Origin: Pseudomonadota bacterium
GTDB taxonomy: Bacteria > SZUA-182 > DTGQ01
Direction of reading: 5' to 3'
Length of the DNA stretch: 34,974 nt
Assembly: GCA_030625085.1 (NCBI GenBank)
Contig: DAOURK010000035.1
Location: forward strand, 1-34,974
Shown here: piece after piece, positions 1 through 34,974 of the stretch
How positions within the stretch are numbered: position 1 is the first letter of the stretch
How the letters are laid out: the number at the start of each line of letters is the position of its first letter
Notes under the pieces: generated by a model
Told to the model about the DNA's origin: nothing
Database searches by the model: none
What the model saw: the letters and a program-made list of their open reading frames with translations, nothing else
Program-made: the position numbers and the translations under genes

Positions 1-142
1 GTGTGCTTTCCCTATTTTTTGTTTCCCTTAAAACACGGCATCTTTATCCTCCTTTTTTCGCGGGTTAAAATTTTTTTTCTTCAAAACCTTACGTTTTTCA
101 ATATTAAATTTTGGACCCCTCTGCTTTCTTGACCCCTCTAAT

Positions 143-865
143 TCAATAGCCAATGAAATTTTCTGTTTTTACCATTTCTTTAAGGCGCCCCATTTCAAGA
201 CAAAGATCTTTCATGGCTGTCACCATATTCGGGGGGCCAAAGATAAAAAATATTCGTTGATTATAATGAGTTACTTTGGACATAAAAAGCTGCTTATTGA
301 TCCTGCCAAAAAAACATCTCTTATCCTTTATCTCACCATTACCAGCAGTACTGACTGTATAAATTACCTTGATTTTGCTGTTATTTTTACTCCAGTTATC
401 AATTTCAGGTTTAAAGGCTATATCATCCTCAATTTTATTAGAATATAATAGATAAACATCAGTAGCAAGCCCTTTATCGATTATATACTCCAGTATGGAA
501 ATAACCGCGGTTATACCGATACCGCCGATTAAAAATCCAATTTTCTCATATTCATCCTTAAAGATGCAGGTACCCATAGGCGCTTTCATTAAAATCCTGC
601 TTCCCGGTTTCAACTCGAGCAATCTTTGAGAAAATTTGCTGTCTGATATTTTTTTGGTAACTTCAATATAATCTTTTCCGGGAGCAGAAGAAAACGAAAG
701 ATATTTATTTAAATTACGATTATTTTTATTCTGTTCATCAAATATTACCTGCAAAAATTGCCCTGGATAAAAATCAATCTTTTGCTCAGATTTAAATCTA
801 AAACTCCTGACTGTTTCAGTTCTCTTTATCTTCTCAATAAATTTCACTCTTACTTCTTGCAACAT
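143..865 (-). CDS. FAD/NAD(P)-binding ferredoxin reductase-like protein (possible Hcr-type electron donor)
   Basis: A 240-residue flavoprotein of the ferredoxin-NADP reductase superfamily. The N-terminal half is the FAD barrel, with 'PGQFLQV' and 'NKYLSFSSAP' in place of the usual RxYS flavin motif. The C-terminal half is the NAD(P) domain, with glycine-rich 'GGIGITAVISIL' and a terminal 'FIFGPPNMVTAMKDLC...ENFIGY' that is typical of the family. There is no plant-type 2Fe-2S domain, so unlike E. coli Hcr it would need a separate ferredoxin. It is the last gene of the minus-strand hcp cluster and follows a dicluster ferredoxin gene, which suggests an NAD(P)H to ferredoxin to Hcp chain; this role is inferred from context. 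The start has a short purine stretch (AGGGGAT) just upstream. Substrate and partner cannot be read from the sequence. Confidence 0.85.
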   Translation of the reverse strand: MLQEVRVKFIEKIKRTETVRSFRFKSEQKIDFYPGQFLQVIFDEQNKNNRNLNKYLSFSSAPGKDYIEVTKKISDSKFSQRLLELKPGSRILMKAPMGTCIFKDEYEKIGFLIGGIGITAVISILEYIIDKGLATDVYLLYSNKIEDDIAFKPEIDNWSKNNSKIKVIYTVSTAGNGEIKDKRCFFGRINKQLFMSKVTHYNQRIFFIFGPPNMVTAMKDLCLEMGRLKEMVKTENFIGY

Positions 866-1007
866 TATCCCCTATCACTTATTTATAACTCCATTGATTT
901 ACTATGATTTTAAAAAATTGCCAAAATTGTACTTTAATAAAAACAAGATGTTATGAGTACTCTTAGGGCAAAAAACACCCAATTTTGGATTAAATCAACA
1001 GAGTCAT

Positions 1008-1067
1008 TTATTGCATTTCAGTAATTCCTAAAATTTCGCCAAAATATTTTTCAGTGATTTCCATTTT
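1008..1067 (-). pseudogene. Displaced 3' end of the ferredoxin gene, beyond the inserted element
   Basis: Read on the minus strand this segment encodes KMEITEKYFGEILGITEMQ followed by TAA. It lies immediately past the 318-bp element at 1070-1387. If the element and one copy of its 3-bp duplication are removed, the ferredoxin frame runs ...GEILTNKF directly into this tail with no frameshift, because 321 bp is 107 codons. I read it as the original C-terminus of the ferredoxin, now separated by a stop codon inside the element. It has no start or ribosome site of its own. Confidence 0.7.
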
Positions 1068-1069
1068 AA

Positions 1070-1387
1070 CTGGGGTATGCACTTAACCCAAGTGACCACT
1101 ATACGTATAGTATCTTGGCCCATGGAGGAGAATTACTCAGGACACCGATGGACCTGGAAGAGCGGTTCAACACCATGGCTACCTGCCTTGAATTTGCGGC
1201 AACTACGATGGCTGCAAGCCCGTCTGTCTGGTTCAGCAATCCTTGGTGGACGAACATGCGCCAACTGGCACGCTCAAGGGTCCAACTCTGCCGTTCCTCG
1301 CCGATGCGGTAACGCGCCTCTCGATCCTTTGATCGACGGCCCAGACCACAATATGTAGTATGCACTTGAGTTAAGAGCATACCCCAG
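1070..1387. mobile_element. 318-bp non-autonomous element with 25-bp terminal inverted repeats
   Basis: The ends at 1070-1094 and 1363-1387 are inverted repeats of 25 bp with two mismatches, beginning CTGGGGTATGC. They are flanked by TAA at 1067-1069 and 1388-1390, a 3-bp target duplication (TTA on the gene strand). The interior is visibly richer in G and C than its surroundings and holds only short overlapping frames on both strands, none recognisable as a transposase. It therefore looks like a MITE or a deletion derivative moved in trans. Three-bp T-N-A duplications are known for IS5-family subgroups, but the parent family is only a guess. The left end also carries the palindrome CTATACGTATAG. 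The insertion splits the ferredoxin gene and gives it a new stop. Confidence 0.82.
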
Positions 1388-2132
1388 TAAATTTATTTGT
1401 CAGAATTTCTCCTCGATTGCTGATTACAATTTTTTCAACAGGTATCTTCTTCCCTGCTGCAGCCAAACCCTTTTCCACGATCATGGGTAAGCCGGAACAA
1501 CAAGGGACTTCCATAATAAGCACAGTAATTTTTTTGATATCCGCTTTTTCAAAAATGGCGGAGAATTTATGAATATATTCTTCAACATTATCAAATTTCG
1601 GACATCCCATCATAACTGCCTTGCCCTCTAAAAAATCGCGGTGGAGATTGGGATAGGCAACGGCCGCGCAATCGGCCAGCACCAATAAATGGGCCTCTTT
1701 GAGAAATGGGGCGGTTGGCGGCACTAACTTTATCTGAACAGGCCAGTGAGACAGTTCCGATACAGAAGTTGTCTGCTTGTCGGGTATATTCGTTGTCGGA
1801 CGTGATTCCGGTCGGCTAAAACTTTCAATATGGGTTGATGGGCACCCACAGGCCAAGGTCGGCTCTTCTGATTCTTTTTGCTGTTTCTGTGAATGTAAAT
1901 ATTCGTCTACAGCCTCAGCGTTAAAGTCCTCGGCCTCACGTTCAATAATCTTGAGTGCTCCCCGGGGGCATTCCCCCATACAGGCCCCTAATCCATCACA
2001 ATATTTTTCCGCTACCAACCTGGCCTTGCCATCAATGACCTGGATGGCGCCTTCAGCACATGAAGGCACGCATTGTCCGCAACCATCACACAATTCCTCA
2101 TTAATTTCAATTATTTTTCTCATAACTTTCAT
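1371..2132 (-). CDS. Dicluster 4Fe-4S ferredoxin-type protein of the hcp cluster, C-terminus altered by insertion
   Basis: A 253-residue protein. Residues about 12-60 hold two 4Fe-4S motifs, 'CDGCGQCVPSCAEGA' and 'CDGLGACMGECPRGA'; the second has CxxxxC-like spacing variation. A variable linker then leads to a C-terminal domain with further cysteines ('ACGCPS', 'MMGCPKF', 'PCCSGLP'). Ferredoxins of this kind accompany hcp in sulfate reducers (often called frdX), so a role as electron carrier for Hcp is likely but inferred. A good AAGGAG lies before the ATG. The last five codons (TGVCS) and the stop come from the inserted element; about 19 native residues now lie beyond it. The catalytically relevant cysteines are all upstream of the break, so the product may still work. 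The gene lies upstream of the FAD reductase, now 505 bp away instead of about 180. Confidence 0.85.
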   Translation of the reverse strand: MKVMRKIIEINEELCDGCGQCVPSCAEGAIQVIDGKARLVAEKYCDGLGACMGECPRGALKIIEREAEDFNAEAVDEYLHSQKQQKESEEPTLACGCPSTHIESFSRPESRPTTNIPDKQTTSVSELSHWPVQIKLVPPTAPFLKEAHLLVLADCAAVAYPNLHRDFLEGKAVMMGCPKFDNVEEYIHKFSAIFEKADIKKITVLIMEVPCCSGLPMIVEKGLAAAGKKIPVEKIVISNRGEILTNKFTGVCS

Positions 2133-2157
2133 GACGTTTCTCCTTCAAAATCTAGGT

Positions 2158-2210
2158 GGTCAAATCTTTATTCTTGACAAAATTTTTTTGTCAAGAATAA
2201 AGATTTGACC
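2158..2210. repeat. 53-bp perfect palindrome (REP-like)
   Basis: Two perfectly complementary 25-bp arms, beginning GGTCAAATCTTT, are separated by only three T residues. It lies between the ferredoxin gene and the HD gene, and the final codons and TGA of the HD gene (from 2191) fall inside it. Transcribed from either strand it would form a very stable hairpin; there is no clear U-tract after it, so it is not a standard intrinsic terminator. The sharp ends and perfect symmetry suggest a recently inserted REP-type palindrome of the sort mobilised by IS200-like (RAYT) transposases. That link is an inference. Confidence 0.85.
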
Positions 2211-2928
2211 CCAATAGCTCCAATAGCTCCCTGGCTAACTCACGTCCCCTTTTCGTATAAAAGTCATTATTAATAAGGGAGGTTATTTTTTCTTTATCTA
2301 GAATTTTTTTTGTTTGCTGTTCCTCTAAATTAACAATCAAATCGGCATCATATAAAACCTTGAAGTTTTCACTTTCTTCATTTCCTGGATGATGGTGCCG
2401 GCTAATAATATCACATACTTCATCAATCAAAACCTTAGTAGCTCCCAGCTTGAGCAATATTTCCCTGGCTTTCATTGATCCTTTTTTTTCGTGATCTTTC
2501 GCTTTTTTATTATCAGGTTCAGTATCCTTAAGACCAATGTCATGTAAATAAGCGGCAGATAAGACAATAGCCAGGTCGCCTTTTTCCTGATTAATAATTT
2601 TTTCTGCGTATCGAGCGACTTTCACTGCGTGACCGATTCTTTTAAAATCCTTTTGAAAATAATGTTTCATCTCAACGGCCACCCGGTTTTTCAACAGCTC
2701 GTCCCTGTATGCCAGTAAATCAGGATCTCCAAAACATTGCTTGGCAAATTTACAATAAGCAGCACACCAAAAATCCATCTTTGGATTTATCAGCTTGTGG
2801 CCACATTTGTTACACTTTCGCGCGGGCTCATCTTTAAAAAATTCTACCTGATGTCCGCACTGGGGGCATTTAACCTCAAATATGGCGTCGGATTTCCAAT
2901 AACGAGTATCCTGTCCGGGACATCTCAT
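2191..2928 (-). CDS. Zinc-ribbon and HD-domain phosphohydrolase-like protein
   Basis: A 245-residue protein. The first 70 residues are cysteine-rich: 'KCPQCGHQVEFF', 'KCNKCGHKLI', then 'CAAYCKFAKQC', consistent with one or two metal-binding ribbons. The remainder is an HD domain, with 'HAVKVARYAEKI', 'AAYLHDIGL', 'ISRHHHPG' and 'DADLI' supplying the metal-binding His and Asp residues. HD proteins hydrolyse phosphate esters, often of nucleotides; the substrate here is unknown. It lies 210 bp downstream of hcp on the same strand and just upstream of the ferredoxin gene, suggesting a place in the nitrosative-stress operon. AAAGGAG precedes the ATG by seven bases. The last residues (SNLYS) and stop are encoded within the 53-bp palindrome, so the native C-terminus may have been slightly longer or different. 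Confidence 0.85.
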   Translation of the reverse strand: MRCPGQDTRYWKSDAIFEVKCPQCGHQVEFFKDEPARKCNKCGHKLINPKMDFWCAAYCKFAKQCFGDPDLLAYRDELLKNRVAVEMKHYFQKDFKRIGHAVKVARYAEKIINQEKGDLAIVLSAAYLHDIGLKDTEPDNKKAKDHEKKGSMKAREILLKLGATKVLIDEVCDIISRHHHPGNEESENFKVLYDADLIVNLEEQQTKKILDKEKITSLINNDFYTKRGRELARELLELLGSNLYS

Positions 2929-2997
2929 GTGCTTTCTCCTTTACCTATATTTAGAGTTTTTTAGATACTAAATTACACAGACTTTTTTTGCAGCGCA

Positions 2998-3016
2998 AGG
3001 GCTTTAACCCTGCATT
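2998..3016. repeat. Short palindromic repeat, copy 1 (AGGGCT-TTAA-CCCT type)
   Basis: AGGGCTTTAACCCTGCATT contains an AGGG/CCCT stem. A close relative, AGGGCTAAAGCCTTGCATT, occurs at 7778-7796. It lies in the gap between the HD gene and hcp. Its function is unknown; it may be a dispersed repeat remnant. Confidence 0.4.
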
Positions 3017-3138
3017 TAAGCAAGATTAAAACCCAGTGCTACTATTTCCCGAATATTGATTGTAAGTGAAATTATTTATCTAAAAATCTATAGACCAGTA
3101 TATCATTTCTCTGAAAATAAAATATTTTACAGCACCCT

Positions 3139-4767
3139 TTAGCCCAATATAGCTTTCAAGTCCTCATCAGGAGTAGTGATCGGCATAATATTGAAATTTT
3201 TAACCAACACATCAAGTACTGCCGGCGTAATGAAGGCTGGCAAACTTGGCCCCAGGCGTATATCTTTAATACCCAAGGAAAAAAGGGTCAACAAAATAGC
3301 CACAGCCTTTTGCTCATACCAGGAAAGGATCATGGAAAGCGGCAAATCATTAACGCCGCAGTCAAAAGCCTTGGCCAGGGCAACAGCAATCTGAATGGCT
3401 GAATAAGCATCATTACATTGACCGATATCCAGAAGTCTGGGAATACCCCCAATATCACCAAGGTCTTTATCAAAGAACCGGAATTTGCCGCAAGCCAGGG
3501 TTAAAACAAGACAATCAGAAGGAATTTTTTCCACCAGCTCAGTATAGTAATTTCGCCCAGGTTTTGCCCCATCACAGCCGGCCACCAGAAAAATATGGCG
3601 CAAGGCCTTGCTTTTAATAGCGTCAATCACTTTATCAGCCACTGATAAAACAGCATTTCGGGCAAACCCGACCATGACTGATTTTCCATTGGTATCTTCA
3701 GAAAAACCTGGCGTAGCCAGCGCCTTTTCAATTGCCGGCGCAAAATTTCTGTCTGTAATATGGGTCACTCCCGGCCAACCAACCTCGCCGCAGGTAAAGA
3801 TACTATCTTTATATGTATCTTTGGGTTTTTGAATGCAGTTAGTAGTCATGAGAATGGCACCGGGAAAAAGAGGGAACTCTTTGTGCTGATTTTGCCAGGC
3901 AGTACCATAATGGCCATAAAAATGGGGATATTTTTTTAAGCCGGGATAGCCGTGACAGGGAAGCATCTCACCATGGGTATAAACAAAGATGCCCTTGCCT
4001 TCACTTTGCCTGAGAATTTCCTCTAAATCAAGGAGGTCATGGCCTGATACCAAAATTGCCTTCCCTTTCTTTGCTCCCAGTGGGACCTTAGTAGGCACCG
4101 GATGGCCATAGGCGCCTGTATTGGCTGCATCAAGTAATTCCATAACACGAAAATTAATTTTGCCGCACTTTAATACAAGTCCTACCCAATCATCCAGGGA
4201 TAAATCTTTATTCAAGGTGGCAGCCAATGCCTCGTGTATAAAGGCATATACTGCCTCATCCTCTTGGCCCAGTATAGAAGCATGGGTGGCGTAAGAGGCA
4301 ACTCCCTTAAGACCTATAATCAAGGTCTGTTGCAAAGACAAAATATCCGGGGCTATGGTTTGGTCAGACTTTATACCCACGGCCTCACCCTGTTTGATTA
4401 ATCCCGGCAGAGTTGATTCAGGTTTGAAATTGACAATATCATCACTAAAGTCGACTTTACCACCAGCAGTCTCCAGCTTTTCCTTGAGTTTATCCTTAAG
4501 CTTAACACAATTGTGAATATAATGAAGGAACCGCTCAGGATCAAAATTTACATTTGTAAGCGTGGCAAAGGCAGCTTCGGCAGTAAATAAATTCACCTTG
4601 TCATCATTAATACCCTTTTTCCGACCTTCAACAGCATAAAGAGACAATCCTTTAAGCGCGTATATAAGAAGATCCTGCAATGCGGCTACCTCAGGTTGTT
4701 TACCACAAACGCCTACAGTCATACATCCTTGTCCTTTGGCCGTTTGTTCACATTGATAACAAAACAT
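3139..4767 (-). CDS. hcp: Hydroxylamine reductase / hybrid cluster protein
   Basis: A 542-residue protein, full length for anaerobe-type Hcp. The N-terminal 4Fe-4S ligands are Cys3, Cys6, Cys15 and Cys21 ('MFCYQCEQTAKGQGC...VCGK'). Ligands expected for the hybrid Fe-S-O cluster are all visible in order: 'VSGHDLL' His, 'THGEMLPCHGYP' Glu, 'TNCIQKP' Cys, 'VAGCDGAKPG' Cys (the persulfide position), 'LACGKFRF' Cys, 'GQCNDAYS' Cys and 'WYEQKAVA' with the Glu-x-Lys pair. Hcp is cytoplasmic and acts as a nitric oxide or hydroxylamine reductase in nitrosative stress defence. AAGGAG precedes the ATG. It follows a small membrane protein gene by 46 bp and probably shares the HcpR-controlled promoter near 5735. 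The identification is secure; the physiological substrate is from family knowledge. Confidence 0.97.
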   Translation of the reverse strand: MFCYQCEQTAKGQGCMTVGVCGKQPEVAALQDLLIYALKGLSLYAVEGRKKGINDDKVNLFTAEAAFATLTNVNFDPERFLHYIHNCVKLKDKLKEKLETAGGKVDFSDDIVNFKPESTLPGLIKQGEAVGIKSDQTIAPDILSLQQTLIIGLKGVASYATHASILGQEDEAVYAFIHEALAATLNKDLSLDDWVGLVLKCGKINFRVMELLDAANTGAYGHPVPTKVPLGAKKGKAILVSGHDLLDLEEILRQSEGKGIFVYTHGEMLPCHGYPGLKKYPHFYGHYGTAWQNQHKEFPLFPGAILMTTNCIQKPKDTYKDSIFTCGEVGWPGVTHITDRNFAPAIEKALATPGFSEDTNGKSVMVGFARNAVLSVADKVIDAIKSKALRHIFLVAGCDGAKPGRNYYTELVEKIPSDCLVLTLACGKFRFFDKDLGDIGGIPRLLDIGQCNDAYSAIQIAVALAKAFDCGVNDLPLSMILSWYEQKAVAILLTLFSLGIKDIRLGPSLPAFITPAVLDVLVKNFNIMPITTPDEDLKAILG

Positions 4768-4813
4768 TTTTTTCTTCTCCTTTCCCCGGATAAATAAACG
4801 GGATTACCTAATG

Positions 4814-5161
4814 TTATTTATTATGTGAATTCGTGGGATATTTTTCTTTTACCACTTTTAAATTAAATAATACCCCCGAAAAAACAGTAAACACAGCTAC
4901 TGCGCCAAGAATAATTACCGGTTTATGCCAAGGTAAACCCATTGTTATTCGTTTTCTTATGAGAAAAATCGTTGTATTTAGCCATATTCCTCCACCTATA
5001 TAAGTAAAAATTTGTATGATGTACAAAATCCAACGCTTCTTAATCAATAGCAAAAACGGCATCAAAAGACATAGTACAGAAACTATGGGATTTGCAGATC
5101 TTAAAAAATGGGCGCCTAAAAATAAACAAGAGATTACTAATGGTATTATAATAAAAATCAT
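4814..5161 (-). CDS. Small integral membrane protein of the hcp cluster
   Basis: A 115-residue hydrophobic protein with about four membrane segments: residues 1-20, 27-42, 47-67 and 81-103. Basic loops ('IKKRW', 'IRKRI') fit an inside-positive topology. A conserved-looking 'AHFLRSANP' follows the first helix. I do not recognise a catalytic motif. A strong AGGGGAG precedes the ATG. It sits between the cupin and hcp genes (51 and 46 bp gaps, same strand), so it is probably co-transcribed with them. A role in transport or membrane sensing of the same stress is possible but unsupported by motifs. Confidence 0.7.
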   Translation of the reverse strand: MIFIIIPLVISCLFLGAHFLRSANPIVSVLCLLMPFLLLIKKRWILYIIQIFTYIGGGIWLNTTIFLIRKRITMGLPWHKPVIILGAVAVFTVFSGVLFNLKVVKEKYPTNSHNK

Positions 5162-5212
5162 TTAACTCCCCTTATTTTCTTATCTTCATGCTCCATTACC
5201 AAGGTAATCACC

Positions 5213-5554
5213 CTACAGTAATTGGGTTGCCTTTGTTGGCCTTGGAGTTTTTACCACTAAAAATCGAAATGGGCGGTCACTATTATTAATAAGACGATGG
5301 ACAATGTTTGCCGGACTCTCAACGAGCATATCTGCGGATACTTCAGCGCGCTCCTCCCCAATTTCTACTATGCCGCTGCCCTCCAGAATAAAAAACCAAA
5401 CATCTACAGGAGTGATGTGCTTTTTTAGTTTTTCACCGGGCAATAAATTGATATGCATTACCAGTGCATGTTCGCTGTCATGAAGCTTGCGGACACTCAC
5501 CCCATGTGGATTTTTTATATCCGGGGCATCTTTCAAACTTATGGTTTTGATCAT
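5213..5554 (-). CDS. Single-domain cupin protein
   Basis: A 113-residue cupin. The core reads 'HALVMHINLLPGEKLKKHITPVDVWFFILEGSGIVEIGEERAEV' (cupin motif 1, with 'LPGEKLKKHITP' and 'GSGIVEIG') and 'VESPANIVHRLINNSDRPFRFLVVKTPRP' (motif 2, with the His). The start at 5554 is chosen because AAGGAGGT lies seven bases upstream; an in-frame ATG at 5575 has no ribosome site and would place that sequence inside the gene. It is the first gene of the minus-strand hcp unit. Cupins near hcp may bind metal and a small ligand; no substrate can be read here. Confidence 0.87.
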   Translation of the reverse strand: MIKTISLKDAPDIKNPHGVSVRKLHDSEHALVMHINLLPGEKLKKHITPVDVWFFILEGSGIVEIGEERAEVSADMLVESPANIVHRLINNSDRPFRFLVVKTPRPTKATQLL

Positions 5555-5731
5555 AACAAGTACCTCCTTACTCATAAGGTTAATGATAACTTCCCTTAAA
5601 TCTTGTAAAATCAGACAGAATTAACGTAATTCAAAGGATTTTTATTTTTTTCCTGTCCATTCAATAAATCCTTTTTTATAAATATGTTTAAAAAGCTGCA
5701 TAACAAAAAGTGTAAATCCCTTTATTATTTA

Positions 5732-5737
5732 AGTATA
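5732..5737 (-). promoter_or_regulatory. Predicted -10 element of the cupin-hcp promoter
   Basis: TATACT on the minus strand. It places the start site near 5725 and the centre of the HcpR-like palindrome (5766.5) at -41.5, the classic position for a class II Crp/Fnr activator. There is no good -35 box, which is expected for an activator-dependent promoter. TATTAT three bases upstream is an alternative. Confidence 0.55.
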
Positions 5738-5757
5738 ATAGAATCAATAAAAATTTA

Positions 5758-5775
5758 CCTTGACATAAGTCAAGG
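5758..5775. promoter_or_regulatory. HcpR-type operator (perfect)
   Basis: CCTTGACATAAGTCAAGG is a perfect 7-bp inverted repeat with a 4-bp spacer and matches the known HcpR consensus WTTGACnnnnGTCAAW at every conserved base. It lies between the divergent hcpR and cupin-hcp units, at -41.5 for the latter, which suggests activation of hcp. Confidence 0.75.
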
Positions 5776-5931
5776 AATGAATTTTTTTTATCATTTTTAT
5801 TTTTTTTCTCCAACTCGCTCAAGCAAAAATTCTATCCCTTCCAGATTTATGATTTCGTCAAGTCCCTCTCCCCTCCCCTGCCCTCCTTTATATCTCTAAT
5901 AATAACTTTTTCATACCTTAAAAAAATATAC

Positions 5932-5947
5932 TTTGACTTAGGTTAAG
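5932..5947. promoter_or_regulatory. Second HcpR-type operator, one mismatch
   Basis: TTTGACTTAGGTTAAG matches the TTGAC-n4-GTCAA consensus except for one base in the right arm (GTTAA). It overlaps the predicted -35 box of the hcpR promoter, so binding here would be expected to repress hcpR (autoregulation). This is an inference from position. Confidence 0.55.
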
Positions 5948-5961
5948 ACAAATGATATTTT
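5933..5961 (+). promoter_or_regulatory. Predicted hcpR promoter
   Basis: TTGACT at 5933-5938 and TATTTT at 5956-5961 are separated by 17 bp, and a TG lies one base before the -10 box (extended -10). The transcript would begin near 5968 and carry a leader of about 170 bases that includes the whole MITE at 6020-6122. Confidence 0.5.
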
Positions 5962-6019
5962 CTTTTAAAAATAAGAGATAATGTCTGCTGTGACTATCAT
6001 CTGTGACTATATCAAGGAA

Positions 6020-6122
6020 TGATGGTCTCGTAAAAAGTCCAAAATGGGGATATATGTACAACATAACTTATTGAATTTATTCAACCCAAATTTTCTAAAA
6101 ACGACTTTTTACGAATGCATCA
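6020..6122 (+). mobile_element. MITE copy 1 (subfamily A), in the hcpR leader
   Basis: A 103-bp element with terminal inverted repeats TGATGGTCTCGTAAAAAGTC and, at the right end, GACTTTTTACGAATGCATCA. The flanks share AAGGAAT on both sides (6014-6020 and 6122-6128), consistent with a target duplication of 5-7 bp. It differs from copy 3 (7935-8036) by about eight positions by eye. It has no coding capacity. In the hcpR messenger the two ends would pair into a long hairpin ending at the ribosome binding site. Confidence 0.85.
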
Positions 6123-6127
6123 AGGAA
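6122..6127 (+). promoter_or_regulatory. hcpR ribosome binding site, inside the MITE target duplication
   Basis: AAGGAA lies nine bases before the ATG at 6137. The same AAGGAA occurs at 6014-6019 on the other side of the MITE, so the site appears to have been duplicated on insertion and the downstream copy kept in use. It fixes the start at 6137 rather than the in-frame TTG at 6131. Confidence 0.65.
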
Positions 6128-6136
6128 TAATTGATT

Positions 6137-6820
6137 ATGGATTTAATTGGACATATATCAACTATCCCGCTTTTTGCAGGACTTCCCAAAGATCAGCTTG
6201 CAACCCTGACCGGTATTGTGGTAGATCAGGTAGTTGGGCGAGGCCGGATTATTTTTTCCGAGGGTGAAGAGGGTGCGGGTTTTTATGTAGTTATTTCAGG
6301 CAGGGTTAAAATTTATAAACTTTCTCTTGAGGGTAAGGAACAAATTCTTCATATTATTGAACCTAAAGAACCCTTTGGCGAAATTGCAGTCTTCACGAAT
6401 AAGTGCTTTCCGGCTTACGCTGAAACCATTGAAAAAAGTCGTATCTTTTTCTTTCCTATGGCAGATTTTATTAACCTGATTAAAAATAATCCTTCTTTGG
6501 CTATGAATATGCTGGCTGTTCTTTCCCAGCGATTGCGAAAATTTACTCTCATGATTGATAGTCTTTCCCTTAAGGAAGTTCCGGGAAGATTGTCTGCTTA
6601 TCTTTTATATTTGAGCGGGCGAAAAAATAAGATAAATGATCTGGAGTTAGATATTACCAAGGGTCAATTAGCCAGCTTTTTGGGAACTATTCCTGAAACC
6701 CTTTCCCGCATTTTTGCCAAAATGGTTAAACAAGACCTTATTCAATCAGACGGTCGCCATATTACCATAAAGGATCGGCAGGGTCTGGAAGAATTAGCTG
6801 AAGGGGGCAAACGGCTTTAA
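6137..6820 (+). CDS. hcpR: Crp/Fnr family regulator, HcpR-like
   Basis: A 227-residue Crp/Fnr-type protein. Residues about 10-120 form the cyclic-nucleotide-type beta barrel ('IIFSEGEEGAGFYVVISGRVKIYKLS', 'EPFGEIAVF'), followed by the long dimer helix and a winged helix-turn-helix ('TKGQLASFLGTIPETLSRIFAKM'). There is no Fnr-type cysteine cluster, so it is not a 4Fe-4S Fnr. HcpR proteins of this shape bind haem in studied species and control hcp in response to nitric oxide. Assignment as HcpR rests on divergence from the hcp cluster and two TTGAC-n4-GTCAA operators in between. The start at 6137 has AAGGAA nine bases upstream. MITEs flank the gene on both sides (6020-6122 and 6946-7048). Confidence 0.85.
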   Translation: MDLIGHISTIPLFAGLPKDQLATLTGIVVDQVVGRGRIIFSEGEEGAGFYVVISGRVKIYKLSLEGKEQILHIIEPKEPFGEIAVFTNKCFPAYAETIEKSRIFFFPMADFINLIKNNPSLAMNMLAVLSQRLRKFTLMIDSLSLKEVPGRLSAYLLYLSGRKNKINDLELDITKGQLASFLGTIPETLSRIFAKMVKQDLIQSDGRHITIKDRQGLEELAEGGKRL

Positions 6821-6945
6821 GAAAGAGGTCAAAGACTTTAAAAGAAAAGATTTAATGTAGATTTATTGTCTTTTGATGAGAGATTTGGTCAAGCACTTTA
6901 TATATATTTATTGGGCAGTCTGATACTTTTACATGAGCCAATTTT

Positions 6946-7048
6946 TGATAATCTCGTAAAAAGTCCCAAATTAATCATTTCAACTGTTATAACTATCTAA
7001 TTTTATAAGACACTGTTTTTATAAATTTGATTTTTTACGAGTGCATCA
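6946..7048 (+). mobile_element. MITE copy 2 (subfamily B)
   Basis: A 103-bp element beginning TGATAATCTCGTAAAAAGTC and ending TTTTTTACGAGTGCATCA, flanked by ATTTT on both sides (6941-6945 and 7049-7053). The interior differs from copies 1 and 3 but matches the reverse complement of copy 4 (10183-10285). It sits between the convergent hcpR and cytidylate-kinase-like genes, ending six bases from the stop of the latter. Confidence 0.82.
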
Positions 7049-7054
7049 ATTTTA

Positions 7055-7660
7055 TTATTTTTTTTCAATGAGTTGTAAAATCATATCTTGCGTCTTCTCC
7101 CAAGAAACTTTACTTAGATTAATTGTTAAATGATACAGGAGGGGGTTTTCTCCGGTTTGATGAAAATGGGTTTCGAGAAATTCCTGACGAAGGCGATCTT
7201 CCTTTTGAATTCTTTGGCTGAGATGGCTATCCGATAATTTAAGAACATGTAAATTTTTTAAATGTTCCAGTCGATATTTTATATCAGCCACAAGCCGGAT
7301 ATGAAATACGCCCGGTTGGTTTTGTAATATAAATTGTGACCCCCTACCAACAACAATTGCGTTTCCTCTTTGCGCTAATTCCATAAATATATCCTTCAGG
7401 GCTTCAGAGTATTCCAGGGGGGAAATGGAATCTTTTTTCAAAAAAGCCAATCGTGGAGCGGCCAAATCAATAACAGAGGCAGAAAACATATCTCGTAATT
7501 CATCATGTTCACGTGCATACTCTGTGTCGCAGTCTAATTTTTTGGCCAACAATGGAATAATTTCCTTTTCAAACAAAACATATCCTAATTTTTGAGCGAG
7601 AACTTTTGCCATTTCTTTTACGCCGCATCCATAGGTCCTTGAAATGGTTAAAACTGCCAT
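7055..7660 (-). CDS. Cytidylate kinase-like family protein
   Basis: A 201-residue P-loop protein of the cytidylate-kinase-like family (PF13189 type). The N-terminus 'LTISRTYGCGVKEMAKVLAQKLGY' corresponds to the family's ISRxYGSGGxxIAxxLAxxLG loop, with GCGV in place of GSGG. 'GNAIVVGRGSQFIL' and 'HIRLVADIKYRLEHL' are the central strand and the nucleotide-binding arm typical of the family. Substrates of these stand-alone proteins are largely unproven; they are distinct from housekeeping Cmk. AGGAGG precedes the ATG. It is a single gene between two MITE copies, with no operon partner. Confidence 0.85.
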   Translation of the reverse strand: MAVLTISRTYGCGVKEMAKVLAQKLGYVLFEKEIIPLLAKKLDCDTEYAREHDELRDMFSASVIDLAAPRLAFLKKDSISPLEYSEALKDIFMELAQRGNAIVVGRGSQFILQNQPGVFHIRLVADIKYRLEHLKNLHVLKLSDSHLSQRIQKEDRLRQEFLETHFHQTGENPLLYHLTINLSKVSWEKTQDMILQLIEKK

Positions 7661-7777
7661 AAAAAGTTCCTCCTGTCTATTTTATTTTATTTTTTCTATC
7701 TATTACAATAATCGTCAAGATTAATAATTTGTGTCATATAATATCCTAAATTTTTAGTGATAGTCAAAAATTTTTAC

Positions 7778-7796
7778 AGGGCTAAAGCCTTGCATT
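7778..7796. repeat. Short palindromic repeat, copy 2
   Basis: AGGGCTAAAGCCTTGCATT resembles the repeat at 2998-3016. It is followed by a small run of near-repeats (ACAGTAAAGCATC, ACAGTAAAACAAT). It lies in the gap upstream of the cytidylate-kinase-like gene. Function is unknown. Confidence 0.35.
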
Positions 7797-7934
7797 ACAG
7801 TAAAGCATCACAGTAAAACAATGCAATAAAAATTGTCGTTTAATAAGCAGTTTAATAATACTAAGCAGGATTGTCTTAAATCGTAATATAATAAAATAAA
7901 AACATAGCGCATCAGATTTCCTGTTATTATGACT

Positions 7935-8036
7935 TGATGGTCTCGTAAAAAGTCCAAAATGAGGGTATATGTATAACATAACTTGTTGAATTTATGCAAC
8001 CTAAATTTTCAAAAAAGACTTTTTACGAATGCATCA
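7935..8036 (+). mobile_element. MITE copy 3 (subfamily A)
   Basis: A 102-bp element nearly identical to copy 1, with the same ends (TGATGGTCTCG... and ...CGAATGCATCA). It is flanked by ATGACTT on both sides (7929-7935 and 8036-8042, sharing the terminal T and A). It lies in the 730-bp gene-free stretch between the cytidylate-kinase-like gene and the coiled-coil gene. Confidence 0.85.
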
Positions 8037-8108
8037 TGACTTTGTTAAAAAAATAATCGTAATAATATCAGACCAAAACATGTCTATATAAATACCATAC
8101 TAAATCAC

Positions 8109-8144
8109 CTTATTTATTAATCTTATTTATTAATCTTATTTAAT
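8109..8144. repeat. 13-bp tandem repeat
   Basis: CTTATTTATTAAT is repeated twice exactly (8109-8121, 8122-8134) and then partially. It lies just upstream of the bidirectional terminator at 8158-8204. No function is evident. Confidence 0.7.
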
Positions 8145-8157
8145 GTTTGATCACCCC

Positions 8158-8204
8158 AATTTTTTTTGCCATCAGCGGCCTCCGCTGATGGCATCTTTTT
8201 TTTC
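8158..8204. terminator. Bidirectional intrinsic terminator
   Basis: An 11-bp perfect GC-rich stem (GCCATCAGCGG / CCGCTGATGGC, loop CCT) at 8168-8192 is preceded by a T-run on its complement side and followed by a T-run, so it can stop transcripts from either direction. No annotated gene lies within 370 bp on the left or 200 bp on the right reading toward it. It may therefore end a small RNA or a lost gene. Confidence 0.8.
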
Positions 8205-8392
8205 TATTCCCAAAAACAGACAAATATATTTAGCAATTTTACGTAAGAGTATCGGAATTGAATCGACTTATATAACAGATTCTCGATTGTATTTATTATA
8301 TTTGGCCATCAGCTTTTTGTTGGTGACCTTCATTTTTTACCAACAAAAACGTGTATTAGTGTATTAGAATCATTAGGCGCGAGGTGATAAAG

Positions 8393-8635
8393 ATGCCGAA
8401 AACAAAATCAGTTGCCCTGCTAAAATTTAAAAATAAACATTTACAGGAAGATATGGTGCATTATAAATCGGAAAATGTTTATCTGTGGGCACAAATTCAT
8501 GAGCTTGAAGATAAGAAACAGCTATTGGAAGACAAACTTGACATGTATATTACTGCTATCAAAACCATCAAAAAAAAGTGCCGGCTTGAGTCATATCTGC
8601 CAGAAGAGTTTTTTGAAATGATCAAACACAATTGA
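8393..8635 (+). CDS. Small coiled-coil protein of unknown function
   Basis: An 80-residue, highly charged protein. Residues about 15-65 are predicted coiled coil ('KNKHLQEDMVHYKSENVYLW', then 'IHELEDKKQLLEDKLDMYI'), and the tail 'SYLPEEFFEMIKHN' is acidic. There is no signal peptide or membrane segment. The start at 8393 is chosen because GAGGTGA lies five bases upstream; a GTG at 8384 overlaps that site. It converges with the DUF4139 gene and stands alone after the terminator at 8158-8204. I do not recognise a family. Confidence 0.6.
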   Translation: MPKTKSVALLKFKNKHLQEDMVHYKSENVYLWAQIHELEDKKQLLEDKLDMYITAIKTIKKKCRLESYLPEEFFEMIKHN

Positions 8636-8670
8636 AAATAAGAACTACAGCATGTTTCCCCGATACCCGA

Positions 8671-10125
8671 TTAAAATTCCACACGAATTCGATACTTCAG
8701 TATCTCTTCCCCTTTAGCAGGTAAGGGCACTGAAAATTCAATCCTTCGAGCTTCCAATCGTTTATATTGATGGGAACTGCTTACAATTTTCCATTCACCT
8801 CCCACAGGTTCAACCACGCGAACAACTATTTTTTCATCCTTTCGGTTCCGCAAAGTTACCTGCCAACTGCTTTCATATGCCCGGGAGCTGATTTTTTCCC
8901 AATCCATTTGCTTTTGCACACCTACCACATCAAAAGCATTACCAATTCGAAGACGTATAGTTTCTCCTTCAGGTGTATGTTTAAGCAGGTCCTCGCCAAT
9001 AAACTTAAGGTCCCCCTTTTTATTGCGCTGGTAAACCTTGATCGAGCCTTGAGGGATCGGAAGTCCCAGATTTTGTTCCTTTTTATTATCCAGCTTAAGA
9101 TAAACCCGAACGGGTTTGGGTGTGTCGGGAAATTGCATTTGTCTTTGCCTGTAAGAGCCTGTTCCCCAAAAAACAAACTCTTTTTGTATAGGAATAAGAG
9201 AAGCCTTTATAAAAGGGACCTGAGTTGTCTGCTGATCTTTTAAGGTTATGGTACGATCTAAAGTATACAAATGATATTCTGAAATAGACTCTTCTTGGAA
9301 TGATGGAACTGATGCAGCGGCAAAGTTTTCCGCCATCTTCATTCTTCGCACTATTCGTGGAGCTTCGGCCACTCGTTGAACTTCGCCGGCAACCAAATCA
9401 ATTTTTGCATCTTCAAATAAAGCCCCTGTTTGATTTTCGATAGTAACCCAACTTAGCAAAGTACCTTTATTTTCATTGGACATTAATTGCAGCACATAAT
9501 CAGCTTTCCAATTCAAGCCGCGAGTTAAATAAGAAACTGTTACCAGTTTTTTTTTGGCTTTACCGCCCACATTTTGTAAAAGCCATCGTAAAGTTGGTCG
9601 AGCCATCAGTTCTTCCGGAATTTCGGGTAGGATCACCGTGCCCGGATATCCTAAATAAATTTCTCCTTCAATCCGATAAACAGGCTGATTATTGTTGCAG
9701 CTTACTAATTCGGCCTCAAGTATATTTTTTTCTCCTGTCTTCTCATTTTTTTCTAAAATTTTTATTTTTTGTCCTACATATTTCTCTAAAAGTTTTTCCG
9801 GAGTAATTAAATCATATTCAAATTTTTGTTCTAAAATATTAAGTTCCTGGTCTTTGGTTGATACAAAAACAGTATCGGGTTCAATCTGTACGGGCACATC
9901 TTGAAATATAACCTCTTGTTTTTCTGTAGGCGATAATTGTAAATTTCGTTTTTCCTGAACGAGGGCAAAATTTTGATTATAAATAGTTAATCCAACAGAG
10001 GTCCTGTTTTTGAGAGTGCTCCGGGTTACTGAATCATTTGTATAACCCTTGCAGGGATTTAAAAACAGTAAACCCAAAGAAAAGATAATTCCTGAAATTA
10101 AGATTATATTATTTTTTGATTTCAT
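8671..10125 (-). CDS. Secreted DUF4139 domain protein
   Basis: A 484-residue protein with an N-terminal signal segment (residues 1-28, 'NNIILISGIIFSLGLLFLNP' then 'CKGYTN'; the Cys after a short hydrophobic run could be a lipobox). 'TIYNQNFALVQEKRNLQL' opens the N-terminal beta domain of the family. 'VTVSYLTRGLNWKADYVLQL' and 'ALFEDAKIDLVAGEVQRV' are hallmark motifs of DUF4139. The C-terminal half is all beta strands ending in 'PLPAKGEEILKYRIRVEF'. The family is presumed to act in the envelope, but no activity is established. GAGGAAAT precedes the ATG. It is transcribed alone, diverging from the PHP phosphatase gene across MITE copy 4. Confidence 0.88.
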   Translation of the reverse strand: MKSKNNIILISGIIFSLGLLFLNPCKGYTNDSVTRSTLKNRTSVGLTIYNQNFALVQEKRNLQLSPTEKQEVIFQDVPVQIEPDTVFVSTKDQELNILEQKFEYDLITPEKLLEKYVGQKIKILEKNEKTGEKNILEAELVSCNNNQPVYRIEGEIYLGYPGTVILPEIPEELMARPTLRWLLQNVGGKAKKKLVTVSYLTRGLNWKADYVLQLMSNENKGTLLSWVTIENQTGALFEDAKIDLVAGEVQRVAEAPRIVRRMKMAENFAAASVPSFQEESISEYHLYTLDRTITLKDQQTTQVPFIKASLIPIQKEFVFWGTGSYRQRQMQFPDTPKPVRVYLKLDNKKEQNLGLPIPQGSIKVYQRNKKGDLKFIGEDLLKHTPEGETIRLRIGNAFDVVGVQKQMDWEKISSRAYESSWQVTLRNRKDEKIVVRVVEPVGGEWKIVSSSHQYKRLEARRIEFSVPLPAKGEEILKYRIRVEF

Positions 10126-10182
10126 TGATATTTCCTCTCCTTTCTTTAAAAATTTAAGGCATTCTACAAAAGACCATGTTTT

Positions 10183-10285
10183 TGATGCAATCGTAAAAAG
10201 TCGAATTTATAAAAACAGTATCTAATAAAATCAAATAGTTATAATGACTAAAAATGCTGATTTGGGACTTTTTACGAGACCATCA
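10183..10285 (-). mobile_element. MITE copy 4 (subfamily B, inverted)
   Basis: A 103-bp element whose reverse complement begins TGATGGTCTCGTAAAAAGTC and closely follows copy 2 (6946-7048) throughout its interior. CATGTTTTT occurs directly at both junctions (10175-10183 and 10284-10292), in line with a target duplication of 6 bp or more. It lies between two divergent genes. Confidence 0.83.
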
Positions 10286-10414
10286 TGTTTTTCATTTTAA
10301 AAATTTTTATTTCTGAGGATTATAGCATAAAATTTTTTATTTTAATGTTAAAAAAATATCGAAAATCATTATTAATTGACAAATTACGGGATATTCATTA
10401 CAATCACACCCATC

Positions 10415-11191
10415 ATGATTGATATACATTGTCATATTTTACCAGGGTTGGACGATGGCGCTAAAGACATGGAAGAATCTGTTTGCATGTGTGCTATGGC
10501 GGCTGAGGATGGAATCGAAAAAATTGTAGCCACTCCCCATACAATGGATGGAATGTATATCAACAAAACACAGGATATCAAGCAAGCTGTAGATGTTTTA
10601 AATAGCGTGCTGATAGAAAAAAAAATCCCTTTGGAAATATTACCGGGCGCTGATGTGCATGTCAATATTGATCTTTTAGAATTACTCAAAGAAGGCAAAG
10701 CAAGCACAATCAATGACAATCATCATTATCTGCTTCTGGAATTACCCCATCAATCAGTTCCCACGAATATCAAAGATCTTATTTTCGATTTAAATATACA
10801 TGGAATAACCCCTATTCTTACTCATCCGGAACGGAATACCGTTCTTCAAAATGATATTGATACACTCTATGACTTAGTATTGCAAGGAATATTAATTCAA
10901 ATTACCGCTCACAGTCTGCGCGGAGAGTTTGGTCCGTCAGCCGAAAAATGTTGCCTGGAATTGCTCAAACACAATCTTGTCCATGTCATTGCCACAGATG
11001 CTCACTCTTCAACAGTGCGCCCTCCCTATCTCTCTTATGCTCTTAAAAAAGCTGCTGAAATCATAGATGAGAAAGAAGCTTTAGCCCTGGTTACATCAAA
11101 TCCATCAGCTATTATTCAAGGGCAAAATATCCCAAATCCTTTAGAGCCGGAAAAACCTAAAAAATCTTTTTTTCAACGTTTTTTTAGTTAA
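10415..11191 (+). CDS. PHP-type tyrosine-protein phosphatase, CpsB/YwqE family
   Basis: A 258-residue metal-dependent PHP phosphatase. 'MIDIHCHILPGLDDGAKDMEES' holds the first metal-binding His residues. 'ATPHTMDGMY', 'LLLELPHQSVP', 'LTHPERN' and 'VIATDAHSS' give the remaining family motifs in order. Relatives dephosphorylate the tyrosine kinase that controls exopolysaccharide synthesis; no capsule genes are visible nearby, so its partner lies elsewhere or its role differs. The start at ATG 10415 puts the HxH motif near residue 5, as in relatives. No Shine-Dalgarno is seen before it, and an in-frame TTG at 10376 is a weaker alternative. Confidence 0.88.
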   Translation: MIDIHCHILPGLDDGAKDMEESVCMCAMAAEDGIEKIVATPHTMDGMYINKTQDIKQAVDVLNSVLIEKKIPLEILPGADVHVNIDLLELLKEGKASTINDNHHYLLLELPHQSVPTNIKDLIFDLNIHGITPILTHPERNTVLQNDIDTLYDLVLQGILIQITAHSLRGEFGPSAEKCCLELLKHNLVHVIATDAHSSTVRPPYLSYALKKAAEIIDEKEALALVTSNPSAIIQGQNIPNPLEPEKPKKSFFQRFFS

Positions 11192-11296
11192 AACCAGAAT
11201 CATCTCATTATTTGTTTTAATTAATTAAGTCCCTGCTTTTACAAGGATGGCTATAGTTTTTTAGAAGGATAATTTTACAATCAATAACAAGATACT

Positions 11297-12829
11297 ATGA
11301 TTTCAAAAATTTTAAGCGGCGCCGTCCTCGGTATAGATGCATACATGGTTCAGGTCGAAGTTGATCTGGCCAAAGGTCTGCCCGTGCTAACCACTGTAGG
11401 TCTTCCCGATGCGGCGGTCAAGGAAAGTAAGGAACGAGTTAAAGCTGCTCTTAATAATTCAGGTTTCAAATTTCCCTCCTACAAAATAACCATTAATCTG
11501 GCGCCGGCCGACATGCGAAAAGAGGGCACTGTTTATGATTTGCCCATTGCTGTAGGCCTTCTATCCGCCCAAGGGATGATCCCCCCTAACATTTTGTCCC
11601 GCTATTTGATAGCAGGAGAACTTTCCCTTGATGGCACGGTCAGGCCTATTAAGGGATCTTTGGCTATAGCCACCATGGCCCAACAGATGGGTTTAGAGGG
11701 GATTATATTGCCGGCAGACAATGCCAATGAGGCTGCAGTAGTCAAAGGAATTAATGTATTTCCTGTTAAATCCTTGATTGAGGCGAGCGCTTTTTTAAAT
11801 GGTAATTTTGATATTACTCCCCACAGCATTAATCTGCAACAAATCTTATCCTCATCCGGGAAATATTCTATTGATTTTAGTGATGTTAAAGGTCAGGAGC
11901 ATGTCAAGCGAGCCATGGAAATCGTGGCTTCAGGTGGTCATAATGTACTTCTTATTGGTCCCCCCGGTACAGGCAAGACTATGCTTTCAAGACGACTGCC
12001 GTCCATACTCCCTGAGATGAGCCTGGAGGAAGCCATTGATGCCACCAAAATTCAGAGTATCGCCGGATTATTGAAAAAAGATCAGGCACTTATAGTTTCT
12101 CGACCCTTCCGAGCTCCCCACCACACCATTACCAATGTAGGGCTCATTGGTGGAGGGAATATTCCCAAACCTGGTGAAGTCTCCCTGGCGCACCACGGCG
12201 TTCTTTTTTTAGATGAATTAACAGAGTTTAAGCGCGGGGCACTTGAAGTTATGCGCCAACCTTTAGAAGAAGGGAGTGTAACTATTTCTCGATCTTCCAT
12301 ATCTTTGACCTTTCCTTCCCGGTTTTTACTGGTGGCAGCTATGAATCCCTGTAAATGCGGCTGGCTCGGACATCCTACCAAGGAATGCCGCTGCACTCCT
12401 TATGAGATCAGAAAATATCTTTTCAGTGTATCAGGCCCACTTCTGGATCGAATTGATCTTCACATTGACGTGCCCCCGCTGGAATATCGACAAATAACCG
12501 ATCAAACCCAGGGAGAAAGCTCACATGATATATGTTTGCGGGTTAACAAGGCCAGAAGAATTCAAAAAGCGCGCTATAAAAAAAGTAAAATTTTCTGCAA
12601 TGCCCACCTCAATCCAAAACAATTAAAAAAATACTGCTCTCTTGATTCAGAATCTTTGGGACTCATTGAAATGGCCATCAACAAATTGGGGTTTAGCGCC
12701 CGAGCTTATGATCGCATATTAAAGGTTGCCAGAACCATTGCTGATCTTGAGAATGAAGAAAAAATCCGGTCACATCATGTTTCTGAGGCTATTCAATACC
12801 GAAGTCTTGACCGTGATTATTGGCGATAA
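11297..12829 (+). CDS. YifB/ComM family AAA+ Mg-chelatase-like ATPase
   Basis: A 510-residue protein, normal for the family. Residues 1-170 form the N-terminal ChlI-like fold ('VDLAKGLPVLTTVGLPDAAVKESKERV'), followed by the AAA+ core. Walker A is 'GPPGTGKTMLSRRLPS' near residue 220, Walker B is 'VLFLDELTEF', and sensor and arginine regions follow. A cysteine cluster, 'NPCKCGWLGHPTKECRC', is characteristic of YifB. The C-terminal helical domain ends 'HVSEAIQYRSLDRDYWR'. In transformable species ComM is a branch-migration helicase that helps integrate incoming DNA; whether that applies here is not shown. The Shine-Dalgarno is weak. It is a single gene converging with the next one. Confidence 0.95.
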   Translation: MISKILSGAVLGIDAYMVQVEVDLAKGLPVLTTVGLPDAAVKESKERVKAALNNSGFKFPSYKITINLAPADMRKEGTVYDLPIAVGLLSAQGMIPPNILSRYLIAGELSLDGTVRPIKGSLAIATMAQQMGLEGIILPADNANEAAVVKGINVFPVKSLIEASAFLNGNFDITPHSINLQQILSSSGKYSIDFSDVKGQEHVKRAMEIVASGGHNVLLIGPPGTGKTMLSRRLPSILPEMSLEEAIDATKIQSIAGLLKKDQALIVSRPFRAPHHTITNVGLIGGGNIPKPGEVSLAHHGVLFLDELTEFKRGALEVMRQPLEEGSVTISRSSISLTFPSRFLLVAAMNPCKCGWLGHPTKECRCTPYEIRKYLFSVSGPLLDRIDLHIDVPPLEYRQITDQTQGESSHDICLRVNKARRIQKARYKKSKIFCNAHLNPKQLKKYCSLDSESLGLIEMAINKLGFSARAYDRILKVARTIADLENEEKIRSHHVSEAIQYRSLDRDYWR

Positions 12830-12895
12830 AATTTAGTCCAAATCATAAAATGGCTTTTTTGAAGCAGGGGTATATATTATCAGGCGTACGTATTA

Positions 12896-13957
12896 TTATG
12901 TATAGATAAATTTGAAAGGAAGGGGCGACTTATCCCAAACTCCGGGTTTGGGCAAAATGCTTTGACTGGTTACAGTCAACCAGGAATATTCAGGGTTCAA
13001 TTCTCTTAATTTGCCATCCTCAGGAAATCTGGCGTGGCTAGTATAGTTATATGTAGCCTGAAAAATCGCAATACCAACTTTGCCCTGTTCGGCAATGAGG
13101 TAATCTTTTTTCATGGTATCAGCTTCCAGGGAGTTCACTTCAGCGATATTTTGCAGGTCGTCTTTGGTCAATTTTATTAATATATTCTTTGCTATACCCC
13201 TTTCTGAAAACCGGTAACAAACCCTTGATTCACTGCTTGCCACATAAACTGTTGAGATGCAGGGCATTTGTCTTAAAAATTGGGCGGCCACCATGGCTGC
13301 TGTTCGACGCCCTCCACAAGTGGTGGGCAATCCATAATATTCAAAGAGCTTCTTTTGAATCTCCTCGGCATAAGCATCCCCCTTCTCATAGAGATTTTTT
13401 GAAATATAGCGCAGCCATCGAGCCAGATCTTCAGCAGCATCTGCAATGGGCCAATCAATTCGAACATGAAAATGAGAAAGGCTGTATCGATTTCTGGCCT
13501 TGATCATCTGATCTCTTTGAATAAGCAAGGCATAATCAACAGGAAGCATACCTTTAAAAAAACCGGAGAAATGGGGAGAGTCAAACTGCTTTATATTGGT
13601 ATAATAATTTTTTGAAAGCCGGACTGTTTTAGAACGTATTAAATTTTCTTTAGTGATTTTATTTTCATCAAAAAATCGAATATATTTTTTGTAGGTATGG
13701 GGCAGGTAATCTTCTACAAAAATAACTAAAAATAGATTATGAGCTTCATATTCTACATCAGGAATCCTGGCTTTGGGCTTTAATTCTCTCTTTTCAACAA
13801 ATGGATATGGAAGATTTTTTTTGACGAAGTTTTGATAAGATTCCACCAAACCATATTCGATAAGATATTGATCCAGCTCATCCCGAAAAATTTCATAGAT
13901 CGACCGCCGCAGTTTATCCAGCCGGCTTAATTGCAAGCGGTATCGCCAGTTAAGCAT
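12896..13957 (-). CDS. Conserved-looking protein of unknown function (353 aa)
   Basis: I do not recognise this soluble protein. There is no signal peptide or membrane segment. The N-terminal third is basic and helical, the centre has 'LSHFHVRIDWPIADAAEDLARWLRYI' and a glycine-arginine stretch 'GLPTTCGGRRTAAMVAAQFL'. The C-terminal third looks like alternating strands, ending 'SWLTVTSQSILPKPGVWDKSPLPFKFIYT'. Codon use and base composition match neighbouring genes, and the length and ribosome site (AGGAGG nine bases before ATG 13957) argue that it is real. A TTG two codons upstream is disfavoured. It is a single gene, converging with yifB. Function should not be guessed. Confidence 0.75.
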   Translation of the reverse strand: MLNWRYRLQLSRLDKLRRSIYEIFRDELDQYLIEYGLVESYQNFVKKNLPYPFVEKRELKPKARIPDVEYEAHNLFLVIFVEDYLPHTYKKYIRFFDENKITKENLIRSKTVRLSKNYYTNIKQFDSPHFSGFFKGMLPVDYALLIQRDQMIKARNRYSLSHFHVRIDWPIADAAEDLARWLRYISKNLYEKGDAYAEEIQKKLFEYYGLPTTCGGRRTAAMVAAQFLRQMPCISTVYVASSESRVCYRFSERGIAKNILIKLTKDDLQNIAEVNSLEADTMKKDYLIAEQGKVGIAIFQATYNYTSHARFPEDGKLRELNPEYSWLTVTSQSILPKPGVWDKSPLPFKFIYT

Positions 13958-14092
13958 AAACAATTTCCTCCTCGCCTATAAAAATAAAAACCCCTGATTT
14001 TTAATTAAGGTATTTTCATTGTCATATCCTATTGCAATAATTAAGCATATGTCAAGTCTGACTAATCGTAATCAAATCAAGATAATTGGTAA

Positions 14093-15223
14093 TCAGGCCA
14101 AAGTCTTATGGAATCTTTTGGTGGCCAGACGCAAGGTGATGAAGCCCATGACGAGCAGCGCGGCCATCTGGGGCCAGAGGATGGTAAACCCCACACCTTT
14201 AAGGAAGATGCCCCGAATGATTACCAGAAAATAGCGCAAGGGATTCAGGTAGGTCAGCCATTGAATAATAACCGGCATATTGGCAATGGGAAATATGAAT
14301 CCGGACAGGAGTATGGCCGGAAAAAAGAAAAAGAAGGTGGTCATCATGGCCTGTTGTTGAGTTTGGCTGATGGTGGAGATTAAAAGCCCCACCCCCAGGG
14401 TAGTCATAAGATAAAGGGCTGTGGCCAAAAAAAGCAGTAATATGCTGCCCCTGATGGGCACCTCAAACCAAAACACACCAACCAGGGTTACTATGATGAC
14501 ATCAAGGAAACTGATCAAAGCGAAAGGCACAGTCTTGCCAAGGATAAATTCGATTGGAGTTATGGGGGTAACCATAATCTGTTCTATAGTGCCGATCTCC
14601 TTTTCACGCACCACGGCCATGCTGGTGAGCATCAAGGTGATCAGGCTGACAATAATGGCAATCACGCCAGGCACATAAAAATTTCGGCTCTCCAGGTTTT
14701 CATTAAACCAGGAGCGCGTTTGTAAAGTGATAAGCTCCGGTCTTTGGGCCGATCCGGTAAGGCGAGTGAGCCGGGAGATTAAAACCCGTTGGGAAAACTG
14801 CCTGGCGATCTTAGCACTGTAATTAAGGATAATGCCGGCTGTGTTGGAATCCGTTCCATCAACAATCATTTGCACCTGGGCGGACCTTCCGGCTAAAAGA
14901 TCATTTTCAAATCCCTTATTAAAACTAAGAATCGCCTTGATATGGCCGCGGTTTATGAGGTCATCGCCATATCTCTGGTCATTAATATATTCTACAATGT
15001 CAAAGTAGCCTGACTCCACGAATTGAGCTATAAGTTCTCGAGTGGACTTGCTTTGATCAAGATCGTAGACTGCCGTGGCAATATGGTTAACGTCGGTGGT
15101 GGCTGCATAGCCAAATACAATTAACTGAATGATAGGGGCAACAAAAATAACCATCTTCATTCTCGGATCACGAAGTACCTGGATAAATTCTTTGATAAGC
15201 ATATATTTGATCCGCTCAAACAT
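14093..15223 (-). CDS. ABC-2 type permease (YbhR-like), last gene of exporter operon
   Basis: A 376-residue ABC-2 transporter permease. One membrane helix near the N-terminus ('MKMVIFVAPIIQLIVFGYA') is followed by a large extracytoplasmic domain (residues about 50-180). Five helices then follow, with the family motif 'VVREKEIGTIEQIMVTPITPIEFILGKTVPF'. It lies 2 bp downstream of its paralogue and would pair with it in a heterodimeric channel. In YbhGFSR-like exporters these permeases work with the ATPases and the membrane fusion protein to export drugs or other hydrophobic compounds; the substrate here is unknown. Confidence 0.92.
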   Translation of the reverse strand: MFERIKYMLIKEFIQVLRDPRMKMVIFVAPIIQLIVFGYAATTDVNHIATAVYDLDQSKSTRELIAQFVESGYFDIVEYINDQRYGDDLINRGHIKAILSFNKGFENDLLAGRSAQVQMIVDGTDSNTAGIILNYSAKIARQFSQRVLISRLTRLTGSAQRPELITLQTRSWFNENLESRNFYVPGVIAIIVSLITLMLTSMAVVREKEIGTIEQIMVTPITPIEFILGKTVPFALISFLDVIIVTLVGVFWFEVPIRGSILLLFLATALYLMTTLGVGLLISTISQTQQQAMMTTFFFFFPAILLSGFIFPIANMPVIIQWLTYLNPLRYFLVIIRGIFLKGVGFTILWPQMAALLVMGFITLRLATKRFHKTLA

Positions 15224-15225
15224 GA

Positions 15226-16359
15226 TTACTCCAGTTTTTTCTTGAATTTCAGATTGGCCAAACCTATCATGAATATACCAAAAATGGTCAAAAGCCCAGC
15301 CTCAAGCCAAAGGACCTTAAGCCCTACCCCTTTCAGATAAATGGCCTTTAGGATGGTCACAAAATATCTGGCTGGTATAAGATAGGTGAGCAGTTGAAGG
15401 AATTTTGGCATATTACTTATGGCGTACACAAATCCCGAGAGCAGAAATGAGGGTAAAAAGGTGAACACCATAGCCATCTGATTGGCTACCAGTTGACTCT
15501 TGGTGACAATGCTGATCAATAAGCCCATGGACAAGGTCCCAGCCAGAAAGATAGCCGACATACCAAAAATGAGTGCTGCATTGCCACGCAAAGGGACCTG
15601 AAATAAAAATTCGCCCATAAGAACAGCCAGAAAAACATCAAACATACCAATGGCAAAATAAGGAAGAATTTTGCCGAGAATCAGCTCTTCGCTCTTAACA
15701 GGGGTGGAAATAAGCTGCTCCATAGTGCCGTTTTCCCATTCACGAGCTACGGTCAGTGAGGTAAGAAGCGCTGCAATAATCATCATGATCACGGCAATCA
15801 GGCCGGGAACAATGAAATTTTTAGACTCAAGATCTGAATTAAACAAGACCAGTGGCCGAAAATCCAGCGGCAGGTTCATGCTTTTTCCGCCCATTCGTCG
15901 AATCCGGTTTAAGGCTATCTCCTGGGAATAAGTCTGTGCTATTACCGTGGCATAGCCTGTGGCCAGGGTAGCGGTGTTGGCATCGCTTCCATCCACAATC
16001 AATTGTACTGAGGTTGATGCCTTTTTTTCGATGTGTCCGGCGAAGTCTTTGGGGATGATAAGGGCCAGCAGGGCCAGGCCGGAATCGATTGCTTTTTCCA
16101 CTTCCCGGTAGCTCTGCACATATTTTTGAATGGAAAAATAACGCGAACCGCCAAATCTACTGATAAAGTCTCGACTGACTACTGACTCGCTCTGGTCCCA
16201 AATGACGCTTGGCACATTATCCACATCCAGGGTTAAGGCATATCCATAGAGAATCAACATTAGCATGGGGATGGCAATGCCCATAACAAGGCTTCGCGGG
16301 TCTCTGATAATATGAAGAAACTCCTTATGGGCCATAGCCCGGATGCGACGCAACTTCAT
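15226..16359 (-). CDS. ABC-2 type permease (YbhS-like)
   Basis: A 377-residue paralogue of the next permease, with the same layout: N-terminal helix ('LVMGIAIPMLMLILYGYAL'), an extracytoplasmic domain, then five C-terminal helices with 'TVAREWENGTMEQLISTPVKSEELILGKILPY'. Its start overlaps the stop of the upstream ATPase gene by 4 bp (ATGA), evidence of translational coupling. It forms the membrane channel of the exporter with the downstream permease. Confidence 0.92.
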   Translation of the reverse strand: MKLRRIRAMAHKEFLHIIRDPRSLVMGIAIPMLMLILYGYALTLDVDNVPSVIWDQSESVVSRDFISRFGGSRYFSIQKYVQSYREVEKAIDSGLALLALIIPKDFAGHIEKKASTSVQLIVDGSDANTATLATGYATVIAQTYSQEIALNRIRRMGGKSMNLPLDFRPLVLFNSDLESKNFIVPGLIAVIMMIIAALLTSLTVAREWENGTMEQLISTPVKSEELILGKILPYFAIGMFDVFLAVLMGEFLFQVPLRGNAALIFGMSAIFLAGTLSMGLLISIVTKSQLVANQMAMVFTFLPSFLLSGFVYAISNMPKFLQLLTYLIPARYFVTILKAIYLKGVGLKVLWLEAGLLTIFGIFMIGLANLKFKKKLE

Positions 16360-17336
16360 TGCCGCACCTCCGACTGGGGTTGTTCAGCGCGGTCATGCGC
16401 TTCTATGAGCGAGACAAATACGTCCTCTAAAGAGGGAATAATTTTTTCAAGAGAATAAACCTGGTAGCCTTGTTGATTCAGTAAATTCCTGAGGGCAGCG
16501 CTTGCTGATTCTGCTTCTTCAACCATGACATGAATTTCCCGGCCAAATAAGGCCGCTTCTTTAATGCCCTCAAGTTTTTCTATTTCAACCATTGCCTCTT
16601 GAGGTCTTTCGCATACCACCTCCAAGACATGATCTGACATAAATTCTGTCTTGAGCGATTCGGGAGTTCCGTCGGCAATTAATTCGCCCCGATAGATAAG
16701 ACCAACTCGATCACAAAATTCGGCCTCATCCATATAATGGGTGGTAACGAATACAGTAACGCCTTTATGGGAAAGATCATAGATCAGGTCCCAAAACTGG
16801 CGCCGGCTGATAGGATCTACTCCCGAGGTTGGTTCATCAAGAAAAATAATCGGCGGCTCATGGAGAATAGCGCACCCCAGGGCCAACCGCTGCTTCCATC
16901 CCACAGAAAGGATGGCTGTTTTTGAACGCCGGTGCTCTTTGAGACCGGCCATCTTGATCACCCATTCTTTTCGTCCCTTTTTTTTCTTAGGCGCAATATG
17001 GTAGATGCCGCTATAAAAATTAATATTTTCTTCGACAGTCAAGTCTTCATAAAGAGAAAATTTTTGGCTCATATAGCCGATGTTAGCCTTAATCTTCTCA
17101 GCCTCGGTATCAATATCAAAGCCGGCCACCCTTGCAGTGCCGGCGCTAGGTGTAAGGAGACCACAGAGCATGCGCATGGTTGTTGATTTGCCGGCGCCAT
17201 TGGGCCCCAGGAAACCAAAGACTTCCCCTTTGGCCACCTCAAAACTCAGGTTTTTTACGGCCAAAAAGGCGCCGAACCGCTTCTCCAAATTTTGAACAAC
17301 AACCGCTTTCCCATTTTTATGATCAGTATTATTCAT
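16356..17336 (-). CDS. ABC transporter ATP-binding protein (second ATPase of exporter)
   Basis: A 326-residue ATPase. Walker A is 'GPNGAGKSTTMRML', the signature loop is 'LSVGWKQRLALGCAI' (a variant of LSGGxKQR that is usual in the second half of YbhF-type ATPases), and Walker B is 'IIFLDEPTSGVDP', with the H-loop in 'VTTHYMDEAEF'. The C-terminal 85 residues form the extension common to ABC-2 exporters. It lies 5 bp after the first ATPase gene. Because the two ATPases are separate here but fused in E. coli YbhF, the operon is a split version of that system. Confidence 0.93.
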   Translation of the reverse strand: MNNTDHKNGKAVVVQNLEKRFGAFLAVKNLSFEVAKGEVFGFLGPNGAGKSTTMRMLCGLLTPSAGTARVAGFDIDTEAEKIKANIGYMSQKFSLYEDLTVEENINFYSGIYHIAPKKKKGRKEWVIKMAGLKEHRRSKTAILSVGWKQRLALGCAILHEPPIIFLDEPTSGVDPISRRQFWDLIYDLSHKGVTVFVTTHYMDEAEFCDRVGLIYRGELIADGTPESLKTEFMSDHVLEVVCERPQEAMVEIEKLEGIKEAALFGREIHVMVEEAESASAALRNLLNQQGYQVYSLEKIIPSLEDVFVSLIEAHDRAEQPQSEVRQ

Positions 17337-17341
17337 CTTTT

Positions 17342-18253
17342 TTAGGTAAGGACTGATACAAACACATCTTCCAGTGTAGGTTTTATTAGCCGGATGGAGC
17401 TGACATCAAGGCCGGCTTCAGTCATTAGGACTTTGACCTTTTTAGTGGTTTTTTCCGGCTCGCCGGTAATCAGATGAAGGCGGTCCCCAAAAAGGTTTAC
17501 CGACCCGGTTTCCAAATGTTCACGCAGCAGGATTGCGGCTTGTCGTGGTTTCAGGGTGCGGACCTCAAGAATTGCCTTGGTCATTAATTTCTTGACCTCA
17601 TGGGGGCTTCCGCAGGCAAGGAGCTTGCCCTGGTGAATAAAGCCTAGCCGGTTGCAGCGTTCGGCCTCATCAAGGTATGCAGTTGAAACAAAGATAGTCA
17701 CCTTTTGGCGATGCAGTTGATATAAAATACGCCAGAAATCTCGACGAGAGACAGGATCAACACCATTGGTCGGCTCATCCAAAAATAGGACCTCGGGTGT
17801 GTGAATGAGAGCGCAGACAAGACCAAGCTTTTGTTTCATGCCGCCTGAAAGATTACCCGCCAGGCGCTTTTTAAAGGCAGTCAAATTACTGAAGGTCAAA
17901 AGCCGGTCGATCCTGGTTTTTCGATCCTTGGTTGGAACAGAATAGATATCCGCATAAAAATTGATATTTTCCATTACAGTAAGGTCTGCATATAAACCAA
18001 ATTTTTGGCTCATATACCCTATTTTTTCTTTAACTGCCTCAGCCTCTTTAACAATATGGTGTCCGGCTACAATGGCTCGACCTGAAGTGGGCACCATAAT
18101 TGAAGCCAGAAGACGCATGGTGGTGGTCTTACCTGCGCCGTCCGGTCCGACCAAACCGAATATCTCTCCTTCGGCCACTGTCAAAGTGAGGCTGTCAACT
18201 GCACACAAATCTCCAAAGGATTTCGTGAGGGCTTCTGTTTTTATGGCTTCCAT
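17342..18253 (-). CDS. ABC transporter ATP-binding protein (first ATPase of exporter)
   Basis: A 303-residue ATPase with Walker A 'GPDGAGKTTTMRLL', a canonical signature 'LSGGMKQKLGLVCAL', Walker B 'VLFLDEPTNGVDP' and a switch region 'VSTAYLDEAERCN' in which the usual H-loop His is replaced by Ala. Start at ATG 18253 ('MEAIKTEAL') is chosen because the ABC fold begins there; an in-frame TTG at 18289 is weaker. No good ribosome site lies before it. A near copy of its start region, with a better AAGGTGA site, occurs about 70 bp upstream and opens a 21-codon frame that stops just before this gene. Confidence 0.9.
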   Translation of the reverse strand: MEAIKTEALTKSFGDLCAVDSLTLTVAEGEIFGLVGPDGAGKTTTMRLLASIMVPTSGRAIVAGHHIVKEAEAVKEKIGYMSQKFGLYADLTVMENINFYADIYSVPTKDRKTRIDRLLTFSNLTAFKKRLAGNLSGGMKQKLGLVCALIHTPEVLFLDEPTNGVDPVSRRDFWRILYQLHRQKVTIFVSTAYLDEAERCNRLGFIHQGKLLACGSPHEVKKLMTKAILEVRTLKPRQAAILLREHLETGSVNLFGDRLHLITGEPEKTTKKVKVLMTEAGLDVSSIRLIKPTLEDVFVSVLT

Positions 18254-18333
18254 CACGTATTCACATTTTCCAAATATTGGATACAGCAACTACATACAAA
18301 GATACTTCAATGTTTATGGCTTCCATCGCATAA

Positions 18334-19491
18334 TCACCTTACCGTCTTTAGCGCTATTTCCGCATCAGCAGGCATACCAGGCTTTAATTCCAGGTTAGGG
18401 TTCGGAATGTCTACCTTAATTCGATACACAAGTTTCACCCGCTCTTTTTTGGTTTGGACATTTTTAGGTGTAAACTCAGCCTGTGAAGCAATAAATGAGA
18501 TATGTCCCCGGTAAACTTTCTCTGGGTAAGTATCAGTTGATACTTGCACCTTTTGGCCAATCTTTACTCGCCCTAAATCAGTCTCATTAATATAGCCTCT
18601 CAGCCATACCTTTTTTAGATCGCCGACAGTAATAACCGGTGTTCCAGGGACAACATATTCTCCGGCCTCAATGACCTCTGATAAGACCACCCCTGAAAGG
18701 GGAGAGATGAGTTTGGTATAATCAAGGTAAATTTTGGTCAGATTAAGGGCCTCTTCGGCTTGTTTAAGACGTGCCCTGGCTTGATCGATGGTTTCCCGGC
18801 GAGGGCCTTTTTTTACCAGGGCCAGACGTTCTTTGGCTTCGCTTAAGGTGGCCTGGGCCTGCTCAATTTGTTCTTTCCTGGGGCCTTCTTTAACAAGCTT
18901 TAAATGTTCTTGTGCTTCCAGGAGTCTTGCCTCGGCTATTTCATAAGCAGTCTGCGCCAGTTCATATTTTTGGATAGATATAATTTCTTTTTGGTAAAGT
19001 TCCCTTTGTCGCTCAAATTCTTTTGTCAGGCGCTTTGCCTCAGCTTTGGCTCTTTGTACTGCTGCTTTGGCAACAGCCACCTCCTGTGGCCTTGATCCGC
19101 TGAGTAATTCATCATACCTGGCCTGGGCTTTTTGCACCAATGCCCGGGCCTGGGCAATTTCCTCCGGTCGCGATCCGGCAATAAGTTCATCCAGCGCAGC
19201 TTGTGCTGCAAGGACTTTAGCCTTTTGAAGGAAAACTTTTTGAACAAATTCTGTATTCTCCAGCAAAGCAATTACCTGGCCGGCTGTAATGGTTTCACCC
19301 TCTGAAACCAGACGTTCTTTTACCCTGCCGGCAACCATAAAGCTTAATTCAGTATCGGTGATCTCGATGTTCCCTGAAATAGGTATAATATCCTTATTAT
19401 TTGACGATCCATTTACATAAAGCAGGTAAATTATTATGGCTAAAGTTATTATGATGAGCGGTAAAATTATAACCTTTTTTTTATTTTTCAC
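18334..19491 (-). CDS. HlyD-family membrane fusion protein (YbhG-like)
   Basis: A 385-residue periplasmic adaptor, first gene of the exporter operon. It has an N-terminal membrane anchor ('VIILPLIIITLAIIIYLLYV'), a biotinyl-lipoyl-like half ('VAGRVKERLVSEGETITAGQ') and a long coiled-coil hairpin. The second lipoyl half ('ISPLSGVVLSEVIEAGEYV') and beta barrel follow. The hairpin contains four repeats of about 26 residues sharing G-x-R-x-E-x-I/V-x-x-A ('GSRPEEIAQA', 'GSRPQEVAVA', 'GPRKEQIEQA', 'GPRRETIDQA'). The GTG at 19491 is preferred because AAAGGTG lies nine bases before it; the GTG at 19503 is part of that site. It bridges the inner membrane pump to an outer membrane channel not encoded here. 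Confidence 0.9.
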   Translation of the reverse strand: MKNKKKVIILPLIIITLAIIIYLLYVNGSSNNKDIIPISGNIEITDTELSFMVAGRVKERLVSEGETITAGQVIALLENTEFVQKVFLQKAKVLAAQAALDELIAGSRPEEIAQARALVQKAQARYDELLSGSRPQEVAVAKAAVQRAKAEAKRLTKEFERQRELYQKEIISIQKYELAQTAYEIAEARLLEAQEHLKLVKEGPRKEQIEQAQATLSEAKERLALVKKGPRRETIDQARARLKQAEEALNLTKIYLDYTKLISPLSGVVLSEVIEAGEYVVPGTPVITVGDLKKVWLRGYINETDLGRVKIGQKVQVSTDTYPEKVYRGHISFIASQAEFTPKNVQTKKERVKLVYRIKVDIPNPNLELKPGMPADAEIALKTVR

Positions 19492-19885
19492 TTGAAAATG
19501 CACCTTTATTTAATTGATATCTAAATGATATTACAAAATTTTTCTTACCCTTTGTGTCGGCTTTCCGGCACATATGTTTCATATGGTAGTGTATCCTACC
19601 CTTCGCCTACCCTGACTTCCCCTTTCATAGTTTCTTATCTCTGTTTTTATCACAGCCTGATTTCTCATTTCAAGGAAATAGCACCTCATCATCACCTGAC
19701 TTATCATTTCATGAAAAAGGAATTTTGTTTTTGATCTTAAAGAATAATAATATAGATCACAAAAGCTTGTCAACAGGCCCAGAAATTCTTATTATAAAAT
19801 TTTTATTTTTTTATGTTAATTTTATGTTTTTTATGTTGCGTTTTTATGAAAATATATCATAATAGAAGGGAAGGAGATGGTTGTT
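19492..19885. other. Divergent intergenic region with possible operator-like symmetry
   Basis: This 394-bp gap separates the exporter operon (minus) from a small secreted-protein gene (plus). I see a 7-bp stem-loop GTGTCGG-CTTT-CCGGCAC near 19553-19571 and CATATG-TTT-CATATG at 19571-19585. No confident promoter, RNA gene or coding region is visible. The symmetrical sites could be operators for the exporter operon, but this is speculative. Confidence 0.3.
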
Positions 19886-20278
19886 ATGAAAAAAAATTTT
19901 ATAGTGATTACTATGACCATATTTTTTGAAATGCTTTTATTTATCGGCAGTTCTCCGGCCCAATTTTATGGCACGCATCTTTACGCCATTCAAGTAGAAG
20001 ACGAAGATAAAGGATATATAAGTTTAACCTTTAATCCTGATGGTACTATTATAGGTCAGGCTCGCATAATATCAGAAGAGAAACCCCTTCCGCTAATAGG
20101 TGTTTGGAGGAATACACTTTTTGTCTATAAATATAGATTGTCCAATGATACAGAAATTCTCAACCATTGCCGATTTATCTCCGGGTTTGAATTTATTGGA
20201 TTTGAAAGGCATAAAAAAAATGGGGTGCCGGAAAAAGAAATATCCAAGGTTTTCGGATCTGAAAGAGACAATCTTTAA
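19886..20278 (+). CDS. Small secreted protein of unknown function
   Basis: A 130-residue protein with a clear signal peptide (basic 'MKKNF', hydrophobic residues to about 24, then 'SSPAQF' as a likely cleavage region). The mature part is mostly predicted beta strand ('YAIQVEDEDKGYISLTFNPD', 'GTIIGQARII', 'LPLIGVWRNTLFVYKYRL') and could be a small beta barrel or sandwich exported to the periplasm. I do not recognise a family. Start at 19886 is set by AAGGAG nine bases upstream; the ATG at 19877 is too close to that site. It is a single gene followed by a terminator. Confidence 0.75.
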   Translation: MKKNFIVITMTIFFEMLLFIGSSPAQFYGTHLYAIQVEDEDKGYISLTFNPDGTIIGQARIISEEKPLPLIGVWRNTLFVYKYRLSNDTEILNHCRFISGFEFIGFERHKKNGVPEKEISKVFGSERDNL

Positions 20279-20286
20279 TTGTTATG

Positions 20287-20323
20287 AAGGACCCCTTCAT
20301 AAAAAAAGAAGGAGCCCTTTTTT
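20287..20323 (+). terminator. Intrinsic terminator of the small secreted-protein gene
   Basis: AAGGACCCCTTC and GAAGGAGCCCTT form a 12-position stem with two mismatches around an A-rich loop, followed by six T residues. The left arm can also fold by itself as TTATGAAGG/CCTTCATAA. It lies 8 bp after the stop codon. Confidence 0.75.
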
Positions 20324-20459
20324 CTGCTTGATTTTTAGCATCTATATAGTATATTTAATAATGTAGAGATAAACATATTTGTATTTTTATTTTAAAAATA
20401 TTTGGCTAAATTTGGCTTTTTTCATAAAGCACAATAAGTAGTTTAGACTTTTTTAAAAT

Positions 20460-20554
20460 CTCACACAAAGACACAGAACCACAAAGAGAGAGTAAAAGAA
20501 AAAAAATTTAACCATAAAGCATAATCCTCTGCGATTTTTGTGTCTTTGTGTGAG
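20460..20554. repeat. Inverted repeat with 16-bp perfect arms
   Basis: CTCACACAAAGACACA at 20460-20475 is exactly complementary to 20539-20554, with 63 bp between. The inner part continues in the same AAAGAC/CACAAAG style. It lies in the 400-bp gap before the histidine kinase gene, of which the remainder is AT-rich with nothing else recognisable. Similar 'CAAAGACACA' repeats are common dispersed sequences; function is unknown. Confidence 0.75.
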
Positions 20555-20682
20555 GATAAAAATTATAATAATCTACTTTTTTCAAAAAGTGTAGACTGAT
20601 AAATATAGAATGCCCTAAATTTTTTATATATTTATAAAAGTTCTTACTTAATTATTTAATATTTAAATGGAATTAAAAAAAA

Positions 20683-22317
20683 ATGAAAAAAATTCTGGCT
20701 AATATTTCAGCCTCACTTGTGGCTCCCAAAAATCTTGATCAGGTAATAACCTCAGCTCTTGAGGGTATTGGAAAATTTATGGGTATAAGCCGGGTTTATA
20801 TGATGGAAGTTCGAATGTCTGAAAATCTTATTGACAATACCTATGAATGGTGTGCTCCCCAAGTTGCCTCTCGCAAGAAACAGCTATGGGGTATCCCGCT
20901 CGATAGTCTTCCTAAATGGATGGAGCCTTTAAAAAAAAATGCAAACATTGTTATTCCCGATGTAAAAAATGATTCATTCGAGGGAACTGCCTCGCCTTTT
21001 GCATCCTCTCAAATTCGGGCCCTTCTCATAATACCTCTATGGACCAATGGTCAACTTCATGGATTTATCGGCCTTGAAGATTTATCTCACTCACTGTATT
21101 GGCGGGAAGAACATATCCACTCTTTACAAATGATTGCCGAAATATTTAAAAGATCCATACGGGCCCATCAAATTGAAGAAGAATTACGCAAGACGAAAGA
21201 TCGATTAGAAGCTGTATTTAATTGTATTACCGACCCCTTAAATGTTATAGACCGATCTTACAATTTGTTGATGTGTAATCCGGCCAGGGAGGAACTTTAC
21301 CATAGAAAAAAAGAGGATATGATCGGACATAAATGTTATGAGGTTTTCCAGAACCAAACCGCACCCTGCCTTGCTTGTGCGGTTACTGATGCTTTTCAAA
21401 CTGGAAAACCCTCTTCTCGTTTACGCTGTAGAAAAAAATCCGATGGCACTGATTCCTGGTTTGATGTTTATGCCTTTCCCATACGAAATGATCAGGGAGA
21501 AATAATTCAGGCTGTTGAATTTGCCAGGGATATTACCCAGCGTAAAAAAGCGGAAGATGAAATAAAGAAGCTTTATGCCGGATTGGAACGAACAGTAGAA
21601 GATAGGACTCAAGAATTACGAAATGCCCAGCAGGAGTTACTCCTGAAAGAAAAATTGGCCCTTATCGGGCAACTTATAGGAAGTGTAGGCCATGAATTCC
21701 GCAATTCTTTAACCATATTATCCGGCACTCTATATATTTTGAAAAACAGAGATGAATCAGACAACATCGAAGAATTTCTTGAGGCCCTGGAAGATGAAAT
21801 TCACAAAATGAGCAAGTTTGTCGAAGACCTTCTTGATTTTTCTCGCACCACCTCTCCCAATTTTGAACATGTAAACCTGAAGACCCTTTTGGAAAAATTA
21901 CTTCAAAAAATTGACATTTTACCCCAGATTACTATTAACATGGATTTTCCTGAATCTTTACCCTTGGCCTATGTAGATCCGGACCACGCTGAACAGATTT
22001 TTCAGAATCTTATTTCTAATGCAGTTGAGGCTATGCCCTCTGGAGGCAAACTGGCCATTAAGGGAATTGAAGAGAAATCAAAGGTAGTTCTTTTTTTTAG
22101 TGACACAGGCCCCGGTATACCGGCGGTTAATATCCGGAAAATTTTTACGCCCCTCTTTACAACCAAAACAAAAGGAACCGGCCTTGGATTATCAATAATT
22201 AATATGCTGATTCGAAAAAATAAAGGGAAAATAACTGCTGAAAGCACACCTAATAAAGGGACAACCTTCCAGGTCTTTTTTCAAAAAAAGCCACCCTTAG
22301 AAAAAAATGGAGACTAA
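20683..22317 (+). CDS. Sensor histidine kinase (GAF-PAS-HisKA-HATPase)
   Basis: A 544-residue soluble kinase with no membrane segment. An N-terminal GAF domain (about residues 10-165) is followed by a PAS domain (about 175-290). The PAS contains a cysteine cluster, 'GHKCYEVFQNQTAPCLACAV', a pattern often seen in sensors of anaerobes and possibly a metal or redox site. After a coiled-coil linker comes the phosphoacceptor helix with His337 ('GSVGHEFRNSLTIL') and the ATPase domain with N-box Asn446 ('QNLISNAVEAM'), 'DTGPGIP' at about 474 and 'TKGTGLGLSII'. No response regulator gene is in the window, so it is an orphan. The ribosome site is weak. It overlaps the convergent DUF4921 gene by 4 bp. 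Confidence 0.93.
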   Translation: MKKILANISASLVAPKNLDQVITSALEGIGKFMGISRVYMMEVRMSENLIDNTYEWCAPQVASRKKQLWGIPLDSLPKWMEPLKKNANIVIPDVKNDSFEGTASPFASSQIRALLIIPLWTNGQLHGFIGLEDLSHSLYWREEHIHSLQMIAEIFKRSIRAHQIEEELRKTKDRLEAVFNCITDPLNVIDRSYNLLMCNPAREELYHRKKEDMIGHKCYEVFQNQTAPCLACAVTDAFQTGKPSSRLRCRKKSDGTDSWFDVYAFPIRNDQGEIIQAVEFARDITQRKKAEDEIKKLYAGLERTVEDRTQELRNAQQELLLKEKLALIGQLIGSVGHEFRNSLTILSGTLYILKNRDESDNIEEFLEALEDEIHKMSKFVEDLLDFSRTTSPNFEHVNLKTLLEKLLQKIDILPQITINMDFPESLPLAYVDPDHAEQIFQNLISNAVEAMPSGGKLAIKGIEEKSKVVLFFSDTGPGIPAVNIRKIFTPLFTTKTKGTGLGLSIINMLIRKNKGKITAESTPNKGTTFQVFFQKKPPLEKNGD

Positions 22318-23666
22318 TTGACATGCCCATTATAGCGCAGTGGATTAGGCTTTAAAGGGCACTCCTCAGCAATTTTAAATCCATCAATGATTTTTTTATC
22401 TCGTAGTTCATATAATCTGGGTACCATCTGATCACGAATATCAGTTAAGGCTATGGGATTAATAAATATTTTTGTTCCTCCCTCAAAACCAGCCGGGGTA
22501 TTAATTCTCCATTTGATCAAAATGTGCCAGGGCATTGGTACAATAGCATCTCGCGGGCAATAATACCACTCTTCATTACAGGATATCCCGGAACCCATCG
22601 CAGCATGGCAAGCGTGAACCAAATCACTGAATCCTCGCAACTCCTCATCTCCAAGTTCTGTGGGACGAAATTTTTCACTTTTCGAATAAACTACTAGAGT
22701 AGGGTAAACGTGTCCAATATCAACAAAGGCGATGGCATGATCATTTTCGGCAATGACTAGATTATTATAGCCAGCAAAATTAACAGCTAATTCATTATAT
22801 ATATTGGGATACCTGCTTACCAAATTGAGCTCTCGTTCAACTGAGGTCCCCCATTCATCCAGAGCTACTAATTGTTTATGCAAATGATCAAAGGATGCCC
22901 CTGCATCCCGAAGCCAATTTTGAAAAATACTGATGTATCGTACATAACGATTCTGCTCATAAATATCCTTTATAGTCTCAATGGTGAATTTAAAATACTG
23001 AAAATGTTCTTCTTGCGTCAACTCACCAGAAGAGCAAAGTTCATCAGTGTATTCAGCATTTTCCTTATAATGCTTTCTGGCCACAATAAGCTCATGACCT
23101 CCACAAAAAAAAGCATTGGCCATTTCCAATTTCTGATCCGAGCTCATTTTTTCAATCTCTTCAGGCGAAAGGCCCGATAATTTTAACTTGAGATTTATAA
23201 TGCCCAGAACATGCTCCAGACCTTTTTTCTGTGAAAGGTAGCGCTCCTTCCATTTTTTATTTACACCATTTAACTGAAAATTATAATTTTTTTTCCAGTA
23301 ATCAGTAGTCACGATCTCAAAAAGATTGGGAATACGTCGTAAATCAGCAAGTTGAGAAAATATCTGATCCGGGTTCAATCGGGATAATATTTTATAATGA
23401 CCATTTTCCTTTACCAGGCGACCCTTTTCAGGGGGGGTATTAGAATATTTTGTTTCACAAAAGTTGCAATAGTCTTCATGGGAGTTGGACATGGGTGAGA
23501 TTTTTTGCCGATTTTTGGGCTTGGCATTGGTAATGGGCTTATTTTTTCTGCCGGGAATAGTCCACACTTCCCGGTCTGTTAATGGATTTATCTGTTTAAT
23601 GGTCCCATCGGGCATACTTCTATAAATCGTTTTTTGAAGCCGGCTTAAATTTTGTTCGCCTTCCAT
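22314..23666 (-). CDS. DUF4921 family, GalT-like HIT-superfamily protein
   Basis: A 450-residue protein. 'DYCNFCETKY' gives a CxxC zinc-type site as in galactose-1-phosphate uridylyltransferase. 'GASFDHLHKQLVALDEWG' contains HLHKQ, matching the HxHxQ nucleophile motif of the GalT branch of the HIT superfamily. 'WHILIKWRINTPAGFEGGTKIFINP' is a further typical block of DUF4921. Members probably act as nucleotidyl transferases or hydrolases on sugar or nucleoside phosphates, but no substrate is established. GAGGAAAA precedes the ATG. It is transcribed alone and converges on the histidine kinase. Confidence 0.85.
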   Translation of the reverse strand: MEGEQNLSRLQKTIYRSMPDGTIKQINPLTDREVWTIPGRKNKPITNAKPKNRQKISPMSNSHEDYCNFCETKYSNTPPEKGRLVKENGHYKILSRLNPDQIFSQLADLRRIPNLFEIVTTDYWKKNYNFQLNGVNKKWKERYLSQKKGLEHVLGIINLKLKLSGLSPEEIEKMSSDQKLEMANAFFCGGHELIVARKHYKENAEYTDELCSSGELTQEEHFQYFKFTIETIKDIYEQNRYVRYISIFQNWLRDAGASFDHLHKQLVALDEWGTSVERELNLVSRYPNIYNELAVNFAGYNNLVIAENDHAIAFVDIGHVYPTLVVYSKSEKFRPTELGDEELRGFSDLVHACHAAMGSGISCNEEWYYCPRDAIVPMPWHILIKWRINTPAGFEGGTKIFINPIALTDIRDQMVPRLYELRDKKIIDGFKIAEECPLKPNPLRYNGHVN

Positions 23667-23720
23667 AGACTTTTTTCCTCTTTATATGCATATATTCAAT
23701 TTAAAAAGATATTTTTTTTT

Positions 23721-23747
23721 GACAAGATTTACAGGATTTACAGAATA
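23721..23747. repeat. GACAGGAT-type dispersed repeat, copy a
   Basis: GACAAGATTTACAGGATTTACAGAAT is a run of ACAGGATT-like units. The same motif recurs at 23974-24000, 24882-24945, 27169-27185 and 27332-27363. Confidence 0.65.
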
Positions 23748-23902
23748 AAAAAAGAAATTCTCTTATAGCCTGCTGAGCCTGTCTAAACTGAAAAAACAGT
23801 CTATAACCTGAATTTTGCATAAAATTAGAATAGCAAACTTAAAAAATAAAAGCAAACAATTTCAGCATTTATTTTGCACTAATTATACACATATATAACA
23901 CG

Positions 23903-23932
23903 TTGACATATAATCGATTATTATGTTATGTT
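23903..23932 (+). promoter_or_regulatory. Predicted promoter of ccsA-resB
   Basis: A perfect TTGACA -35 box at 23903-23908 and TATGTT at 23927-23932, spaced 18 bp. The 354-bp gap here otherwise contains two GACAGGAT-type repeats and no gene. Confidence 0.4.
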
Positions 23933-23973
23933 TCAATATCTTTTAACTGATTGAATACCGGCATTTTTTAGAT

Positions 23974-24000
23974 AGGATTTACAGGATAAAAAGGATAAAA
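23974..24000. repeat. GACAGGAT-type dispersed repeat, copy b
   Basis: AGGATTTACAGGATAAAAAGGATAAAA, three AGGAT units, lies directly upstream of the ccsA ribosome binding site and probably within its mRNA leader. Confidence 0.55.
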
Positions 24001-24009
24001 AAAATAAAA

Positions 24010-24015
24010 AGGAGG
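24010..24015 (+). promoter_or_regulatory. Shine-Dalgarno sequence of ccsA
   Basis: AAAGGAGG (core AGGAGG 24010-24015) is the strongest ribosome site in the neighbourhood and is followed, five bases later, by ATT in the ccsA frame. No ATG, GTG or TTG occurs in that frame until 24309, well inside the protein. This site therefore points to an unusual AUU start. Confidence 0.7.
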
Positions 24016-24020
24016 CTATC

Positions 24021-24821
24021 ATTCCTGTATCAAAGTCCCTTACTATTGGCAATATAGTTGTTGCAATTCCTCTTTTCTTTTATCTTTTTGCCCAAACCAC
24101 ATCACTGGCCAGGGTATGGGCCGGCAAACGACGTAAACTGTTTCTCAAATGGGCTATTGTTTTTTTAGATTTTGGTCTTATTGCCCAAGGGTACTTTATT
24201 CTGGTACGATGGATAACAAGCAAACATTTTCCAGTAGTAGGGTTATTTGAAGCCCTGTACTTTTTCTCTTTTTGTCTGGCTTTATCGTATTTTTATTTAT
24301 ATTTTCAAATGCCGGTTTACGAAGCAGGCTTAGACTTTCTGCTCGGATTGAGTTTATTGACCCTTTTTCCCACCTGGTGGTTGAGTAAACCAATTGTTCC
24401 GCTTACCCCTTTTCTGGATACCCCTTTGTTTTTTCTTCATGTTATTTTTTCTTTTGCAGCCTATGCACTTTTTTCTGCAGCAGCCTGTCTGGGTGTGTGG
24501 TACTTAATTGACCGAAGAGATACTATTCTCCTTTGGCTTGAACATAGTATTGCCTTGGGTTTTTATTTATTTACCCTGTGTATGGCCGCTGGTGCTGTTT
24601 GGGCATATCTGGCCTGGGAGTCTTACTGGATGTGGAATTTAAAGGGATTATGGTCATTCGGTATCTGGCTTTTTTATGCCGGGATGGTGCATTATCCCTA
24701 TCTTGGATTAGAACAAATGTCAGGCCAAAAAAGGGCCCTGTTTTCTATCCTGGGATTTCTTTTAATGATTTTTACATTTTTAGGTTTAGGGTTACTTATG
24801 AGAGGAACGCATCGATTTTAA
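24021..24821 (+). CDS. ccsA: Cytochrome c biogenesis protein CcsA/ResC-like, probable AUU start
   Basis: A 266-residue polytopic membrane protein, full length for CcsA if it begins at ATT 24021. Conserved reading continues without a break from there, with helices at 'IVVAIPLFFYLF' and 'WAIVFLDFGLIAQGYFILV', then 'SKHFPVVGLFEALYFFSF' (periplasmic His69 of the family's haem ligands). The haem-handling segment is 'WESYWMWNLKGLWSFGIWLFYAGMVHYPY' at residues 199-227; family members normally read W-x-WDPKExW, so Asp, Pro and Glu are changed here, while His224 is kept. CcsA with ResB exports and attaches haem to c-type cytochromes outside the membrane. It is 146 bp upstream of resB. A shorter version beginning at ATG 24309 would lose three helices and is unlikely. 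Confidence 0.85.
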   Translation: MPVSKSLTIGNIVVAIPLFFYLFAQTTSLARVWAGKRRKLFLKWAIVFLDFGLIAQGYFILVRWITSKHFPVVGLFEALYFFSFCLALSYFYLYFQMPVYEAGLDFLLGLSLLTLFPTWWLSKPIVPLTPFLDTPLFFLHVIFSFAAYALFSAAACLGVWYLIDRRDTILLWLEHSIALGFYLFTLCMAAGAVWAYLAWESYWMWNLKGLWSFGIWLFYAGMVHYPYLGLEQMSGQKRALFSILGFLLMIFTFLGLGLLMRGTHRF

Positions 24822-24881
24822 TAATAAATCTATAGCATAGAAATTTTTATTTTTTTTATGGGGCTTCCCAATCATTTTTTT

Positions 24882-24945
24882 GACAGGATAAACAGGATTG
24901 AATAGGATAAAAAACAAAAATTTCGTGAATCCTGTCAATCCTGTC
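24882..24945. repeat. GACAGGAT-type repeat, copy c, forming an inverted repeat
   Basis: GACAGGATAAACAGGATTG at the left and AATCCTGTCAATCCTGTC at the right are inverted copies of the same motif about 27 bp apart. It fills the ccsA-resB spacer and ends 10 bp before the resB ribosome site, so the messenger would carry a hairpin between the two genes. Confidence 0.75.
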
Positions 24946-24967
24946 TAATTTAATGAGGTAAAACTTT

Positions 24968-26014
24968 TTGAAGCTACAGAAATTGTGGAATGTAAAAAAG
25001 ATACTCGGCATAATCAATCTGTGTGTGTTTCTGCTGGTTGGCGGGTCATTGATTATGTATTTCAATGCTCAGACATTTCAAAAAATTAATTACTCTAATC
25101 TTTTGTCATGGTTACTGAAATATAGCCTGAGTGCTCCCCTGAAAGTTGGTTGGTTATGGATATTCTTAGCAGCCATGGGTTTTCTTGGTACAGGGTGTTT
25201 CTATTGCCTTTTTCAAAAGGAAAAAACCCATAGGCTGTATAAAAAAATCGCTGTTTTGCTATTTCATCTGGGTTTTTTTCTGGCTGTCCTTGGAATGATT
25301 ATTGATTCCGTATGGGGAACTAAAGGCCTTAGTATGGCTTTATTACCTAATAAACCCCAATCTGTAATTAATAATTCAAATATGTCTCTTGAACTTACAA
25401 ATATAGATTTATTGTCTTACTCAGAGCAAAGAGGAGGAGGACAGGGATTAGCCAAAGGATCTTTGATTTTACGAGATAAAGATTCGATCTTAACTCAACA
25501 AGAAGCTTATCCGAACCATCCCTTGCTTTATTGGGGGTGGGCTGCCTTTTTAATTAAAATTCAAAATAAATGGCAAGCTATTCGTATTCGATTGGAAGGA
25601 AAAGAGTATGTAGTTTCACCAGAAGAGATAATACCCTTATCAGACCCGAATCTGCAACTGCGATTCAATTTTTTTAATCCGCATCTAACCTTAGATATGT
25701 TTGGACAGGTCAAATCCGATTCCCAATCAATGGAAAATCCGGCTGTTCATTTTTCCTTGCTCTCCAAAAAATCTGACCAACCCATCTTTTCAAGCTGGTT
25801 GATTCAACGATTCCCCAAAATGAATCCCCTGGCCAAAAAAGGTATTACTATTACGTGGATGGATAATATCATAGACCGGCAAGCATTGATTCATCTGACT
25901 CATCATCCGGGTTTGGGATTGGTTATATTAGGATACCTTTTTATTATAGTCGCTACTTTTGGTTTACTTTTTTTCCATTTTCAAAAAGGGCCTTTTAAAA
26001 CCATTGTACAGTAA
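24968..26014 (+). CDS. resB: Cytochrome c biogenesis protein ResB-like
   Basis: A 348-residue ResB/Ccs1-type protein, shorter than most. Membrane helices lie at residues about 10-32, 62-82, 90-115 and 315-340. The usual large extracytoplasmic domain sits between the third and last. 'KIAVLLFHLGFFLAVLGMIID' carries the conserved His of the third helix; a second His pair lies in 'LIHLTHHPGLGLVILGY' before the last helix. Both are candidate haem ligands. The start is TTG at 24968, with GAGGT eight bases upstream; the next in-frame ATG (at residue 31) would remove the first helix. With CcsA it forms the system II cytochrome c synthase. The sequence is divergent, so the family call is strong but not certain. 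Confidence 0.82.
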   Translation: MKLQKLWNVKKILGIINLCVFLLVGGSLIMYFNAQTFQKINYSNLLSWLLKYSLSAPLKVGWLWIFLAAMGFLGTGCFYCLFQKEKTHRLYKKIAVLLFHLGFFLAVLGMIIDSVWGTKGLSMALLPNKPQSVINNSNMSLELTNIDLLSYSEQRGGGQGLAKGSLILRDKDSILTQQEAYPNHPLLYWGWAAFLIKIQNKWQAIRIRLEGKEYVVSPEEIIPLSDPNLQLRFNFFNPHLTLDMFGQVKSDSQSMENPAVHFSLLSKKSDQPIFSSWLIQRFPKMNPLAKKGITITWMDNIIDRQALIHLTHHPGLGLVILGYLFIIVATFGLLFFHFQKGPFKTIVQ

Positions 26015-26255
26015 AATGAGAATCACTCGCCATTATCCTCAGCTATGACGCATGAATTTTAGTTGCTGTTATATCAAGGGTTGGCAGGTAATCAGTAAAA
26101 AAAATTTCGCACACTTTTTAATCATAGGTCATTGACAGCCAATATTTCAGGAATAAAGATGTGCGTCAGGGCTGCATTATCCTCTTGACGAGCGTGCCTA
26201 TTTCTGAGATGATTTATACTTGAAATGGCTAACAGCCATATGCAAAGGCAAATTA

Positions 26256-26335
26256 ACCGCAAAGAGCGCAGAGATTAGAGAGTTAAAAAAAATAAAAACT
26301 CTTTGATCTCTTTGATCTCTTTGATCTCTGCGGTG
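26256..26335. repeat. Inverted repeat with internal 9-bp tandem repeat
   Basis: CCGCAAAGAGCGCAGAGATTAG on the left pairs imperfectly with the right side, which contains CTCTTTGAT three times in tandem (26299-26325) followed by CTCTGCGG. It lies in the 560-bp gap after resB. The part from 26015 to 26255 shows no gene or clear signal. Confidence 0.7.
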
Positions 26336-26392
26336 AGATATAAAAAGCGAGATGTATGGCCTCGCCAATGAGATATTATATTATAGGAAGTA

Positions 26393-26537
26393 TGATGGTT
26401 TCGTAAAAAGTCAATTTTGGCATATTTGTCATTTCGACTGCTGGGAGAAATCTTATATTTTTAAGCATATTATGCGATAAAGATTTCTCACGTTCATTCG
26501 AAATGACACGTTAAGGAGATTTTTTACGACTTCATCA
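26393..26537 (+). mobile_element. MITE copy 5, longer composite with a nested palindrome
   Basis: The ends (TGATGGTTTCGTAAAAAGTC and TTTTTTACGACTTCATCA) are those of the MITE family. The interior is unrelated: it holds a second inverted repeat, TGTCATTTCGACTGC...GAGAAATCTT at 26427-26454 and its partner at 26480-26508. The whole is 145 bp. No clear target duplication flanks it. It lies 38 bp before the SH3-protein start. Confidence 0.75.
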
Positions 26538-26575
26538 AGGATGATAAACTTAAAAAAGGGGGTGGTATTATAAAG

Positions 26576-27139
26576 ATGCCGAAATATTATTTTCCGCTCT
26601 TTATATTCATTTTAAGTATACCGATTATTTTATTTGCTCAGCCGAATGTATCAGCCAAAACTATGTATGTTATTGAGATGAACTGGGTCAATGTTCGCAG
26701 TGGACCAACCATGGAGTATAAAATTCTCACTCGTGTCAAATCGGGTGATGCTCTAAAAATTTTAGATCAGGAAGAAGGGTGGTACTATGTGCTTACACCT
26801 AAAGGTGATGAGGGATGGGTGGTAAAATCTCTCCTCAAAGAAGATAAACCCTTGACTGAACAACTTTCCATCTTGAGCAAAAAAGCGGAAAAACAATCAG
26901 ATATGATTGCTGCCCTAACAGAAGAAAACAATTCCTTAAAAAAGTATGCTCAATTATCAGAAAGCAATCAGTCTGAACTTAAGCGACTAAAAAATGAAAA
27001 CCTTCGCTTAAAAAACCATCAGGATCTGCTTTGGGCTGGTGTTGGCGCTGGCATCTTATTTATTGGCTGGATTATCGGTTTGATCACAGGAAGCTTTTAC
27101 CGGAAAGGCAAATCTAAATACCACTATTCTTTTAAATAA
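26576..27139 (+). CDS. SH3-domain, coiled-coil membrane protein (TIGR04211/YgiM-like)
   Basis: A 187-residue envelope protein. It has a signal peptide (residues 1-27, ending 'FAQPNVSA'), a bacterial SH3 domain (about 30-88, 'NVRSGPTMEYKILTRVKSGDALKIL' and 'GWYYVLTPKGDEGWV'), a coiled coil (about 92-150) and a C-terminal membrane helix ('LWAGVGAGILFIGWIIGLI') with a basic tail. This order is the same as that of the YgiM/TIGR04211 family, which is anchored in the inner membrane with SH3 in the periplasm; its role is not known, though SH3_3 domains often bind peptidoglycan. A GGGGGTGG-rich site precedes the ATG. It is a single gene. Confidence 0.9.
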   Translation: MPKYYFPLFIFILSIPIILFAQPNVSAKTMYVIEMNWVNVRSGPTMEYKILTRVKSGDALKILDQEEGWYYVLTPKGDEGWVVKSLLKEDKPLTEQLSILSKKAEKQSDMIAALTEENNSLKKYAQLSESNQSELKRLKNENLRLKNHQDLLWAGVGAGILFIGWIIGLITGSFYRKGKSKYHYSFK

Positions 27140-27168
27140 TATCCGGCGGATGGGCAGCTATTTTTTTT

Positions 27169-27185
27169 GACAGGATTAACAGGAT
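27169..27185. repeat. GACAGGAT-type dispersed repeat, copy d
   Basis: GACAGGATTAACAGGAT, two units, lies 30 bp after the SH3-protein stop. The 223-bp gap also holds several copies of TAATTC-type short repeats (27215-27275). Confidence 0.65.
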
Positions 27186-27331
27186 AAAAGAAATTATGAA
27201 TTCTTTTCATTCTGTAATTCGTAATTCAAAAAATTGCTAATTCCTAACCAATCATCAATTTGTAATTCATAATGAAAAACAATTTTAGTAAGGATGTGTT
27301 GTACTGCGCTCGGCTATTTTTTTGACATTTT

Positions 27332-27363
27332 GACAGGATGAATAAGATAAAAAAAATCCTGTC
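27332..27363. repeat. GACAGGAT-type repeat, copy e, hairpin next to the antiporter stop
   Basis: GACAGGAT and ATCCTGTC form an 8-bp inverted repeat 16 bp apart. On the minus strand it follows the antiporter stop directly and runs into T-rich sequence, so it might act as a weak terminator. Confidence 0.6.
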
Positions 27364-28586
27364 TAATTTACTGAGCTTGGAACCACAGATTCGGCTTTTT
27401 GACGACCATCTTCTCCTGAAGCCACAATGGCATATCTGGTGCCTATGGGCCCAAAGATTTCATTTATAGCCACAGAAGCCAAAATTATAGCTGTGACTAA
27501 TGGCGCAATCTTTGGATATTGCTCTCCAATAGCTATCACCAAAGCAATGGCTACACCTGCTTGAGGCAATAAGGCAAACCCCAAATATTTGGTCACTGAT
27601 TCTCGAGCATGACATATCTTACCACCTGCATAAGCTCCAAATACTTTACCTCCACCGCGGGCAAAAACAAATACCAGAGCAATAACCCAATTTTGCATAA
27701 GAAGGGGTAAATCTAAGGTAGCACCGGCCAGCGTAAAAAAACAGATCAAAATCGGCAATTCTATATTCTGCAAAAGGTCTATAATATGAGGCCGTGGACC
27801 AAAATTGGTCACTATATAGCCATAGGTCATATTTAAAAGGAGACCGGAAAGTCCGAATATTTCTCCCAATTCTCCGGCTAAAAAAGCAAAACCTAATAAT
27901 ACCACCACGATCTCATGTTTTTCTCGAATTCTGCGCAAAATAAAAATAACCAACCATCCAACCAGCACCCCAAAGAAAATAGAGCCCATGATTTCCCATA
28001 AGGGTTCGGTAAGGTTCATCCAGGAAAAATCGGCAAAACTGCCATTCTGCAATATACCGGAAATGGCCATAGCCACAGAAAATAAAATCACACATACTGC
28101 ATCATCCAGACCTACAACAGCAATCAAAGTATCAGTGAGAGGTCCGTGTGCTTTATATTCATGAATTACAGCTACTGTGGCAGCCGGTGCCGTGGCAAAA
28201 CTAATGGAGCCCAACAAAAGAGCCGTATGAAGCGGAACCTTTAACAGCAACCAGGTGCTTAAGGTAACGATAATAAATGCTCCTCCCCCTTCCAGTAAAT
28301 TAATAATAACTATTGATTTTCCCAAGGCTCGAAGATTTTTATTATTCAAATCACCGCCAATGATAAGGGCAACCATACTAAGGCCCAGAACCTCAATAAA
28401 CTGCAAATGATGAATCATGGGCTTTTGAATAAGATTCATCACAGAAAAACCCATAAGAATGCCGCCAAGAACATATCCGCTTACTGCAGGCAATTTCACA
28501 AGCTGAATAAATTTTCCGGCCCAGAATCCTCCCAACAATATAAGCCCCAGAACGATGATCTGATTTCCATTACATAAATTTGTCAT
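27363..28586 (-). CDS. Cation:proton antiporter (CPA/Kef-type transport domain)
   Basis: A 407-residue membrane protein with about 12 helices and no cytoplasmic TrkA-N domain. Family motifs are 'LPAVSGYVLGGILMG' near the start, 'ATAPAATVAVIHEYKAHGPLT' and 'VVGLDDAVCVILFSVAMA', the last holding the adjacent Asp pair expected for ion exchange. It would swap Na+ or K+ for protons across the inner membrane. There is no clear Shine-Dalgarno. It is downstream of, but 62 bp from, the CPBP-like gene on the same strand, so it could be the last gene of that unit. Confidence 0.9.
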   Translation of the reverse strand: MTNLCNGNQIIVLGLILLGGFWAGKFIQLVKLPAVSGYVLGGILMGFSVMNLIQKPMIHHLQFIEVLGLSMVALIIGGDLNNKNLRALGKSIVIINLLEGGGAFIIVTLSTWLLLKVPLHTALLLGSISFATAPAATVAVIHEYKAHGPLTDTLIAVVGLDDAVCVILFSVAMAISGILQNGSFADFSWMNLTEPLWEIMGSIFFGVLVGWLVIFILRRIREKHEIVVVLLGFAFLAGELGEIFGLSGLLLNMTYGYIVTNFGPRPHIIDLLQNIELPILICFFTLAGATLDLPLLMQNWVIALVFVFARGGGKVFGAYAGGKICHARESVTKYLGFALLPQAGVAIALVIAIGEQYPKIAPLVTAIILASVAINEIFGPIGTRYAIVASGEDGRQKAESVVPSSVN

Positions 28587-28648
28587 AGCCTGTAATTTTG
28601 TGCCATCTCACAATGGATGTCAAGAATGATTTTTTTTTTAAAAAAATG

Positions 28649-29338
28649 TTACCATTTTAAGAAAAAAGCCTTAACCAATGAACTGTAATTTAAGGTAAAA
28701 AGCGTGCAATTGCCAAGAACATGAATAATAATTGGGGTCAGCAAATTTGCGGAATACTCAAAGGCAAAAGCAAAAATAAGTCCGCCAATAAATTGAGTAA
28801 CCGGGGGACCTTTAAGACCATGAAGCAGGGCAAAGAAAAAAGATGTGCCTAAGGCAGAAAAAATAGGTGGGATTTTTTGTCGAAGGGAATTGTATAGACA
28901 TCCTATAAAAAAGGAATCCTCTATAATAGGCGCTAAAATACCGCCGATAAGCATCAACCACATAAAATGAACAGAGGAAAGATGAGCAGAAGGGGAAATT
29001 AAGAATCGCAATAAATTGATCCGGAAAAAAAGAAATATTCCCCAAACAGAGAAGACTATCACCCCAAACCCCAGGCTCCATGAAAGTCCCAAAAAGATAC
29101 CCCTGCGCCAGCCGCCAGGGATAATACCAATAGCCGTAGGCCCTTTTTTCGATAGATAAACAAAAAGCACTATTAATCCAAAATCCAAAAATCGAAGCAG
29201 ACACGTAAACCAAAGCCCGCTCAAATTTCCATATTGAGAGAAAAAACGATAAAAAATAAAGGAACCCCCAATTTCAATCAGAATAATGATAAGTAAAAGG
29301 GAAAAGGCTGCCGGAATAGATAATGATTTTCGATTCAT
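28649..29338 (-). CDS. CPBP-family-like membrane protein with altered protease motif
   Basis: A 229-residue protein with about seven helices. The abortive-infection/CPBP signature is recognisable: 'APIIEDSFFIGCLYNSL' corresponds to EExxxR, 'FFFALLHGL' to FxxxH and 'HVLGNCTLF' to HxxxN. In the first motif the second Glu is Asp and the Arg position is Ile, so proteolytic activity is doubtful. The start at 29338 is set by an ATGA overlap with the upstream gene; an ATG three codons earlier is less likely. CPBP proteins process prenylated peptides or serve in bacteriocin immunity; here the role is unknown. Confidence 0.78.
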   Translation of the reverse strand: MNRKSLSIPAAFSLLLIIILIEIGGSFIFYRFFSQYGNLSGLWFTCLLRFLDFGLIVLFVYLSKKGPTAIGIIPGGWRRGIFLGLSWSLGFGVIVFSVWGIFLFFRINLLRFLISPSAHLSSVHFMWLMLIGGILAPIIEDSFFIGCLYNSLRQKIPPIFSALGTSFFFALLHGLKGPPVTQFIGGLIFAFAFEYSANLLTPIIIHVLGNCTLFTLNYSSLVKAFFLKW

Positions 29339-30918
29339 TGACGCCATCCTATTTTTTTCAAGGCAAAATAGGCTTTCATTTTAAGATACCACTCCCGGTT
29401 ACTGTCAAGGATGTCAAGTAAAATTTCTTTGGCTTGAGGGGTGCGAAGTTTTCCAATGGCCCCTGCCGCCGTATAAACAACATTGATATTGGAGTCCTGG
29501 AGCAAAGAAAAGAGCAATGGAAAAATTTCATCATTTTTAGCTTTAGCTTTATTGTAGACAGCATGTTTGCCTGTAAATTCGGCGCCAAATCTTCGAATTA
29601 CCGGGGCAGGGTCATTTATGAGAGTGACTATTTCCTTTTGATACTTTTTAAATGCCCTTGGGGCTAAAGACTTATCTAAGTGATGAAGAGCACTGATTCG
29701 GTCCCCTTCCATCTGTCCTTTGGCAATAAGCCATAATTTGGCTATATCTTCAGGAGGATAAGTCTTTGGTTTTAAGCCAAAGATTAGGACGCCAAATACA
29801 ATTACGATAATTCCTGACATAATGAATGTTTCCATTGTTTTTGTAATATTTGCCGGAAATATCGATAAAACCAATCGAATAAAACCAATACAGCACATGA
29901 ACAACCAAAAACTCAATGCCAAGGGTATAATGATAAAAAGAGATATTCCGCAGGCCACTCTCAGCGGATCAAAGGGATAGATACGTTCACTATATTTTTT
30001 TAGATGTTCTGAAGGGGCTTTCATAAATTCTTCATAGGGGACATTATAAACAGGTTTTTTATGCCAATGAAAAAAAATCTCTTGGGATTCATCTTCTCCC
30101 ATGGTTAAGGTGGTTTTTGCATATGAATCACTATTTGAATCAGATACGGCAGGAAACCAATCATACCTTCTCAAAACAGCCCTGATCTGCCGTAACTTTG
30201 CCTTTGGAAATCCTTGTGGGTCTAAATCTATTACATTTTGTAGACGATTGTTAAGAGGTTTAATAAGACGCGCCGGATACAGGGTATAGTGATAATAAAA
30301 TTTATCGATCTTTTGTCCAAGGTTAGTGGGTAAAAGCAAACGATCTCTAACCTCAATAAAATTAATAGAATAATTCTTATGGTTAATAAAATTATGATTC
30401 CAGAGAGTGACACATAAGAGAAATAAAAAAACAATAAAGATTAACCCATAACGAATTACATCAATAAAACAAAATGATTCAGTAGATAAAATTCGGGAAG
30501 ATAAAAACCACAGAATAAGGGGAACCAAGAGAAAAAAAAGAAACACAAAAGGATCTGAACCTCTTTTCGTGAGCAGAAGCACGATAAGAAAGATAACAAA
30601 AGGCAAAAGCCGAACATAGTGATACCCTTTTTTTTGATACCTGGAGAATAACCAAAAAATAAGCCCACAACAAAATCCATAAGCCAGTCCGATGGTCAAC
30701 GCAAAAAAGAGGCCCCCAGCCAGATAAGTTGTAAATGCCTTCATTTCTGAAAATAAAAATTGTCCGGGTACAGCTATATATCCAAGGAGAGTTATGGTTT
30801 TTTGTTCTAATAATAAATTCCCATTGCCTATCATTAAAAGCACAATGCCAAGCAATTCTCCGCAAAAGGTCCCAACTATAGATGAGATAAGGAGAAAAAC
30901 CCCTGCTCTTTGCTTCAT
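29335..30918 (-). CDS. Polytopic membrane protein with C-terminal HEAT repeats
   Basis: A 527-residue protein in three parts. The N-terminal 180 residues have about five helices. A hydrophilic, probably extracytoplasmic segment follows (about 185-330, including 'DPQGFPKAKLRQIRAVLRRYDWF'). Two more helices come at about 335-395, then a cytoplasmic C-terminal region with HEAT-like helical repeats ('NDPAPVIRRFGAEFTGKHA', 'QDSNINVVYTAAGAIGKL', 'EILLDILDSNREWYLKMKAY'). HEAT repeats bind partner proteins. I do not recognise the membrane part. It overlaps the dinG-like gene by 4 bp upstream and the CPBP-like gene by 4 bp downstream, so the three are translationally coupled. Confidence 0.82.
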   Translation of the reverse strand: MKQRAGVFLLISSIVGTFCGELLGIVLLMIGNGNLLLEQKTITLLGYIAVPGQFLFSEMKAFTTYLAGGLFFALTIGLAYGFCCGLIFWLFSRYQKKGYHYVRLLPFVIFLIVLLLTKRGSDPFVFLFFLLVPLILWFLSSRILSTESFCFIDVIRYGLIFIVFLFLLCVTLWNHNFINHKNYSINFIEVRDRLLLPTNLGQKIDKFYYHYTLYPARLIKPLNNRLQNVIDLDPQGFPKAKLRQIRAVLRRYDWFPAVSDSNSDSYAKTTLTMGEDESQEIFFHWHKKPVYNVPYEEFMKAPSEHLKKYSERIYPFDPLRVACGISLFIIIPLALSFWLFMCCIGFIRLVLSIFPANITKTMETFIMSGIIVIVFGVLIFGLKPKTYPPEDIAKLWLIAKGQMEGDRISALHHLDKSLAPRAFKKYQKEIVTLINDPAPVIRRFGAEFTGKHAVYNKAKAKNDEIFPLLFSLLQDSNINVVYTAAGAIGKLRTPQAKEILLDILDSNREWYLKMKAYFALKKIGWRQ

Positions 30919-32894
30919 TTACCTATAACTCCAATAGTATCCAATAGATTTTCCTTTTCTTTTTTTCTATCTTCCCAAAGGTTTGTTGCTTGCTGAAGGT
31001 CCCTAATAAGAGGGCATTCAGGAAGATTCTGTAAGAATATTTTACCATAGGATTTTGTGAGAAGACGACGATCCAAAATACAAAGAAGGCCTCGATCTTG
31101 TTGGTTGCGTATTAAACGACCAAGCCCCTGCCGAAGAGCAATGACCGCTCGAGGGACCTGATAGCTGAAAAAAGGATTTTCCTCTGCCTGGCGCAGGAAA
31201 TCAATTCGTGCCTCCACTAAGGGCTCAGTTGGCACTGCAAAGGGGAGTTTGTCAATGACCACACAACTTAAGGCTTCTCCTTGAACATCCACTCCTTGCC
31301 AGAAAGAGGTGGTAGCAAATAAAATTGAATGCACATCTTTTTTGAATTCCATAAGCAAGGTGGTCTTAGGCCGATCCCCCTGTCGTAAAATTCGGTAAGG
31401 AAGCTTTTCATGCAACAATTGATATACCTGATCGAGATTTCTATAACTGGTAAAAAGGATAAAGGCTCGCCCCTTTGATATTTGCACAATCCGGCGTATT
31501 TCCTCTGCTGCTTGTGTAATAAATTGTTCATGCTGTGGGGCCGGCAGATGAGTAGGGACGTATATCATAGTTTGATGAGGATAATCAAAATGGGATTTTA
31601 ATATTAATTCATTACACGATTCCAGACCCAGCCTGGATTTTATATAAACGAATTTTTCATCCACCGAGAGGGTGGCCGAAGTAAGAACAATACGTTTGAT
31701 TTTATCAAATAAAAGCCGTTTTAATTCCCCGGAAACATCAATGGGCGAAGCATGAAGGTATACTGCCTTAACCCGGCTTTCAATCCAGTAAACGTATTCC
31801 GGATCGGACATATCCATAATAAAATGAAGGGATTCTTGAATCTCCTTACAGCGTCGTTCACAGGCAAGGAGAGGGTCGGATTTGGTTTTTAAGCCGGCCA
31901 GTTGACTGCTTAAAATTTCAAGTGAGTTGGTAAATCTTTGGTATTGTTCCATGAATGGCTCAGAGAGCATGTCCGGCCTGAGTCGTTTTTTTTCCATACC
32001 GAGAGGGAATTGTCCAAAAAAGGCGCTCGTGCGCTGATTCAAAAGATTTAAGGTGTCGGTAAGGTTCGAATCTTTGATTTTATCTTGCTCCAATTCCCGG
32101 CCAGTATCCCGAATTAATTCCATAATTTGATAATTACTGACTCCAAGGCCGAAATATTCAGTGGCAATGTCCTCCAATTGATGAGCCTCATCAAATATAA
32201 CGCCATCATAACGAGGGAGGACCTCAGAGGGAGTGGTATCTTTAAGCGACAAATCCGAGAAAAAAAGATGGTGATTAACAATGAGTAAATCAGCTTCAAG
32301 GGCTTCGCGCCGCAGCCGGGTGATAAAACATTCCCTGAATTGTTTACATTTTTGACCGAGGCAAAAATCTTTTTTCGAATTAACCTCTTGCCATAGAGGA
32401 TCATTATCCTGTAAAAAATCTAACTCTGAGCGATCTCCAAATTTTGTTTTGGAAACCCATAATCTCATCTGTTGAAATAATTTTAAAGATCGCTTGGTAT
32501 TGAGCCGCGGCCGGCGGCTGAAATCTTTCCATCGCCTTTGACAAAGATAATTTTCACGGCCCTTTACCTTACAAACTTTAAATTTTTTATTCAGTAAACT
32601 ATGTAATAAAGGTATATCTTTAACAAAAATTTGTTCCTGCAAGTTTTTCGTGCCTGTAGAAATTACCATCTTTTTGGAAATGCAAATGGCGGGAATAAGA
32701 TAAGCCAGTGTTTTTCCGGTTCCGGTCCCTGCTTCTACCAGTAAAGGAGTTTTATCAACTAAAGATGCAGCCACTGCCTTACTCATGGTAATCTGTTCCG
32801 GACGATATTCGTAATATTTAAAAATTTGAGCCAACTTCCCGTGCTGCCCCAAAACAGATTCTATTACCTGCTCCAACTCATGTATAGCTTCCAT
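30915..32894 (-). CDS. DinG/YoaA-type XPD-family DNA helicase
   Basis: A 659-residue superfamily 2 helicase. Walker A is 'VEAGTGTGKTLAYLIPA' and the DEAH box is 'VIFDEAHQLED'. Between them are the iron-sulfur cysteines: 'ENYLCQRRW' and 'DFCLGQKCKQFRECF', four in all. The C-terminal motor has 'RAFILFTSYRNLDQVYQLL', 'TSFWQGVDVQGEALSCVVIDKLPF' and 'RQGLGRLIRNQQDRG' (motif VI). There is no N-terminal exonuclease domain, so it is of the YoaA type. Such helicases unwind R-loops and damaged DNA. It opens a three-gene unit with the HEAT protein and CPBP-like gene, an unusual pairing. Confidence 0.94.
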   Translation of the reverse strand: MEAIHELEQVIESVLGQHGKLAQIFKYYEYRPEQITMSKAVAASLVDKTPLLVEAGTGTGKTLAYLIPAICISKKMVISTGTKNLQEQIFVKDIPLLHSLLNKKFKVCKVKGRENYLCQRRWKDFSRRPRLNTKRSLKLFQQMRLWVSKTKFGDRSELDFLQDNDPLWQEVNSKKDFCLGQKCKQFRECFITRLRREALEADLLIVNHHLFFSDLSLKDTTPSEVLPRYDGVIFDEAHQLEDIATEYFGLGVSNYQIMELIRDTGRELEQDKIKDSNLTDTLNLLNQRTSAFFGQFPLGMEKKRLRPDMLSEPFMEQYQRFTNSLEILSSQLAGLKTKSDPLLACERRCKEIQESLHFIMDMSDPEYVYWIESRVKAVYLHASPIDVSGELKRLLFDKIKRIVLTSATLSVDEKFVYIKSRLGLESCNELILKSHFDYPHQTMIYVPTHLPAPQHEQFITQAAEEIRRIVQISKGRAFILFTSYRNLDQVYQLLHEKLPYRILRQGDRPKTTLLMEFKKDVHSILFATTSFWQGVDVQGEALSCVVIDKLPFAVPTEPLVEARIDFLRQAEENPFFSYQVPRAVIALRQGLGRLIRNQQDRGLLCILDRRLLTKSYGKIFLQNLPECPLIRDLQQATNLWEDRKKEKENLLDTIGVIGK

Positions 32895-33023
32895 TTCAAT
32901 TATTCCCTGTTCCGGTATTTGTCACTTAATACTTTGATTAGAAAGGATCAACAGAATTAACCAGATTTTTTTAATTCATCAATTTTGTTTGTAAAAATAA
33001 AAATTTTTATGTGATTATAATCG

Positions 33024-33845
33024 CTAATTTTTGTTAAAACCTTGTTTGGCCAAAATGCTGATAACCTCTTGAGCAATCTCTTCAATGGACTTGTTGGTAA
33101 CATCGATAATTGGCCAGGCAGGAGGCGTTTTAAAAATAGACTCAGCGTAGGAAACCTCCTTTTGAACGGGTTTCAGGGCTGAATAGGCATTATTTACTTC
33201 CAGATTGAATTTTTCCATACGCTTTTGTCGAATGCTCGCTAACTGTTCAGGTTTAATGGTTAAGGCAACTATCTTTTTTTGATTAATTTGATAGAGTTTT
33301 TCATCCGGCTTTATATCCGGGATAATCGATATATTAGCCACTTTCCATCCTCGATATGACAGATATATACTTAAGGGGGTTTTGGAAGTTCGGGATACCC
33401 CAAGAATAACAATATCTGCCGGATCTAATGAATGCATATTTTGCCCATCGTCATGATCCACAGTAAAGTCGATGGCCTCTATCCGATGATCGTATTCATG
33501 AAGAGAGGGCTTAAAAATACCTGGAATACCTTTTGGCGGGACTTTTAAAAATTCTTCTAATCTATAGAGTAAAGAGCCGAGTAGATCGATAACCGGAACG
33601 TTGGCCTTTCGGCCTTCTTGAACAAGGATTTCCCTTACTGCAGGATGAACAAGGGTATAAACAATAATTGCCTTCCTGTCTACTGCCTCTTGAATGACAC
33701 GACGAATTTTTTCTTCGGTATCAATGTGTGGTTTGGTTTTTATTTCCACCACAATTTTTTGGAATTGAGCTAAAACAGCTTGAATGACTAATTTGGCAGT
33801 GGTGGCTGTGCCGTCTGAAACAGCAAAAATGATAAAATTATCCAT
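33024..33845 (-). CDS. ppsR: Pyruvate, water dikinase regulatory protein (kinase/pyrophosphorylase)
   Basis: A 273-residue DUF299-family bifunctional enzyme. 'FAVSDGTATTAKLVIQAVLAQF' opens the protein as usual and 'ILGVSRTSKTPLSIYLSYRG' near residue 150 is the nucleotide-binding loop of the family. It phosphorylates PEP synthase with ADP to switch it off and removes the phosphate with inorganic phosphate to switch it on. The PEP synthase gene is not in this window. AAGGAG lies nine bases before the ATG. It is 130 bp upstream of the helicase gene on the same strand. Confidence 0.95.
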   Translation of the reverse strand: MDNFIIFAVSDGTATTAKLVIQAVLAQFQKIVVEIKTKPHIDTEEKIRRVIQEAVDRKAIIVYTLVHPAVREILVQEGRKANVPVIDLLGSLLYRLEEFLKVPPKGIPGIFKPSLHEYDHRIEAIDFTVDHDDGQNMHSLDPADIVILGVSRTSKTPLSIYLSYRGWKVANISIIPDIKPDEKLYQINQKKIVALTIKPEQLASIRQKRMEKFNLEVNNAYSALKPVQKEVSYAESIFKTPPAWPIIDVTNKSIEEIAQEVISILAKQGFNKN

Positions 33846-33978
33846 TGAAAAAACTCCTTATTTTTCCTCCCATTATCTCTTATTGAGAATAAGACAGTCA
33901 AGGAAAGAAGTAGCGATTCTCATTAAGATTATTGCCGGGAAGAAGGGAAATATTAGCAGGGGTTGCTTGTAAGGAAGG

Positions 33979-34206
33979 TTACTTCTTTTCCAAAAAATCC
34001 ATGGGGTTAATGTTTGCTTGTTTAAGAATTGCTCTCAACGTACCTTCCGGTATATCACCGGGATGATTAGGAATCGTAGTATAGCGGTCAATTTTTTCAT
34101 TATACCAGATTTCATGACTTCCGGCAGCCTGTCGATCAAATGTGAATCCAAATGATTTTAGCCGTTTTATAATCTGACGATAGCTAAAGCCTGATAGCTT
34201 TCCCAT
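33979..34206 (-). CDS. hicA: HicA-type mRNA interferase toxin
   Basis: A 75-residue HicA/YcfA toxin. 'GFSYRQIIKRLKSFGFTFDRQAAGSHEIWYN' holds the typical first helix and the catalytic His in GSHEIW; 'TTIPNHPGDIPEGTLRAILKQANI' is the C-terminal signature. HicA cleaves mRNA through a double-stranded-RNA-binding-like fold. It begins one base after the hicB stop, so the two are co-translated. All key residues are present. Confidence 0.92.
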   Translation of the reverse strand: MGKLSGFSYRQIIKRLKSFGFTFDRQAAGSHEIWYNEKIDRYTTIPNHPGDIPEGTLRAILKQANINPMDFLEKK

Positions 34207-34207
34207 G

Positions 34208-34438
34208 TTATATATTTACGATCAGCGGATAATCGAAGGAATCATCTACTGCTGATAACTTCAAATTATTTGCTCTTTGTGCGCCTGCCTCCAGCAGTTT
34301 TTTTGCTACATCTCGAGCAATTTCTAATGCTTCTGTAACTGTTCTGCCCTGTGCCACCAACCCTTGTATATCTTCCGAAGTAGCTAAATAAACTCCTTCC
34401 GGTAATTTTTTAATATGAATATTCACTATCTTTTCCAT
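34208..34438 (-). CDS. hicB: HicB-type antitoxin
   Basis: A 76-residue antitoxin with the HicB partial RNase H-like fold: 'LPEGVYLATSEDIQGLVAQGRTVTEALEIARDVAKKLLEA'. There is no C-terminal DNA-binding domain, so autoregulation must use another mode or be weak. It precedes hicA, the order opposite to the classical hicAB. The gene is short for HicB but complete. Confidence 0.88.
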   Translation of the reverse strand: MEKIVNIHIKKLPEGVYLATSEDIQGLVAQGRTVTEALEIARDVAKKLLEAGAQRANNLKLSAVDDSFDYPLIVNI

Positions 34439-34522
34439 AGTTCTTCTACCTTTTTAGTCATTTTTTTTATCTGGTTCCCTTTGCTTCCACTTTATCCAAA
34501 TACGTTATTTTTTTCTTTTATA

Positions 34523-34554
34523 ACTATATCACAAATTTGGCTTGGTTTTGTCAA
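34523..34554 (-). promoter_or_regulatory. Predicted hicBA promoter
   Basis: A perfect TTGACA (34549-34554 on the complement) with possible -10 boxes GATATA (18-bp spacer) or TATAGT (20-bp spacer). A second TTGACA lies about 25 bp further upstream. The -10 choice is uncertain. Confidence 0.35.
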
Positions 34555-34595
34555 GAAAAATTAATAATGCTTGTCAATTGTGGTGCAGTGAGCAA

Positions 34596-34820
34596 CAGCA
34601 GTTCTAATTTTAACATTTTTTAAGCAATCAGGATAAGATTCCCCCAATTTTTTTGAACTATTGAGGGTGACTTTAGATAAAAATTAGATAAAGGGCTTCC
34701 TTAGGTCCAGCAGTTCTAATTTTAACATTTTTTAAGCAATTCAGGATAAGATTCCCCCAATTTTTTTGAACTATTGAGGGTGACTTTAGATAAAAATTAG
34801 ATAAAGGGCTTCCTTAGGTC
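34596..34820. repeat. Tandem duplication, two adjacent copies of a 112-bp unit
   Basis: Copy 1 (34596-34707) and copy 2 (34708-34820) abut and differ by one inserted T. Each contains the hairpin CCCCCAAT-(11)-ATTGAGGG. No gene overlaps them. The rest of this 536-bp end region is AT-rich with no visible coding sequence. Confidence 0.92.
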
Positions 34821-34974
34821 TGTATGAGGATGAGATTTTGGAAGGTTATATGAGATAATTTTTTAGATTACCTGCTAATTTTTCTTGTATGAGAAAAACT
34901 ACCCCCTTTGCCTTTATTCTCACTATCAAAAAAGGGGTAGGTGTGCTTTTGATTTTATGAAAACTTTTTACTTT

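Follow-up and report, generated by a model that had tools for sequence, protein, structure and literature searches.

In E. coli, infC is translated from an AUU codon against which its product, IF3, discriminates (PMC5472188), and an AUU start subject to the same discrimination is also given for pcnB (Binns and Masters 2002, as cited in PMC13009471). In Staphylococcus aureus, cvfC1 (AUU) and ccpN (AUA) lie behind extended Shine-Dalgarno sequences and reach approximately 10-30% of the output of AUG, with approximately 10% measured for the Staphylococcus cvfC1 AUU and its strong Shine-Dalgarno sequence (PMC13009471). The GUC start of Streptomyces sigR is repressed by IF3 (PMC5472188). A survey of 60,690 Listeria genomes found six cases to be fixed among 2265 core genes, with ATT on infC and ATC on rnhC, and a reporter ranked ATG above ATA and ATA above ATT (PMC13068326). 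The view taken in the earlier note on this DNA, that AUU starts are known chiefly from infC, is dated in the light of the documented cases of pcnB and cvfC1 (AUU), ccpN (AUA), rnhC (AUC) and sigR (GUC).

Our study reports on a ccsA gene that probably belongs with these cases. It lies in a window, the whole stretch of DNA that was analysed, of 34,974 nucleotides (contig DAOURK010000035.1, assembly GCA_030625085.1), with the following features.

23903-23932, forward strand: TTGACA-N18-TATGTT, a possible sigma-70 promoter whose -10 element is preceded by TG (10 of 12 matches in a consensus scan), which would give a leader of about 80 nt
23964-24003, forward strand: left arm of an interspersed repeat of the AGACAGGATTTACAGGATAAAAAGGAT type that occurs genome-wide, in the leader upstream of the Shine-Dalgarno sequence (44 matches in the same genome)
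23973-23975, forward strand: in-frame stop TAG, the upstream bound of the ccsA frame
24006-24020, forward strand: Shine-Dalgarno sequence AAAAAGGAGG with further AUC pairing at the start codon, -12.6 kcal/mol with the anti-Shine-Dalgarno sequence GAUCACCUCCUUU
24021-24023, forward strand: ATT, the proposed initiation codon of ccsA
24021-24821, forward strand: ccsA, a heme-handling cytochrome c assembly membrane protein of the CcsA/CcsB type, 266 aa plus stop (PF01578, 1.2e-20)
24309-24311, forward strand: ATG, the first canonical in-frame codon, internal and lacking a Shine-Dalgarno sequence
24968-26014, forward strand: downstream gene for a ResB-like partner, with an apparent TTG start behind GAGGT (PF05140, 0.00064, below cut-off)

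As in infC and pcnB of E. coli, whose products are wanted in small amounts, an AUU behind a Shine-Dalgarno sequence would serve as the sole start; unlike them, ccsA specifies a predicted cytochrome c assembly factor, and the only orthologue does not share its ATT. The pairing of a non-canonical codon with a strong, extended, start-proximal Shine-Dalgarno sequence recalls cvfC1 and ccpN of S. aureus, which are conserved throughout the genus and were demonstrated by ribosome profiling, whereas the start of ccsA and its effect are deduced, and its three extra AUC pairs, which adjoin the start codon, are parted from GGAGG by a 2-nt mismatch. With Streptomyces sigR the locus would share a non-canonical start outside infC and an operon with a putative partner gene, although the codon is a different one and the regulation of sigR was measured. 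The rarity of such genes is similar to that in Listeria, with five in approximately 2 Mb here, although this is one draft genome set against 60,690. The AUU start on ccsA would thus be a further example of a known but seldom recognised type of weak start; a non-exhaustive literature search found no earlier report of one on a cytochrome c assembly gene.

After the TAG the ccsA frame stays open over 23976-24821, and a codon-by-codon listing places the first ATG, GTG or TTG at 24309; all coordinates given for the frame in the earlier note proved correct. The distance from the stop to the first canonical start, 111 codons, is the maximum in a set of 623 non-overlapping ORFs, each 150 codons or longer, drawn from 1.03 Mb of the host genome, for which the median is 5 codons and the 99th percentile 39. 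The three canonical start codons together make up 5.1% of sense codons, a frequency at which a run of 96 codons free of them is expected by chance in fewer than 1% of genes. The translation scores 74.6 bits against the Pfam family Cytochrom_C_asm, above the cut-off of 29.9, and 120.8 bits (8e-35) against TIGR03144, below the cut-off of 187.6. Judged by the Pfam match and an orthologue that is 49% identical over its full length, the frame certainly encodes a protein. Since gene finders recognise no start codons other than ATG, GTG and TTG, they would either annotate ccsA as a 170-aa fragment or drop it.

In an alignment of CcsA-type proteins H140, W194, W199, W203, W205 and H224 are invariant and H264 is nearly so. 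The tryptophan-rich motif reads WESYWMWNLK in place of the usual WGSYWSWDPK, with N for D, and is common to the window protein (24021-24821) and the order-level orthologue (L033:3989-4783). Proteins with this motif would form a divergent CcsA subfamily whose ResB-like partner is recognised by no NCBIfam model; the Shine-Dalgarno duplex of the partner gene in the window is modest (-7.0 kcal/mol). The same genome holds two further CcsA-type genes, both with ATG starts.

Relatives of ccsA were sought in GTDB species genomes and nine genomes of the host's class. The nearest, and the sole close orthologue found, is full length and lies in JAFGSM010000034.1 (L033/L005) of genome G004, which belongs to the same order and another family; this record alone matched in the search of genome contigs, a search of viral contigs found none, and three genomes of the same family hold distant paralogues only and no orthologue. 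The earlier note had proposed inspection of the same codon in sister genomes, and the comparison is available at the level of the order, where it cuts both ways: L033 has ATG and not ATT, and this ATG aligns free of gaps to codon 24024, one codon past ATT 24021. Upstream of the ATT no L033 sequence could be aligned. Differences between the two genes at codon positions 1, 2 and 3 are 0.54, 0.39 and 0.64 upstream of 24309 and 0.39, 0.24 and 0.61 downstream of it, a pattern that suggests constraint at the protein level on both sides, weaker towards the N-terminus. Furthermore, R63 and P71, numbered from the ATT, are invariant across 17 aligned CcsA-type proteins; both precede ATG 24309, which is codon 97 on this count, so an internal start there would yield a broken protein.

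The Shine-Dalgarno sequence AAAGGAGG occupies 24008-24015 and is followed by CTATC (24016-24020) and the ATT, a spacing of 5 nt as had been claimed. Only 2.8% of 988 ORFs scored from their first ATG match the leader duplex in strength. Dinucleotide shuffling of the leader put AAGGAGG 4-9 nt ahead of 24021 in 0.23% of cases. The anti-Shine-Dalgarno sequence was taken from the 16S genes of the same-family genome G003 (L249 and L251), both copies of which end in GGATCACCTCCTTTCTAA, as the host assembly lacks 16S. In the sampled genome, Shine-Dalgarno sequences show no enrichment for ATT as a class (ATT followed in 8 instances, and AAT, AAA and AAC in 7 each); a Shine-Dalgarno sequence and an ATT therefore prove nothing by themselves, and homology carries the case.

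Taken together, the N-terminus of the orthologue, the positions of R63 and P71, a Shine-Dalgarno sequence in the top 3%, and the presence of other genes without canonical starts in the genome make translation from AUU 24021 the best reading of this locus, one that we hold with considerable confidence and that upholds the start proposed in the earlier note. The predicted N-terminus is Met-PVSKSLTIGNIVVAIPLFFYLFAQ...

To find genes unable to start canonically we surveyed approximately 2.0 of the 4.9 Mb of the host genome, with identities assigned by NCBIfam and cases resting on homology as well as Shine-Dalgarno matches. Five genes that lack a canonical start emerged, namely ccsA and the following four.

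L070/L192:13413-13991, forward strand: infC, ATA start; compared below with infC at L064, L065, L068, L069, L072 and L073
L139:4874-6037 (C98 104874-106037), reverse strand: dxr (TIGR00243), ATT start behind AAGGAG
L196:19396-19905 (C227 39396-39905), forward strand: rimM (TIGR02273), apparent CTG start behind GGGAGGT
L196:7954-8682 (C227 27954-28682), reverse strand: rluB-like pseudouridine synthase, apparent ATA start behind GGGAGGT

The infC gene of the host begins with ATA behind GGAGGTGA and encodes a full-length IF3 (193 codons from the ATA) that aligns with solved IF3 structures. ATA occupies the corresponding position in G001, G002 and G003 of the family and G004 of the order, with a spacing of 9 from GGAGG in most of these copies, and ATT is found in G005 and G006, from two more remote families in the class. 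The dxr gene opens with ATT-AAT-AAA-AAG, leading into KKIVLLGSTGSIG, and no canonical codon occurs until 20 codons in, beyond the nucleotide-binding motif; dxr of the sister genus G002 (L160) reads GGGGGCTATCATTAAAAAAAAG, with ATC-ATT and no canonical start before the motif, and dxr of G001 and G003 has ATG. In rimM a stop lies a few codons upstream of the CTG and 59 codons pass without a canonical codon. Relatives of rimM and of the rluB-like gene mostly have canonical starts nearby.

Several candidates from the same survey were set aside: the long ORFs L084, L089, L093 and L076, which show a Shine-Dalgarno sequence with ATT, ATA or ATC, lie within longer genes that start canonically, and an argC-like ORF (L184:2331, ATA) offers a canonical codon 18 codons later, adjoining the conserved start. 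L128:4804 (ATT/ATA) is still a candidate; there, TTG and ATG follow 10-12 codons on, before a stretch resembling a signal peptide. A codon-usage score for defining coding ORFs was dropped, as it threw out too many real genes.

These genes bear on the chance that the codon at 24021, or at 24018, is in truth ATG, GTG or TTG and that one wrong base in the consensus, or a strain variant, has concealed it. The ATG at the aligned position of L033 and the fragmentation of the assembly into 247 contigs are compatible with such an error. However, errors would repeatedly need to hit start codons for at least four further genes to lack a canonical start, the infC pattern is conserved across the class, the dxr case recurs in a separately assembled sister genus, and the host genome holds no second copy or variant contig of ccsA. 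A lone base error at ccsA thus becomes less likely, and we consider it distinctly unlikely.

Initiation might also take place at another near-cognate codon of the frame, the candidates being ATC 24018, ATT 24045, ATA 24054 and CTG 24105, given that bacterial ribosomes accept several such codons and that ATC 24018 adjoins the ATT. No other near-cognate codon in the frame has a 7-nt Shine-Dalgarno match, however: ATC 24018 is just 2 nt from the Shine-Dalgarno sequence, the later codons have matches of at most 4 nt, and the ATG of the orthologue aligns at 24024, beside ATT 24021. We regard a start at any of these codons as quite improbable.

A gene that has lost its start, for instance because the interspersed repeat took the place of its original 5' terminus, and that is now silent or decaying, would account for the half copy of the repeat in the leader, which lacks the usual right arm, and for the departure of the tryptophan-rich motif from the usual form; given the two paralogues with ATG starts, this ccsA might tolerate poor or lost expression. 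Against this, the frame is fully open with all invariant CcsA residues kept, length is conserved as far as the GTHR motif at the C-terminus, third positions diverge more than second positions from L033 even upstream of 24309, the strong Shine-Dalgarno sequence is retained, and the divergent motif is common to L033, all of which makes decay very improbable. The region directly upstream of L033, which has ATG, holds no such repeat; in ccsA an earlier ATG might have been displaced by the repeat. Initiation at ATG 24309 to give the 170-aa protein that automatic gene finders would call is hardly conceivable, for this codon, the first canonical one in the frame, lacks a Shine-Dalgarno sequence and would drop 96 residues, including R63 and P71, and cut the Pfam domain.

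Translation of ccsA from AUU 24021 in this uncultured bacterium suggests a model for its expression. The strong Shine-Dalgarno sequence, together with the AUC that touches the start codon, would hold the 30S subunit, and the initiator tRNA would pair with the AUU in spite of the third-position mismatch. By analogy with the published cases, output should be below that of an AUG start. IF3, whose own gene begins with AUA here, may discriminate against this AUU, and the minor CcsA/ResB pair might thereby be held at a low level coupled to IF3 activity. A low dose of the divergent CcsA is plausible given the two other CcsA-type genes, each of which begins with ATG. Both the low expression and the IF3 sensitivity put forward in the earlier note thus stand as inference.

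A broader proposal is that near-cognate starts are a regular low-output setting in this class, with infC (AUA), dxr (AUU), the rluB-like gene (AUA), rimM (CUG) and ccsA (AUU) forming an IF3-sensitive set, so that the level of IF3, autocontrolled via its AUA, would jointly tune genes for isoprenoid synthesis, ribosome maturation and cytochrome c assembly; we think this doubtful. The point most worth following is that a single genome from an obscure class has several near-cognate starts, of which the dxr case is common to genera. Several homology-anchored non-canonical starts in one genome provide a clean set in which to ask which genes keep weak starts, and whether IF3 co-regulates them. The dxr, rimM and rluB genes, like ccsA, would be wrongly trimmed by gene finders.

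The leader and its surroundings hold some further features. In the promoter scan the region gave approximately twice the shuffled number of hits, which is not proof of a promoter. A hairpin that would hide the start, in which ACAGGAU of the repeat pairs with AUUCCUGU, was rejected as its fold is no better than those of shuffles (z 0.69). The repeat itself has arms GACAGGATTTACAGGAT ... ATCCTGTCAATCCTGTC, with window copies at 23714-23790, 23964-24003, 24880-24955 and 27162-27357; a few dozen of the 44 matches to the leader copy are short copies of the repeat, and its dozens of genome copies often lie immediately 5' of gene starts. The ten bases GGCTATCATT, which run across the end of the Shine-Dalgarno sequence and the start codon, are identical in ccsA (24014-24023) and in dxr of G002.
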